A stretch of 53,396 bases of DNA from a bacterium (lineage in GTDB: Bacteria; Chloroflexota; Dormibacteria; Dormibacterales; Dormibacteraceae): positions 1 through 53,396 of the forward strand of contig SCQL01000035.1 of the NCBI GenBank assembly GCA_004299235.1, written 5' to 3'. Made by a program: the position numbers and the translations under genes. This document shows positions 1 to 53,396 of this stretch, one piece after another; the stretch's first letter is position 1; each line of letters begins with the position of its first letter. The notes under the pieces were generated by a model. That model was not told the DNA's origin, searched no databases, and saw nothing but the letters and a program-made list of their open reading frames with translations.

Positions 1-878
1 CGAGCCGGCGAGCAGGACGCGGGAGATGGCGGCGTCGCAGGCCAGGCGCTCCACCGTCCGGGTGGAGATCGGCAGCGAGAGCTCGAGGTCGGCCGCGGGG
101 GCGCCGAGCTCGTTCTTCAGCCCCTCCAGCGTGGTCGTCAGGGTGAGGTGCGGCCTGACCCCGTTGCGTCGCGGCAGCGCTCGTCCATGGCGTGCCCCAC
201 ACACTCGACCAGGGCGTCCGCCATCCGCTGGCGGTGGCTGCGCTCGTCGTCCGGGCCCAGCCGCTTGGCCAGGGCCTCCAGCGCCGTGCGCAGCGCCGCT
301 CCGCCTTCGGGGTCGAGCACGCCCTCGATGGCGTGCATGCCGTCGGCCATCAGGCTGACGTGCAGGCGGCGGCGGCTGTAGTCCTCTTCCGCCTGGTTGA
401 AGAAGCCGTCGGGGTCGGCGACATGGCGGGCGTAGCGGCAGAGAAAGCGCAGGCTGGAGACGGAGTGCCGGCGCGCCAGCTCCAGCATCTCTTCTTCGTC
501 GAAGAGCTCGTGCTTGTCGTCGAGCTGCTGGCGCAGGTGGCAGAGCAGGGCCGTCGACTGGTAGCCGATCTCCCCCGAGCCGAGGGCTTGGGCGACTTTG
601 GGTAGCGACTCCAGCTGCTCACCGACGCAGAGTCGGTCGGCGGCGGAGGTGGCGGACATGGCGCAGGTCCGGCTCAGCCAGGCGACGGCGGAGACGCTGC
701 CGCCCTCCAGATGCTCGCCCGACTCCTGGAGGCGGCGGGCTTCGGCGGCGAACTCGCCCTCCAAGGCGTCGATCAGGCCGCGCAGGCCCTTGGCGTCGAC
801 GCGGCGCTCGTCGCGGCGCTGGAATTTGCGCACCGCGAGCGCCAGTTCCTCAAGGTCTGTGCCCCCAACCCCCAACAT
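1..878 (-). pseudogene. DUF222 (13E12-type) HNH endonuclease-like gene, frameshifted and cut by the window edge
   Basis: The N-terminal 240 or so residues match the DUF222 domain that precedes an HNH nuclease in the 13E12 repeat family of high-GC Gram-positive bacteria (LEELALAVRKFQ, SAVAWLSRTC, HVSLMADGMHAIEG). The reading frame stops at position 138. One base out of phase, from about position 180 down to 1, the protein continues in typical fashion (RPHLTLTTTLEGLKNELGAP, then LPISTRTVERLACDAAISR), so one base is missing near position 180, probably one G of a short G run. Whether this is a real mutation or a base-calling error cannot be told here. The HNH domain lies beyond the window. I place the start at the ATG at 878, a few bases after a promoter-like sequence; ATG codons at 887 and 899 are alternatives, but the one at 899 sits between -35 and -10. 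Confidence 0.75.
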
Positions 879-885
879 ACGGACC

Positions 886-915
886 ATGCTACCAAACATC
901 CGTTTGGGGTGTCAA
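886..915 (-). promoter_or_regulatory. Promoter with SOS-box-like palindrome upstream of the DUF222 gene
   Basis: On the minus strand TTGACA (915-910) is followed after 18 bases by TAGCAT (891-886), a reasonable -35/-10 pair. Between them lies a perfect inverted repeat CCAAAC-N4-GTTTGG (892-907). The layout equals that of the Gram-positive LexA box (CGAAC-N4-GTTCG), and 13E12 genes of mycobacteria are known to carry SOS boxes. The predicted transcript would begin within about two bases of the ATG at 878, giving a leaderless message. The LexA link is inference. Confidence 0.5.
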
Positions 916-988
916 GCAACTGAAGGCTGTAAATCAGTAACAAAATCTCTCTCGCGCGGTGGTAGCCAGCCCGCGCCCCTCACCCTCG

Positions 989-1011
989 CCCTCTCCCCGG
1001 AGGGGAGAGGG
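989..1011. repeat. Dispersed CCCTCTCCCC/GGGGAGAGGG hairpin, copy 1
   Basis: A perfect 10-bp stem (989-998 with 1002-1011) with a 3-base loop lies in the 181-bp gap between the DUF222 promoter and the 3' end of the DUF72 gene. It is preceded by CCCTCACC. Related elements occur at 38821-38840 and 47238-47259. It could end transcription of the DUF72 gene, but has no T run. I see nothing else in this gap. Confidence 0.7.
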
Positions 1012-1080
1012 GGTCATCCTTCCCCACCGACATAGCTTGTGGGCCTCCGAGCCCCACGCGCACGCCCTCTTCCCAGTCCT

Positions 1081-1806
1081 TCAGCCGCCGCGCGTCTCGG
1101 CTACTCGGGGATCGGACAGGTTAGCCGCCACGAGGCGCAGCACGCGGCGCGCCAGCGACGGCGATTCCGGATCGTGCTTGAAGTAGACGTGGACCTCGTC
1201 GTGCGAGGCGACCGCGGATCTCAGCTCCGCGAGCCACGGCCGCAGCGATGCTGTGGTGTAGCCCCGCCGCAGCCGGAAGTAGGCGGCCGGACCGAGGTCG
1301 ACGAGCGGCGCGCGGGGCCACTTCTCCTCATCGGTGACGACCAGCGCGCTCCCATGGGCGCGGAGGACGCGATACGTCTGGTCGTGAAACCAGGACTCAT
1401 GGCGGAACTCCGCCGCGGCCGGCCGGCCGAGCGCGCCCAGCAGCGAGTCGAGAAGCTCGACGTTGAGCTGTCGCGCCGGCGGGAACTGCAGCAGGATCGG
1501 ACCGAGCCGCTCGCCGAGCGGCGCCACGCGCTCGCCGAAGAGCCGCGCCAGGCCGACACGATCGAAGCCTTCCGCCGAGTACGTCAGGCCGCGGTTGGCC
1601 TTCATGCAAAACCGAAAGCCCGGCTCGGTCGTGGCGGCCCACCTCACCAGGGTCGGCTCCGGCGGGGTTCGATAGAAGCTGCCGTTCAGCTCGACGCCGT
1701 TGAGCCGCTCCGAGTAGTAGGCGAGCATCTTCGAGCCGGCAAGGCCGGCCGGATAGAAATCACCCCGCCAGCCCTGGTAGCTGAAACCGGAAGTGCCGGC
1801 GTACAG
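1081..1806 (-). CDS. DUF72 (YecE-like) family protein
   Basis: The product matches DUF72, a TIM-barrel family of unknown function related to E. coli YecE. The conserved N-terminal segment is present (YAGTSGFSYQGWRGDFYP), then SERLNGVELNGSFYR, FCMKANRGLTY and the C-terminal AYFRLRRGY and YFKHDP blocks. The first in-frame ATG is at 1728, but the conserved N-terminus lies upstream of it, so the real start must be between the rlmN stop (1819-1821, same frame) and about 1800. The only candidates are CTG at 1806 or ATC at 1815; I chose CTG, giving 241 residues, normal for the family. No clear ribosome binding site is seen. It follows rlmN by 12 bases and is probably co-transcribed with it. Confidence 0.8.
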   Translation of the reverse strand: MYAGTSGFSYQGWRGDFYPAGLAGSKMLAYYSERLNGVELNGSFYRTPPEPTLVRWAATTEPGFRFCMKANRGLTYSAEGFDRVGLARLFGERVAPLGERLGPILLQFPPARQLNVELLDSLLGALGRPAAAEFRHESWFHDQTYRVLRAHGSALVVTDEEKWPRAPLVDLGPAAYFRLRRGYTTASLRPWLAELRSAVASHDEVHVYFKHDPESPSLARRVLRLVAANLSDPRVAETRGG

Positions 1807-1818
1807 CGCGCCGATGGT

Positions 1819-2910
1819 TCAGAGCGCGCCCTGCGCGTGCCCGGCTGAGGTGGCCACCGCCTGCCGGCTGCGCATGACCCGCTCATGCAGCTGGCCGCAG
1901 GCGGCGTCGGCCTCGCGGCCGCGTGTGTCGCGCACGGTGACGTTCAATCCCTGCGCCTCCACCATCTCCTTGAAGCGCCGGATCGACGGGCGGTCGGGGG
2001 CACGATAGGGCGTGCCTTCAACCGGGTTGAACGGGATGAGGTTCACATGCGCGAGCTTGCGGCGCAGCAGTCCACCGAGCTCCTTCGCGTCTCGCTCGGT
2101 GTCGTTGACTCCCGCCAGCAGCACCCACTCGTAGCTGACCCGCCGGCCCGTCTTCGCCCCGTAGCCCTGTGCCGCCTCCACCAGGTCGCCCACCGGGTAC
2201 TTGCGATTGATGGGCACCAGCACGTCACGCAGCTCGTCACGAGCGGCGTGTAGCGAGATCGCGAGCGTCACCGGCAGCTTCTCATCACCGAGCTGCGTGA
2301 TGCGCGGGATGAGGCCGCTCGTCGAGACGACGATCCGCCGCGGACTGATGCCGAGCAGGTCCGGGTCGGCGAGGCGGCGCACGGATTCGATGACCGACTG
2401 GTAGTTCGCCATCGGCTCGCCCATGCCCATGAACACCACATGCGACAGCCGCCGGCCTTCGCTCGCCAGCAGCCGTGCGGCGTCGACCGCCTGCTCCACG
2501 ATTTCGTGGGCCTTGAGGTTGCGGCCGAAGGGAAACTTGCCGGTGGCGCAAAACGGACATCCGATCGGGCAGCCGGCCTGCGAAGAGATGCACAGGGTCG
2601 AGCGATCCGCGTAGCGCATGACGACGGCCTCCACCGAATGGCCGCCATCGAGCTCGAACAGCGTCTTGGAGGTGAGCCCGCGCTCCGCTTGGCTGAACGC
2701 GATCGGGCGCAGCGAGGTGGCGCGAAAGTCGCGGTCGAGCGCGAGCCGGAGTTGCTTGGGCACGTCATGCATCGAGGCGAAAGATGTCGCGCCCCGCGCC
2801 AGCCAGCCCCAAACCTGGCGCCGGCGGTAGGCAGGTGCGTCCTGGGCGGCGAGCCAGGACTCCAGGTCTGCCGCCGGCAACGCAAGCATCGGCGGCCGCG
2901 GATCGATCAC
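1819..2910 (-). CDS. rlmN: 23S rRNA/tRNA adenine-C2 methyltransferase RlmN
   Basis: Radical-SAM methyltransferase that methylates C2 of A2503 in 23S rRNA and A37 of some tRNAs. The 363-residue length is usual. The iron-sulfur motif CxxxCxxC is in SQAGCPIGCPFCATG, the SAM-binding segment in VVFMGMGEPMANY, and the methyl-carrying cysteine near the C-terminus in DAACGQLHER. The N-terminal HhH-like region (YRRRQVWGWLARG) is also standard. A DUF72 gene follows directly. All key residues are present and the enzyme should be active. Confidence 0.95.
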   Translation of the reverse strand: MIDPRPPMLALPAADLESWLAAQDAPAYRRRQVWGWLARGATSFASMHDVPKQLRLALDRDFRATSLRPIAFSQAERGLTSKTLFELDGGHSVEAVVMRYADRSTLCISSQAGCPIGCPFCATGKFPFGRNLKAHEIVEQAVDAARLLASEGRRLSHVVFMGMGEPMANYQSVIESVRRLADPDLLGISPRRIVVSTSGLIPRITQLGDEKLPVTLAISLHAARDELRDVLVPINRKYPVGDLVEAAQGYGAKTGRRVSYEWVLLAGVNDTERDAKELGGLLRRKLAHVNLIPFNPVEGTPYRAPDRPSIRRFKEMVEAQGLNVTVRDTRGREADAACGQLHERVMRSRQAVATSAGHAQGAL

Positions 2911-2915
2911 GCCGC

Positions 2916-3689
2916 CTACGATACCGTCGGTTCGTAGACCTCTTCGCCACCGGTGCCGCGAACGCGCACGGCGCCGTCGTCGACCAGCTTGCGGAGATGC
3001 GCCCGCAGCGTCATCTCCGCCGCCACCCTCAGCCTGTCCTCGAGCTCGGTCCCGTACACGCGCCGGGTCAGCTCATGCGCGGTGCCCCGCCCTCGCCTGA
3101 TCTCGGCGAGCACCTGCGCCTCCCTCTCCAGCCGGTGAGCGCGGTAGCCGGCGATCTTTGCCATGGCGCCGGTCACCGGGTCCCAGTGGCCTGGGAACAG
3201 CATCCGGGGCTTGAGCTCGGCCAGCCTGTCGAGCGAGCGCAGGTAGGCGGCCACGTCGCCCTCCGGGTAGGTGACCATCGAGCTGCCGCGCCCCAGTATC
3301 AGATCGCCGGTGAACATCGCGCCGTCGCCCGCGAGCCAGAAGCACAGGTGGTCGGCGCTGTGGCCGGGGGTGTGAAGCGCGGTCACGTTGAGCGTGCCGA
3401 CTCGCACGACGTCGCCGTCACCAAGCTCCGGGTAACGGCGGACCGAAGCGTGATGGGGCCTGGCGAAACGCTCCGCGAGCGGCAGGTGATCGGGATGCGA
3501 ATGAGTCACCAGGACGACGCCGACGGTCGCGCCGGCGAGCTTCTGGTTGAGAGCCTGCAGGTGGCGGTCGTCGTCAGGGCCCGGGTCGATGACCGCCACC
3601 ACCGGGCCCGCCTCGACGATCCAGGTGTTGGTCCCGGGCCCGGTGTACGGTCCGGCGTTGGGCGCCACCACCCGGCGTACCGCGGTCAA
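2916..3689 (-). CDS. MBL-fold metallo-hydrolase (LACTB2-like)
   Basis: The protein has the metallo-beta-lactamase fold: GTNTWIVEAG start strand, metal motif HSHPDH, then HTPGHSADH, FTGDLILG and PGHWDP carrying the further metal ligands. The C-terminal 70 residues look like the winged-helix tail of the LACTB2/RNase-like subgroup (TLRAHLRKLVDDGAV). The frame is open far upstream, but that part is the shadow of the preceding gene; the real start is TTG at 3689, which overlaps the TGA stop of that gene (TTGA), implying translational coupling. That gives 257 residues. Substrate unknown; ribonuclease, thioesterase-type and lactonase roles are all possible for this fold. Confidence 0.85.
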   Translation of the reverse strand: MTAVRRVVAPNAGPYTGPGTNTWIVEAGPVVAVIDPGPDDDRHLQALNQKLAGATVGVVLVTHSHPDHLPLAERFARPHHASVRRYPELGDGDVVRVGTLNVTALHTPGHSADHLCFWLAGDGAMFTGDLILGRGSSMVTYPEGDVAAYLRSLDRLAELKPRMLFPGHWDPVTGAMAKIAGYRAHRLEREAQVLAEIRRGRGTAHELTRRVYGTELEDRLRVAAEMTLRAHLRKLVDDGAVRVRGTGGEEVYEPTVS

Positions 3690-4432
3690 CGGAGGGGTTG
3701 GGCCGGCAGGTAGATGTCGGCGCGATCCCGGCGGCTCGAATCGAGCCAGCCATCGAGATGCGTATCGACGATGAGCCGCAGGAGCGGCTCGCCCATCTCC
3801 GGCATGGCCAGGGGCCGACGCTCGCCGGTGGCCTCCAGGCTGACCTTCCACCACGAGCCGACCGGTTCGGCCGCGATGACGACTCCCTGTCCGCCCAGCC
3901 ATTCCCGCGCCCGGGTGAAGGCCTCGACCAGCGCCGGCTCCGAGCCGGTCACCACGGCCTCCGGCGGCAGGTCCCGCCCCCCGCTGGGCAGAGCGAGGTT
4001 GAGCACCGCTCCGAGCACGACCCCACGAGCGCCGTCCTTGGGTTGGATGGCGGCGGCCTCCACCGCCGCGGCGCGCCGGCCGACCTCCTGCGCCTGCTCG
4101 AAGACCGCCTCCAGCAGCTCGGGCCGGCCGAACGCGGCCTGCCGGGCCGATTCCTGGAGCGCCAGGACAGCCGACCGCAGCTTGTGGCCGAGGCGTCCCA
4201 GTACGTAGTCGCGGTGCTGCTCGCCAAGCCGCTGGCCGAGCTCGGCGCAGCGGCGCGCCAGCGCGAGGCCGCCACGCTCCCCCCAGCCGACAAGGCGGCC
4301 GTTCAGGACCAGCGGCTCCCACGGTCCGCCGGGCGGCGGAAACTCGACATCAGCGGGTCCGTGGCGGAGGCGGTCGGGGATCGACTCCATCCCGCCGCCA
4401 ACCCTCACCCACAGCGGCGCGGCGGCGTTCAT
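3686..4432 (-). CDS. Degenerate histidine-kinase-like protein
   Basis: 248 residues from ATG 4432. I do not recognise a named family. Residues about 70-125 (HRDYVLGRLGHKLRSAVLAL, then a heptad-rich helix) look like a DHp dimerisation/phosphoacceptor helix with a possible H83. Residues about 160-205 (SEPALVEAFTRAREWLGG, then WWKVSLEATGE) follow the course of an HATPase domain, but the N box lacks its asparagines and there are no G1 or G2 glycine loops, so ATP binding is unlikely. It sits just downstream of the large histidine kinase on the same strand and is coupled to the MBL gene. A phosphotransfer or scaffold partner of the kinase is my inference. Confidence 0.6.
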   Translation of the reverse strand: MNAAAPLWVRVGGGMESIPDRLRHGPADVEFPPPGGPWEPLVLNGRLVGWGERGGLALARRCAELGQRLGEQHRDYVLGRLGHKLRSAVLALQESARQAAFGRPELLEAVFEQAQEVGRRAAAVEAAAIQPKDGARGVVLGAVLNLALPSGGRDLPPEAVVTGSEPALVEAFTRAREWLGGQGVVIAAEPVGSWWKVSLEATGERRPLAMPEMGEPLLRLIVDTHLDGWLDSSRRDRADIYLPAQPLR

Positions 4433-4439
4433 GGAAGGC

Positions 4440-4449
4440 CTAACGTTAG
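4440..4449. promoter_or_regulatory. Perfect palindrome CTAACGTTAG before the kinase-like gene
   Basis: A 10-bp perfect palindrome in the 49-bp gap between the stop of the large kinase and the ATG at 4432. GCCTAACGT from this site recurs at 8477-8485 near the start of the kinase gene. It could be an operator; no protein can be assigned. Confidence 0.3.
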
Positions 4450-4481
4450 TGGTTGGAAGACCCGGCAGGAAGCGGTGCCTC

Positions 4482-7400
4482 TCAGGGGCGGACTCGTGCG
4501 GGAACCGTGAACTTGAAGGTCGTCCCCCTGCGGTCGCTCGAGGCGACCCAGATGCGACCGCCGAACGAGCGCTCGACCACCAGCCGGCACAGGTAGAGCC
4601 CAAGGCCCAGGCCGCCCTGTGATCGGCTGCGGCCTGCCGGTCCTGTCTTCTCGAACAGGCTGTCCAGGCCCGCGGCCGGAAGCCCCTGGCCGCGGTCGGC
4701 CACCGTGATCTCGAGCCAGCCGCGCTGCGCCAGGCGGGCCTCGACCATCACCGGCTCGGAGGTGTACTCGAGAGCGTTGCCGATCAGGTTGGTGAGCACC
4801 TGCCCGAGATGAGCCGGCTCGCAGAACGCCGCGGGCAGATCGGGCGGGAGACTGACCTCGACCGCGGCCGACCGTTCCGCGTAGCGGTGCTGGAGGATGC
4901 TCATCACACCGTCGACGGCCGGCCCGAGATCGACCGGCTCCGGGCTCGGCTCGAAGTGGCGCGTCTCGAGCTTGGCGATGATCAGCTGGCTCTCGACCAG
5001 GCTGAGCAACCGGTCGGACGACTCGTAGGCCTCCTGCAGGAGCTCGCGGCGGCCGGTCGCGTCGATGGTGCTGTCCCATTGCATCATGCCCGCCAGCGTG
5101 TTCTTCATCGCCGCCGCCGGACTGCGGACCTCGTGGCCGATGGCGCGAAGCATCAGGTCTTTGGCTTCGAGCGCCAGGCGCTGCGCGGTCACGTCCTCGT
5201 GCAGCGTGAGGATGCCCGCGGGCTCGCCCTCCAGTCCAGGAATGACGACGCGGCGCACGTGGACCGTGCGGTCCGGGTCGTGCATGCGCAGCTCGAGGGT
5301 CCCGTCGGACTCGCCCTCCTCGTTCGGAACGGCGCCGGCGGCGGCGTAGATCTCCGCCGGTTTCCGGCCCGGCATCTCAGCCGCCCGCAGGCTGTAGATC
5401 GACTCGACCTCGGGATTGGCGTACACGATCCGGCCGGCCGCGTCTTCCAGCATCACGCCAACCGGCGAATGGCGGAGGATCGCGTTCATCATCCGCCGCT
5501 CGCGGTCCAGGGCGTCGACCAGCTCGAGCTGGCCGATGAGCACCGCGGCCTGGCCGGCCAGGACCGCGGCCAGGCGCCTGGTCTCGGCGGCGCCGCCGGT
5601 CATCCGCGCCACCAGCAGGCCGGCTAATCGCCCCTCGACCTGGATCGGAATGGCGAAGGCATCGGGGGGAGCGCCGAGCAGGTCGAGGAGAGCTCGGAGC
5701 CGCCGGCCGCCGGCCGGCGAGGCCAGCGCGCGCAGCAGCTGCTCGCCGTCGGCGACCGGGACCCTCGGCACCGCCTCTCCATCGTCCGAGCGGCGTACCA
5801 GCTGGCCGTCCTCGAGCAGCCAGAGCTCACCCTGCGAGCCGGCGAGCGCGCGGCGGACCAACCGCGCCATCTCCGAGCGCGCGCGGTCCGGCTCGGTGGG
5901 GGTGAGCTGGGTGAACGCGGCCACGGCCTCCAACGTGCGGATGCGCCCGCGCGTCTCCGCGACCAGCCGGGAGTTCTCGATCGCGACGGCCGCGTGGCGC
6001 GCGAAGTCCAGGGCCGCGGAGCTGGGTTCGGCCAGATGCGTCGAAGCGTGGACCGAACCGATCGCGCCGACGAGGCGGTCGCCATACCAGAGCGGGATCA
6101 GGCTCCAGGCCTGGCCGTCCGCGGTGCCGCTCATGAGCCCCGCGGGCGCGTCGCGCCAGCTGTCCTCCGAGCTCAGGCCGGACCATGAGAAGACTTCTTG
6201 GGCCGCCGGGTCGCCGCTGCCTCGGGTGGCGCTGATTCGACCCTCGGTGTCGAACGCCCAGCAGACCGCGCCCGCGCACTCGAGCATCGTCCTGGCCTGG
6301 TCGGCGATGTTCGCGACCACGCTCATGAGCTCGTGGCCGGCGAGCGCCGCGAGCTCCTGGATGCGGACGGACTGGGCCAGCGCCAGCTCGTTGGCGTGGT
6401 GGAGGCGCATCGTGCGCAGCGCAATGCCGACCACCGGCGCGGCGGCTTCGAGCAGTTTGAGACGCGCCTGCAGGATCCGGCGACCGTCGTTGCGCATCGC
6501 CATCACGCCGGCGACCACGCGCTCATCCTGGGCGATCGGGACCCACACCACGTGGCTCGGAGCGTCCGAGAAGATGTAGCTGCCGATCGGCCCGGCGAGG
6601 TCCTCACCGCCGGCCGCTTCGGCCTCCAGCACGGTCCCCGGCCGCTCGATCAACCGGCGGAAGAAAGGCTCCTCGGCGATCGGCACGGGGCCGACGGCAG
6701 CCGTCTCACCTCCGCGCTCGGCCGCAAAGGCGGCCACGTTGCCGGCCACGTCCAGGTAGGCGAGGACCATGCGCGTCGCCTCCAGGTAATCGCTGACCAC
6801 GGAGAAGATCGCCTCGGCGATCTGGCGCTCGTCGGACGCCCCGGCCACGCCCATCTCCAGCAGGTGGAGCGCTTCGAGTCGCGCCCGCTCCGCCTGCGCC
6901 TCGCTGAAGTTGTCCGCATTGGCGAGCGCCAGGCTCACGTGCGCGGCGACGTCCTGGAGCAGCTTCACGTGCCAGTCGTCGAACGCGCTTTCGCTATATG
7001 ACTGCAGGGACAGCATGGCGGTGATTCGCTCCCCGCTCAGCACCGGCACCCACAGGAACGAACGTGAGACGAGGCGGCGGTCGGTCCCAGGGCCGGAGAC
7101 GAAGACGGCGGCGCCCCGACCCACCGTCCACTGCTCGCGCTGCAGGTCTTTATGGTCGAAGGTGCGCGCCCACGGGGAGTTGCGAACCAGCACCGGCCGG
7201 CCGGTCTCGTACGCCTCACGGGAGGGCCCCGTCACGGCCAGGGCCACCGGGGGCACGACCTCCTCGATGCCGCCCACGTGCTGGTAGCCCTCGGCGACCG
7301 GCCCGTCGGCGGTCTGGGTGATGGTGGCGAGGATGAAGCCGTCGAAGCTGAGGAAGGAGGCCAGCTCCTCGCGCAGCGTCCGCATGATCGACCAGCGGTC

Positions 7401-8507
7401 CAGGCTCGAAGCGAGCCGGCGACCGATGGAGTTGACCACCTCGAGGCGGCGCCTCTGATCCTCGATGGCCTCGTAGCTGCGCGCGTTCCGCAGCGCGAGC
7501 GTGACCTCGTCGGACACCAGTTCCATGAAGGCGGCCGTCGACGCTTCATAGACGTACGGCTTCGAGGCTGTGATGCCGAGGGCGCCGCGCACCACGCCGC
7601 CTTCCTTGACCGGGACCCAGAGCGACGAGTTCGGTTCATGGGTGAGGCGGGGAGTCGAATCACGCACCACCAAGCGCGCTTGGGCGAGTTGTGGTGAGCG
7701 CATCGAGACCCCAAGCGAGGTCGGCTCCGAATCGGCTTCGACGTGAAGCAGGCGCGCCTGGTCGGCCTGGTCGCCCGGCATCGAGACCAGCTCCAGGCTG
7801 TCGACCGGCAGGAGCTCGCTGAGGGTCGTCTGCAGCGCCACCAGGACGCTCGCCTCGTCCAGGGTCGAGGCCATCGCCCGGGCGATGCTGTTGAGCGCAC
7901 CGAGTCGCCGCGCCTGGTTGCGCGTGAGCTCGTTGAGCGAAGCGTTGGCGATCAGGATCCCGAGGCTGCGATGGACCTCCTCGAGGAACGCGACCTCCGT
8001 CGGCGCCACGCGGCGGTTGCGATACGCCTGGTAGATGACGCTGCCGATGACCTCCCCCTGGTGCTCGACCGGGATCCAGATCGCAAACTTGGTGTCGCGC
8101 CCGGCCCCCGGGCCCTTGCTCATCTCCTGTCGCTTGGGGTCGAGGGGAATGACGGTGCTGCGCGGGCTCGCGTACTGGCGAGCGAACACCGAACCGCTGA
8201 GCGGGCGCCGGCGGAGATCCTGAAGGACGCCGGAGTCCATGGTCAGCGAGTGATACCAACCCTCGCGCTCCAGCACGTGCAGGTTGACGACGTCGTATCC
8301 GAAAAGGGGATGGAGTCCGCGGTACAGGACCTGGACGATGTCGGCTTCGGTGACGCAGCTCCCGAGCTCGTGCGCGACCGCCGCCGGCGTCAACGTGTTC
8401 GACCGCCGGGCGGCGACCGGCCTGACCGGCCGGCCCCCGGGTGCCGGGCTCTCCGGCGCCCTGGACCGTGCGCTGCGCCTAACGTGCCGCGGGCCGGGGC
8501 TGGGCAT
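4482..8507 (-). CDS. Multi-GAF/PAS hybrid-free sensor histidine kinase
   Basis: About 1340 residues, a very large cytoplasmic sensor kinase. I see six successive GAF-like domains (about 45-195, 205-345, 365-545, 555-710, 720-860, 870-985), a PAS domain (about 990-1105, NAILRHSPVGVMLEDAAG, VYANPEVESIY), a HisKA domain with phosphoacceptor in GHEVRSP, and an HATPase domain with N box NLIGNALEYT, G1 DRGQGLP and G2 GGLGLGLYLC. All catalytic boxes are intact. There are no membrane segments, so it reads internal signals. The start is ATG 8507 (GTG 8513 also possible). It is divergent from a single-domain response regulator whose -10 region it shares; that regulator or the REC-wHTH protein at 9215 is the likely partner. 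Ligands of the GAF domains are unknown. Confidence 0.9.
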   Translation of the reverse strand: MPSPGPRHVRRSARSRAPESPAPGGRPVRPVAARRSNTLTPAAVAHELGSCVTEADIVQVLYRGLHPLFGYDVVNLHVLEREGWYHSLTMDSGVLQDLRRRPLSGSVFARQYASPRSTVIPLDPKRQEMSKGPGAGRDTKFAIWIPVEHQGEVIGSVIYQAYRNRRVAPTEVAFLEEVHRSLGILIANASLNELTRNQARRLGALNSIARAMASTLDEASVLVALQTTLSELLPVDSLELVSMPGDQADQARLLHVEADSEPTSLGVSMRSPQLAQARLVVRDSTPRLTHEPNSSLWVPVKEGGVVRGALGITASKPYVYEASTAAFMELVSDEVTLALRNARSYEAIEDQRRRLEVVNSIGRRLASSLDRWSIMRTLREELASFLSFDGFILATITQTADGPVAEGYQHVGGIEEVVPPVALAVTGPSREAYETGRPVLVRNSPWARTFDHKDLQREQWTVGRGAAVFVSGPGTDRRLVSRSFLWVPVLSGERITAMLSLQSYSESAFDDWHVKLLQDVAAHVSLALANADNFSEAQAERARLEALHLLEMGVAGASDERQIAEAIFSVVSDYLEATRMVLAYLDVAGNVAAFAAERGGETAAVGPVPIAEEPFFRRLIERPGTVLEAEAAGGEDLAGPIGSYIFSDAPSHVVWVPIAQDERVVAGVMAMRNDGRRILQARLKLLEAAAPVVGIALRTMRLHHANELALAQSVRIQELAALAGHELMSVVANIADQARTMLECAGAVCWAFDTEGRISATRGSGDPAAQEVFSWSGLSSEDSWRDAPAGLMSGTADGQAWSLIPLWYGDRLVGAIGSVHASTHLAEPSSAALDFARHAAVAIENSRLVAETRGRIRTLEAVAAFTQLTPTEPDRARSEMARLVRRALAGSQGELWLLEDGQLVRRSDDGEAVPRVPVADGEQLLRALASPAGGRRLRALLDLLGAPPDAFAIPIQVEGRLAGLLVARMTGGAAETRRLAAVLAGQAAVLIGQLELVDALDRERRMMNAILRHSPVGVMLEDAAGRIVYANPEVESIYSLRAAEMPGRKPAEIYAAAGAVPNEEGESDGTLELRMHDPDRTVHVRRVVIPGLEGEPAGILTLHEDVTAQRLALEAKDLMLRAIGHEVRSPAAAMKNTLAGMMQWDSTIDATGRRELLQEAYESSDRLLSLVESQLIIAKLETRHFEPSPEPVDLGPAVDGVMSILQHRYAERSAAVEVSLPPDLPAAFCEPAHLGQVLTNLIGNALEYTSEPVMVEARLAQRGWLEITVADRGQGLPAAGLDSLFEKTGPAGRSRSQGGLGLGLYLCRLVVERSFGGRIWVASSDRRGTTFKFTVPARVRP

Positions 8508-8515
8508 TGCCACCG

Positions 8516-8521
8516 ATATAC
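8516..8521. promoter_or_regulatory. Shared divergent -10 region of kinase and response regulator
   Basis: TATACT on the plus strand and AGTATAT on the minus strand occupy the same bases. On the minus strand it lies 8 bases before the kinase ATG (8507), on the plus strand 15 bases before the regulator TTG (8537). The two transcripts would compete for the same core promoter bases. No convincing -35 was found. Confidence 0.4.
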
Positions 8522-8536
8522 TGCGCCACGAACCCC

Positions 8537-8971
8537 TTGCCGTTCACCCCGCCGAAACCGATCGCACCGACGCCGAAAGAGCTGCGCGGCTCCACGGTCC
8601 TCGTGGTCGACGATGAGCGTGCTTGGCGCGTGATCCTGGAGACCGATCTACGCATGCTCGGCTACAAGGTCTCGATGGCCGAGGATGCCGACCAGGCGCT
8701 CGAGCGCGCCCAGTCCGACAGCCCGGATGTCGCCATCATCGACCTGATGCTGCCCGAGCCGATGGACGGGTGGGGCCTGTTGAACGAATTGCGCGCGCGC
8801 GGGCAGAAGGTGCCGGTCATCTTCTACACCGCGTACCCCGTCTTCCCCTCCGGGACCGATGACCCGGACGTGGTCGGCTACATGAGCAAGGCGGTCGACC
8901 GCGCCGACCTGTATGCGCTGTTGCCGGCGGCGATCCGGCGCTCGCGGGAGCGCCGGATTGATGGTTCCTAG
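8537..8971 (+). CDS. Single-domain response regulator (REC only)
   Basis: A receiver domain with no output domain. The acidic pair is in VLVVDDERAW, the phosphoacceptor aspartate in VAIIDLMLPEPMDGWG, the conserved Thr in FYTAYP and the Lys in YMSKAVDR, so phosphorylation chemistry looks intact. A 20-residue proline-rich leader precedes the domain. I start at TTG 8537, giving 144 residues; TTG 8507 is in frame but would overlap the proposed -10. It is divergent from the large GAF histidine kinase, its probable phosphodonor. Such stand-alone receivers act through protein contacts, as phosphate sinks or as relay proteins. Confidence 0.8.
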   Translation: MPFTPPKPIAPTPKELRGSTVLVVDDERAWRVILETDLRMLGYKVSMAEDADQALERAQSDSPDVAIIDLMLPEPMDGWGLLNELRARGQKVPVIFYTAYPVFPSGTDDPDVVGYMSKAVDRADLYALLPAAIRRSRERRIDGS

Positions 8972-8978
8972 CCGATGC

Positions 8979-9098
8979 CTACCAGGACCAGGCGAAGACG
9001 CCGTCCGCGAAGTTGGCGCCCGACGCCAGGGCCAAAGCACTCACCACCAGCAACGCGAAGGCTACCCTCTGGACTTTGAGTTTCCAGGTCATCCCCAT
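8979..9098 (-). CDS. Small membrane peptide, 39 residues
   Basis: ATG 9098 is preceded by AAAGGGG with good spacing and opens a 39-residue frame. The peptide has a basic start (MGMTWKLKVQR), a hydrophobic stretch (VAFALLVVSALALASGA) and a short tail rich in aromatic residues (NFADGVFAWSW). It reads as a single-pass membrane peptide or a secreted peptide with a signal-like N-terminus. It lies tail to tail with the stand-alone response regulator and divergent from the REC-wHTH regulator, so it may be a target or accessory of this two-component system. Codon use and the ribosome binding site argue that it is real. I cannot name a family. Confidence 0.6.
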   Translation of the reverse strand: MGMTWKLKVQRVAFALLVVSALALASGANFADGVFAWSW

Positions 9099-9214
9099 AT
9101 TACCCCTTTGTTTTTCCAATTTGAGCCAGACCCGGCAGGGAGTATGCACCGGGTCCTTCGAATCTGAGTGTTCAGACCACGTCAAAAAGCGTTAAAAATA
9201 ATGTAGGACAGATC

Positions 9215-10018
9215 TTGGAAAATCCGAGCCCTAAGGGCGGATCGAGAGCCCATTCCCGAAATCGTGATCTGCGGCTGCCGCCGCTGCCGCCCGGCCTGGA
9301 GGTCTACCGTCCGGCCGACGTCCTCGGTTCGTCGGTGCTGGTGGTCGAAGACGAGGCGGCGATGCGGCAGCAGCTTCGCATCGACCTGCACGACCTCGGC
9401 TACCAACCCTCCACCTCGGCCTCCGCCCCCGAGGCCCGGCAACTCCTGGAGCGAGAGCGGGTCGCCGCCGTGCTCCTCGACCTGGTCCTGGACGAAAGCG
9501 AGGACTCTGGGTTCGAGCTGCTCAAGTGGATCCGCCACCACCATCCCGGCCTGCCGGTCATCGTGCTGTCGGCGGCGCAGGTCAACTCGGCGGCCATCCG
9601 CAAGGCCTACGAGCTGGGCGCGAGCTCCTACTTCGTCAAGGGCAACGTGCCCATGGCCCACATCTACTCCGACCTGGCGGCGCGCCTGGTCGAGCGGGGC
9701 ACCGGCCGCCCCGGCAGCTACCGGTTCGGCCGCCTGGAGTTCGATCCGACCCGCCGGACGGTGAAACTTGGGCCCGAGGAGATCCACCTGACCCAGCAGC
9801 AAACCGCGCTGGTCCTGCACCTCGCCCAGGGTTCCAAGCCGGCGACCGCTCGCGACCTCATCGAAGCGGGCCTGTTCCAAAGCCACGCCGCCCACTCGAC
9901 CGTGCATTCGGCGCTGCTGACCTTGAGGCGCCGGCTGGACGAGCTGGAGCCCGGCCTGGGTCCGAGCTTCGTCAGAGCGTCCGCGCGCGGATACGGCCTG
10001 GCTCCCGTGCATGACTGA
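9215..10018 (+). CDS. OmpR-type response regulator (REC plus winged helix)
   Basis: The receiver domain occupies about residues 38-155 (VLVVEDEAAM acidic pair, AVLLDLVLDESEDSG phosphoacceptor, VLSAAQ switch residue, YFVKGN lysine). The last 95 residues form an OmpR/PhoB winged helix (YRFGRLEFDPTRRTVKLG, LTQQQTALVLHLA, VHSALLTLRRRLDELE, VRASARGYGL). Start TTG 9215, with AGGA about nine bases upstream and an A/T-rich block (9191-9203) that may hold the -10. Its stop overlaps the ATG of the M20 amidohydrolase by 8 bases, so it is probably first gene of the envelope operon that follows and may regulate it. The large GAF kinase is the nearest kinase. Confidence 0.88.
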   Translation: MENPSPKGGSRAHSRNRDLRLPPLPPGLEVYRPADVLGSSVLVVEDEAAMRQQLRIDLHDLGYQPSTSASAPEARQLLERERVAAVLLDLVLDESEDSGFELLKWIRHHHPGLPVIVLSAAQVNSAAIRKAYELGASSYFVKGNVPMAHIYSDLAARLVERGTGRPGSYRFGRLEFDPTRRTVKLGPEEIHLTQQQTALVLHLAQGSKPATARDLIEAGLFQSHAAHSTVHSALLTLRRRLDELEPGLGPSFVRASARGYGLAPVHD

Positions 10019-11195
10019 AGATCCGGCGTCGATGGCCCAGCCGAGCCGCTCCGTGCTCGACGAGGTGATCGAGCTGCGACGACACTTCCACCAGCACCCC
10101 GAGGTGAGCTTCAGCGAGCACGCCACCAGCGCGAAGCTGGGCGAGCGGCTCCGAGAGCTCGGCCTCGAGCTGCGGCCCTGCCCGACCGAGACGGGCGTCG
10201 TCGCCGTGCTCGACAGCGGGCGGCCGGGCAAGACGGTGATGCTCCGGGCCGACATCGACGCCCTGCCGATTCACGAAGCCTCCGGCGTGCCGTTCGAGTC
10301 GCGTGCGGACGGGCGCATGCACGCCTGCGGCCACGACGCTCACATGGCGATCATGGTCGGCGCCGCGCGGACCCTCGCCGAGGGCGTCTCGGAGCTCGCC
10401 GGCCGCTACCTTTTCGTCTTCCAGCCGGCCGAGGAGATCGTGAGCGGGGCCAAGGCGATGATCGCGCGCGGCCTGCTCGACGACTTTCACCCCGACTCGG
10501 TCATCGGCCTCCACGTGACCAGCTTCATGGAGTCGGGAACCGTCATCTCCCGGCCGGGCCTGATGTGGGCCGGTTCCGATGCTTTCGAGATCAACATCGG
10601 TGGGCCTGGCGGGCACGGCGGGATGATGGGCCGACGCGGCAACGTCCTGGCCGCGCAGGCCTTCTTCGTCGAGCGCCTGCACACAGTGGTCGAGGGTCTC
10701 GAAGAGGATGGCGTCCAGTGCCACACCACCATCGGCAACATCAGCACCGACGGCGCGTGGAACATCGTGCCGCGAGGCGTCCTCGTCCAGGGCAGCCTGC
10801 GCACCTTCACCGCGCCGCTGCGTGAGCAGGCGCTGGGCCGCCTGCGCGATCTCCTGCATGAGACGGACACCGAGTTCGACGTACACTCGACGCTGGGGCT
10901 GGTTCACGGGACGGTACCGTTGATGAACGAGCCGAATATCACGCGCACGGTGCTCGACGTCGGCCGTTCGCTCATCGGCGATAGGGCCAGCGTCCTGGGG
11001 CGTCCGCTCACGGTCAGCGACGACGTGGCGGAGTTCCTGACCCGGATCCCAGGCTGCTACTTCATGCTCGGCGCGATGCCCGCGGGCGGACCGCCGCCCG
11101 CCCACCACTCACCTGGGTTTCGCATCGACGAGGACGCGTTCGCGGTCGGCGTCAGGGTTCTGGCGGGAGCGGCGTCAAGGCTCGCGGCGGAGTAG
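10011..11195 (+). CDS. M20D-family amidohydrolase
   Basis: Zinc-dependent peptidase/aminoacylase of the M20D group, which hydrolyses N-acyl amino acids and related amides. Visible landmarks: ELRRHFHQHPEVSFSE at the N-terminus, MLRADIDALPI, metal site HACGHDAHMAI, FQPAEE with the catalytic glutamates, and the dimerisation domain from about residue 185 with GGPGGHGGMM. Metal-binding histidine near the end is in PAHHSPGF. At 394 residues it is full length. The start overlaps the response regulator stop by 8 bases. The true substrate cannot be read from sequence; in this setting an amide from cell-wall peptide turnover is possible but speculative. Confidence 0.9.
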   Translation: MTEDPASMAQPSRSVLDEVIELRRHFHQHPEVSFSEHATSAKLGERLRELGLELRPCPTETGVVAVLDSGRPGKTVMLRADIDALPIHEASGVPFESRADGRMHACGHDAHMAIMVGAARTLAEGVSELAGRYLFVFQPAEEIVSGAKAMIARGLLDDFHPDSVIGLHVTSFMESGTVISRPGLMWAGSDAFEINIGGPGGHGGMMGRRGNVLAAQAFFVERLHTVVEGLEEDGVQCHTTIGNISTDGAWNIVPRGVLVQGSLRTFTAPLREQALGRLRDLLHETDTEFDVHSTLGLVHGTVPLMNEPNITRTVLDVGRSLIGDRASVLGRPLTVSDDVAEFLTRIPGCYFMLGAMPAGGPPPAHHSPGFRIDEDAFAVGVRVLAGAASRLAAE

Positions 11196-11201
11196 TCACC
11201 G

Positions 11202-11774
11202 GTGCTACTGCTGGGGGTTGTCCTAGTCGGTCTTGGCGCCGGCATCGCCACCGGCGGGCGGATCGGCAACCTGGCCAACATGAGATTTCGCTGGCCGTTC
11301 TTCGTCCTGGCCGTGCTGTTGATCAGAGAGGCCGCCGTCACCAGCCCGCTCAACCGCGTCGAGGGCGTCCAGTACGTCTATACCCTGTCGCTGGCGGGCC
11401 TCGTCGGCTGGACCGTCTGGCACTTCGGTCGCCTGCCGGGCGTGTGGCTCGTGACGGCTGGAGCCGCGATGAACCTCATCGCCGTCATCGCCAACGGCGG
11501 CCGGATGCCGGTATCACTCGAGCTCGCGGGGCGCGGCTCGCACCTCCTCGTCGACCGCGGAGTGGTGGGTCAGTACGTGCTCATGGGCCCCGACACGCAC
11601 CTCAACTGGCTCGCCGACTGGATCGGCCTTCCGGGCCCGCTGGTCGACGCCTACAGCCCGGGGGACCTGCTCGTGGCCGTGGGCGTCGCGCTCGTGGCTT
11701 TCCACGCCACCCGGCGGCGTCCCGAGCCCGAGCTCGGCGAAACCTCTCGACGTATAGTGAGTGACCCTCCGTGA
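11202..11774 (+). CDS. DUF5317 integral membrane protein
   Basis: 190 residues with four to five hydrophobic segments (about 1-18, 30-45, 55-72, 78-96, 152-167). It matches DUF5317, a membrane family of unknown function, in the segments NRVEGVQYVYTLSLAG, NLIAVIANGGRMPVS, GQYVLMGPDTHLNWLAD and PSPGDLL-like YSPGDLLVAVGVA. Start GTG 11202, six bases after the amidohydrolase stop. The stop overlaps the GTG of the FtsH-like gene (GTGA), so the two are translationally coupled and may form a membrane complex. Confidence 0.8.
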   Translation: MLLLGVVLVGLGAGIATGGRIGNLANMRFRWPFFVLAVLLIREAAVTSPLNRVEGVQYVYTLSLAGLVGWTVWHFGRLPGVWLVTAGAAMNLIAVIANGGRMPVSLELAGRGSHLLVDRGVVGQYVLMGPDTHLNWLADWIGLPGPLVDAYSPGDLLVAVGVALVAFHATRRRPEPELGETSRRIVSDPP

Positions 11775-13879
11775 TCATCTTCTGGATCTTCACGCTGTTC
11801 GTCGGCAGTTCGGCCTTCGCCTTCGCCTATATCTACCTGCAGCTCGGCATCGCCTGGTCGATCGGGTACTCGGTGCTCGCGATGCTCGTCTGCCGCGGCC
11901 TGCTCACCATCGTGCGGCGCTGGCTGATCCTGACCGAGCGCATGTCGCCGGAGGCGAGCCAGCAGGAGAGGACCGTCGAGACGAACCGCGCCATCTTCTG
12001 GCGCCGCATCCTCTGGATCGCGATCCTGCTCGGCGCCTACTTCGGCGGCGCATATCAGTTCTACGCGCTGCAACCGGCCGACGCCCTCGACGCGCTTCCC
12101 CAGTTCCTGCTGGCGCTGGTCACGCAGCTCGCGTATCTGTTCGCGCTGATGCTGGCGAACTTCATGCTCTTTTTCGGCCCGATGCTCCTTTACTCGCGCA
12201 TGGGTCGCGAGACGATCGAGCCGGGGGACGCCAACTTCGACGTCAAGATCGAGGACGTCCGCGGCCAGAAGGCGGCGGTCGGCGAGATGATGCGCATGCT
12301 CAGGCTCATCGAGCAGGGGCGCAACTACGTGCAGGCCGGCGGCAAGCGAGAACGCGGCGTGCTCATGGTCGGACCGCCGGGCACCGGGAAGACGATGCTC
12401 GCCAAGGCGATCGCATCGACCCTGCACGTGCCCATCGTCGTCACCTCGGGCGCCGCTTTCGCCGGCATGTTCATCGGCATGGACGTGCTCGGGGTTTTCA
12501 TGATGGTGCGCACGGCCAAGGCCAAGGCGAAGCGCTGGGGCGGCTGCGCCATCTTCATCGACGAGTTCGACGCGCTGGGCAACCGCCGCGGCGGGATGGG
12601 TGGTGGCGGCGGGCCGATGGGCGGCCTGGGCGGAATGCTCGGCGGCGGCCAGATGGGTCTGAACATGCTGCTCGTGCAGATGGACGGCGTGGACAACCCT
12701 GGCTTCTTCAAGAAGCTGGTGCGGCGAATGGTCAACGTGACCCTCGACGGGCTGTTCCTGCCACGCGTGGTCGCGTTCAACGGGACGCGAATTCCCCTCC
12801 GCCTCCCCCAGCTGCGTCCGCCCCGCTACAACATCTTTTTCATGGGGGCCACGAACCGGCCCTCCGTCCTCGACGAAGCGGTCACGCGCCCGGGACGCTT
12901 CGGCCGCACGATCACCTTTCGCATCCCCACGCGCGAGAGTCGCAAGGACATCGCGGCGCTCTACTTCGACAAGAAGGCGCACGACCCCGACCTCGACTCG
13001 GCCGAGCGGCGTGACGAGTTCGCGCGCATCACCGAGGGCTATTCGCCGGCGATGATCGAGCAGGCCCTTTCGCTCGCCCTGGTCTATGCGTTCGAAGACG
13101 GCCGCAAGGCGTTCGCCTGGAAGGACATGCGCGAGGCGATGGGCAACATCGAAGCCGGCCTGGCGGAGCCGGTGGAGTACACCGAGCGGGACAAGGTCGC
13201 GGTCGCGCGCCACGAGCTCGGCCACGCCGTCGCCGCCCGCTTCTACGAGTCCGACCGCAGCTCGGTCCGTCTCTCCATCCGGATGCGCTCGGGCTCGCTC
13301 GGTCACCACTACAACGTCCCGAAGGAGGAGCAGTTCGTCCGCTTCCGCTCGCAGCTCGCGGGGCGATTGCGTTCGGGCCTGGGGGCGATCGCCGCCGAGC
13401 GCGTCTTCTACGGTGAGAACTCTTCGGGCGTGAGCATGGACCTGATCCAGACCACCAGCACGGCGGCACACATGGTCGGCGTGTACGGCATGGGACCCGA
13501 GCCGCTGGAGCCTCAGCTGTCCCGCAAGGCGGCCGACATCGGCGAGTACCTCATCTCACAGGTCGAGGCGATGCAGCAGTTGCAGGATCCCGACCCGGCC
13601 GCCGCCGTGCTGCGCAACCCGCATGCACGCCGCTCGGTGGCGCAGGTGATGGGCGCCGCCTACATCGACGCCTGGCGGCTCATGTACACCAACCGTGAAG
13701 CCATCGACCTCGCGGCGGAGGCCCTGATGGCACAGGGCGAGCTGGTCGGCGACGAGGTCGACGGCCTGCTCGACTCGGTCGGGCTGCACCCGGTGGACGA
13801 GAGCGTCCCCTACCCGGAGGACGCGCCCGCCGTGCCCACGGTCCCCGGCCGGCCGGCGATCGCGGCGGAGTCGGCCTGA
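11771..13879 (+). CDS. Divergent FtsH-like AAA+ zinc metalloprotease
   Basis: 702 residues. Hydrophobic segments cluster in the first 140 residues (about 2-50, 77-97, 112-140), more than the two of classical FtsH and without its usual extracytoplasmic domain. The AAA+ module has Walker A GPPGTGKT (201-208), Walker B CAIFIDEFDAL (259-269) and a sensor/second-region block (FFMGATNRPSVLDEAVTRPG). Between Walker B and that block is an insertion of about 75 residues, glycine/methionine-rich (272-298) and then basic. The peptidase part has HELGH (481-485) and a candidate third zinc ligand D557 in SSGVSMDLIQ, so proteolysis seems intact. The proline-rich acidic C-terminus is extra. Probable role: membrane-protein quality control. 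Confidence 0.88.
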   Translation: MIIFWIFTLFVGSSAFAFAYIYLQLGIAWSIGYSVLAMLVCRGLLTIVRRWLILTERMSPEASQQERTVETNRAIFWRRILWIAILLGAYFGGAYQFYALQPADALDALPQFLLALVTQLAYLFALMLANFMLFFGPMLLYSRMGRETIEPGDANFDVKIEDVRGQKAAVGEMMRMLRLIEQGRNYVQAGGKRERGVLMVGPPGTGKTMLAKAIASTLHVPIVVTSGAAFAGMFIGMDVLGVFMMVRTAKAKAKRWGGCAIFIDEFDALGNRRGGMGGGGGPMGGLGGMLGGGQMGLNMLLVQMDGVDNPGFFKKLVRRMVNVTLDGLFLPRVVAFNGTRIPLRLPQLRPPRYNIFFMGATNRPSVLDEAVTRPGRFGRTITFRIPTRESRKDIAALYFDKKAHDPDLDSAERRDEFARITEGYSPAMIEQALSLALVYAFEDGRKAFAWKDMREAMGNIEAGLAEPVEYTERDKVAVARHELGHAVAARFYESDRSSVRLSIRMRSGSLGHHYNVPKEEQFVRFRSQLAGRLRSGLGAIAAERVFYGENSSGVSMDLIQTTSTAAHMVGVYGMGPEPLEPQLSRKAADIGEYLISQVEAMQQLQDPDPAAAVLRNPHARRSVAQVMGAAYIDAWRLMYTNREAIDLAAEALMAQGELVGDEVDGLLDSVGLHPVDESVPYPEDAPAVPTVPGRPAIAAESA

Positions 13880-14715
13880 TTCGAGTCGCAGCCGCGGCGG
13901 TGGTCGCGGTGCTCCTGGCGGCGCCCGCGCGCGCGGTCGAGGCGCAGGATCCGGGCACGGCCCCCAACGCGCACCACGAAGCCGCGCGCATCGTCGCCGC
14001 CGAGCTGGCGATGACCCAGGCCTCGAGCCGGATGCAGGCCATCGCGGCGCAGCAGCCCTCGAGCGTCATCGACGGCTTACGCAAGGAGCTGGCGATGGAA
14101 GACGCGGCATACGCCTATCGCGCCGCGGCGCGGCAGGAGGAGCTGAGGCTCTACGAGCTGGCGGGTTACGCGAGCGTGGAGGCGGCCGTGGAGCCGCTGC
14201 TGCCGCCTGACGTGGCCGCGCCGTTCCAGGATTCCATCGCGGCGCTGCATTCGCTGTACGCCCTCGCGGGCATCGATCAGTACTACCTGGTCAACGTCCA
14301 TTTCATCCATCCCTACACGGACGCCAGGCCGGTGAGCGCGCTGCGCTCGTATTACCTCGAGGCGCAGCAGCGGTACGGCGTGGATGCGAGCTACCTCGCC
14401 TCCATCAACTTCATCGAGAGCAACTTCGGACGGGTCAACGGGCCGTCGTCGGCGGGCGCCCTTGGACCGATGCAGTTCCTACCCGGCACGTGGGCTGGCT
14501 ATGGCGAGGGTGGGAACGTGAACGACCCGCACGACGCCATCCTGGCCGCCGCCCGCTACCTGGTCCACTACGGCGCTCCGTATAACATGCGCCAGGCCAT
14601 CTGGCACTACAACCTCGACTACGACTACGTTGACGCGGTGGAGTTCTTCGCCCGCGCCTTCCGCGCTGATCCCACGTGGCTCGACCACATGTATTACTGG
14701 AACACCTACGGATGA
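13876..14715 (+). CDS. Secreted lytic transglycosylase (SLT/GH23-like)
   Basis: C-terminal 110 residues form a goose-lysozyme-like transglycosylase domain: catalytic glutamate in NFIESNFGR, then GALGPMQFLPGTW and the AARYLVHYGAP block. It should cleave peptidoglycan glycan strands outside the membrane. The middle (about 30-130) is helical and alanine-rich. The first GTG (13900) would remove the basic part of the signal peptide; starting at CTG 13876 gives IRVAAAAVVAVLLAAPARA, a proper signal sequence, with GGAG five bases upstream and a CTGA overlap with the protease stop. ATT 13879 is another choice. It belongs to the same operon as the FtsH-like and HtrA-like proteases. Confidence 0.83.
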   Translation: MIRVAAAAVVAVLLAAPARAVEAQDPGTAPNAHHEAARIVAAELAMTQASSRMQAIAAQQPSSVIDGLRKELAMEDAAYAYRAAARQEELRLYELAGYASVEAAVEPLLPPDVAAPFQDSIAALHSLYALAGIDQYYLVNVHFIHPYTDARPVSALRSYYLEAQQRYGVDASYLASINFIESNFGRVNGPSSAGALGPMQFLPGTWAGYGEGGNVNDPHDAILAAARYLVHYGAPYNMRQAIWHYNLDYDYVDAVEFFARAFRADPTWLDHMYYWNTYG

Positions 14716-14719
14716 GCCG

Positions 14720-15832
14720 ATGAGAGCCTTGCGCCTGATCGCTCCCGTGCTGGCGCTCTTGCTCGCCGGCGCCTGCACCATCCATCCGATGGGCAGCGCT
14801 CGCCCGTCGCCGAGCCCAAGTCCGAGCGGGACCCCCATCAGCATCCCCGTCGTCAGCCCGGCTCCGATCCCCGCGTCGGGAACGTTCGACCCCGCCCATG
14901 TGGTGCAGGTCCTCGGGCCCGCGGTCGCCGAGCTGATCGTCAGCAGGAATGGCGGCGGCGGCGGCATCGGCAGCGGCTTCGTGATCGCGCGGCAGAACGG
15001 CGTGAGCTACCTGGTGACCAACAACCACGTCGTCGCCGACGCCACCAGGGTCGTGGTGTTGATGCCGGACGGGCGCCACTTCACCGCCACGGTCCAGGGC
15101 ACCGACCCGATACAGGACATCGCCGTCGTCAAGGTGAGCGATGGGTCGCTGCCCCTGGCGCAGTTCGGCGACTCGACCAAGCTGGTCGCCGGCCAGCAGG
15201 TGGTCGCCATCGGCAGCCCCCTCGGCAACCAGAGCTCAGTCACGGCGGGCATCATCTCCGCACTTCACCGCAGCATCTCGGCCGGCGGCGGCGGCGGCAC
15301 GCCCGCCGAGGACCTGCCCGATGTGATGCAGACCGATGCCGCCATCAACCCGGGCAACTCCGGCGGCCCGCTGGCGGACGCCGGCGGCAACGTGATCGGA
15401 GTCAACACCGCCACCAATGCGGGCGGTCAGGGGATCGGCTACGCGATCCCCAGCCTCATCGCCAAGCGCATTGCCGAAGACCTGATCGCGGGACGCAAGC
15501 CCGGCCATCCGTACATCGGCGTCTGCTATCAGCCAGAGGACGCCTATCTCGCCGCCGGCAAGGACGTCCAGGGCTACGGCGTCCTGGTCACGACCGCGCT
15601 GCCCGGCACGCCCGCGGACAGGGCCGGGCTGCGCTCGGGTGACCTCATCGAGAAGGTCGATGGCGTCGACCTGATCAATGGCCAGACCCTGGGCGGGGCG
15701 ATCCAGCCCCACGGCCCCGGCGAAACCGTGCAGCTCACGGTCGCGCGGGGCGGCAGCACGACCACGATCCCGCTGACCCTGGGAGACCGCACCGCCGCCG
15801 CCGGCGCGGGCGCCTGCCCGACGACCCCCTGA
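14720..15832 (+). CDS. HtrA/DegP-like serine protease lipoprotein with PDZ domain
   Basis: 370 residues. The N-terminus is a lipoprotein signal peptide with lipobox LLAGAC, followed by a Pro/Ser linker. The trypsin-like domain has the catalytic His in TNNHVVAD, Asp in IQDIAVVKV and Ser in NPGNSGGPL, all intact. A PDZ domain fills the last 100 residues (YIGVCYQPEDAY, GTPADRAGLRSGDLIEKVDG). The frame stays open upstream, but ATG 14720, four bases after the transglycosylase stop, starts exactly at the signal peptide. It should act on misfolded envelope proteins, fitting the FtsH-like protease in the same operon. Confidence 0.92.
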   Translation: MRALRLIAPVLALLLAGACTIHPMGSARPSPSPSPSGTPISIPVVSPAPIPASGTFDPAHVVQVLGPAVAELIVSRNGGGGGIGSGFVIARQNGVSYLVTNNHVVADATRVVVLMPDGRHFTATVQGTDPIQDIAVVKVSDGSLPLAQFGDSTKLVAGQQVVAIGSPLGNQSSVTAGIISALHRSISAGGGGGTPAEDLPDVMQTDAAINPGNSGGPLADAGGNVIGVNTATNAGGQGIGYAIPSLIAKRIAEDLIAGRKPGHPYIGVCYQPEDAYLAAGKDVQGYGVLVTTALPGTPADRAGLRSGDLIEKVDGVDLINGQTLGGAIQPHGPGETVQLTVARGGSTTTIPLTLGDRTAAAGAGACPTTP

Positions 15833-15896
15833 ACGGGAGCGAAGGCGTCTCGCCTCTTGGGTCAGGGGGAGACATCGTTTATGCGAGTATCCACTC

Positions 15897-16595
15897 ATGG
15901 AGTATCGGATCGAACAATTGGCTCGCGCCGCCGGCGTGGCCGTGGACACGATTCGCTTCTACCAGGGGAAGGGGTTGCTCGCGGCGCCGCGGCGCGACGG
16001 ACGGGTCACCTGGTACGGCGACGAGCACCTGGAGCGGCTGCGACGCATCAAGAAGCTCCAGCAGCAGGGCTTCACCCTGACGGTGATCCAGCGCTTTCTC
16101 GCCGGCGAGCTGGAGCCCTCGGACGAAGCGCTGGTGGCGGCGGTCACGCGGCCGGCCGCGCCGCAGACCCTCACCTTGAGCGAGCTCGCCGAGCGCAGCG
16201 GCGTGGCCGCGCCTTTGCTCCTGAGCCTCGAGCAAGCCGGGCTGCTGGTCCCGCGCGAAGGCGGCGATGAACCGCTGTACCCGGCAGACGACCTGGAGGC
16301 GATCGCCGCGGGGATGCGGCTGATCGCGGCCGGCGTTCCTTTCGGCGCGCTGATGGATCTAGGCAAGGACTACTCGGCCGCGGTCGACCGCACCGCCCGG
16401 CAGGCGGTCGACCTGTTCGACCATCACGTGCGCGAGCGCATCCAGGCGGAGGGCGGAGCGGCCGAGGCCGCCGAACGCAGGCTTCTCGAGCTGTTCAACG
16501 AGCTCCTGGACGCGAGCGGCACCCTGGTGCGGCACCACTTTCAGCGCACGCTGCTGCGCGCGGCGCGCGAGCACATTGAAAGGAGGGGCCGTTGA
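15897..16595 (+). CDS. MerR-family transcriptional regulator
   Basis: N-terminal MerR winged helix (YRIEQLARAAGVAVDTIRFY, GLLAAPRRDGRVTWYGDEHL, RIKKLQQQGFTLTVIQRFLAG), then a second HTH-like segment (TLSELAERSGVAAPLLLSLE) and a helical C-terminal region. The second part resembles a repeated MerR-like DNA-reading unit, seen in two-domain MerR proteins. No metal-binding cysteines are present, so the signal is probably organic or unknown. The direct repeat GAGTATC around the ATG (15886 and 15900) may be its own operator. The stop overlaps the TTG of menF, so it is co-translated with a menaquinone gene and may regulate that pathway. Confidence 0.85.
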   Translation: MEYRIEQLARAAGVAVDTIRFYQGKGLLAAPRRDGRVTWYGDEHLERLRRIKKLQQQGFTLTVIQRFLAGELEPSDEALVAAVTRPAAPQTLTLSELAERSGVAAPLLLSLEQAGLLVPREGGDEPLYPADDLEAIAAGMRLIAAGVPFGALMDLGKDYSAAVDRTARQAVDLFDHHVRERIQAEGGAAEAAERRLLELFNELLDASGTLVRHHFQRTLLRAAREHIERRGR

Positions 16596-17929
16596 TCACC
16601 GCCGCCCCCGTCCGTTCATGGGAGCTGGATCGCACGCCGGACCTGGTCGACCTCGTCAGCGCCGCGCGCGACGCGGGGCGCGAGGTGCTGCTCGTCGAGC
16701 GGCCGATGCCCGACGCGGTCAGCGTGGCGGCTCTCGGCCGCGCGTTCGACCTGGTCGCCGCCCCGGGCGGAGTGGCGCTCGAGGATGCGGTGGGCAAGGT
16801 CAGCGACTTCGAAGCCGGTGAGGACCGCCTCCTCGCCGCATCCCGCCTGTGGCGCAGGCTGAGCAGCTCTCTGGGCGGCGCCGGCTCGGGCGCGCTCGGC
16901 GCGGGACCGATCGCCGTCGGTGGCTTTGCCTACCGGCCAGATCGCGAGCCGGGCGGGCCGTGGTCGGGTTTTCCGGCCCTGCTGTTTCGCGTGCCCGAGC
17001 TGGCGGTCACACGGGTGCGCGGCCGGACGTTCGCCACCGCGACGGCGCCGGGTGCGGAGGCGCTGCTCGAGCTGGCCGCCCCGGGCGTGCGTGCGCCCGC
17101 CGCTCGAAAGCTGGGCGTGACTCCCGTCCGCAACCCCGTGGCGTGGACGGCGGCGGTCGAAACCGCGGCGGCCCGGCTTCGTGCCGGCGACGCCGCCAAG
17201 GTCGTGCTCGCGCGCGAGGTCATGGCGCGCGGCGACGGCGTGGTCTCCGCGGGCATGGTCGCGCGCGCCCTCCGCGCCGCCTATCCGTCGTGCTTCACGT
17301 ACCTCGTCACGGGCGCGGACGGCACCGCCTTCGCGGGGGCGTCCCCGGAGCTGCTGGTACGGCGATCGGGCGGCCGGGCGGTCGCGCAGCCGATGGCCGG
17401 GTCGGTCGCGCGTGGGGCGACCGAAGCCGAGGACGATCGGCTCGCCCGCCAGCTCGAAGAGAGCGCCAAGGATGCCGACGAGCATCGCCTGGTGTCGGAG
17501 TTCGTCGTCGATGCCCTGCGGCCGCTCGCGCGCTCGGTGACGGCGCGCCCGCCGGAGGTGGTCAGGTTCACCAACATCCAGCATCTCGCCACCACGGTCA
17601 CAGCCGACCTCGACGAGCCCGCCGCGGACGTCCTCGAGCTGGCCGCCGCCCTCCACCCCACTCCCGCCGTCGGCGGCTGGCCCCGAGCCGCGGCTGACGC
17701 GCTCATCGACGAGCTCGAAGGCATGGAGCGTGGTTGGTACGCGGGCGCGGTCGGTTGGATGGACGGGCGGGGCGACGGCGAGCTGGCGGTGGCGTTGCGA
17801 TGCGGCCTTTTGTGGGAGGACGGGGCACGGCTTTACGCCGGTGTCGGCGTGATGCCGGACTCGGATCCCGCGCGCGAGCTGGAGGAGACGGAGCTGAAGT
17901 TCAAGGCCTTGCTCGCGGCCCTGGTCTGA
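16592..17929 (+). CDS. menF: Isochorismate synthase (menaquinone pathway)
   Basis: Chorismate-using enzyme of the MenF/EntC/TrpE fold that converts chorismate to isochorismate. Diagnostic segments: KVVLAREVMARGDG, FAGASPELLVRR, QPMAGSVARGATEAEDD, KDADEHRLVSEFVVDALRP, NIQHLATTVTADL, HPTPAVGGWPR and GWYAGAVGWMDGRGDGELAVALR. At 445 residues it is full length. Start TTG 16592 overlaps the MerR stop (TTGA) and has AGGAGG seven bases upstream. MenF rather than salicylate or anthranilate synthase is chosen because menD, menH, menA and menB lie beside it. Confidence 0.92.
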   Translation: MITAAPVRSWELDRTPDLVDLVSAARDAGREVLLVERPMPDAVSVAALGRAFDLVAAPGGVALEDAVGKVSDFEAGEDRLLAASRLWRRLSSSLGGAGSGALGAGPIAVGGFAYRPDREPGGPWSGFPALLFRVPELAVTRVRGRTFATATAPGAEALLELAAPGVRAPAARKLGVTPVRNPVAWTAAVETAAARLRAGDAAKVVLAREVMARGDGVVSAGMVARALRAAYPSCFTYLVTGADGTAFAGASPELLVRRSGGRAVAQPMAGSVARGATEAEDDRLARQLEESAKDADEHRLVSEFVVDALRPLARSVTARPPEVVRFTNIQHLATTVTADLDEPAADVLELAAALHPTPAVGGWPRAAADALIDELEGMERGWYAGAVGWMDGRGDGELAVALRCGLLWEDGARLYAGVGVMPDSDPARELEETELKFKALLAALV

Positions 17930-17981
17930 GGAGACCGCGCGTGTGGGCTCCCCTGGTCTGACTTGGGACTCCCCCGACGAG

Positions 17982-19661
17982 CTAGACGCGAAGGGCCGCA
18001 GCGGCCGATTCCCAGCACAGCCGGTGTCCGTTGACGCTGTCCTCGCGCTTGAACCGGACGACGACCATGGTCGGGGTGGGCGCCGCGATCGCGTCGGCGA
18101 TCGCCGGCTCGAGGCCTGAGCGGTCGGTGACCGGGCTGTAGACAAGGCCGTAGAGGCGCGCGACCTGGGAGAGGTCCAGGCTGAGCGGCGTCGCGAACAG
18201 CTCTTCGAACACGTCCTGGTGCTGCGCCTGCGGCAAGAAGTTGAAGACGCCGCCGCCGTCGTTGTCGCACACGACCAACGTCGCGCGCAGCCCGTGTCGC
18301 TGCATCGCCCACAGGCCGTTCATGTCGTGGTAGAGAGAGAGGTCGCCGAGCAGCAGCACGGTCGGGACGTGGCCGCGTCCGGCGGCCATTCCAAGCCCCG
18401 TGGACACCAGGCCGTCGATGCCGCTCGCGCCACGATTGCCGAAGAAGCGCTGCTGCGTCCTGGCCTGCGGCCAGAAACTGTCGGCGGCGCGGATCGGCAT
18501 GCTGGAGCCGATGAACACCTGCGCCGTCTCCGGCAGCCGGGCGCTCAGCGCGCGAACGACATGGCCTTCGTGGAGCGGGGTCGATACGAGCGCCGCCGAG
18601 ATGGCGGCCGTGGCCCGCTTTCCCGCCGTCACCCACTGCTCGCGCCACGCCGGTCGCTCGGCCGGCACCAGCGCCTCCAGCAACGGCTGGGGGTCGCATG
18701 CGACCACGTTGCTGGCCACCTGATCCTGGTCGCGCCACGCGTGATCGGGGTCGATGAGAAAGGTCGGCGCTGACGCCGCTGCCAGCCAGGCGTTGAGGGC
18801 CCGGGACGTGGGCGTGGCGCCCAGGCGGATGACGAGGTCGGGCCCGTGCTGCAGCGACCAGCCGGCGCGAAGGAGGGCTTCGTAAGACTCGATCGACGCT
18901 CCCGTCTCCGGCCGCCGCAGCTGCGAGGTCGGCTCGGCCAGCACCGGCAGGCCAAGGCGGTGCAGAGACGAAGCCAGGCGCTCACCATCGCGCATCTCGC
19001 CGGCCACCACCAGCGGCCGCTGTGCGCGCTGCAGCGCCGATGCCAGGATCGCCACCTGGCCCGGCGTCGGCAGAGGCCGACCGCCGCTCATCGATTGGCC
19101 GGGCGACCCCAGCGGCGCCGCCACCTGGCCCGGCTCGGCGACCAGAGGCTCTCGAAAGGGAAGGTTGATGTGCACCGGCCCACCCGCGGCCGCTTCCGCA
19201 TATGCCCGTGCCGCCAACCGCCGCCAAATGCGCGCGGCGCCGGGCAGCTCGACCGGCGGGCCCGGGTCGAAGAACCATCTGACCGCGCTGCCGTACAACC
19301 GCTGCTGATCGATCGCCTGATTGGCGCCCACGCCCTGCAGCTCCGGGGGCCGGTCCGCCGTGAGCACGATGAGCGGCGTGCGTGAATAGGCAGCCTCGAC
19401 GACCGCCGGGTGGAACTCCGCGGCCGCCGTGCCGGAGGTGCACAGGAGGACGACCGGCTTGCCCGTCGACTTGGCCAGGCCGACGCCGAAGAACGATCCC
19501 GACCTCTCGTCGATGTGCATGAGCACCCTGATCTTGGGATGCCGCTGCAACGCCATCGCGACCGGCGCGGACCTCGAGCCAGGCGAAACGCACGCGTACT
19601 CGACACCCTGAGCCGCCAGCTCGTCAACCAAGGTGGCGGCGAAGGATTGGGTTACATCCAT
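17982..19661 (-). CDS. menD: SEPHCHC synthase MenD
   Basis: Thiamine-diphosphate enzyme that joins isochorismate and 2-oxoglutarate. N-terminal pyrimidine-binding domain: YACVSPGSRSAPVAMAL with HIDERSGSFFGVGLAKSTG holding the cofactor glutamate, and CTSGTAAAEFHPAVVEA. Central Rossmann-like domain, then a C-terminal diphosphate domain with GASGIDGLVSTGLGMA, LLGDLSLYHDMNGLWAM and NDGGGVFNFLPQ. 559 residues is normal. It is convergent with menF (52-bp gap) and divergent from menH with only 11 bp between the start codons. Confidence 0.95.
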   Translation of the reverse strand: MDVTQSFAATLVDELAAQGVEYACVSPGSRSAPVAMALQRHPKIRVLMHIDERSGSFFGVGLAKSTGKPVVLLCTSGTAAAEFHPAVVEAAYSRTPLIVLTADRPPELQGVGANQAIDQQRLYGSAVRWFFDPGPPVELPGAARIWRRLAARAYAEAAAGGPVHINLPFREPLVAEPGQVAAPLGSPGQSMSGGRPLPTPGQVAILASALQRAQRPLVVAGEMRDGERLASSLHRLGLPVLAEPTSQLRRPETGASIESYEALLRAGWSLQHGPDLVIRLGATPTSRALNAWLAAASAPTFLIDPDHAWRDQDQVASNVVACDPQPLLEALVPAERPAWREQWVTAGKRATAAISAALVSTPLHEGHVVRALSARLPETAQVFIGSSMPIRAADSFWPQARTQQRFFGNRGASGIDGLVSTGLGMAAGRGHVPTVLLLGDLSLYHDMNGLWAMQRHGLRATLVVCDNDGGGVFNFLPQAQHQDVFEELFATPLSLDLSQVARLYGLVYSPVTDRSGLEPAIADAIAAPTPTMVVVRFKREDSVNGHRLCWESAAAALRV

Positions 19662-19672
19662 ACGATCTGCAT

Positions 19673-20536
19673 GTGATTCTCGAGGGTAAGGACGTCCGTT
19701 TGAGCTATTTCGTGACCGGTGAAGGCGCGCCGGTCACTCTTTTGCACGGCTTCACCCAGAGCGGGAGCAGCTGGCGGGAGGTCATCTCCAAGATGCCGGC
19801 GGGCTCGATGTGGATCGTGCCCGACCTGCGAGGCCACGGCGAGACGCGGACGCCGCCCGGCGCCCCCTGCACCCTGGACGCCTGCACCGCCGACCTCGAG
19901 ATGCTCTGGGACCACCTCGGCATCGAGCGCACGCACCTGGCGGGCTACTCGATGGGCGGCCGGCTCGCGCTTCACGTTGCGGCCAGGCGGCCGCGGCGCG
20001 TCCTGTCGCTGCTCACCATCGGCGCGCACGCCGGTCTCGAGGAGGAGGCACGCGAAGGCCGGCGGCGCGGTGACGACGCGCTGGCCGGCCGGATAGAGAA
20101 GGACGGGCTCGAAGCGTTCGTCAACTACTGGAGCGGCCTGCCTCTTTTCGCCGGCCTGGAGCGGCGTGGCCCGGCGTTTGTCTCGCGCGTTCGGGCGGAA
20201 CGGCTCAGCAATCACGTCGCCGGCCTTGCCGCGTCGCTGCGCGGCATGGGAGCTGGGGCCATGGAACCGCTGTGGGACGACCTCGCTCACGCCGCCTTTC
20301 CATGCACGTTCGTCGCCGGGCAGCTCGACCACGGTTACGTCGCTTCGGCCCGCCGCCTGGCGGCCACCGTGCCCAACGGGCGGGTCGAGGTCGTGCTGCG
20401 CGCCGGTCACCCGGTGCACCAGGAAAGACCCGATGCATTGGCGCGCGTGCTCGCGTCTCACCTCGCTCCCGCCGCGGCGACCGGCGCCTCGGGGGCGGCC
20501 GGTGACGACTGGTCCCCCAGCTCGACGCCGGCCTGA
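19673..20536 (+). CDS. menH: SHCHC synthase MenH (alpha/beta hydrolase)
   Basis: Alpha/beta-hydrolase fold enzyme expected to eliminate pyruvate from SEPHCHC. Seen: LLHGFTQSGSSWREV, PDLRGHGETRTP, nucleophile AGYSMGGRLALHVAARRP, acid in AGQLDHGY and histidine in RAGHPVHQERP. MenH family proteins share GYSMGGR and the arginine-rich lid. Start GTG 19673, with TACGAT eight bases upstream as a possible -10, consistent with a leaderless message. The last 26 residues overlap a convergent small gene. Gene context (menD, menA, menB) makes MenH much more likely than a general esterase. Confidence 0.87.
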   Translation: MILEGKDVRLSYFVTGEGAPVTLLHGFTQSGSSWREVISKMPAGSMWIVPDLRGHGETRTPPGAPCTLDACTADLEMLWDHLGIERTHLAGYSMGGRLALHVAARRPRRVLSLLTIGAHAGLEEEAREGRRRGDDALAGRIEKDGLEAFVNYWSGLPLFAGLERRGPAFVSRVRAERLSNHVAGLAASLRGMGAGAMEPLWDDLAHAAFPCTFVAGQLDHGYVASARRLAATVPNGRVEVVLRAGHPVHQERPDALARVLASHLAPAAATGASGAAGDDWSPSSTPA

Positions 20537-20697
20537 GTGCCCGCGGCGTAGCGAGCCGCACCCAATCGTTCGCGGTCGAGCATGCCGCCGCCGACCACGG
20601 GTCGGAGGACGAATGACCGCCATCCTCGATTGGTGAGGCGCTCGACTTCGCACGCCACCTCACACGGCTGCCGGGCCGTGACGTACGCGCTGGTCAC
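20458..20697 (-). CDS. Small hypothetical protein coupled to menA
   Basis: 79 residues starting at GTG 20697, whose GTGA overlaps the menA stop, typical of translational coupling. The first 55 residues look protein-like (EVACEVERLTNRGWRSFVL, GGGMLDRERLGAARYAAG); the last 25 are Ala/Pro-rich and lie antisense to the end of menH. I recognise no family. Without it the 157 bp between menH and menA would hold nothing. It could be a small menaquinone-pathway accessory protein, but a chance frame is possible. Confidence 0.45.
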   Translation of the reverse strand: MTSAYVTARQPCEVACEVERLTNRGWRSFVLRPVVGGGMLDRERLGAARYAAGTQAGVELGDQSSPAAPEAPVAAAGAR

Positions 20698-21593
20698 AGG
20701 AGCAGTCCGAGGGCGAAGAGCAGCGCGTAGGCCAGCTCCGCGATCGCGATCCGTTTGAGCGCGCCCACCAGCTGCGGGCCGTCGCGGGTCGTGAACGCGG
20801 TGCCAACGGCGCCGGCGGCGATCGGGATGGCGAAGAGCACCGTCAACACGGTCACGCCGGCAAGCTTCGCCGCCAGGGCGACGATCGGGACGGCGAAAGC
20901 GGCGCTGACGAGCAGGACCAGCAGGTAAAGCGTGCGCTGGCGGCCGAGGCGCGTGGCCAATGTCCGCTTGCCGGCGGCCGCGTCGGTGGCGATGTCACGC
21001 AGGTTGTTGAGGACGAGGATGGCACTCGCGAGGCAACCCATGGCACAGCCCATGACCAGGGCGAGCGGCGTCACGCCGAGCGTTTCGACATACACGGTGC
21101 CCGCGGTCGCCACCAGGCCGAAGAAGACGAACACGAAGAGCTCGCCCAGGCCGAAGTAGCCGTACGGCCGCGGCCCTCCTGTGTAGAGCCAGCCGGCCAG
21201 CAGGCAGGCGGCGCCGGCCACCAGCAGCCGCCAGTCGGTGGCCAGGCTGAGCACCAGTCCGGCGATGCCGGCGACGCCGAAGGCGGCGATCGCCGCCCAC
21301 CCGACATGGGCCGGCTCGACGACGCCGGAAGATGCCGCGCGCAGCGGGCCGACGCGGCGGGGATTGTCGGCGCCGCGAACGTGGTCCGAGTAGTCGTTGG
21401 CGAAATTCACTCCCACCTGCATCGCCACCGCGACGACCAGCGCCAGCGAACCCGCGACCAGGCGCGCTCCACCGTCGTGCACGGCGACCGCCGTGCCGGC
21501 GAGGACCGGCGCGACCGAGGCCGCCAGCGTGGCCGGACGGACCGCCGACCACCACACACGCGCCGGGTTCAGCGCGGCGCCGGCAGCCGCCAT
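20694..21593 (-). CDS. menA: 1,4-dihydroxy-2-naphthoate polyprenyltransferase MenA
   Basis: UbiA-superfamily membrane prenyltransferase that attaches the isoprenoid tail to dihydroxynaphthoate. Around eight to nine hydrophobic segments are seen. The two aspartate-rich motifs are NFANDYSDHVRGAD and NNLRDIATDAAAGKRTLA, and the N-terminal SAVRPATLAASVAPVLAG is family-typical. 299 residues, full length. It starts one base after the menB stop, so menB-menA-small ORF form a tight minus-strand operon. Confidence 0.94.
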   Translation of the reverse strand: MAAAGAALNPARVWWSAVRPATLAASVAPVLAGTAVAVHDGGARLVAGSLALVVAVAMQVGVNFANDYSDHVRGADNPRRVGPLRAASSGVVEPAHVGWAAIAAFGVAGIAGLVLSLATDWRLLVAGAACLLAGWLYTGGPRPYGYFGLGELFVFVFFGLVATAGTVYVETLGVTPLALVMGCAMGCLASAILVLNNLRDIATDAAAGKRTLATRLGRQRTLYLLVLLVSAAFAVPIVALAAKLAGVTVLTVLFAIPIAAGAVGTAFTTRDGPQLVGALKRIAIAELAYALLFALGLLL

Positions 21594-21594
21594 G

Positions 21595-22473
21595 TCAAGG
21601 CCTTTTCGGGAACTTCGAAAAGTTCGGCTTGCGCTTTTGGACGTATGCGTCGCGCCCCTCCTGGGCCTCCTCGCTGAGGTAATAGAGCAGCGTGGCGTCG
21701 CCCGCGAGCTGCTGGATGCCGGCCAGGCCGTCGTCTGCGGCGTTGAGCCCGGCCTTCAGCATGCGCAGCGCGAGCGGGCTGAGCTCCAGCATGCGGCGGC
21801 ACCAGGCGACGGTTTCCTTTTCCAGGTCGGCGAGCGGCACCACCTTGTTGACCAGGCCCATGTCGAGCGCCTGCCGGGCGTCGTACTGCTCGCAGAGAAA
21901 CCAGATCTCGCGCGCCTTCTTCTGCCCGACGATGCGGGCCAGCAGCCCCGAGCCGTAGCCGCCGTCGAAGCTGCCCACGCGCGGGCCGCTCTGGCCGAAG
22001 CGCGCGTTGTCGGCGGCAATCGTCAGGTCGCACACGACGTGCAGCACGTGGCCCCCGCCGATCGCATAACCCGCGACCATCGCGATCACCGGCTTGGGCA
22101 GGCGGCGAATCTGGATCTGGAGGTCGAGCACGTTGAGCCGCCCTGTGCCCTTGGAGTCGACATAACCGTCATCGCCGCGGATCCGCTGGTCGCCGCCGGA
22201 GCAAAAGGCTTCGGTGCCGGCCCCGGTGAGGATGACGACGCCGATCTTCGGGTCGTCGCGCGCGACCTCGAACGCCTTCGACATCTCGAACACGGTGGTC
22301 GGCCGAAAGGCATTGCGAACCTCCGGCCGGTTGATCGTGATCTTGGCGATGCCATCCCAGGTCTCGTAGACGATGTCGTCGTACCGGCCGGCCTTGAGCC
22401 AACCGGTCCCGCCACCTGATGCGACCCGCTTCCGCCCGGCCCCCTTGCCCACGGCTCCCCCTCGATCTTTCAA
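21595..22473 (-). CDS. menB: 1,4-dihydroxy-2-naphthoyl-CoA synthase MenB
   Basis: Crotonase-fold enzyme that closes the naphthoquinone ring. Seen: [20 protein letters not shown], oxyanion segment [55 protein letters not shown] with the MenB-type aspartate, and the C-terminal [18 protein letters not shown]. 292 residues. Start TTG 22473 is supported by AGGAG seven bases upstream; GTG 22452 is possible. First gene of menB-menA. Confidence 0.95.
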
Positions 22474-22527
22474 GTTAGTACTCCTAGAGCGATCACTAGC
22501 ACCATTGAGATCGTACGCGGTCGGGCG

Positions 22528-22548
22528 GCGGCGCCGCTCTGGCGCCGC
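22528..22548 (-). terminator. Hairpin after mocA, before menB
   Basis: Perfect 8-bp stem GCGGCGCC/GGCGCCGC with a 5-base loop, starting 12 bases after the mocA stop on the minus strand. No U tract follows, so it would be an intrinsic terminator only in the loose sense used for high-GC genomes. Confidence 0.5.
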
Positions 22549-22559
22549 ATCAGGGCGCG

Positions 22560-23498
22560 CTAAGCGCGCTGCCGGGGCTTGCGTCGCGGAAACAGCCGCA
22601 CGATCTTGGCGTAATCGGCGGGCGTGTCGATGTCGTCGGAGCGCCCCGGCGCGGGCACCGTGTCGAGGAGCTCCGGGCGGCCGTGGAGGACCTGCCGCGC
22701 GCCGGCGTCGCCCTTGAGCGCGAGGAGCTCAGCCCAGAGCTCGCGCGCCAGGACCACGGGCGGCACCCATTCGTTGTGGGCCTGACTCACCGCGACCGCC
22801 GGCCGCGAACCCTCGCGCCGCCAGGCTCTGAGCAGCGCGGCCACGGTGCGAGAACCGACCAGCGGCTGGTCCCCGAGCAGCACCACGGCCGCCTCGATCT
22901 CCGGTCGCATGGCTCGAAGCCCAGCCTGCAGCGAGGACGCCATGCCCGTGCGCGCATGAGGGTTGTGCACGAGCTCCGCATCGCCGACGACCGCCCGCTT
23001 GACGTCCTCCGCCGAATAGACGACCACGACCTGGTGGCACCCGCCCTCGGCCGCGGCCTCCATCGCGTGCCGCACCATCGGCTTGCCGGCGACCTCGAGC
23101 AACACCTTCTGCGGCCCGGCCATGCGCGAGCTCGACCCGGCCGCCAGCACGATCGCACCGACCGGGAGCAGGGCGGCGGCGAGGCGCTCGAATGGCGGTC
23201 GGGCCGACCGGATCCACTCGACGTCGATCTCAGCCCGTATGGCGGCCTCCGCAAACTCACGCAGACGCGCGCTGTCGCCGTCGACCAGGAACAGGCGCCG
23301 GCCCGCAAGCCACGACAGGTCTGGCACGGCCTCGGGCAGGCCGACCACGGCCAGCGCGCGGCAGTCCTTTCGGGCGGCGACATGCTGGCAAGCGGATTCC
23401 AGGTCCTTGCCGCGGACGACCAGTGAGTGCGGCCCCTCAGGCTCGCGATAGGTGCGTCCCCTGATGGCCAGGTCGAGGTCGCTCATGACAAACACCAT
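22560..23498 (-). CDS. mocA: Molybdenum cofactor cytidylyltransferase-like protein with N-terminal extension
   Basis: The C-terminal 195 residues are a MobA/MocA-type nucleotidyltransferase: [68 protein letters not shown]. MocA makes the cytosine dinucleotide form of molybdopterin used by cox-type hydroxylases, and the cox cluster lies 1.9 kb away. The first 110 residues are additional ([33 protein letters not shown]) and not part of MocA as usually seen; their function is unknown. Start is uncertain: ATG 23498 has AGGAG four bases upstream; ATG 23513 and 23486 are in frame. A related sugar- or purine-linked nucleotidyltransferase is less likely. Confidence 0.8.
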
Positions 23499-23559
23499 CG
23501 CGCTCCTCAGCATGCCAGATGCCGCTCAGCGCCGAGGCTGCCCAAGGGCCACCGGCACG

Positions 23560-23578
23560 CACCACCTCCTGGGTGGTG
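23560..23578. promoter_or_regulatory. Inverted repeat CACCACC-N5-GGTGGTG upstream of nfo
   Basis: A 7-bp perfect inverted repeat in the 93-108-bp gap between mocA and nfo, 17 bases before a -10-like TAATCT (23595-23600). The nfo ATG is 6 bases after that, so a leaderless message is likely. The repeat may be an operator for nfo or for both genes. Confidence 0.35.
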
Positions 23579-23606
23579 AGGAGCGACCACGACTTAATCT
23601 TTCCGA

Positions 23607-24452
23607 ATGCCGTTGCTCGGAGCTCACGTCGACTCGTCCGGCGGCCTGCACCTCGCATTTGACCGCGCGGCCGCAATGGGTGCGCAGGCGATCCAGGTCC
23701 ACCCCACGCCGCCTGGCTTCTGGGGATCGCCGAAGTTGGACGAAACGCGGATCGCCACCTTCAAAGAGGCGGCCGCCAAGCACGGCCGTCCGCCCTTCTA
23801 CTTCCATGCCGTCTACCTGATCAACCTCGCCGGTGACGATCCGACCCTGCGCCAGCGATCCGAAAGCACGCTCGCGGGTTATCTGAAGGCGGCCGATGAG
23901 CTCGGCGTCGACGGAGTCATCTTCCACACCGGCTCACACAAGGGCGCGGGCTTCGAGGCCCGGCTGCCGGGCATCCTCGAACATTTGCGGCGAGTGCTCG
24001 AGCGGGCCGACCCGAGCAGTGCGCGCCTGTTGATCGAGAACAACGCGGGTCTCGGCGGCTGCGTCGGCGCGAGGTTCGAGGAGATCGCGCAGATGCTGAC
24101 CGCGCTCGGCGATCCGCGGGTTTCAGTGTGCTTCGACACCTGCCACGCCTTCGCTTCGGGCTATGACGAACGCACGCCGGCGGATGTGGCGAAGACTCTG
24201 GACGAGCTCGACCGGGTGGTCGGTTTGAACCGCGTCGAGGTCATCCACTGCAACGACTCCGTCACCGGCCTCGGCTCCAACCGGGATCGGCACGCGAACA
24301 TCGGCGACGGACAGATCGGCGAAGCCGGTTTTCGCGCCCTGCTGCACGAGCCCCGGCTCGCCAAGGTGCCGTTCATCCTCGAGGTGCCGGGCGCGGGAGA
24401 GGGCCCGGACGCCCAGCAGGTCGACGTCCTGCGCCGCCTGGCCGGCGCCTAG
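23607..24452 (+). CDS. nfo: Endonuclease IV (AP endonuclease)
   Basis: TIM-barrel zinc enzyme that nicks DNA 5' to abasic sites. Seen: LLGAHVDSSGGLHLAFDRA, FYFHAVYLINLAG, VIFHTGSHKG, LLIENNAG, CFDTCHAFASGYD, VIHCNDSVTGLGSNRDRH, HANIGDGQIGEAGF and ILEVPG; the zinc ligands (His, Glu, Asp, His) are all present. 281 residues, normal length. Divergent from mocA. Two AlkA-like glycosylases at the far end of the window would create its substrate. Confidence 0.95.
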   Translation: MPLLGAHVDSSGGLHLAFDRAAAMGAQAIQVHPTPPGFWGSPKLDETRIATFKEAAAKHGRPPFYFHAVYLINLAGDDPTLRQRSESTLAGYLKAADELGVDGVIFHTGSHKGAGFEARLPGILEHLRRVLERADPSSARLLIENNAGLGGCVGARFEEIAQMLTALGDPRVSVCFDTCHAFASGYDERTPADVAKTLDELDRVVGLNRVEVIHCNDSVTGLGSNRDRHANIGDGQIGEAGFRALLHEPRLAKVPFILEVPGAGEGPDAQQVDVLRRLAGA

Positions 24453-24482
24453 CGTCGCGTCCCGAACCTTCGGGGCCAAACC

Positions 24483-24722
24483 CTAGGCGGCGTCCGAAGC
24501 CGCCGCCCTCTCTGCGGCCTCCTCACGGTCGACCTCCGACTGGCGCCGCGACGGGCGCGACATCAGAAAACCTCCCAGCCGCCGCGCGCGCTCGGCCAGG
24601 CGACGGGCCCAGGCCACGGCCGCGGGGACACCCCCCGTCGCCAGCAGGCGGCTGTTCTCCATTTCCAGCTGCAGGTCCTTCAGCCGCTGCCAGGCGACGT
24701 CCTCGTTCATGTATGGGTACAT
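24483..24722 (-). CDS. Small hypothetical protein
   Basis: 79 residues. The N-terminus (NEDVAWQRLKDLQLEMENS) is an amphipathic helix, followed by an Arg/Ala-rich helix (AVAWARRLAERARRLGGFL) and a charged tail. No membrane segment is certain. Start ATG 24722 has AGAAGGA four bases upstream; ATG 24710 is an alternative. It is driven from a clear TATAAT promoter shared with the divergent CGNR gene. I do not recognise a named family; the strong promoter and binding site make it a real gene. Confidence 0.65.
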   Translation of the reverse strand: MYPYMNEDVAWQRLKDLQLEMENSRLLATGGVPAAVAWARRLAERARRLGGFLMSRPSRRQSEVDREEAAERAAASDAA

Positions 24723-24759
24723 TTTTCCTTCTCCCCGTAACTGGCTTACCGGTTACAAG

Positions 24760-24772
24760 GGTTATTATAACC
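24760..24772 (-). promoter_or_regulatory. Palindrome GGTTATTATAACC containing a consensus -10
   Basis: A 13-bp palindrome whose minus strand contains TATAAT, the consensus -10, 38 bases or so upstream of the small gene at 24722. Another pair, GTAAC (24737-24741) and GTTAC (24752-24756), forms a second inverted repeat between it and the start. In a GC-rich genome this A/T-rich block stands out. It probably is a regulated divergent promoter, perhaps under the CGNR protein. Confidence 0.55.
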
Positions 24773-24798
24773 GATGTTCAAGCCGTAGTGGTTATGGA

Positions 24799-24804
24799 TA
24801 TACT
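24799..24804 (+). promoter_or_regulatory. -10 element TATACT of the CGNR gene
   Basis: TATACT ends 8 bases before the ATG at 24813, which places the transcript start at or next to the start codon: a leaderless arrangement. No good -35 is seen. Confidence 0.45.
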
Positions 24805-24812
24805 GAGAATCA

Positions 24813-25457
24813 ATGTCCAATCGGGAGACCGCCGGAGGCGCCCTCGGCCTCGTTCAGGCCTTCGTCAACACAGTCGATCTCCAGGACGGACCCGAAGAGC
24901 TCGCCGGCCCGGACACGCTCAATGCGTGGCTGGTGGCACGAGGCCTCATCGAAGAGGGTCAGCCCGTCGACGCCTCCGACCTGAAGCACGCGATCGCCGT
25001 CCGCGAGGCGATCCGGGGCGTCATCGGCGCCAACTCGGGCTTCCCACTGTATCCCATCGACATCGCCACGCTCAATGAGGCCGCCGCGGCCGGCCGCGTG
25101 CGCATTCGCTTCGCCGCCGACGGCAGGCCGCGACTCGACCCGGAGGTCACGGGCGTGGTCGGGGCGATCGGGCGCATCGTCGCCGCGGTCTACACCGCCA
25201 TGGAGGGTGAGGACTGGTCGCGGCTCAAGCTTTGCGAGTCACCGCCGTGCCGGTGGGCGTTCTACGATCGCTCCCGCAACCATTCGAGCCGCTGGTGCAC
25301 CATGGCCTCCTGCGGGAACCGGATGAAGGCGAAACGCTTCAGGAGCCGCTCCAAAAACCCCGGACCGGAGCTACGCGACGGAGGGCCGTCTCACCTCACG
25401 CATGGAGACCCCCGAGCCTCCGAATCGCACGGCGGTGATCTCCGCCAGGATCCCTAG
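24813..25457 (+). CDS. CGNR zinc-finger (ABATE-domain) regulator
   Basis: The N-terminal 150 residues fit the ABATE ligand-binding-like domain (ALGLVQAFVNTVDLQDGPEE, DASDLKHAIAVREAIRGVI). The CGNR zinc finger follows: RLKLCESPPCRWAFYDRS, SSRWCTMASCGNRMKAKRF, with the four cysteines and the signature CGNR. These proteins are thought to be stress-response transcription factors. The last 34 residues after KRFRSRSKN are outside the domain and antisense to the 3' end of the XdhC-like gene (87-bp overlap). Located beside the cox operon it may control it, but this is inference. Confidence 0.9.
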   Translation: MSNRETAGGALGLVQAFVNTVDLQDGPEELAGPDTLNAWLVARGLIEEGQPVDASDLKHAIAVREAIRGVIGANSGFPLYPIDIATLNEAAAAGRVRIRFAADGRPRLDPEVTGVVGAIGRIVAAVYTAMEGEDWSRLKLCESPPCRWAFYDRSRNHSSRWCTMASCGNRMKAKRFRSRSKNPGPELRDGGPSHLTHGDPRASESHGGDLRQDP

Positions 25458-26351
25458 CGCCGTCTCCTCCGCCCCGCGCCCTCCCAGGTCCAGGCCGATC
25501 GGCCCGTGCACCCGTGACAGCTGGTCTTCGTTGAATCCCTCCGCCCGCAGCGCGTCGAAGCGGTTCTGGTTCGTCTTGCGGCTGCCGATCGCCCCGATGT
25601 ACCCGGCATCGTGGCCGAGCACAGAGCGCAGCGCGGGAAGGTCGAACTTCGGATCGTGCGTGAGGATCACCACGTACGCCGCGTTGTCGATCGCCAGCTT
25701 GGCCATCGCCACATCCGGCCACGCGACGATGAGCTCGTCGGCATCCGGAAACCGCTCCTTGGTGGCGAACTTCGCTCGCGCGTCCACCACCGTGACGCGG
25801 TAGCCCATCAGCTTCGCCAGCCGATGCAGCGGGATCGCGATGTGGATCGCGCCGATGATGATCAGGTGCGCGGGACGGCGGAAAGGCTCGACGAAAAAGT
25901 CGCCCACGGCGCGGTCGCGCCGTGCCAGCTCGGTGCCCGCTGGCGTGCCCTTGCTCACCTCTGCCTCGCCCGTGACCAGGTCGGTGCGCAACGTCGCCGG
26001 CTCGTCGCGCTGCAGGATGGAGATCAGCTCCAGGTGCACCTGGCCCAGCGGCTGAACGAAGACCTCGATGTGGCCGCCGCATGCGAGTCCGACCTCGAAG
26101 GCGACGTCGTCGGCGACCCCGAATGCGGCCAGCTTCGGCGCGCCGCTCCCGAGCACCTTCTGTGCCTCCTCGAACACGGCGCCTTCGATGCAGCCGTTGG
26201 AAACCGAGCCGGCCATCTTGCCCGATCGCGTGACGACCATCTTGGAACCCAGCGGTCGCGGGCTCGAACCCCAGGTCTCGACCACCGTGGCGAGGGCGAT
26301 CTCTTCGCCCGCCCGCGTCCACTCGCTGAGCTCGCCCAGGACTTCTCGCAT
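25371..26351 (-). CDS. coxF: XdhC/CoxF-family maturation protein
   Basis: 326 residues from ATG 26351, two bases after the coxE stop. N-terminal XdhC/CoxI domain: TVVETWGSSPRPLGSKMVV, MAGSVSNGCIEGAVFEEA, GLACGGHIEVFVQPLG. C-terminal Rossmann-like domain: HLIIIGAIHIAIPLHRLAKL, VTVVDARAKFATKERFPDAD, YIGAIGSRKTNQNRF. XdhC proteins bind molybdenum cofactor and help insert the sulfurated form into hydroxylases. It ends the coxSLMDEF operon. The choice between CoxF and CoxI names is not certain; both belong to this family. Confidence 0.85.
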   Translation of the reverse strand: MREVLGELSEWTRAGEEIALATVVETWGSSPRPLGSKMVVTRSGKMAGSVSNGCIEGAVFEEAQKVLGSGAPKLAAFGVADDVAFEVGLACGGHIEVFVQPLGQVHLELISILQRDEPATLRTDLVTGEAEVSKGTPAGTELARRDRAVGDFFVEPFRRPAHLIIIGAIHIAIPLHRLAKLMGYRVTVVDARAKFATKERFPDADELIVAWPDVAMAKLAIDNAAYVVILTHDPKFDLPALRSVLGHDAGYIGAIGSRKTNQNRFDALRAEGFNEDQLSRVHGPIGLDLGGRGAEETALGILAEITAVRFGGSGVSMREVRRPSVA

Positions 26352-26353
26352 CC

Positions 26354-27514
26354 CTAAATCCTCGATCGGCTGCCGAGGCCGGCCAGCAACCGGCCCAGGT
26401 CGTCCAGCGCCTGGAGATTGTGGGCGGCAAGGAAGTCGTCGCAGTGGGGCAGCGCCGCGGCCATGCCGCGGGTCAGCGGCTGATAGCCCTCCGAGCCGAG
26501 CAGCGGGTTGAGCCAGATCAGCCTGTGCGCCGAGCGCCGCAGGTGGATGAGCTCGGCGGTGAGCTGCGCCGGATCCCCGCGATCCCAACCGTCGCTCACG
26601 ATGATCACGACGGCGCCATGCCCGAGCACCCGGCGCGCCCAATGCCGGTTGAAGTCGGCGAGCGCCTCGCCAATCCTCGTCCCCCCGCTGAAATCGTGAA
26701 CGCCCTTGCTCACCGAGTCGAGCGCGCGATCGAGATCGCGATATCGAAGCAGCCGGGTTATCCGGGTCAGGCGGGTCGAGAACACGAAAGCTTCGAGGTC
26801 CTCTCGTCGCGCGATCGCATGCGCGAAGATCATCAGCAGCCGGGAGTAGCGCTCCATCGATCCGCTCACGTCGCATAGGAGCACGAGCGGACGGCGGCGC
26901 ACTCTGGGGCGGCGCCGAAACAGCTGCATGAGCTCGCCGCTGGATCGGATGGCGTGACGCGCTGAACGCCTCAGGTCGATGCGGCCCGCTCGCGCGGGGC
27001 GCAAGCGGCGAGTTCGCCGCTCGGCGACGCGCCACGGAGCCGCCTCGAGGAGGCGGCGGACCTGCTCGGTCTCCTGCCAGGTCATCTGCTCGAAATCCTT
27101 GTGGCGCAGCAGCTCATCGGCGCTGTAGCCGCTGGAACTCGCCGGCACCGCGGTTGCATCCGGCTCGCGATTCATCCCGGAGCTGTTGAGGCCGAGCGCC
27201 TCGGCCCAGACCTTGGCCCGCTCCGGGGACATGGGCAGCCCGCGGCTGCGGCCGGGCAGGGCGCCGGCGGCGGATCGAGGATCGGGTGGCGCCCAGAAGA
27301 TGTCGAACGCCGCCTCGAACGTGACGATGTCCTCCTTGCGACTCACGAACACCGCCCGCAGCGCGTTCCTGAAGTCGCCCTGCTGCTTCAGGTCGATGTG
27401 GTTGAGCGCCCGGGTGGCATCCGTCAGCCGGCGCGGGCCGGCCTCGACACCCGCGTCGTGCAGCAGTCGCGCGAACGCTCCCAATCGAGGCAGCAGGTCC
27501 GGTGTCCTAGGCAC
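26354..27514 (-). CDS. coxE: CoxE-like VWA-domain protein
   Basis: 386 residues. N-terminal half is the CoxE helical part (LLPRLGAFARLLHDAGVEAG, DFRNALRAVFVSRKEDIVTF, FDIFWAPP), followed by a basic linker and a VWA domain with an intact metal site: LLCDVSGSMERYSRLL, threonine in FSGGTRIGEALADF, aspartate in VSDGWDRGDP. CoxE works with the MoxR-type ATPase CoxD in maturation of the molybdenum enzyme active site. The frame is open further upstream, but GTG 27514 gives the conserved N-terminus and overlaps the coxD stop by 8 bases. Confidence 0.9.
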   Translation of the reverse strand: MPRTPDLLPRLGAFARLLHDAGVEAGPRRLTDATRALNHIDLKQQGDFRNALRAVFVSRKEDIVTFEAAFDIFWAPPDPRSAAGALPGRSRGLPMSPERAKVWAEALGLNSSGMNREPDATAVPASSSGYSADELLRHKDFEQMTWQETEQVRRLLEAAPWRVAERRTRRLRPARAGRIDLRRSARHAIRSSGELMQLFRRRPRVRRRPLVLLCDVSGSMERYSRLLMIFAHAIARREDLEAFVFSTRLTRITRLLRYRDLDRALDSVSKGVHDFSGGTRIGEALADFNRHWARRVLGHGAVVIIVSDGWDRGDPAQLTAELIHLRRSAHRLIWLNPLLGSEGYQPLTRGMAAALPHCDDFLAAHNLQALDDLGRLLAGLGSRSRI

Positions 27515-28397
27515 CTCGTGCCTTGTCCACCAGTGCGGGGACCTGAGCCCGGACCCTCTCCAGGTCCTCCTGGTATTTGAGTGCGGCGCCGATCGTCGCG
27601 TTGACCAGCGTCTCGTCGATGCGGGTGGCGCCGAGGACGGCGAGCGATCGCGCCCAGTCAAGGGTCTCGGCGACGCCCGGCACCTTGTAGAGGTCCATGC
27701 CGCGCAGGCCCTGGACGAGCGACGCCACCTCCCGAGCCAGCCCGTCAGCGGCTTCCGGCGCCCTCGCGCGCACGATCTCCACCTCCTTCTCGAGGTCGGG
27801 ATAGTCGATCCAGTGATACAGGCAACGCCGCTTCAGCGCGTCGTGCACCTCGCGGGTGCGGTTGGAGGTGATGACGACGAACGGCGCGTGCTTCGCCTTG
27901 ATGGTCCCGATCTCGGGGATCGAAACCTGGAAGTCGGACAGCAGCTCGAGCAGAAACGCCTCGAACTCTTCATCCGAACGGTCGATCTCATCGATGAGAA
28001 GGACCGGTGGCGTGGCGTCGTCGTTGTCGATCGCGTCCAGGAGCGGACGGCGGAGGAGGAATTCCGAGCTGAAGATCTCGCGCTCCGCCATCCGCCGGTC
28101 CTCGCCTTCGCCCAGGAGCCGGATGTGCAGCAGCTGCCGCGGGTAGTTCCATTCGTAAACCGCGTGGGCGAGGTCGATGCCCTCGTAGCACTGCAGCCGG
28201 ATGAGGCGCGCGCCGAGAACGTCCGCCATGACCTTGGCCGCCTCGGTCTTGCCGACCCCGGCCTCGCCCTCGATGAACAGGGGCTTGTCGAGCTTGAGGG
28301 CGAGGAAGATGGACGTCGCCAGCCCGCGATCGCCGATGTAGCGGCGATCGCGCAGGCGCGTCTCTACGTCATCGATGCTCGCCGGAGGCGGGGCCAC
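27507..28397 (-). CDS. coxD: MoxR-type AAA+ ATPase CoxD
   Basis: 296 residues. Walker A GEAGVGKTEAAKV, Walker B LLIDEIDRSDEEFEAFLLE, sensor 1 VVITSNRTREVHDALKRRC and the arginine-containing lid region (YHWIDYPDLEKEVEIV) are as in CoxD/MoxR. It is expected to remodel the apo-hydroxylase with CoxE so that the active-site metal can be completed. Start GTG 28397, 20 bases after coxM stop. Confidence 0.92.
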   Translation of the reverse strand: MAPPPASIDDVETRLRDRRYIGDRGLATSIFLALKLDKPLFIEGEAGVGKTEAAKVMADVLGARLIRLQCYEGIDLAHAVYEWNYPRQLLHIRLLGEGEDRRMAEREIFSSEFLLRRPLLDAIDNDDATPPVLLIDEIDRSDEEFEAFLLELLSDFQVSIPEIGTIKAKHAPFVVITSNRTREVHDALKRRCLYHWIDYPDLEKEVEIVRARAPEAADGLAREVASLVQGLRGMDLYKVPGVAETLDWARSLAVLGATRIDETLVNATIGAALKYQEDLERVRAQVPALVDKARGA

Positions 28398-28417
28398 GCC
28401 AAAAGACTACCGAGCCG

Positions 28418-29224
28418 CTAGCCCGCTTGTTCTATCGCCCTCCTGGTGAGGACGCGCGCGAGGTGCTTCTTGTACTCGGGGCTCGCGCGAAGGTCGCCTG
28501 ACGGGTTCAACCCGTCGGACGCGTGCTGCGCGGCCTCGTCCGCCTTGGCGCCCTTGCGCAGAGCCTCCTCGACCGCCTTCGCCCTCACCGGCGTGGGGCC
28601 GACGTTGGTCAGGCCGATGCGCCAGCCCCCGTTCATCTTCTGTGCCGCCGCACCGACGATCGCCCAGTCGAAGAGGCGCCGGCGGAACTTGATGTACTTG
28701 TGCGGCCCGCCGGCCGCCGGGAACACGACCTCGGTCACGATTTCGTCGGCCGCCAGAGGCGTCGTGAACAGGTCCGTGAAGAAGTCCCTGGCGGGAATGG
28801 TCCGCCGGTTGGTGACGATGTCCGCGTCCAGCATCAGCGCGATCGTCGGGTAGTCGCCGGCCGCGTCGGCGTGCGCGACCACCCCTCCGATGGTGCCCAT
28901 GTTGCGCACCTGGTTGTCTCCGACCTCGCCCGCCACCTCCGCGAGGATCGGCAACTTGTCCTTGACGACCTGTGAGTTCTGGATGGTCACGTGGCGGGTC
29001 AGCGCACCGATCCGCAGCTTGGAGCCCTCCGCCTTGATGTGGTCCAGCTCTTGGATGCCGTTGATGTCGACAAGCGCGCTTGGCTGGGCGAGGCGCAGGC
29101 GCATCAGCGGGATGAGGCTGTGGCCTCCCGCCAGCACCTTGGCGTCCTCACCGTACTTGCGCAGGAGCTCGGCCGCCGCCTCCACGGAGGAGGCGCGCGC
29201 GTATTCGAATGCGGCTGGGATCAC
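28418..29224 (-). CDS. coxM: Molybdenum hydroxylase medium subunit (FAD)
   Basis: 268 residues. FAD-binding signatures KVLAGGHSLIPLMRLRLAQP and RNMGTIGGVVAHADAAGDYP are intact, followed by the CO-dehydrogenase-flavoprotein C-terminal domain (FRRRLFDWAIVGAAAQ, ALRKGAKADEAAQHA). It takes electrons from the Fe-S subunit. The frame is open upstream, but GTG 29224 overlaps the coxL stop (GTGA) and has AGGAGG seven bases upstream. Confidence 0.93.
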   Translation of the reverse strand: MIPAAFEYARASSVEAAAELLRKYGEDAKVLAGGHSLIPLMRLRLAQPSALVDINGIQELDHIKAEGSKLRIGALTRHVTIQNSQVVKDKLPILAEVAGEVGDNQVRNMGTIGGVVAHADAAGDYPTIALMLDADIVTNRRTIPARDFFTDLFTTPLAADEIVTEVVFPAAGGPHKYIKFRRRLFDWAIVGAAAQKMNGGWRIGLTNVGPTPVRAKAVEEALRKGAKADEAAQHASDGLNPSGDLRASPEYKKHLARVLTRRAIEQAG

Positions 29225-31593
29225 TGGCGGGCCTCCTTTCCGTCGCCGGACGCCCGCTTGGCGAGCTGGATCTGCTTCCACAGCCGGTCCGGGCTGGCGG
29301 GCATGTCGACGTGCTTGATGCCGAACGGGCTCAGGGCGTCACAGATGGCGTTGATGACGGCGGCGCTGGCGGCGATCGTCCCCGCCTCGCCGATGCCCTT
29401 GACTCCCAACTCGTTGGTGGGGCTTGGGGTCAGGGTTTTGTCGAGCACCATGGCCGGAATCTCGTTGGCGGTCGGGACCAGGTAGTCGAGCAGCGTCCCC
29501 GTCTTGAGCTGGCCCGATTCGTCGTCGTAGACGACCTCCTCGTAAAGCGCCTGCGCGATGCCCTGCACGATCCCGCCCACGATCTGACCATCGACGATCA
29601 TCGGGTTGATCACGTTGCCGCAGTCATCGACGGCGATGTACTTGCGCATGTCGACGGCGCCGGTCTCCGGGTCGACCTCGACCACGCAGACGTGGGCCCC
29701 GAACGGCCACGTGAAGTTGGGCGGATCGAAGTAGCTGACCGCCTCGAGCCCCTGCTCCATACCCTCCGGCAGGCCGGCTCCGTAGCTGGCGAAGGCGATC
29801 TCGCCGATTGACTTGGAATTCTCGGGACTGCCCTTCACGGTGAACCGGCCCTGCTCGAAGACGATGTCGTCCTCGGCCGCCTCGAGCACATGCGCGGCGA
29901 GCTTCTTGGCCTTGTCGATCACCTTGAGGCAGGACTTCCGCACCGACATCCCGCCCACGGCCAGGCTGCGGCTCCCGTAGGTGCCGTAGCCGAAGGCGGG
30001 CCCTTCCGCGGTGTCGCCATGGCGGATCTCGATCGAGTCGTAAGGGACGCCGAGCGTGTCGGCGACGAGCTGGGCGAAGGTCGTGTCATGGCTCTGTCCG
30101 TGCGAGTGCGTCCCCACGTACACCGACACACCGCCCGTGGGATGGATGCGCACCTGGGAGGATTCGACCAGGGCCACGCCCGCCGCGGGGGCGGTGGCGG
30201 CGCTGGGGCCCAGGCCGCAGATCTCAATCCAGGTCGACAGCCCGATCCCCAGGTAGCGACCCTGCCGGCGAAGCGCTTCCTGCTCGCGCCTCAGATCCTG
30301 GTAGCCGGCGAGGTCCAGCGCCTTGTCGAGGGCCTTCGCGTAGTTGCCGGAGTCGTAGGTGAGTCCGAAGTTGTTGGTGAAGGGGAACTCGGTGGCGAAA
30401 TTCTTGCGGCGCACATCGACCGGGTCCATCCCGATCTCGCGCGCGACGAGATCGACCGCCCGCTCGACGAGGTGGGTGGCCTCCGGCCGTCCCGCCCCCC
30501 GATACGGATCGGTGGAGGTCTTGTTCGTCAGCACGCCCACCGTCCGAGCCGCGATGTGCTTCCACCTGTACGCTCCGCCCGAGAGGAGGCAGGCGACCGC
30601 CTGAAAGGCTCCGAACACGCCCTGGTAGGCCCCGATGTCGAGGAACTGGGTGACCTTCAGGGCGACCAGGGTGCCGTCCTTCTTGGCGCCCACCTCGATG
30701 TCGAAGATCTGCCCGCGTCCATGGGTCGTGGCGACCAGGTTCTCGGAGCGGCCCTCCGTCCATTTCACGGGGCGTGCGGCAAGCTTGGAGGCGATGCAGG
30801 CCAGGTACTCCTCGGGGTACGGCCGGATCTTGCTGCCGAAGGCGCCGCCCACATCGGGACCGGCGATGACGCGCACCTGGCTCTCCGCCAGGCCGCAAGC
30901 GGTGCCGACGAAGAGCCGGATGAAATGCGGCACCTGGCTCGAGGTCCACAGCGTCAGCCGCTTGTCGTAGCCGTCGTACTCCGCGACCAGGCCGCGTCCT
31001 TCCATGGCGATCGGGAAGAGCCGCTGCTGAAGGATTCGCTCCCTGACGACCACCTCGGCCTCTTGGAAGGCCTCAGGCGAGTCTGGCGAGTAAGTCAGTT
31101 CCCAGCCGATGTTGTCCGGGGCGCCGCTGTGGGCCGTCGGGCCGCCCGGGCGCATGGCCTTGTCGAGATTCATGACCGCCGGCAGCGGGTCGTAATCGAC
31201 CTGGACCAGAAGCGCGGCATCCGCCGCCTGATAGCGCTCGCCGGCGATCACGACGGCCACCGGCTCGCCCTGGTAGACGACCTCGTCATGCGCGATCGGG
31301 AACTGGTTGGGCACCTGTTTCTTCTCGGCGACGAACGACGCCGACACCGGAAGTCCGCCCGCGATGTGGTCCTTGAAATCGGCGTAGGTGTAGACCGCGT
31401 GGACGCCCGGCGCCTTGCTGGCGTCGGACGGGTCGATGGATCGGATCTTGGCGTGCGCCAGCGGGCTCCGCACCACGGCCATGTGCACCATGCCCGGCCG
31501 CGTCATGTCGTCGACGAACCGCCCGTGCCCGCTGACCAGCCGCGGATCCTCGCGGCGGTGGATCTTGGCGCCGATCATCGTGGTGACCGCCAT
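29221..31593 (-). CDS. coxL: Form II (PYRGAGR) molybdenum hydroxylase large subunit
   Basis: 790 residues, full length, ATG 31593. Molybdopterin-binding landmarks: [19 protein letters not shown] (245-263), [15 protein letters not shown] (495-509) and catalytic glutamate E736 in [12 protein letters not shown]. At the loop that carries the copper-binding cysteine in true aerobic CO dehydrogenases (AYRCSFR) it has PYRGAGR (363-369), the form II pattern. So it belongs to the xanthine-dehydrogenase superfamily branch called form II CoxL, whose physiological substrate is unsettled; CO oxidation is doubtful. It forms an alpha-beta-gamma complex with CoxM and CoxS. Confidence 0.93.
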
Positions 31594-31597
31594 GGCC

Positions 31598-32113
31598 TCA
31601 GCTCCTCCGGGCGGCAGCCGCTCGCTCGCCCATCCTGGCCCTCGACCCGTTCATCGCCTTCGCCGCCGACTGGACGGACTTGATGATGTTCACGTACCCG
31701 GTGCAGCGGCAGAGGTTGCCCTCGAGTCCCTTGCGGATCTCGTCCTCGGTCGGGTCGGGGTTTTGCGAGAGCAGGTAGGCCGCGGCCATGATGAAGCCCG
31801 GCGTGCAGTAGCCGCACTGGAGGCCGTGCTCGTCCCAGAACGCCTGCTGCAGCGGATGGAGCTCGCCGTCCCTGGCCATGCCCTCGATCGTGGTCAGGTT
31901 CCTGCCCTCGGCCTGGAGGGCGAACATGGTGCAGCTCTTCACCGCCATGCCGTCGACCAGAATCGTGCACGCCCCGCACTGACTGGTGTCGCAGCCGATG
32001 TGAGTGCCGGTGAGCCCGACGACGTCACGCAGGTAGTGCACGAGCAAAAGGCGTGGCTCGACCTCGTGCTCGTGGCGGTGGCCGTTGACTGTGGTGACGA
32101 CCTTGTGCTTCAT
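31598..32113 (-). CDS. coxS: Molybdenum hydroxylase small subunit (two 2Fe-2S clusters)
   Basis: 171 residues from ATG 32113, preceded by GGAGGA six bases upstream. The plant-type 2Fe-2S cluster is held by [18 protein letters not shown] with a further Cys in VKSC, and the second cluster by QCGYCTPGF and [11 protein letters not shown]. The C-terminal 20 residues ([18 protein letters not shown]) are a basic tail. First gene of the minus-strand cox operon (S-L-M order); four bases separate its stop from coxL. The usual gene order and all cluster ligands are present. Confidence 0.94.
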
Positions 32114-32167
32114 ACGGCTCCTCCAATCAGCGGTGGCGGCGCTTCGCGGCGCCAGGAACCTCACACC

Positions 32168-32179
32168 CTCGTGAACGAG
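32168..32179. promoter_or_regulatory. Palindrome CTCGTGAACGAG between coxS and coxG
   Basis: A 12-bp palindrome (5-bp arms, 2-bp centre) in the 106-bp gap between divergent coxS and coxG, about 40 bases before the coxG ATG and 55 before coxS. Candidate operator for joint control of both transcripts. A weaker hairpin GGCGC/GCGCC lies nearer coxS in its leader. Confidence 0.4.
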
Positions 32180-32219
32180 CCGAGGTGAACTTCTCTATTG
32201 CGCTACTTTTAGCGGCGAA

Positions 32220-32822
32220 ATGCAACTAGAAAATTCGTTCAGCGTGAGTGCGCCGCCGGATCGGGTGTTCGGCTACTTGCTGGACGTCAACAAAGTGGTC
32301 GGCTGCGTTCCCGGAGCAGAGCTTTCGGAGATCGTCGACGCGACCACCTTCAAAGGCAAGGTCAAAGTCAAAGTCGGCCCGATCACGGTCGCTTACAGCG
32401 GCACCGCGAGGATCGCGGATCGGGACGACGCGAACCGTACGGCGACGCTCGAAGCCGAAGGCAAGGAGATCACCAACCCGGGTTCGGCGCGGGCCAAGGC
32501 TCTGATGAGCGTGGCCGTCGACGGCGACGGATCCGTGGTCAAGATCGTCACCGAATACAGCGTCGCGGGCCGCGTCGCCCAGTTCGGGCGCGGAGTGATG
32601 GAGGACGTGTCACGCCGCATCGTCAACGAGATGGCGGCCTGCATCAAGGCCAACGTCGAGGCCGGCGAACCGGCTTCCCCGGCGGACTCCAGCCCGGGCG
32701 GCGCCAAGACGGCGCCGGCGGCGCCGGCACCGGCCGCCGCCAAACCGGTCAACGCGCTCGGTCTGCTCTTCTCGGTCCTGTGGGCGCGATTGGCCCGGAT
32801 CTTCTCGCGGAGCTCAGCCTAG
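32220..32822 (+). CDS. coxG: CoxG, SRPBCC-domain quinone-linked accessory protein
   Basis: 200 residues. The first 145 form the CoxG/SRPBCC lipid-binding fold (FSVSAPPDRVFGYLLDVNKV, VPGAELSEIVDATTFKGKVK, VAGRVAQFGRGVMEDVSRR). An Ala/Pro-rich linker leads to a hydrophobic/basic C-terminal helix (GLLFSVLWARLARIFSR) that should tether it to the membrane. Recent work on the mycobacterial CO dehydrogenase reports that CoxG carries menaquinone from the membrane to the enzyme; earlier views gave it a membrane-anchoring role. It is divergent from coxS. The stop overlaps the next convergent gene by 9 bases. Confidence 0.92.
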   Translation: MQLENSFSVSAPPDRVFGYLLDVNKVVGCVPGAELSEIVDATTFKGKVKVKVGPITVAYSGTARIADRDDANRTATLEAEGKEITNPGSARAKALMSVAVDGDGSVVKIVTEYSVAGRVAQFGRGVMEDVSRRIVNEMAACIKANVEAGEPASPADSSPGGAKTAPAAPAPAAAKPVNALGLLFSVLWARLARIFSRSSA

Positions 32823-33329
32823 GTACAGCGCGAGCATCTGGTCGCGGTTGACCAGGATCGAGGGCTGAGTCCAGCTCCGACCGGTGACGCCGAGAACGGT
32901 CACGGTGACGTCGACCATGGGGAAGAAATGCGCCTTCAGCAGGATCTCGTTGTGCATGCTGGGCTCGGTCGCCTTGGGGAACTCCGCGGCGCCGGTGACC
33001 ATGAAAGCGCCGGCTTGGAACATCACGTAGCGCCGGACCATCTCCATCACCTGGTCGGGTGGCGGAGGCTCGGGCTCGATGGTCCGGATGCCGCCGATCA
33101 TGTCCTTGCTGAACAGGCCTTCCGGCACGCCGTTCAGCGCCACCGCGCCGGGCAGCAGGGGCTCCGCGCTCACGTTCCGGAGGTGGAACAGGGGCTCGGG
33201 GTCGTTGATGGTCTCGCGCAGGCGACCGCGGATCTGAATCTCGGCGGTCAGGCGCTGATACGCGGTCAGGACGTCGACCTTGCTCCAGGCGAGGCTGGGG
33301 TTGATCGCGCTCATGGTCTGCGGCGGCAT
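32814..33329 (-). CDS. Hypothetical protein with two similar halves
   Basis: 171 residues from ATG 33329 (ATG 33314 and 33392 are possible). I do not recognise the family with confidence. The two halves look alike: each has a small beta-rich stretch (AEIQIRGRLRETINDPEP; FMVTGAAEFPKATEPSM), a middle strand, and ends in a hydrophobic segment (LFSKDMIGGIR; ILVNRDQMLALYLG), with a proline linker EPEPPPP between. No membrane segment or catalytic motif is obvious. Convergent with coxG, divergent from the amidase. A TTATCC box nine bases upstream of the ATG may be a -10 for a leaderless transcript. Confidence 0.7.
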   Translation of the reverse strand: MPPQTMSAINPSLAWSKVDVLTAYQRLTAEIQIRGRLRETINDPEPLFHLRNVSAEPLLPGAVALNGVPEGLFSKDMIGGIRTIEPEPPPPDQVMEMVRRYVMFQAGAFMVTGAAEFPKATEPSMHNEILLKAHFFPMVDVTVTVLGVTGRSWTQPSILVNRDQMLALYLG

Positions 33330-33390
33330 CTCCGGGGAGGATAACTCGCCGGGCACGAACCCCGCCCCCTTTAGACGTGAGAATTGCGTC

Positions 33391-34542
33391 ATGGAATTGC
33401 AGCTGGCGCGGCAGCGGATCAGTCAACGAGCGGACCTCAACGCTTTCATCTCCATCTCGGCCGAGGAGGGCGGCGGGCCGGTGGTGGCCGTCAAGGACCT
33501 GGTCGACGTCGCGGGCATGGTCACGACGGCGGGTGGAGTCATCCTTCCCGACAGGGCCGCCGACCGGGACGCCCCGGTGGTGCGGCGCATCAGGCGCGAG
33601 GGCTGCGTGGTCGTGGGCAAGACCAACCTGCACGAGTTCGCTCTCGGGGTGACGGGCGTGAACCCGCATCACGGGACGGTCCGCAACCCGCATGATCCGA
33701 GCCGGGTCGCCGGCGGATCGTCGGGGGGGTCGGCTGCCGCCGTGGCGGCGGGCATGTGCGACTGGGCGATCGGAAGCGATACCGGGGGCTCCATCCGCAT
33801 CCCCGCGTCGCTTTGCGGCGTCGTCGGCTTCAAGCCGGCGTTCGGCAGCATCGACATCGCGGGCGTGATCCCGCTCAGCCAATCACTGGACACCCTGGGC
33901 CCGATGGCGCCTGACCTCGGCGGCGCAGCGCGTGCCTTTGCCATGATGTCCGGCGAGGCGGTGACGGCCGACCGCCTGCAGAGACCGCGACTCGCCGTCC
34001 CGGCGGGCTGGGTCTCGGGCCTGGACGAGCCGACCGACGACGCGTGGCGGCGGGTTGCCGCAGGCGTGCCCGAGATCGAGTTCGTCGATCGCGACCTGCT
34101 CTTCCGCACCGGCCTCACCATCTTGCTGGTGGAGGCGGCGACCTATCACCGGCGCTGGGTGGGCGAGTGCCCTGAGAAGTACGGCGCTGACGTGCTGGGC
34201 CACCTCCAGCGTGGCCTCGGGCTGCTGGCCGTCGACTACGAGGAGGCCCGCCTCGAGCGGCCGCGGCTGCGCGAAGCGGCGATGCGGGCGATGGATGGGA
34301 TCGACGCCCTCCTCGTCCCCGCCACGGCGATCGTGGCCCCGCCAGTCGACGCCGGGAACGAGGTCCGCGAGCCCCTGTCGCGATTCACGCGGCCGTTCAA
34401 CACGACGGGGCAACCGGTGGTGGCCCTGCCGGCTCCGGTGGATGGACTCCCGGTCGGCATCCAGGTGGTGGGACGCACGAACGTGGATACGTTGCGAGCC
34501 GCGATGTGGCTGGAGCGGGAGTGGCGGAACACCGAAGCGTGA
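33391..34542 (+). CDS. Amidase-signature family hydrolase
   Basis: 383 residues from ATG 33391. The Ser-cisSer-Lys catalytic set is visible: Lys in VVAVKDLVDVAG, cis-Ser in VAGGSSGGSAAAVAAG and nucleophile in GSDTGGSIRIPASLCG. The end has the family's FTRPFNTTGQPVVALPAP. GatA-like, but shorter and with no gatB or gatC near, so it is taken as a stand-alone amidase (amide, possibly indole-acetamide- or nicotinamide-type substrate, unknown). It sits 0.6 kb from coxG; a metabolic link to the molybdenum hydroxylase is only inference. Confidence 0.88.
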   Translation: MELQLARQRISQRADLNAFISISAEEGGGPVVAVKDLVDVAGMVTTAGGVILPDRAADRDAPVVRRIRREGCVVVGKTNLHEFALGVTGVNPHHGTVRNPHDPSRVAGGSSGGSAAAVAAGMCDWAIGSDTGGSIRIPASLCGVVGFKPAFGSIDIAGVIPLSQSLDTLGPMAPDLGGAARAFAMMSGEAVTADRLQRPRLAVPAGWVSGLDEPTDDAWRRVAAGVPEIEFVDRDLLFRTGLTILLVEAATYHRRWVGECPEKYGADVLGHLQRGLGLLAVDYEEARLERPRLREAAMRAMDGIDALLVPATAIVAPPVDAGNEVREPLSRFTRPFNTTGQPVVALPAPVDGLPVGIQVVGRTNVDTLRAAMWLEREWRNTEA

Positions 34543-34557
34543 GCCGCAGGCGCCAGG

Positions 34558-34589
34558 AATAAGAAAGCCGGCCGCTGATGGCGACCGGC
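34558..34589 (-). terminator. Intrinsic terminator of the cold-shock gene
   Basis: On the minus strand, GCCGG-TCGCC-ATCA-GCG-GCCGGC forms a stem with one bulge and is followed by TTTCTTATT. It begins 15 bases after the csp stop. The amidase ends 15 bases away on the other strand, and may share the hairpin. Confidence 0.6.
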
Positions 34590-34603
34590 GCGGAGAGCTG
34601 TGG

Positions 34604-34807
34604 CTACGCGAGCTTGATTCGGTTCGCGCGCGGGCCCTTCTGGCTCGGCTCGATCTCAAAGCTGACGCGCTCGCCGCCCGCCAGCGAATCGAAGTTCACG
34701 CTCGAGTCAAGGCCGGTCCGGTGGAAGAAGTACTCCCGCCCGTCCTCGGCCGCGATAAACCCGAACCCGCGGTCCGAAACCAGCTTCTTGATGGTGCCAG
34801 TCGGCAT
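34604..34807 (-). CDS. Cold-shock domain protein
   Basis: 67 residues from ATG 34807, with GAGGAG eight bases upstream. Single CSD: RNP1 in DRGFGFIAAEDG, RNP2 in YFFHRTGL, and the usual start TGTIKKLV and end GPRANRIKLA. Nucleic-acid chaperone of the CspA family. Upstream in-frame ATG at 34894 would add an unrelated basic leader and is rejected. The 136-bp region 34808-34942 towards the EamA gene holds its leader; no other feature is clear. Confidence 0.93.
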   Translation of the reverse strand: MPTGTIKKLVSDRGFGFIAAEDGREYFFHRTGLDSSVNFDSLAGGERVSFEIEPSQKGPRANRIKLA

Positions 34808-34942
34808 CTCGAAACTCCTCTTCTCGAAAGTAAATTCGCGAACGCACGGGTCCTTTCGAGAAGATCGACGACCGCGGCGAACATCGCTCGACACCCGGCG
34901 ACCGGCTTACCTTACCACCCTCATCCGGCAAGTCAAATCGGC

Positions 34943-35818
34943 TCAAACGGCGAGCAGAAAGACGCCCACCAGGGTGGCCAGCGCGCCTGTCAGCTTCAGG
35001 GCGGCGGCCCGGCTTTCCCCCAACCTCCAGACCCCCCAGACGGCGACCGCCACGATCGCTGTTTCCCGCACCGGGGCAACCACGGACAAGGGAGCGAAGC
35101 TGAGTGCCCAGAGCACCAGGAAATAGCCACCCCACATGAAGACCCCGATCACCAAGGACCCCGGCCAGGCCGGCGGAGGCGGCTCGAGTGAACGGTGGTC
35201 CTCGAGGCCATTCCGGCGGCCCGCGTCAAGCTTCGAGGCGATCCAGCTCGAGCCGATCAGACCGGCGGTGATGAGCACCACCAGCAGCCAGCCGTAGAGC
35301 CACGGCGTCGACAGGCGCACTCCGACCCGATCGACCGCCGTGTAGGCGGCGATGGCGACGCCAGTCAGCAGGGCCGGCAGCGTGGCCCGGCCGCTGGTCT
35401 GCGGCAGCGTGACCGCGAGGATCCCCAGCAGGCACAGGCCCACCCCCGCGAGCTGCACGGGCGCCAGCCTCTCCCCGAGCAGTCCGAGCCCGGCGGCGAC
35501 GGCGAGCAGCGGCGCGGAGCCGCGGGCGATCGGATACACGACCGACAGCTCGCCGCGGCGGTAGGCGGCCGACAGCAGCCAGAGATAGGCGACCTCGAGG
35601 CTCGCGGACAGAGCGCACAGCCCCGCCGCCGGCGCGGTGAACCCGGGGCGTCCGCCGATGAACCAGGCCGCCGCGACAGGCGGGGTGATGACCAGAACCG
35701 CGGCATAGCTGGCGCGCCGGAACGTGGCCATCGGGTTGCCGCTGACCTTGACGAGCACGTTCCACGCCCCGTGCACGGCGGCGGCGCACAAGGCGAGCGC
35801 GATGGCGGCCGCGATCAG
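34943..35818 (-). CDS. EamA/DMT-family transporter
   Basis: About 291 residues with ten hydrophobic segments in two homologous halves (first half AAVHGAWNVLVKVSGNP, AYLWLLSAAYRRGELSVVYP, LLAVAAGLGLLGERLAPVQL; second half FMWGGYFLVLWALSFAPLSVVAPV, WRLGESRAAALKL). This is the drug/metabolite transporter fold; substrate unknown. The frame runs far upstream inside the lipase gene, but the family N-terminus begins at IAAAIALALCAAAVHGAW. There is no ATG/GTG/TTG there; CTG 35818 has TGAGG eight bases upstream and is my start, 10 bases after the lipase stop. Confidence 0.85.
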   Translation of the reverse strand: MIAAAIALALCAAAVHGAWNVLVKVSGNPMATFRRASYAAVLVITPPVAAAWFIGGRPGFTAPAAGLCALSASLEVAYLWLLSAAYRRGELSVVYPIARGSAPLLAVAAGLGLLGERLAPVQLAGVGLCLLGILAVTLPQTSGRATLPALLTGVAIAAYTAVDRVGVRLSTPWLYGWLLVVLITAGLIGSSWIASKLDAGRRNGLEDHRSLEPPPPAWPGSLVIGVFMWGGYFLVLWALSFAPLSVVAPVRETAIVAVAVWGVWRLGESRAAALKLTGALATLVGVFLLAV

Positions 35819-35828
35819 CTCGGCAACC

Positions 35829-36521
35829 TCAGCCGGCCGGCCGGCGAGGACGCGCCAGCAACCGGCCGAGAAGCCTGTACACCTCAGGGTTGACGACGAG
35901 GCCGTTGTGACTGCCCCAAACGGAGATCGCCGGGATGTCCGGGCGGAGGCAGGAGCGGAAGTTGACCACGTCGTCCGATCGCGTGTAGATCGAGGTCGTG
36001 GGTACGACCGGGGCAAGCTCGAGGTCGTGCTCGAAGCGGCCTTCGGCCCTCAGGCGCCGGCCGTAGCCGATCTCGTTCGCGGTTTTGACCACGCCCACGG
36101 CGGCCCGGGTGATGAGCGCCAGGTCGGTGAAATCGGCCAGCGGAGAACCGAGCGCGATCACCTGCTCGACACTCTGGGGCCGTCGCTGCGACAGGACCTT
36201 GGCGAGGAGCCCGCCACGGCTGTGCCCGACCACGCTGACGCGCCGCCCGCTCTGGCGCTCGATCTCGGCCAGCCGGTGCCTCAGGCCGGCCAGCATCCGC
36301 TCCGAGTGGTGGACGTTGAAGAGGATGCCCGAGAGGTGGGGGCTGTAACCGATCCGGCCGAGCCAGCCGTGGAGGACGCGCAACGACCAGTCGCCGGAGA
36401 GGAAGCCGGGCACCAGCAGCACCGGCCGGCCGTCCCCACGCGGCACGCCCCGGCCACGAAAGACGGGGTCGCGCAGCAGGGCCGTGAGCTCGCGGAGGGC
36501 GAGCGGGTCCCAGAGCTTCAC
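35829..36521 (-). CDS. Alpha/beta-hydrolase lipase-like protein
   Basis: 230 residues from GTG 36521. Seen: PVLLVPGFLSGDWSLRVLHG with the oxyanion region, nucleophile VVGHSRGGLLAKVLS, acid probably in YTRSDDVVNFRSC, and histidine in WGSHNGLVVNPEVYRLLG. This arrangement is like bacterial triacylglycerol-lipase/PGAP1-type esterases. No signal peptide. TACCAT 10-15 bases before the GTG may be a -10 and would give a leaderless message. It precedes the EamA gene on the same strand. Confidence 0.82.
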   Translation of the reverse strand: MKLWDPLALRELTALLRDPVFRGRGVPRGDGRPVLLVPGFLSGDWSLRVLHGWLGRIGYSPHLSGILFNVHHSERMLAGLRHRLAEIERQSGRRVSVVGHSRGGLLAKVLSQRRPQSVEQVIALGSPLADFTDLALITRAAVGVVKTANEIGYGRRLRAEGRFEHDLELAPVVPTTSIYTRSDDVVNFRSCLRPDIPAISVWGSHNGLVVNPEVYRLLGRLLARPRRPAG

Positions 36522-36618
36522 AGGCAGCGATGGTAGGTTGTGCGGCCGCCCGGCCGGAGCACGCCGTTAAGGCCGTGGCGCCCCGGCCTCGGTCGAGTTC
36601 ACACTGGCGCGGTGGCCT

Positions 36619-38616
36619 GTGACCCCTGAGCAAGTCCTGAACGACGTCTTCCACCTGGAATCGTTCCGACCCGGGCAGGCCGAGGTGGTGGCGGCCCAGA
36701 TGAGCGGCCGCGACGTGCTCGCCGTCGCGCCGACCGGCTCGGGCAAGAGCCTGAGCTACTGGGTACCGGCAATCCTGGGGGACGGGCTCACGGTCGTGGT
36801 CTCGCCCCTGATCGCGCTCATGAAGGACCAGGTGGATCGGCTGGCCGGCCACGGCGTCAGGGCCGCGTTCATCAACTCGACGCTCGGCTCGGCCGAGCAG
36901 CGGGGGCGCCTGGAGGCGGCGTCGAGAGGGGCGTATCAGCTCCTGTACGTCGCGCCGGAGCGATTCAGCCGGCCGGGCTTCACGGCCAGGCTGGCGGCTC
37001 TTGCCGTCCGGCGCTTCATCGTCGACGAGGCGCATTGCATCTCCAGCTGGGGCCACGATTTCCGACCTGACTACCGCCTGATCGGCGGCGCGATGGAGGC
37101 ATGCGGCCGGCCGCCGATCGGCGCCTTCACGGCGACCGCGACGCCGGACGTCCGGGTCGACATCGCGTCCAACCTGGGCCTGCGTGATCCGCTGGTCATG
37201 GTCACCGGCTTCAACCGGCCCAACCTGAAGCTCGCCGCCGTCGCGGCCCGCGGGCGCGAGGGGCGGATCGAGGAACTCCGGCGCCGCCTGAATCCCGGCG
37301 ATGGACGCGCGCTCGTCTACACCGGGACGGTCAAGGGCGCGGAGGACACGGCCGCCGCCATCAGCCGGTGGGGCTTCCCCGCCGCCGCCTATCACGGGCG
37401 GCTGCCGGACGTGAGCCGCCGCCGGATCCAGGAGGGATTCGCGGCTCGAGACCTCCGTGTCGTCGTCGCCACCAGCGCGTTTGGGATGGGCGTCGACTTC
37501 CCCGACATCCGGCAGGTCATCCACGTCGGCTATCCGGGCAGCGTCGAGGCCTACTACCAGGAGGTTGGACGCGCGGGCCGCGACGGCCGGCCGGCCCTGT
37601 GCCTGCTGATCCACTCGGCGAAGGATCGCGACCTCCAGGTCTATTTCATCGAAATGGCCTTCCCGGAGCTCAGCGACGTGATCAGCGCTCATACCGCCTA
37701 CTCGAGGCTCGGAGTCTGGAACTCCGACCCTGAAGAGCTCAGGGCGCTCCTGCCGGACTCCGCATGGAGATCACTGGAGGCGTCGAAGCGGCTGCTCCAG
37801 ACCGCGGGGGCTCTGCGGAGCGACGGCAGCGTCGGTCCTTTCGACCCCCCTCGACTCGACTTCCCACAGCGTGCGGCGCTGAAGCGGCACGCCTACACCA
37901 AGCTCGCGAAAATGATCGCCTTCGCTCAGCTGCGCTCGTGCCGCCATGCCTACATCACCGACTACTTCGGCGAGCCGACGGCCGAACGCTCCTGCCGTTC
38001 GTGCGACAACTGCGAGCACGGAGCGGTCGCCGCGGACAAGACCTCCCAAGTCGACGCCAGGTTCACCCGCGCCGCACTCGCGGGCGCGGCGAGATTTTCG
38101 AGCCGGGTCGGGATCGTCAACCTCGCTGCCATCCTGGCCGGCAAGGCGAACCGTTTCATTCGCGATCAGCCGTGGGTGGTCAACGTGCCCGCTTACGGGT
38201 CGATGTCGGAATGGAGCCCGGCCTGGATCCGCCGTCTGCTCGAAGAGCTGGTGGCGGCCGGTTGCCTCGCTCAAAGCTCGGGCCAGTACCCGATGGTCGG
38301 GCTGACCGAGCGCGGGCGCGCCATTCTCGGCGGCTTGGAGACGATCGAGGTCGCGATCGAGCAGGACCACCAAGCGGCCCTCAGCCCCGGCCCGGATCCG
38401 GTCCTTTTCCAGCGCCTTCGCGCCTGGCGGGCTGAGGTCGCCCGCCGTCAGGGAGTGCCTGCCTACGTCGTGTTTCACGACCGGACGCTGTCCGAGCTGG
38501 CCGCTCGACGGCCCGCGGACCTGGTCGCCATGGGGACTCTGCCCGGCATCGGCCGATCCAAGCTCGAGCGCTATGGCGCCGCCGTCCTGGAAATCTTGGC
38601 GGCGCCAGATGACTAG
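36619..38616 (+). CDS. recQ: ATP-dependent DNA helicase RecQ
   Basis: 665 residues, GTG 36619. Motif I APTGSGKSLSYWVPA, motif II IVDEAHCISSWGHDFRPDY, motif III AFTATATPDVR, motif VI YQEVGRAGRDGRPALCLL. The zinc site is in LRSCRHAYITDYFGE and CRSCDNCEHG, followed by a winged helix and an HRDC domain (RLRAWRAEVARRQGVPAYVVF, MGTLPGIGRSKLERYG). It unwinds DNA in recombination and repair. All motifs are present. The 97-bp gap to the divergent lipase gene has GC-rich inverted sequence around GGCCGCCCGGCC but no clear -10 for recQ. Confidence 0.95.
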   Translation: MTPEQVLNDVFHLESFRPGQAEVVAAQMSGRDVLAVAPTGSGKSLSYWVPAILGDGLTVVVSPLIALMKDQVDRLAGHGVRAAFINSTLGSAEQRGRLEAASRGAYQLLYVAPERFSRPGFTARLAALAVRRFIVDEAHCISSWGHDFRPDYRLIGGAMEACGRPPIGAFTATATPDVRVDIASNLGLRDPLVMVTGFNRPNLKLAAVAARGREGRIEELRRRLNPGDGRALVYTGTVKGAEDTAAAISRWGFPAAAYHGRLPDVSRRRIQEGFAARDLRVVVATSAFGMGVDFPDIRQVIHVGYPGSVEAYYQEVGRAGRDGRPALCLLIHSAKDRDLQVYFIEMAFPELSDVISAHTAYSRLGVWNSDPEELRALLPDSAWRSLEASKRLLQTAGALRSDGSVGPFDPPRLDFPQRAALKRHAYTKLAKMIAFAQLRSCRHAYITDYFGEPTAERSCRSCDNCEHGAVAADKTSQVDARFTRAALAGAARFSSRVGIVNLAAILAGKANRFIRDQPWVVNVPAYGSMSEWSPAWIRRLLEELVAAGCLAQSSGQYPMVGLTERGRAILGGLETIEVAIEQDHQAALSPGPDPVLFQRLRAWRAEVARRQGVPAYVVFHDRTLSELAARRPADLVAMGTLPGIGRSKLERYGAAVLEILAAPDD

Positions 38617-38809
38617 GCGAGCTGGTGCTTGCCGGTTCGGGCGGCCGAGAGGGGCGAGCTGGTGCTTGCCGGTTCCGGCGGCCCCCTCACCGAGAGGGGC
38701 GAGCTGGTGCTTGCCGGTTCGGGCGGCCAATAGGGGCGAGCTGGTGCTTGCCGGTTCCGGCGGCCCCTCCCCAATAGGGGCGAGCTGGTGCTTGCCGGTT
38801 CCGGCGGCC
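38616..38809 (+). repeat. Five-copy tandem repeat downstream of recQ
   Basis: Five copies of a 31-bp core starting GGCGAGCTGGTGCTTGCCGG lie at 38616-38646, 38653-38683, 38698-38728, 38735-38765 and 38779-38809. Offsets are 37, 45, 37 and 44 bp. Copies 1 and 3 end TTCGGGCGGCC, copies 2, 4 and 5 end TTCCGGCGGCC, so an 82-bp two-copy unit was duplicated. Linkers (GAGAGG, AATAGG, CCCTCACC-type) resemble the adjacent GGGGAGAGGG element. Offsets are not multiples of three, so it is non-coding. It ends directly at the dispersed hairpin (38821). Its function is unknown. Confidence 0.9.
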
Positions 38810-38820
38810 CCCTCACCGGG

Positions 38821-38840
38821 CCTCTCCCCAAGGGGAGAGG
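38821..38840. repeat. Dispersed CCTCTCCCC/GGGGAGAGG hairpin, copy 2
   Basis: Perfect 9-bp stem with 2-base loop at the end of the tandem repeats, preceded by CCCTCACC and followed by GGCATTTATTATTG. TATTAT (38845-38850) may be the -10 for the next gene, which opens with TTG at 38859. Confidence 0.65.
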
Positions 38841-38858
38841 GCATTTATTATTGACGCA

Positions 38859-39752
38859 TTGCGCCATAAAACCGTTGACCTGGAAGGGCCGGTTCACTAC
38901 GTCGACTTCGGGGGCGACGGCAAACCGCTGCTCATGGTCCACGGGCTTGGCGGCAGCGCTCTCAACTGGATGTCCGTCGGGCCCGAGGTGGCCAAGACCC
39001 ACCACGCCCTGGCGCTCGACCTGGCAGGCTTCGGGCGTACCCCGCTGTTCAAGCGCTCCGCGGCGGTCGGCGCCAACGCGGAACTGGTCCACTCGTTCAT
39101 CGAGAACGTGATCGGCGAGCCGGTGGTGCTGATGGGCAACTCGATGGGAGGCCACATCGCGATCCTCGAAGCTGCCGACCACCCGGACTGGGTGACGACG
39201 CTGGTCCTGGTCGACCCCGCGATCCCCGGCGTCCGGGTCCAGCGGCCCAAGCCGGCCATGCTCGGAGTCATGGCTGCGCTGTCGATCCCCGGCCTCGCTC
39301 AAACCCTGCTCGACCGGCGGGCGCGGGAGCTCGGCGCCGAGCGCCTGGTGCGCGAGACGCTCGCCCTGGTCTGCGCGGACCCGTCTTGCGTCGATCCCGC
39401 GGTCGTCGCGGCGCATGTCCAGCTGACGCGTGAGCGAGAGCGCCTGGGACGCCAGAACGGCCGGGCCTTCCTGCAGGCGACGCGCTCGATCGCGTTCCGC
39501 ATGGCGGATCCACGCTTCTGGGCGCGGGCCGCCCACGTGACAGCACCAACGCTCGTGATCCACGGCGACCTCGATCGACTCATTCCGATCGCCGCCGCCC
39601 GTAAGCTCGCCCGCCGGCGGCCGGAATGGACGCTCAAGGTGCTCGAGGGAGTCGGCCATGTGCCGATGATGGAAACGCCCGGCCTATTCATGAACGCTCT
39701 GAACGGCTGGGGCGCGCATGGAATCGCACGCGAGGCCGCGACGGCTTCATAA
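38859..39752 (+). CDS. Alpha/beta-hydrolase fold protein
   Basis: 297 residues from TTG 38859. Seen: PLLMVHGLGGSALNWMSVGP, ALDLAGFGRTPLFKRS, nucleophile LMGNSMGGHIAILEAADHP, acid in IHGDLDRLIPIAAARKL and histidine in EGVGHVPMMETP; the catalytic triad is complete. The cap region from about residue 125 to 225 is Arg-rich. Esterase, C-C hydrolase or haloperoxidase-like activity cannot be told apart. It may be driven by a promoter at the end of the repeat region. Confidence 0.85.
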   Translation: MRHKTVDLEGPVHYVDFGGDGKPLLMVHGLGGSALNWMSVGPEVAKTHHALALDLAGFGRTPLFKRSAAVGANAELVHSFIENVIGEPVVLMGNSMGGHIAILEAADHPDWVTTLVLVDPAIPGVRVQRPKPAMLGVMAALSIPGLAQTLLDRRARELGAERLVRETLALVCADPSCVDPAVVAAHVQLTRERERLGRQNGRAFLQATRSIAFRMADPRFWARAAHVTAPTLVIHGDLDRLIPIAAARKLARRRPEWTLKVLEGVGHVPMMETPGLFMNALNGWGAHGIAREAATAS

Positions 39753-39819
39753 AGGAGCAGCACCCAGGACGCATGGGCCCCTCGGCCGAGCCTTGGGCGG
39801 ACGGATCCATGTAACATCG

Positions 39820-39911
39820 GCTGCCAGCGGGAGCTCGCATGTAACGGGCTGAGAGGGCGCCAGCAGCGCCGACCGCATGAACCTGATCTGGGTAATGCCA
39901 GCGGAGGGAGA
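39820..39911 (+). promoter_or_regulatory. TPP riboswitch (THI element)
   Basis: The conserved THI-box parts are present in order: CTGAGAGG (39849-39856), a variable arm GGCGCC...GCGCC, ATGAACCTGATCTGG (39877-39891), GTAATGCCAGCGGAGGGA (39892-39909). The 3' strand GGAGGGAG is also the ribosome binding site of the transporter at 39915, so thiamine pyrophosphate binding should hide it and stop translation. TAACAT (39812-39817) may be the -10. CATGTAAC occurs twice (39808, 39838). No terminator hairpin with a U run is seen before the ATG. Confidence 0.93.
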
Positions 39912-39914
39912 ACG

Positions 39915-41309
39915 ATGAGCGATTTCGCTACGCCAGCGATTGCAACGGACGTCTTCGGCAAGGTCGAGAGCCGCGGCATCGACGCCATCCCGGCCGCCGA
40001 GCGGCACGGCGCGCCGCGTGAGCTCGCATTCCTCTGGGCCGGAGCGTTCGTCAACTACGCCAGCCTTTTCACCGCCAGCCTGCTGACGACCTATTACGGA
40101 CTGGGCGTGTGGGACGGCCTTTTGGCCGCCGCGCTGGGCACCGTCGCCGCGGCCGTGATCTTGGGCCTGCTCAGCAACACCGGGCCGCGGTCGGGGCTGC
40201 CGCAGATCATCTTCACGCGCAGCATCTTCGGCCGTCGCGGTTCCTATCTCGGGGCGGCGCTCACCCTGTTCCTGGCCATCGGCTGGTTCGCGGTCGATTG
40301 CGTGATCGCGGCGCAGGCCGGGGCGCAGCTCTTCGGCGGCGGCAACCGGCTCGTCACCTTCGGGCTGGTGATCCTGATCGCCGCGGTCAGCGTCGCGGTG
40401 GCGATCTTCGGCCACCAGACCATCAAGGTCTTGGAAACCTACGGCGCCGTCATTTTCGCGGTGCTGTCGGCCGCGCTGTTCGTCTTCCTCGCGCCGCAGT
40501 TCCACTGGGGCCAGGGACCGACCGCATCAGGCGCAGACCTGCCGGGCGCCTTCGTGCTCGGCTTCATGACCTGCTTCGCGCTGGTCGCGTCCTGGTACCC
40601 GTTCGCCAGCGATTATTCGCGCTACCTGCCGGCATCGAGCCCGGCGAGGTCGGTGACCTTGTGGCCGGTGGTCGGAGTCACGCTGCCGATGGTCCTGCTC
40701 GGACTGTTCGGCCTGCTGCTGCCGACGATCGACGCCAAGCTCGCCGCCGACCAGGGCGTGCTCGCGGTGATCAGCGCCCACGCACCGGCCTGGGTCGCCA
40801 TCCCGTTTTTCATCTTCGTCGTCGTGGGCGAGATCTGGGCCAACTACCTGGACGTGTACACCGCCGGCCTGGTCTCACTCGCGATGGGGATCAAGCTCGA
40901 GCGCTGGCAGACCGCCCTGGGCTGCGGCGTCCTCGGCACCGCGCTGGCCGCGTACGCGGTGCTCGTGAGCGACTTTCACCTCGCCTACGAGGATTTTCTG
41001 ATCCTCACGTACCTGTGGGCGCCCGCCTGGGCGGCGGTCGTGCTGCTGAGCTTCTTTGTTTTCGAAGGCCGGGCACGGCTTGGGCTCGGGCTGGCCGCCT
41101 GGCTGGCCGGGACGGCCGTCAGCCTGCTGTTCGTCAACTACGACAACCTGTTCAGCAACCTGGTCGCGAAGCCGAGCTTTTTCAACGAGGGACTGATCGC
41201 CGGCCTGCATGGCGCCGACGTCAGCGGCGTCATGAGCATCGCCGTGGCCGCCGCGCTGTATTGGGGCGGCCGCCGCATCCGGTTCGGGGAAGGCCGCGTG
41301 CGGCCGTGA
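39915..41309 (+). CDS. NCS1-family transporter, probably hydroxymethylpyrimidine uptake
   Basis: 464 residues with about twelve membrane segments. NCS1 (cytosine/purine permease) features: the acidic leader, WAGAFVNYASLFTASLL in segment 1, GPRSGLPQIIFTRSIFGRRG, GHQTIKVLETYGAV, WYPFASDYSRYLPA and NYLDVYTAGLVSLAMG. The TPP riboswitch in its leader and the overlapping thiD indicate uptake of a thiamine precursor, most likely the pyrimidine HMP (a CytX-like role). The stop overlaps the thiD GTG (GTGA). Confidence 0.9.
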   Translation: MSDFATPAIATDVFGKVESRGIDAIPAAERHGAPRELAFLWAGAFVNYASLFTASLLTTYYGLGVWDGLLAAALGTVAAAVILGLLSNTGPRSGLPQIIFTRSIFGRRGSYLGAALTLFLAIGWFAVDCVIAAQAGAQLFGGGNRLVTFGLVILIAAVSVAVAIFGHQTIKVLETYGAVIFAVLSAALFVFLAPQFHWGQGPTASGADLPGAFVLGFMTCFALVASWYPFASDYSRYLPASSPARSVTLWPVVGVTLPMVLLGLFGLLLPTIDAKLAADQGVLAVISAHAPAWVAIPFFIFVVVGEIWANYLDVYTAGLVSLAMGIKLERWQTALGCGVLGTALAAYAVLVSDFHLAYEDFLILTYLWAPAWAAVVLLSFFVFEGRARLGLGLAAWLAGTAVSLLFVNYDNLFSNLVAKPSFFNEGLIAGLHGADVSGVMSIAVAAALYWGGRRIRFGEGRVRP

Positions 41310-42097
41310 AGCTCCCGGTCGCCCTCACCATCGCCGGTTCCGACTCGGGTGGCGGCGCCGGCATTCAGGCCGACCTCAAGACGTTCGCGGCCCTGGGCGT
41401 GCACGGAACGTCCGCGATCACGGCGATCACCGCGCAGAACACCGTCACCGTCACCGAGATCTTTGAGCTTCCCGCCGGGTTGATTCGCGCTCAGATCGCG
41501 GCCGTGGTCGAGGACATCGGCGTTCAAGCCGCCAAAACGGGCATGCTGGCGAGCTCGCAGATCATCGAGACGGTGGCTCGCGCGATCGAGGAGCACGGCA
41601 TCCGCGCCCTCGTCGTCGACCCCGTGATGGTGGCGAAAGGCGGCGCCAGGCTGCTGCGCGACGATGCGGTCGACGCGCTGCGCACCCGCCTGCTCCCACT
41701 GGCCGCTGTGATCACGCCCAATCTCCCAGAGGCGGAGGTGCTTCTCGGCCGCACGATTCGCACCCTGGCCGAGCGTCGCCAGGCGGCGCGCGACCTGGTG
41801 GCGCTCGGCCCTCGCGTGGCGGTGGTCAAGGGCGGCCATGCGGATGCGGAAGCGACGGACGTCTACTGGGACGGCGCCCAGCTGGTGGAGCTTCCGGCCG
41901 CGCGCATCTCCACCTCGAACACGCATGGCAGCGGGTGCGTCTTTTCCGCCGCGATCGCCGCCGGCCTGGCGAGGGGGCTCGATCCGCTCGTCGCCGTACG
42001 CGAGGCCAAGGGGTTCATCAGCGGAGCGATCGAGCGCTCACTCGAGCTCGGCCACGGGCACGGCCCGGTGAATCCGATGTTCAGATCCGGCTTGTAA
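41306..42097 (+). CDS. thiD: Hydroxymethylpyrimidine (phosphate) kinase ThiD
   Basis: 263 residues from GTG 41306. Ribokinase-fold: ALTIAGSDSGGGAGIQADLK, HGTSAITAITAQNTVTV, GMLASSQIIETVA, VVDPVMVAKGGARLL, TPNLPEAEVLLG and the anion-hole/catalytic segment NTHGSGCVFSAAIAAGLARG. Phosphorylates HMP to HMP-PP for thiamine synthesis. The frame is open inside the transporter gene but that extension is a shadow. Co-translated with the transporter and controlled by the same riboswitch. Confidence 0.95.
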   Translation: MKLPVALTIAGSDSGGGAGIQADLKTFAALGVHGTSAITAITAQNTVTVTEIFELPAGLIRAQIAAVVEDIGVQAAKTGMLASSQIIETVARAIEEHGIRALVVDPVMVAKGGARLLRDDAVDALRTRLLPLAAVITPNLPEAEVLLGRTIRTLAERRQAARDLVALGPRVAVVKGGHADAEATDVYWDGAQLVELPAARISTSNTHGSGCVFSAAIAAGLARGLDPLVAVREAKGFISGAIERSLELGHGHGPVNPMFRSGL

Positions 42098-42113
42098 CCA
42101 ACCGCAAGCTACG

Positions 42114-42126
42114 CCGGCATTGCCGG
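42114..42126. repeat. Palindrome CCGGCA-T-TGCCGG after thiD
   Basis: Inverted repeat with 6-bp arms in the 44-bp gap between thiD and the membrane protein. It may end the riboswitch operon (no T run) or act as an operator for the gene at 42142, whose -10 might be the TTAATC directly after it. Confidence 0.3.
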
Positions 42127-42141
42127 TTAATCTGTGGCGTG

Positions 42142-43032
42142 ATGAGCAAGAGGAAGCGCGCCGGCCTGGGCCGCACCCCGGCCGGCACAGGCCAGCCGCC
42201 CGCGATCGAAGACACGACCGCCACCGATGACGACAGCGCCGTGAAAGAGGACATGGCGCACGTCAGCCCGGATTGGCTCGCGGGCAGTCCGGACATATTC
42301 GCCTCCAGGCCCGGCAAGCCCGCCGAGGGTGCGGAACCGCCGGCGGAGGCCGGCGAGCCGGTCGCGCCGATATCGCAAGCCACCGAACCGCCGGCCGAGG
42401 GCGATGCCGTGGCAACCTCCGCCCCGCCCCCCCAAGCGCCGCCTCCCTTCGTCGCCGCGGAGCCGCAGCCGGTGGCCGTGCCCGCACCACCGCCAGCACG
42501 ACCGCGCCGGGGGGGCTCCAGCGCCGCCCTCGGGGTGGTGCTCGTCGTCGTGGGCATCTTCGCTCTGGCCATCGTCATGTTCGGCATCGACCTGAGCACC
42601 TACGGCTGGCCGCTGTTCGTGATCATCCCGGGCCTCACCCTGCTGGTGGTCGGGTTCCTCAGGGGCGGCGCGGGGGCATCGATTCCGGGCGGCATCGTCA
42701 CGATGCTCGGGCTCGTGCTCGCCTATCAGAGCAGTTCCGGCGACTGGCCGAGCTGGGCATTCGCCTGGGCCCTCATCGCGCCCGGCGGCGTCGGCCTGGG
42801 CATGTATCTGCAAGCCCTTCGCGACCGCGACGTCTCGAGGTTGCGGCGCGGGCGCTCCCTGATGTTCGTCGGCGCGCTGATCTTCCTGATCGGATTCGTC
42901 CTGTTCGAATCCATCCTCGGAATCAGCGGGTTGGATTACGGGGCCTTCGGCAAGGCTGCGCTGCCGGCGTTGCTCATCGTTATCGGGATCATCCTGCTCG
43001 TGCGCAGCATTCAGCGCAGCCGGCGCGCGTGA
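42142..43032 (+). CDS. Membrane protein with disordered Pro/Ala N-terminus
   Basis: 296 residues from ATG 42142. The first 125 residues are low in hydrophobics and rich in Pro, Ala and Glu (PAEGAEPPAEAGEPVAP), so a disordered cytoplasmic tail. Then come five to six hydrophobic segments (ALGVVLVVVGIFALAIVMFG, YGWPLFVIIPGLTLLVVGFL, FAWALIAPGGVGLGMYL, SLMFVGALIFLIGFVLFES, ALPALLIVIGIILLVRS). The repeated pattern W-P-L/hydrophobic plus GI..L..G resembles LiaF-like/DUF5668 membrane domains, in two repeats. Function unknown; it may sense envelope stress. Confidence 0.75.
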   Translation: MSKRKRAGLGRTPAGTGQPPAIEDTTATDDDSAVKEDMAHVSPDWLAGSPDIFASRPGKPAEGAEPPAEAGEPVAPISQATEPPAEGDAVATSAPPPQAPPPFVAAEPQPVAVPAPPPARPRRGGSSAALGVVLVVVGIFALAIVMFGIDLSTYGWPLFVIIPGLTLLVVGFLRGGAGASIPGGIVTMLGLVLAYQSSSGDWPSWAFAWALIAPGGVGLGMYLQALRDRDVSRLRRGRSLMFVGALIFLIGFVLFESILGISGLDYGAFGKAALPALLIVIGIILLVRSIQRSRRA

Positions 43033-43036
43033 TCAG

Positions 43037-44101
43037 CTAGGCCTTCGCCCCGAGCTGCTCCACCCGAGCCGCCAGCGCGTCGCGGCTCATCTGATATTCG
43101 GTGCCGGCCCTGAACTGCTTGAAGCCGAGCTTCTTGTTGATGGCCAGCATCGGCGCATTCGAGCCGGCGTTGTCCGTGGCGACCCACCGAGCGTCTGGGT
43201 AGAGCTCACGAAGGTGCGCAAGCATCGCGGCCTTGATCCATTTGCCGATGCCGCGGCCGCGCGCGTCCGGCCGCACGCCGGTGAACTGCTGATCGATGAT
43301 CGCCGGCCGATGCGGCCTCCAAAGCACGTCCGTCATGCCGGCGATGACGCCATCCGGCTCGCGCGCGATCACCGTGTGCTGACACTCGTCACCAAGGTCC
43401 AGCCGGGCATACCAGTCGCGCATATGGTCGGGCGTGATCACGATCTCGCCGTGGTCGAGATTTTCGAAAGGCACGGTGTTCAGAAGGCCGCTGAGCTGAA
43501 GCGTGAAGTCGGACCACATCGCCTCCGGCAGATGACCGTCGTAAATCTCGAGGCGGGTCTGGGGCGAGCGCCTGGCGCCCTCATCGATCCACCGCCGGAC
43601 CATGCCCCAGTCAACGCCGGCGAGGTCGAGCCTGTTCTCCGCCCCCTGGAACTTCGCCTCGGCCCTCAGCCACTTCATGAACGCATGGCCGGATTCCTCT
43701 TCCGAAGCCAGGGTCAGCACCGTGCAGCCATGCCGATCCATCAGCTCAAGGACAAGCGGCACCCATGATGCCCCGAGGCCCCGCCGGCGATGCTCAGGAT
43801 GCACCGACCAATCCGCCGCGAACAGGTGCCGGTTGGAGTCGTAGCCCGGAGCCCCCGGCCTCATGGTTTCAGCTGTGAACCAGCTCAGGGCCACGCCGTC
43901 TCGCGCGATCTCGTACCGGTACTCGAAGTCGAAAGGGCTGTCGCGCTTCATGCGCGCCTCTTCCAGACGGTCGGGCCGGATCGGATCGTCGGGGCGCGTT
44001 TCCATCTGCCGCACGCGGCGGTAGGCGTGATAGCGCGCCCAGAATTCCCGGCTTGCCGATTTGGGTTCGACCGGTACGGGCGTCAGCTCGCCGGCCATCA
44101 C
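43037..44101 (-). CDS. Tandem-domain GNAT acetyltransferase
   Basis: 354 residues with two GNAT folds. Domain 1 has the acetyl-CoA loop WSVHPEHRRRGLGASWVPLV; domain 2 has FTGVRPDARGRGIGKWIKAAM with ARWVATDNAGSNAPMLAINKKLGF. Both loops follow the R/Q-x-x-G-x-G/A rule, so both could bind acetyl-CoA. Substrate unknown; double GNAT proteins of this length include mycothiol synthase, but I see no special match. Start 44101; ATG 44098 is also available. Convergent with the membrane protein (4-bp gap). Confidence 0.87.
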   Translation of the reverse strand: MMAGELTPVPVEPKSASREFWARYHAYRRVRQMETRPDDPIRPDRLEEARMKRDSPFDFEYRYEIARDGVALSWFTAETMRPGAPGYDSNRHLFAADWSVHPEHRRRGLGASWVPLVLELMDRHGCTVLTLASEEESGHAFMKWLRAEAKFQGAENRLDLAGVDWGMVRRWIDEGARRSPQTRLEIYDGHLPEAMWSDFTLQLSGLLNTVPFENLDHGEIVITPDHMRDWYARLDLGDECQHTVIAREPDGVIAGMTDVLWRPHRPAIIDQQFTGVRPDARGRGIGKWIKAAMLAHLRELYPDARWVATDNAGSNAPMLAINKKLGFKQFRAGTEYQMSRDALAARVEQLGAKA

Positions 44102-44250
44102 GTCTCGATGGTCTCACACCCTGCCCGTCCTGACCGCCCATTGGCGGCACGGCAGGGAGCACAACCGCTGGGCCTGGACTTTGTGGCCCGGCCACTAACC
44201 AACTGTCAGATCACCGCCTACCATTCGCACCACCACACCCTCTTCGCGGC

Positions 44251-44289
44251 GCGAGCCTCCTACCACTTGGCGGGAGGCTCGCTTTCTTT
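44251..44289 (+). terminator. Strong intrinsic terminator on the plus strand
   Basis: GCGAGCCTCC (44251-44260) pairs perfectly with GGAGGCTCGC (44273-44282), 12-base loop, followed by TTTCTTT. The T run is on the plus strand, although both neighbouring genes are on the minus strand. On the minus strand the same stem directly follows the pntB stop and may also stop that operon. The 149 bp before it (44102-44250) hold no ORF I trust and may encode a small plus-strand RNA. Confidence 0.75.
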
Positions 44290-45673
44290 ACGCAGCCTTG
44301 ATCGCGCTCACCAGCTTCGTCAGCGAGTCCTTGGCGTCGCCGAAGAACATGACCGTCTTCGGGTCGTACATGAGGTCGTTGTCGATGCCCGCGAATCCCG
44401 GCCGCATCGAACGCTTCATGAAAATGATGTTCTTGGCCTGGTCGGCGTTGAGAATCGGCATGCCGTAGATCGGGCTGCCCGGTGCATTGCGCGCCGATGG
44501 GTTGACGACGTCGTTGGCGCCGACGATCAACGCCACGTCCGCGTTCTTGAACTCGTCGTTGATCTGATCCATCTCCTTGAGCTGCTCGTAAGGCACATTG
44601 GCCTCGGCGAGGAGAACGTTCATGTGACCGGGCATGCGGCCGGCGACGGGATGGATCGCGTACGCCACCTCGACGCCGCGCTTCTCCAGCAGCTCCGCCA
44701 GCTCCCGCGCGGCATGCTGCGCCTGGGCGACCGCCAGGCCGTAACCCGGGACGATGATCACGCGCCGCGAGTAGGCCAGCAGCGTGCCGATGTCCTCGGC
44801 CGACCCTGAGCGCACGCTGCGACCCTCCTTGCCGGCCGCGACGGCGGCGCCGGCGTGCGTCTGGCCGAAGGCGCCGAACAGCACGTTGGCGAGCGAGCGG
44901 CCCATGGCGTCGCTCATGAGCTTGGTCAGGAGGCTGCCGGAGGCGCCGACCAGCGTGCCCGCGACGATGAGCGCGAAGTTGTTGAGCGTGAAACCGCTGG
45001 CGGCCACGGCAAGGCCGGTGAACGCGTTCAGCAGGGAGATCACGACCGGCATGTCGGCGCCACCGATCGGCAGCACGAAAGCCACGCCAAGCACCAGGGC
45101 GAGGACCATCAGGGACAGGAAGGAGAACGGGATGGAGGCGATGGCCAGGACGGCGATGACGAAGCCGACGATCGCGGCGGCGAGCAGGCCGTTCACGAGC
45201 TGCTGGCCGGGATAGGTGATGGGGGTGCCGGTCATGAGCTCCTGGAGCTTGGCGAAGGCCACCATGCTGCCCGCGAATGACACCGAGCCGATGACGATGC
45301 TGAAGACGCTGGGGAACGCTTCGGAGAAGGCCGGGTGGACGCCGAAACCGAGCAGCTCCGCGACCGCGACGAGCGCCGCCGCCCCGCCGCCCACGCCGTT
45401 GAAGAGGGCGACCATCTGCGGGATGGCGGTCATCTTCACCATGCGGGCCCCGACGCTGCCGACGATCGCGCCGATCAGCACGCCGATCGCGATGACGACC
45501 AGCCCGGTGGTCGTGAAGTGGAGCAGCGGGATCGTGGCGCCGAGGGCGATTACCATGCCCACCGCGGCCGTGAAGTTCCCGTTGCGGGCGCCCTTGGGCG
45601 AGCTCAGCTGCTTCAGGCCGAGGATGAAGAGCACCGCCGCCACCAGGTAGGCGAGCGTGATGGCGAGATTCAC
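44288..45673 (-). CDS. pntB: NAD(P) transhydrogenase subunit beta
   Basis: 461 residues from GTG 45673. About eight to nine membrane segments in the first 260 residues, then the NADP(H)-binding dIII domain: VIIVPGYGLAVAQAQHAARE, VAYAIHPVAGRMPGHMNVLL, LIVGANDVVNPSARNAPGSP, IFMKRSMRPGFAGIDNDL. With PntAA and PntAB it couples proton flow to hydride transfer from NADH to NADP+. 28 bases after pntAB stop. Full length, all signature motifs present. Confidence 0.95.
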   Translation of the reverse strand: MNLAITLAYLVAAVLFILGLKQLSSPKGARNGNFTAAVGMVIALGATIPLLHFTTTGLVVIAIGVLIGAIVGSVGARMVKMTAIPQMVALFNGVGGGAAALVAVAELLGFGVHPAFSEAFPSVFSIVIGSVSFAGSMVAFAKLQELMTGTPITYPGQQLVNGLLAAAIVGFVIAVLAIASIPFSFLSLMVLALVLGVAFVLPIGGADMPVVISLLNAFTGLAVAASGFTLNNFALIVAGTLVGASGSLLTKLMSDAMGRSLANVLFGAFGQTHAGAAVAAGKEGRSVRSGSAEDIGTLLAYSRRVIIVPGYGLAVAQAQHAARELAELLEKRGVEVAYAIHPVAGRMPGHMNVLLAEANVPYEQLKEMDQINDEFKNADVALIVGANDVVNPSARNAPGSPIYGMPILNADQAKNIIFMKRSMRPGFAGIDNDLMYDPKTVMFFGDAKDSLTKLVSAIKAA

Positions 45674-45701
45674 AGGTCGACCTCCTGCCGCGACTCCGCG
45701 G

Positions 45702-46022
45702 TCATTTGGCGGGAGGGGTTTGCGGGGCCGGCTTGGGCGATTGGCGGCCCTTGAACATTTCCAGCATCCGGTCGGTGACGACGAAGCCGCCGACGACGTT
45801 GGTGGTGGCGAGGATCACCGCGACCAGGCCGAGGACGATCGTGACCGGAGAGCTGGCGCCGGACGCGATCACGATCGCGCCCACCAGGATGATGCCGTGG
45901 ATGGCGTTCGTCCCGGACATCAGCGGGGTGTGCAGGATCGTCGGCACCTTGGAGATGACCTCGATGCCGACGAAGATCGCCAGGACGAAGAAGGTCACCT
46001 CGTTGAGGAGCTCGTTGGTCAC
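45702..46022 (-). CDS. pntAB: NAD(P) transhydrogenase subunit alpha 2
   Basis: 106 residues, three to four membrane segments (VTFFVLAIFVGIEVISKVP, NAIHGIILVGAIVIASG, VTIVLGLVAVILATTNVVG), matching the C-terminal membrane part of PntA found as a separate gene in the three-subunit form. TPLMSGTNAIHG is the conserved segment. Start GTG 46022 overlaps the pntAA stop (GTGA). Confidence 0.93.
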   Translation of the reverse strand: MTNELLNEVTFFVLAIFVGIEVISKVPTILHTPLMSGTNAIHGIILVGAIVIASGASSPVTIVLGLVAVILATTNVVGGFVVTDRMLEMFKGRQSPKPAPQTPPAK

Positions 46023-47152
46023 GACGTTGTTCCGACCAGCTGCCTGGCCCGCTCGTTGACGATCTCGCCGCCGTGGGTGACGCAGCTGCCCTTGGTGATC
46101 TCGTCGTTGAAGTCGAGCGCGATCGCGCCGTCCTTGACCAGGTGCAGCAGGAGGTTGGCGACGTTGCGGGCGAACAGCTGGCTGGTGTGCAGGGGCATCG
46201 TCGAAGGCACGTTGCGCGTGCCGATGATGGTGACTCCCGCGACGTCGACGTCCTTTCCCGCCTGAGTCAGCTCCACGTTGCCGCCGGTCTCCGCGGCGAG
46301 GTCGACGATCACCGACCCCGGGCGCATGGCCTTGACCATCTCCCCGGTGACCAGGAGGGGCGCCCGGCGGCCGGGAACGGCCGCGGTTGTGATGACCACG
46401 TCGGACTTGGCGACGTGCTCGCCGATCAGCTCTCGCTGCTTGCCGAGGAACTCTTCCGACTGCTCGCGGGCATAACCGCCCTCGCCCTCCTGCGTCTCGA
46501 GCGGCAGTGCGATGAAGGTCGCGCCCAACGACTGCACCTCCTCTTTGACGGCCGGGCGCACGTCGTACGCGGAAACCACCGCGCCGAGGCGGCGCGCGGT
46601 CGCGATCGCCTGCAGGCCCGCGACGCCCGCGCCCATGACCAGCACCCGCGCGGGAGCAACCGTGCCGGCGGCGGTCATCATCATCGGAAAGAACTTGCCC
46701 AACCGCTCAGCCGCCATCAGCACCGCCTTGTAGCCGGCGGCTGAAGCCTGGGACGACAGCGCATCCATCGACTGGGCGCGCGAGATGCGCGGCAGCAGTT
46801 CCAAGCTGAACGCGGTGACGCCGCGGCCGGCCAGCGCTTTGACGACGTCGCCCTGCGTGGCGGGCTGCAGGAAGCTGATCAGGACGGATCCCGGCTTGAG
46901 CAGGTCGACTTCCGCGGCGGCCGGTGCCTGCACCTTGAGGACGGCGTCCGCCTTCCGCAGCAGCGAGGGCGCGCCCTCGACGACCTCGACCCCGGCTTGC
47001 TCATAGACTTCGTCGGCGATGAACGCCGAGGCACCGGCGCCGGTCTCGACGCTGACCTGCAGGTGGGCGGCGATGAGCTTGGCCGCGGTGTCGGGGACGA
47101 GCGCCACCCGATGTTCGTCCTGAGCACGTTCCTTCGGAATGGCGACTCTCAC
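46019..47152 (-). CDS. pntAA: NAD(P) transhydrogenase subunit alpha 1
   Basis: 377 residues from GTG 47152. AlaDH/PNT N-terminal domain (VAIPKERAQDEHRVALVPDT, AGASAFIADEVYEQAG) and NAD-binding dI domain (RVLVMGAGVAGLQAIATARRLG, AYDVRPAVKEEVQSLGA, VITTAAVPGRRAPLLVTGEM). Conserved RISRAQSMDALSSQA is typical of PntA rather than alanine dehydrogenase. The frame is open further upstream to 47323 but that part is not conserved. TACAGT about 10 bases before the GTG may be the -10. Divergent from korA. Confidence 0.94.
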   Translation of the reverse strand: MRVAIPKERAQDEHRVALVPDTAAKLIAAHLQVSVETGAGASAFIADEVYEQAGVEVVEGAPSLLRKADAVLKVQAPAAAEVDLLKPGSVLISFLQPATQGDVVKALAGRGVTAFSLELLPRISRAQSMDALSSQASAAGYKAVLMAAERLGKFFPMMMTAAGTVAPARVLVMGAGVAGLQAIATARRLGAVVSAYDVRPAVKEEVQSLGATFIALPLETQEGEGGYAREQSEEFLGKQRELIGEHVAKSDVVITTAAVPGRRAPLLVTGEMVKAMRPGSVIVDLAAETGGNVELTQAGKDVDVAGVTIIGTRNVPSTMPLHTSQLFARNVANLLLHLVKDGAIALDFNDEITKGSCVTHGGEIVNERARQLVGTTS

Positions 47153-47237
47153 AGAATGAGGACTGTAAGGAATCGGGGTCGATTCTTGCAGGCGCGTAAG
47201 ATTCTTAATCCCTCGCCACAAGTGAAGAAATCGCCCT

Positions 47238-47259
47238 CCTCTCCCCTGATTGGGAGAGG
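47238..47259. repeat. Dispersed CCTCTCCC/GGGAGAGG hairpin, copy 3
   Basis: 8-bp perfect stem with 6-base loop in the pntAA-korA gap, 14 bases before the korA TTG. As at copy 2 it is followed by GGCATT and a TTG start. It belongs to the same element class as 989-1011 and 38821-38840. Confidence 0.6.
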
Positions 47260-47273
47260 GCATTAGAGACGAA

Positions 47274-49079
47274 TTGACCGAGCAGATCATCAACGACCTC
47301 ACCATCCAGGCCGCCACCGTCAACGGTTCCGGAAGCCAGACGGCGAACCTGGTGTTGACTCGGGCGATCTTTCACATGGGGATCCCCGTCGCGCCCAAGA
47401 ACGTCTTTCCCTCGAACATCGAAGGCCTGCCCACCTGGTACCAGCTTCGGGTGACGCCGGAAGGGCACATGGCCCGCTCGGACAAGGTCGACATCTTGGT
47501 CGCCTTCAACGTCGCGACCTGGCGCGAGGACCTGAAGACGGTGCGTCGCGGCGGCGTCGTCATCCACGAGGAGGCTTTCTCCACGGCTGACGTCCGCTCC
47601 GACGTCGTCTACTACCCGGTGCCGTTCGCCAAGCTGGCCAAGTCGAAGATCCAAAGCGACACCCTGCGCAAGCAGCTCGCCAACATGATCTACGTTGGTG
47701 TGGTCGGAGGGCTGCTCGGCATCCCATGGGAGGCGCTCGAGCACGCCGTCAGGCGTCAGTTCCTGTCCAAGCCGAAAGCCGTCCAGGTGAACCTCGACGC
47801 GATCAAGATCGGGCTCGACCACTGGCAGGACAACTTCTCCAAGCAGGACCCGTACCGGCTCGAGCCGATGACCGGCGCCGTCGACGGGAGGGTCCTTGTC
47901 GAGGGCAACCAGGCGGCCGCGATCGGGGCCCTGATGGGTGGCGTCACCGTCGTGGCGTGGTATCCGATCACCCCGTCGTCCTCGTTGTGCGAGAACCTCA
48001 TCGCGTACGCCGACCGCTTCCGGATCGACCCCAAGACGGGCGAGCGGCGCATCTCGGTCGTACAGGCGGAAGACGAGCTGGCGGCGGTTGGGATGGCGAT
48101 CGGCGCGGGCTGGGCGGGCGCGCGCGCAATGACCTCCACGTCGGGCCCCGGCATCTCGCTGATGGCGGAGTTCGCCGGCCTGGCGTACTACGCCGAGGTG
48201 CCCGTCGTGATCTTCGACATCCAGCGGATCGGGCCGTCGACCGGCCTACCGACCCGCACCTCGCAGGCGGATGTCGGCTTCGCCTTCACGCTTTCGCACG
48301 GCGACACCAAGCACATCGTGTTGCTGCCCGGGACGGTGGAAGAGTGCTACGAGTTCGCTCGGGACGCGTTCGACCACGCCGACCGGTTCCAGACGCCGGT
48401 GTTCGTCCTTTCCGACCTCGACCTGGGCATGAACCTGTGGATGACGCCGGAGTTCAAGTACCCGGACAAGCCGTTCGACCGCGGCAAGGTCCTCTCCAAA
48501 GCCGACCTCGAGCGCCTCGCCGGCGACTGGGGTCGCTACCGGGACGTCGACGGCGACGGCGTGCCATACCGCACGCTGCCGGGGACCGATCACCCCGCGG
48601 CCGGCTACTTCACGCGCGGTTCCGGGCACGACGAGTTCGCCCGCTATACGGAGAGCGCCGAGGTGTACCAGCAAAACATGGATCGGCTGGCGCTCAAGCT
48701 GGAGACCGCGCGCGCCGCGCTGCCCTCCCCCGTGGTGGACGAGACGGCGAGGTCGGCCGTGGGCCTGATCGCTTTCGGCTCCACGCATGCGGCGGTGGTG
48801 GAGGCGCGCGAGAGCCTGGCGGCGGCGAACAGGCCGGTGGACTACCTGCGCCTGCGCGCACTGCCTCTGGCCTCCGAGGTGGTCGAGTTCGTCTCCCGGC
48901 ATGAACGGGTATACGTCGTCGAGCAAAACCGAGACGGCCAGGTGTACGACCTGGTCCGCCTGGCGGTGCCCGCACACCTGGTCGATCGAGTGAAGTCCAT
49001 CCGCCACTACAACGGCCAGCCCATTCCGGCGGCCGCCATCACCCAGCCGCTCCTCGAGTCGGAGGCCGTGCCCGCATGA
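47274..49079 (+). CDS. korA: 2-oxoacid:ferredoxin oxidoreductase, fused gamma-alpha subunit (KorA type)
   Basis: 601 residues. The gamma domain comes first (QAATVNGSGSQTANLVLTRA, NVFPSNIEGLPTWYQLR), then the pyrimidine-binding alpha domain (VEGNQAAAIGALMGG, YPITPSSSLCENLIAY, QAEDELAAVGMAIGAGWAGA, TSTSGPGISLMAEFAGLA) and the C-terminal transketolase-like domain (VGLIAFGSTHAAVVEA, YVVEQNRDGQVYDLVRL). This is the Kor arrangement of actinobacterial-type 2-oxoglutarate:ferredoxin oxidoreductase. Start TTG 47274 chosen; TTG 47250 lies inside the repeat hairpin. Its stop overlaps korB (ATGA). Confidence 0.92.
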   Translation: MTEQIINDLTIQAATVNGSGSQTANLVLTRAIFHMGIPVAPKNVFPSNIEGLPTWYQLRVTPEGHMARSDKVDILVAFNVATWREDLKTVRRGGVVIHEEAFSTADVRSDVVYYPVPFAKLAKSKIQSDTLRKQLANMIYVGVVGGLLGIPWEALEHAVRRQFLSKPKAVQVNLDAIKIGLDHWQDNFSKQDPYRLEPMTGAVDGRVLVEGNQAAAIGALMGGVTVVAWYPITPSSSLCENLIAYADRFRIDPKTGERRISVVQAEDELAAVGMAIGAGWAGARAMTSTSGPGISLMAEFAGLAYYAEVPVVIFDIQRIGPSTGLPTRTSQADVGFAFTLSHGDTKHIVLLPGTVEECYEFARDAFDHADRFQTPVFVLSDLDLGMNLWMTPEFKYPDKPFDRGKVLSKADLERLAGDWGRYRDVDGDGVPYRTLPGTDHPAAGYFTRGSGHDEFARYTESAEVYQQNMDRLALKLETARAALPSPVVDETARSAVGLIAFGSTHAAVVEARESLAAANRPVDYLRLRALPLASEVVEFVSRHERVYVVEQNRDGQVYDLVRLAVPAHLVDRVKSIRHYNGQPIPAAAITQPLLESEAVPA

Positions 49080-50098
49080 GTGCCACCCTGAACCGGATCG
49101 GCCTGCCCCGCGACGCTTACAAGGGCGCGGCGACGACCCTGTGCGCGGGCTGCGGCCACAACTCGATCACCAACCATTTGATCAAGGCGCTTTACGAGCT
49201 GGGCATCGAGCCGCACCGCCTGGCCAAGATGTCAGGTATCGGCTGCTCGTCGAAGACCCCCGCGTACTTCGTCGAGGCCGCGCACGGATTCAACGGCGTC
49301 CACGGACGCATGCCCGCCCTGACGACCGGTGCCCAGCTTGCCAACCGCCAGCTGATCATGCTCGGCGTCTCGGGTGACGGAGACACGGCGTCGATCGGGC
49401 TCGGCCAGTTCATGCACATGATCAGGCGCAACATCGACTGCACCTACATCATCGAAGACAACGGCACGTACGGCCTCACCAAGGGTCAGTTCTCGGCCAC
49501 CGCGGACCTCGGGTCGGTGCAGAAGAAGGGCGCGGTCAACACCTTCCAGCCGATCGACCCGTGCGCCGTGGCGCTCACCTTGGGCTGCTCCTTCGTCGCC
49601 CGCTCGTTCAGCGGCGACGGCAAGCAGGTCGTGCCGCTGATCAAGGCCGCCATCGCGCACCGCGGCACCGCTGTGCTGGACATCATCTCCCCCTGCGTGA
49701 CGTTCAACGACCACGACGGGTCGACCAAGAGCTACAGCTGGGTCAAGGACCACGAGGAGTCGATCGCCGACGTCTCGTTCATCCCGTTCTACGAGGAGGT
49801 CCACGTCGACTACGAGCCGGGGACGATCCGCGATGTCGAGCTCCACGACGGGTCGCACATCCTGCTCAAGAAGCTGGGTGAGGACCACGACCCAAGCGAC
49901 CGCCGCGGGGCGATGCACGTGCTCGAAGAGGGACGTTCGGCGGGCCATCTGGTGACCGGGCTGCTCTACCTCGACACGACGATGGAGGACTTCGCCACGA
50001 CAGAGCACATCCCGGAGCGCCCTCTCAAGGACCTGGGCGAGGATGAGCTCCGGCTGACGCCTGACCAGTTCGCCAGTTTCATCTCCGAGTTCGCCTGA
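49076..50098 (+). CDS. korB: 2-oxoacid:ferredoxin oxidoreductase beta subunit (KorB type)
   Basis: 340 residues. Thiamine-diphosphate-binding beta subunit: TTLCAGCGHNSITNHLIKAL and SGIGCSSKTPAYF give cysteines for the single 4Fe-4S cluster together with a later Cys; the cofactor motif is GDGDTASIGLGQFMH to DNGTYGLTKGQFSAT. It reduces ferredoxin while decarboxylating a 2-oxoacid, most likely 2-oxoglutarate. An alternative to the NAD-linked 2-oxoglutarate dehydrogenase in the TCA cycle. Confidence 0.93.
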   Translation: MSATLNRIGLPRDAYKGAATTLCAGCGHNSITNHLIKALYELGIEPHRLAKMSGIGCSSKTPAYFVEAAHGFNGVHGRMPALTTGAQLANRQLIMLGVSGDGDTASIGLGQFMHMIRRNIDCTYIIEDNGTYGLTKGQFSATADLGSVQKKGAVNTFQPIDPCAVALTLGCSFVARSFSGDGKQVVPLIKAAIAHRGTAVLDIISPCVTFNDHDGSTKSYSWVKDHEESIADVSFIPFYEEVHVDYEPGTIRDVELHDGSHILLKKLGEDHDPSDRRGAMHVLEEGRSAGHLVTGLLYLDTTMEDFATTEHIPERPLKDLGEDELRLTPDQFASFISEFA

Positions 50099-50724
50099 GC
50101 CCTGATCCGCCGCCGGAGCTGATACGCGGCACCCGGCTGGTCGCCCGCCGCGACCCGGCCATGGCGCGGCTCATCAAAGCGGTGGGGCCCGCCAAGCTGC
50201 GCGATCCCATCGACGACAGCTTCGCCGCGCTGGTGCGCTCGATCATGTATCAGCAGCTGGCTGGAGCCGCCGCGGCGACGATCCACGGCCGGTTTCTGAA
50301 GCTCTTCGGCGACGGCCTCTCCCCCACCGCGGTGCTGGCGCTGCCCGAAGGAGCGATGCGCTCGGCGGGCGTCAGCGGCTCCAAGGCCGCCGCGATCACC
50401 GATCTGGCACGGAAGGTGGGCGATGGAACGGTTCCTCTCGACGACGTGGATTCGCTGGCGGACGACGAGCTGGTGGCCCGGTTGGTGCAGGTCAGGGGCA
50501 TCGGCCGCTGGACGGCGGAGATGTTCCTGATCTTCCAGCTGCGCCGGCTGGACGTCTGGCCGGTGGACGACTACGGCGTGCGCAAGGGCTGGGCGCTGGC
50601 GCACAAGCTCGAAGACCTGCTTACGCCGCGCCTCCTGGAGGCCGAAGGCGATCGCTTTCGCCCCTACCGCACCGTCGCCGCGTGGTATTGCTGGCGCGCG
50701 GTCGACACCGTGCTTTCGGCCTGA
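50095..50724 (+). CDS. AlkA-type DNA-3-methyladenine glycosylase, HhH-GPD
   Basis: 209 residues if started at CTG 50095; the first ATG is 50161 (187 residues). HhH-GPD features: SIMYQQLAGAAAATIHGRF, helix-hairpin-helix VQVRGIGRWTAEMFLIFQL, catalytic aspartate in VWPVDDYGVRKGW. It removes alkylated bases from DNA. The segment ELIRGTRLVARRDPAMARLI upstream of the ATG resembles the family N-terminus (xGxRxLARRDPxLAxLI), so translation probably begins upstream; CTG 50095 overlaps the korB stop as CTGA. Near korB by position only. Confidence 0.85.
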   Translation: MSPDPPPELIRGTRLVARRDPAMARLIKAVGPAKLRDPIDDSFAALVRSIMYQQLAGAAAATIHGRFLKLFGDGLSPTAVLALPEGAMRSAGVSGSKAAAITDLARKVGDGTVPLDDVDSLADDELVARLVQVRGIGRWTAEMFLIFQLRRLDVWPVDDYGVRKGWALAHKLEDLLTPRLLEAEGDRFRPYRTVAAWYCWRAVDTVLSA

Positions 50725-50805
50725 GCCGGGCGCCCGGCGCTGGGCGGGGCCCTCTGTACCATGAGGCGCCCCGCAGGCGTGGCGATGGCAATCGGAGGGT
50801 GAGGT

Positions 50806-52497
50806 GTGGTGAAGGCAATTCCGGATTCTCCCGATGCGTTCGAGAACGCGAGCTGGGAGGACGTGCGTCCCTATTACGAGGAGCTGGCCGAGCGGCCGCT
50901 CGATCACGACAACGTGGAAGCCTGGCTTGCCGACTGGTCGCGCGTCGAGTCGCTGCTGTCGGAGGCTGGCGCCCTCGCGAGCTTCGCCTACTCGTGTGAC
51001 ACCACGGACCCGGGGCGTGAGTCGGCACACCTTCGCTTTGGGACCCAGATCTCGCCCCAGGCTCAGGAGCAGCGCGTGCGGCTCCAAAGACGCCTGGTCG
51101 AGCTGGGCTATGTACGTCCCGGCCTGGAAATGGTCGTGCGGCGATTCCAGAATCAGATGCAGCTGTTCAGCGAGGCCAATGTGCCCCTCTTCGCCGAGCT
51201 CGCGACGCTCGGCACGCAGTGGTCAAAGATCAATGGCGCGCTGACCGTCGAGTGGGCAGGCGAGGAGAAGACGCCGGCTCAACTCCTCCCGTTTCTTCAG
51301 GCCGGAGACCGCGAGGTTCGCGAGCGCGCCTTCAGGCTGCGAGCCAAGCCGTACATCGAGCAGCGTGAGGTACTGGCCGGCATCTTCGACCGCATGTACG
51401 ACCTGCGCCAGCAGGTGGCGTGGAATGCGGGGTTCCCAAACTTCCGCGACTATGCGCATCGCGAGAAGAATCGTTTCGATTACACACCGGATGACTGCCT
51501 GCGGTTCCACGAAGCCGTGGAGACCGCCGTGCTGCCGGCGGTGGAGCGAATCATGGACCGGCGACGGCGCCGGATGCGGCTGGATGAGCTCAGGCCGTGG
51601 GACCTCGCGGTCGATCCTGAAGGCCGGCCGGCGCTCGCGCCGTTCGACGACATCGGCACCTTCATCGACCGCGCGGCCGGCGTCTTCGGGCATGTCGACC
51701 CGGAGTTTCGCGGCTACTACCAGAGCATGGCCGACGCGAAACTGCTCGATCTCGAGAACCGAAAGGGCAAGGCCCCCGGCGGGTACTGCCAGACCTTGGC
51801 GTTCAGGAAGATGCCGCTCATCTTCATGAATGCCGTTGGCATCGACGGCGACGTGAGAACGCTGCTGCACGAATCGGGCCATGCCTTCCATGCCTTCGAG
51901 GCGGCGCGCCTTCCGCTCCTGTTTCAGCGACACCCTGGATCCGAGATGGCCGAGGTCGCGTCGATGTCGATGGAGCTGCTGGCGGCGCCATACATCGACA
52001 GGGCCAGCGGCGGCTATTACACGGAAGATGACGCGCGCCGGTCACAATCTGAGCTGCTGGAGGGGATCGTGCTGTTCTTCCCCCACTGCGCTTCGGTCGA
52101 CGCGTTCCAGCATTGGATCTATCTGCACGATGGAGGTCGCGATGCCGCCGCGCGCGACGCCAAGTGGCTGGAACTGCGCCGGCGATTCGAAGGCGGCTCG
52201 GTCGACTGGGCCGGTCTTGACGCCGAGCGAATCGCTCGCTGGTACCAGCAGCCGCACCTTTTCTCTAGCCCCTTCTATTACATCGAGTACGGGATCGCGC
52301 AGCTGGGCGCGCTGCAGGTATGGCGCAACAGCCTGCGCGATCGTGGCGATGCGGTTCGGAGATACCGCGAGGCGCTGTCACTTGGCGCCACCCGCCCCCT
52401 GCCCGAACTGTTCAAGGCCGCGGGCGCGCGCCTGATCTTTGACGGCGCGGGGATGCGCGAGCTCATATCCCTGGTCGAAGAGAAGCTCGACGGCTGA
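50806..52497 (+). CDS. M3-family oligoendopeptidase
   Basis: 563 residues from GTG 50806 (GTG 50809 also possible), with GGAGG seven bases upstream. Zinc site HESGHAFHAFEAAR with the third ligand in EMAEVASMSMELL. Other landmarks: DYAHREKNRFDYTPDDCLRF, PGGYCQTLAFRKMPLIFMNA, and FSSPFYYIEYGIAQLGALQVW. This matches PepF/thimet-type M3 peptidases, which cut short peptides in the cytoplasm. No signal peptide. TACCAT (50758-50763) may be part of its promoter. Confidence 0.93.
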   Translation: MVKAIPDSPDAFENASWEDVRPYYEELAERPLDHDNVEAWLADWSRVESLLSEAGALASFAYSCDTTDPGRESAHLRFGTQISPQAQEQRVRLQRRLVELGYVRPGLEMVVRRFQNQMQLFSEANVPLFAELATLGTQWSKINGALTVEWAGEEKTPAQLLPFLQAGDREVRERAFRLRAKPYIEQREVLAGIFDRMYDLRQQVAWNAGFPNFRDYAHREKNRFDYTPDDCLRFHEAVETAVLPAVERIMDRRRRRMRLDELRPWDLAVDPEGRPALAPFDDIGTFIDRAAGVFGHVDPEFRGYYQSMADAKLLDLENRKGKAPGGYCQTLAFRKMPLIFMNAVGIDGDVRTLLHESGHAFHAFEAARLPLLFQRHPGSEMAEVASMSMELLAAPYIDRASGGYYTEDDARRSQSELLEGIVLFFPHCASVDAFQHWIYLHDGGRDAAARDAKWLELRRRFEGGSVDWAGLDAERIARWYQQPHLFSSPFYYIEYGIAQLGALQVWRNSLRDRGDAVRRYREALSLGATRPLPELFKAAGARLIFDGAGMRELISLVEEKLDG

Positions 52498-52508
52498 GGC
52501 CCGAGGCC

Positions 52509-53396
52509 TCAGCTGTGAACGATGTCTCGGAGCGGTTGCCGGGGGCCGAACCGCGGCGCACCGATGCCCGCGACGGTGATCAGGCGAATGACGCGCGCTC
52601 GATGGCCCCGGTAAGGCTCGAGCAGCTCCAGCATCCGCTCGTCGCTCGACCGCGGGGTGCCTTCCAACGCATAGCCCACGCTGTGCGGGAGGTTGTAGTC
52701 GCCCACGGGCACGGCATCGGGGTCGCCCAGCGCCACCAGCGCGACCTTGGCCGCCGTCCACGGACCGATCCCGGGGAAGGCCTCCAGCCGGCGGTATGCC
52801 CTCGGGAGGTCCATGGCCACGGTTTCTTCGAGCCGGTTGGCGCTGCGTGCCGCGCGGATGATCACCTCGGCACGCCTGCGCTCGATCCCGAACCGGTGAA
52901 AGGTCCAGTACGGGGTGCGCGCAAGGACTTGCGGAGCCGGCGGCACCGTGAGGCGGACCGGCCCAGGCGCGGGTTCGCCCAGGGCGCCGACGAGCGCGCG
53001 ATACCCGGCCTTGGCCTCGACGCTCGTGACCTTCTGAGCCAGCACCGCCGGGACCAGCGCCTCGAACACTGATCGTGTCTTCGGCAGGCGCAGGCCGGGG
53101 TGCCGGTGGCGGAGCTGGGCGAGCAGCGGGTGGCCCGGGAAGAAGGCGCTGTCGTCGTCCTCCTCACCGCAAAGCGCCGGCGCGTTGGCGGCGGCCCATG
53201 CACCGCCCGGGCCCCACGCCTCGACGTCGACGGCGCTTCCGCCGTGGCGCAGATGAAGGGTCGCCGGGCCTTCCGGCGTCAGCGTGGCGCGCCAGGCCTC
53301 GGCGTTTTCGAGACGCAGCCATGCGCCGCGCCCGATCGGTCCGAGCGTGAGCGCGAGGTTCAGCGGCGGGCGCGGTTCGAACCGCGCCCGCACCTC
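52509..53396 (-). CDS. AlkA-like DNA glycosylase, possibly cut at its 5' end
   Basis: 294 residues from GTG 53393, three bases from the window edge; the true start may lie outside. An N-terminal AlkA-type beta domain (LTLGPIGRGAWLRLENAEAW) precedes the HhH-GPD domain: SVFEALVPAVLAQKVTSVEA, hairpin LEAFPGIGPWTAAKVALVALG, catalytic aspartate in PVGDYNLPHSVGYAL. Removes damaged, usually alkylated, bases. It is convergent with the M3 peptidase gene (11-bp gap). With the glycosylase at 50095 and nfo it could feed base-excision repair. Confidence 0.88.
   Translation of the reverse strand, partial: EVRARFEPRPPLNLALTLGPIGRGAWLRLENAEAWRATLTPEGPATLHLRHGGSAVDVEAWGPGGAWAAANAPALCGEEDDDSAFFPGHPLLAQLRHRHPGLRLPKTRSVFEALVPAVLAQKVTSVEAKAGYRALVGALGEPAPGPVRLTVPPAPQVLARTPYWTFHRFGIERRRAEVIIRAARSANRLEETVAMDLPRAYRRLEAFPGIGPWTAAKVALVALGDPDAVPVGDYNLPHSVGYALEGTPRSSDERMLELLEPYRGHRARVIRLITVAGIGAPRFGPRQPLRDIVHS

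Follow-up and report, generated by a model that had tools for sequence, protein, structure and literature searches.

FtsH is a universal protease of bacteria. FtsH proteins fall into three groups in the tree of Shao et al. 2018, as relayed in the accessible part of PMC9020784. In the available portion of PMC12994072, a four-residue insertion in pore loop 2 of AFG3L2 contacts substrate, and the DGF motif of YME1L is involved in inter-subunit signalling. The PS-I superclade is defined by a hairpin before sensor 1 in the excerpt of PMC5415569 at hand, which also gives the ISS definition. GroEL carries Gly-Met tails that are proposed to bind clients; altering their flexibility or hydrophobicity was equivalent to tail removal in a complementation test (PMC11978752, in the text available). 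Among the titles and abstract starts listed in searches of open-licence PubMed Central papers, none dealt with the long-loop clade described below, and none of these papers contained the word DUF5317.

Here we describe FtsHL, the name used for an FtsH-like AAA+ M41 protease encoded at positions 11771-13879 on the forward strand of the window (the whole stretch of DNA that was analysed, 53,396 nucleotides). Judged by its sequence and a structure model, FtsHL is probably a functional zinc metalloprotease of the FtsH fold, anchored in the membrane, assembled as a ring and driven by ATP (probability about 0.58). Its activity and hexameric state are predicted.

The protease core of FtsHL

The FtsHL reading frame starts at a GTG codon. 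The gene and its catalytic features are as follows.

11771..13879, forward strand: FtsHL, 702 residues, AAA+ M41 protein of the long-loop clade, four-helix form
12371..12394, forward strand: Walker A GPPGTGKT, residues 201-208
12470..12478, forward strand: pore loop 1 FIG, residues 234-236
12554..12565, forward strand: Walker B FIDE, residues 262-265
12887..12907, forward strand: arginine-finger segment RPGRFGR, residues 373-379
13211..13225, forward strand: zinc motif HELGH, residues 481-485
13439..13441, forward strand: Asp557, third zinc-ligand position, placed by alignment

The first-pass annotation had called this an FtsH-like protease of unusual architecture that retains the Walker motifs, HELGH and a candidate third zinc ligand, and all of these points held. 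The AAA domain (PF00004, 85.4 bits) precedes the Peptidase_M41 domain (PF01434, 82.9 bits) and both score over the Pfam cut-offs, which places the protein in the FtsH superfamily in the broad sense. For the comparisons we assembled a tree set of 115 proteins: six from the family of the window, f1 (the window's own and five others), four from f3, the second family having the four-helix form, 42 from the wider clade and 63 canonical FtsHs. L139, whose frame is broken, was left out, as were 16 of the 78 named loci, in which the two motifs did not share a reading frame. Asp557 aligns with a position that is Asp in all 115 proteins. Walker A and B, pore loop 1, sensor 1, both arginine-finger arginines and the three zinc ligands are intact in FtsHL. 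Its pore loop 1 reads FIG, where 59 of the 63 canonical FtsHs have FVG.

FtsHL scores only 248 bits against TIGR01241, the canonical FtsH equivalog, below the NCBIfam cut-off of 600 bits. A wider-clade protein (L162) scores 323.5, and the canonical FtsH that is also encoded in the genome of FtsHL (L001) scores 846.6. The best profile matches of FtsHL are classic-clade FtsH/PAN/CDC48 models. Because three canonical features fail, namely the TIGR01241 cut-off, the extracytoplasmic domain between two transmembrane helices and the DGF motif, we file FtsHL as an FtsH-like variant and not as FtsH.

Alignable orthologues with 55-69% identity occur in other genera, and dN/dS was 0.04-0.18 in seven orthologue pairs (calculated with our own NG86 script). 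The reading frame is therefore not a chance one, and FtsHL is under purifying selection. An anti-phage role was considered and set aside: the PADLOC matches were to generic AAA models only (best IetA, 79.6 bits).

The structure model used here was built from a 62-sequence alignment that included canonical FtsHs (pLDDT 80.7) and replaced a 26-sequence model (pLDDT 68.5). Residues 156-671 of the model match an FtsH structure, 3kds_F, with Z 26.7 and rmsd 3.8 over 405 aligned residues. FtsHi1 (8xku_E) is also a good structural match (Z 24.6). This agrees with an alternative in which FtsHL is a non-proteolytic motor that unfolds or extracts proteins as the FtsHi/Ycf2 complex does, and inactive forms do arise in the clade: the member in genome G226 has lost its HExxH motif, its Gly/Met loop and the Glu of Walker B. 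We nevertheless regard this alternative as improbable, since FtsHL and 52/52 long-loop proteins of the tree set retain HExxH and the third Asp (the 52 all keep the sensor-1 Thr-Asn as well), whereas four of five Arabidopsis FtsHi proteins are without HEXXH and FtsHi3 is without the zinc site, according to the accessible part of PMC9020784.

Two rebuilt loops and the clade that carries them

Between Walker B and sensor 1, FtsHL differs from canonical FtsH at the following features.

12578..12658, forward strand: pore loop 2, Gly/Met-rich and acid-free, residues 270-296, in place of the canonical GGGHDEREQT-type loop
12683..12691, forward strand: signalling motif DGV, residues 305-307
12695..12829, forward strand: basic insert at the pre-sensor-1 position, residues 309-353, with a predicted helix (312-327) and hairpin (333-342)

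This region had been described as one 75-residue insertion, Gly/Met-rich and then basic, facing the substrate pore. Extra residues are present, but they are not a single insertion: FtsHL exceeds canonical FtsH here by about 50 residues, divided between two sites, with about 8 in pore loop 2 and about 42 in the basic segment after the signalling motif. Likewise, the Gly/Met part does lie at pore loop 2, but the larger basic part lies at the signalling or pre-sensor-1 position. By homology, only pore loop 2, and not the basic insert, sits at the pore loop. In the model, the basic insert connects helix 292-308 to the sensor-1 strand 354-361 and takes the form of a helix followed by a hairpin, the hairpin being predicted at moderate confidence. 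The model core is least certain at pore loop 2; as residues 275-290 have pLDDT below 50, the orientation of this loop is taken from homology.

Median lengths separate the groups. The stretch that links Walker B with the LN helix measures 26 residues in canonical FtsH, 34 in f1, 32 in f3 and 35 in the wider clade; for the stretch linking the MDG motif with sensor 1 the values are 8, 50, 51 and 28, respectively. Composition separates them as well: pore loop 2 of f1 is 52% Gly, 15% Met and 0% Asp/Glu, compared with 26%, 1% and 17% in canonical FtsH. Across f1 and f3 this loop has no acidic residues, about half glycine and 15-25% methionine. The signalling motif is DGF in 63/63 canonical proteins and DGV, DGI or DGL in f1 and f3; in 32 of the 42 wider-clade proteins DPP stands at this position. 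The mean modal frequency over 26 orthologues, with gaps ignored, was 0.84 for pore loop 2, 0.70 for the insert and 0.73 for M41. The orthologue alignment excludes L001, which is canonical, L002 and L003, which duplicate the window, L014 and L028, which are truncated at contig ends, and L031 and L032, whose frames are broken.

The first-pass annotation had asked whether such an insertion is common in FtsH. The answer is divided: the loop changes are absent from all 63 canonical FtsHs compared, but they are present in the whole sister clade. All 10 f1 and f3 proteins show both changes; so do the 42 wider-clade proteins, in which the second insert is shorter. In the tree, the 52 long-loop proteins split from the 63 canonical ones with support 1.0 (branch 1.02), and f1 plus f3 group together with support 1.0 (branch 1.30). 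On this alignment and tree, the long-loop proteins are a monophyletic FtsH-like clade marked by both loop changes. Some members deviate. L033 from Cellulomonas has FIEE at Walker B (Asp to Glu) and no Gly/Met-rich loop, and its exclusion from the remaining long-loop proteins has a support of only 0.785. RPGRFDW is found in 5/42 wider-clade proteins.

A profile of eight long-loop proteins, searched at E <= 1e-75, matched 110 of 251 genomes of the phylum, or about 109 after one match (G217) turned out to be canonical. This is a count by score; the loops themselves were read in 40 wider-clade loci, the f1 and f3 loci, G234 and G266. Nearly all full-length long-loop matches scored over 500 bits and canonical proteins at most about 351. 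The exception is the degenerate long-loop copy of G226, which scores 394 bits and keeps the second insert. Among at least 80 matching loci on contigs of named genomes, 62 were canonical FtsH, two were long-loop (L033, and L034, named Chloroflexi bacterium) and 16 were unclassified. The plasmid searches gave one clear long-loop member, from Thermomicrobium roseum, a species that we take to belong to Chloroflexota in GTDB; its NCBI phylum is Thermomicrobiota. Plasmid matches from Rhizobium lentis and Nonomuraea were rejected as members, their loops being canonical. The named long-loop members L034 and T. roseum suggest Chloroflexota as the phylum of the window, and so does the canonical FtsH of the genome of FtsHL: its best named match is L105 from Chloroflexi, and L099, also from Chloroflexi, ranks fourth, after one Bacillota and one Kazan sequence.

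The membrane region and neighbouring genes

The N-terminal part of FtsHL was annotated as one feature.

11774..12199, forward strand: N-terminal membrane region, residues 2-143, four predicted helices and no extracytoplasmic domain

The proposals that the extracytoplasmic domain is missing and that extra N-terminal membrane segments are present are both borne out. The model has four long predicted helices (2-22, 26-52, 64-98 and 102-142), and neither model nor hydropathy gives an inter-helix segment of domain size. Hydropathy alone counts three helices, because the third peaks at 1.45, under the threshold of 1.5. The Pfam search gave no PF06480 (FtsH_ext) match in FtsHL, which is a weak test, as the canonical FtsH of the same genome is also below the cut-off (21.3 against 25.5). 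The four-helix form was seen in two families, f1 and f3. In the wider clade, hydropathy gave two membrane helices in 37/42 proteins; the count was one for one protein and zero for four whose Walker A spelling differs. The inter-helix loops of eight wider-clade proteins are 7-17 residues long, compared with 81 in the canonical FtsH of the genome of FtsHL.

The genes on both sides of FtsHL are on the same strand.

11202..11774, forward strand: DUF5317 membrane protein (PF17248, 81.3 bits), directly upstream
13876..14715, forward strand: lytic-transglycosylase-like (SLT) protein, directly downstream of FtsHL

The stop codon of DUF5317 overlaps the GTG start of FtsHL. The SLT start at 13876 (CTG) is our reading; the list of open reading frames has 13900.

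The two proteins had been proposed to be coupled, FtsHL with DUF5317. Locally this is so: across 24 f1 loci, the window not counted, an M20 gene is upstream in 24/24 and DUF5317 is directly upstream in 20/24, and in the phylum sample DUF5317 and FtsHL are adjacent in 7/7 f1 genomes having both. A dedicated FtsHL-DUF5317 complex would explain this and the overlap in the window, yet we consider it very improbable. Four f1 loci have FtsHL without DUF5317 at that place. One f1 genome (G005) has a deletion between intact neighbours with no trace of FtsHL, and another (G020) has an internal FtsHL deletion with both ends remaining; both keep DUF5317 and SLT. Outside f1, DUF5317 and the long-loop gene are side by side in 0/24 genomes of the 251-genome sample that have both, a count in which contig breaks could hide a case. 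Finally, most f1 loci share the gene order of the whole region bounded by the histidine kinase and the men genes, so adjacency within f1 is hardly informative on function. A CPBP/Rce1-like membrane protein is encoded immediately upstream of FtsHL in f3 loci. The linkage is thus not conserved beyond f1. Each gene also survives loss of the other. We rejected DUF5317 as a conserved partner outside f1; it is a local neighbour, and the gene order is local to f1.

The same loci bear on a cell-wall remodelling unit formed by FtsHL with the downstream SLT and a nearby HtrA. SLT is directly downstream in 23/24 f1 loci, the missing one being at a contig end. Against such a unit, SLT is kept where FtsHL is lost, no SLT relative was found by tblastn in four f3 loci, and HtrA was found in 2/24 f1 loci. 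This functional unit is not supported by the loci, and we consider it very improbable.

Presence of FtsHL varies among relatives. In the 37 f1 genomes, window included, 23 have a match of at least 660 residues, 7 have a partial or split match and 7 have no subfamily-level match. These seven comprise G005 and G020, two with the locus at contig ends (G008 and G033), two without a close syntenic M20 gene (G003 and G016) and one that is 71% complete and has no M20 match (G027). Within f1, at least two genomes have therefore lost FtsHL by deletion. In f3, 5/12 genomes have a match, one of them partial; in two other families of the same class, 0/12 genomes do.

A different gene accompanies the long-loop gene in the wider clade. 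The A4 family, our candidate partner, has a basic N-terminus, one membrane helix and a domain of about 110 residues, which the positive-inside rule suggests lies outside. Of 40 loci outside f1 and f3, which we chose for spread over families, 21 have it immediately upstream, and these 21 represent 15 families. A phylum-wide search gave 49 A4 matches in 42/251 genomes. Directly upstream of a long-loop gene and on the same strand were 37/49, but 20 of those 37 had built the A4 profile, so the independent figure is 17/29. The other 12/49 did not adjoin a long-loop gene found by the long-loop profile search. In Thermomicrobium roseum DSM 5159, which is outside the A4 profile, the partner WP_012642861.1 ("hypothetical protein") lies directly before WP_012643090.1 ("AAA family ATPase"). 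The A4 family is thus better linked to the long-loop gene in the wider clade than DUF5317 is. It had no match in the window genome (G000) or in other f1 and f3 genomes of the sample, and it was not found in several other families, so the partner is not obligatory. The idea that its domain is a displaced FtsH_ext was rejected, there being no similarity (hhalign probability 0.3%). Searches with 20 members gave no Pfam match below E 0.004 and no family common to two, and nothing in PDB sequences was below E 0.27.

These results also bear on whether FtsHL is an ordinary lineage-specific FtsH paralogue for general membrane quality control, with loop and outer-domain changes that are tolerated drift. 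We think this rather unlikely. The FtsH-like core and fold, the dispensability of FtsHL in some relatives and the canonical FtsH kept in the genome would all be expected of a paralogue. Drift fits less well with two loop changes found in every f1, f3 and wider-clade protein of the tree set (the Cellulomonas loop not being Gly/Met-rich), with loops conserved among orthologues and with a linked partner gene in 15 families.

Proposed mechanism and comparison with known systems

As an active protease, FtsHL would act from the cytoplasmic side, pulling on proteins in or associated with the membrane and then degrading them. The Gly/Met-rich, acid-free pore loop 2 may form a collar, flexible and hydrophobic, that grips hydrophobic stretches with little sequence preference; this applies the behaviour of GroEL tails to pore loop 2 by analogy. 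The basic insert might alter how the ATP state is passed between subunits, or brace pore loop 1. Lacking an outer domain, FtsHL might select substrates within the membrane via its helix bundle. In the wider clade, the separate single-pass protein may stand in for the absent outer domain in trans; in f1, where this partner was not detected, the four-helix bundle may have taken over.

We tentatively suggest that the long-loop proteins could be a second class of membrane AAA+ metalloprotease, with the outer domain split off, a Gly/Met-collared pore and an independent pre-sensor-1-type insert, the bundle replacing the subunit in f1; this is possible but doubtful. Our confidence in both the active-protease and the second-class readings was lowered slightly in view of the degenerate G226 copy and of the circularity of the A4 profile. 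If the active-protease reading is true, an FtsH-type protease can dispense with its outer domain or have it encoded as a subunit of its own, and the joint rebuilding of pore loop 2 and the signalling loop is a natural experiment on gripping membrane proteins. Direct testing is possible in T. roseum DSM 5159, which is cultured and has the wider-clade gene pair.

Compared with canonical FtsH, FtsHL has the same AAA-M41 order, Walker A and B, aromatic-x-Gly pore loop 1, TN sensor 1, arginine fingers, HExxH, third Asp and fold. It differs in lacking the outer domain, in having about four membrane helices where FtsH has two, and in DGV instead of DGF, a rebuilt pore loop 2 and about 42 extra residues before sensor 1. 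The mitochondrial AFG3L2 (m-AAA), likewise a membrane AAA+ metalloprotease, also has a pore loop 2 that is enlarged; in the portion of PMC12994072 available, that loop gains four residues and has a Phe at the substrate, whereas the FtsHL loop is longer and Gly/Met-rich. The FtsHi/Ycf2 motor complex also contains divergent FtsH relatives of altered architecture, but FtsHL keeps the zinc site. Like the PS-I superclade (ClpX, HslU, Lon and others), FtsHL has an insert before sensor 1, which may contain a hairpin. In FtsHL, however, this insert is predicted to be a helix plus hairpin and the protein matches classic-clade models best, and we take the likeness, which appears to be one of position in the sequence, as probably convergent.

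Other features of the window

The FtsH-like protease FtsHL shares the window with the following features:

4482–8513, minus strand: histidine-kinase-like ORF of 1343 aa, assigned by reading of the sequence
8507–8971, plus strand: response regulator (Pfam Response_reg), adjoining the histidine-kinase-like ORF
9215–10018, plus strand: second response regulator (Pfam Response_reg) beside this ORF
14720–15832, plus strand: HtrA/DegP-like serine protease with a PDZ domain, 3′ of the lytic-transglycosylase-like gene SLT
39817–39926, plus strand: TPP riboswitch (RF00059), 62.6 bits against a gathering threshold of 54.3

Synteny of the histidine-kinase-like ORF with the two response regulators is kept in most loci of f1, the window's own family of genomes. 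The HtrA/DegP-like gene is rare there, being found in 2 of the 24 other f1 loci.

Tail and upstream gene in f3

In f3, the second family, FtsHL proteins end in a C-terminal tail of the CPRC...CLNC type (loci L132–L135, L026, L027, L029 and L030). The L026 tail scored 22.3 bits with Zn_Ribbon_1, below the cut-off of 25. A CPBP/Rce1-like gene lies directly 5′ of FtsHL in f3 loci.

The A4 partner and degenerate relatives

Genes of the single-pass membrane protein family A4 (L197, L203, L205 and others) are linked to long-loop FtsH-like genes. A Pfam search with this family, which has no name, returned no significant match. The relevant loci are:

L246:5350–5970: A4 member of Thermomicrobium roseum
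L243:4512–4742: FtsHL remnant, in place, with its two ends retained and the middle deleted
L249:261–1955, minus strand: long-loop relative of genome G226, adjoining the A4 partner

FtsHL reading frames are broken in two f1 genomes (L139 and L140), through either assembly error or decay. In the G226 relative HExxH has been lost, the position now reading HAAGR, and both the Gly/Met loop and the Glu of Walker B are gone as well; it is apparently an inactive form.
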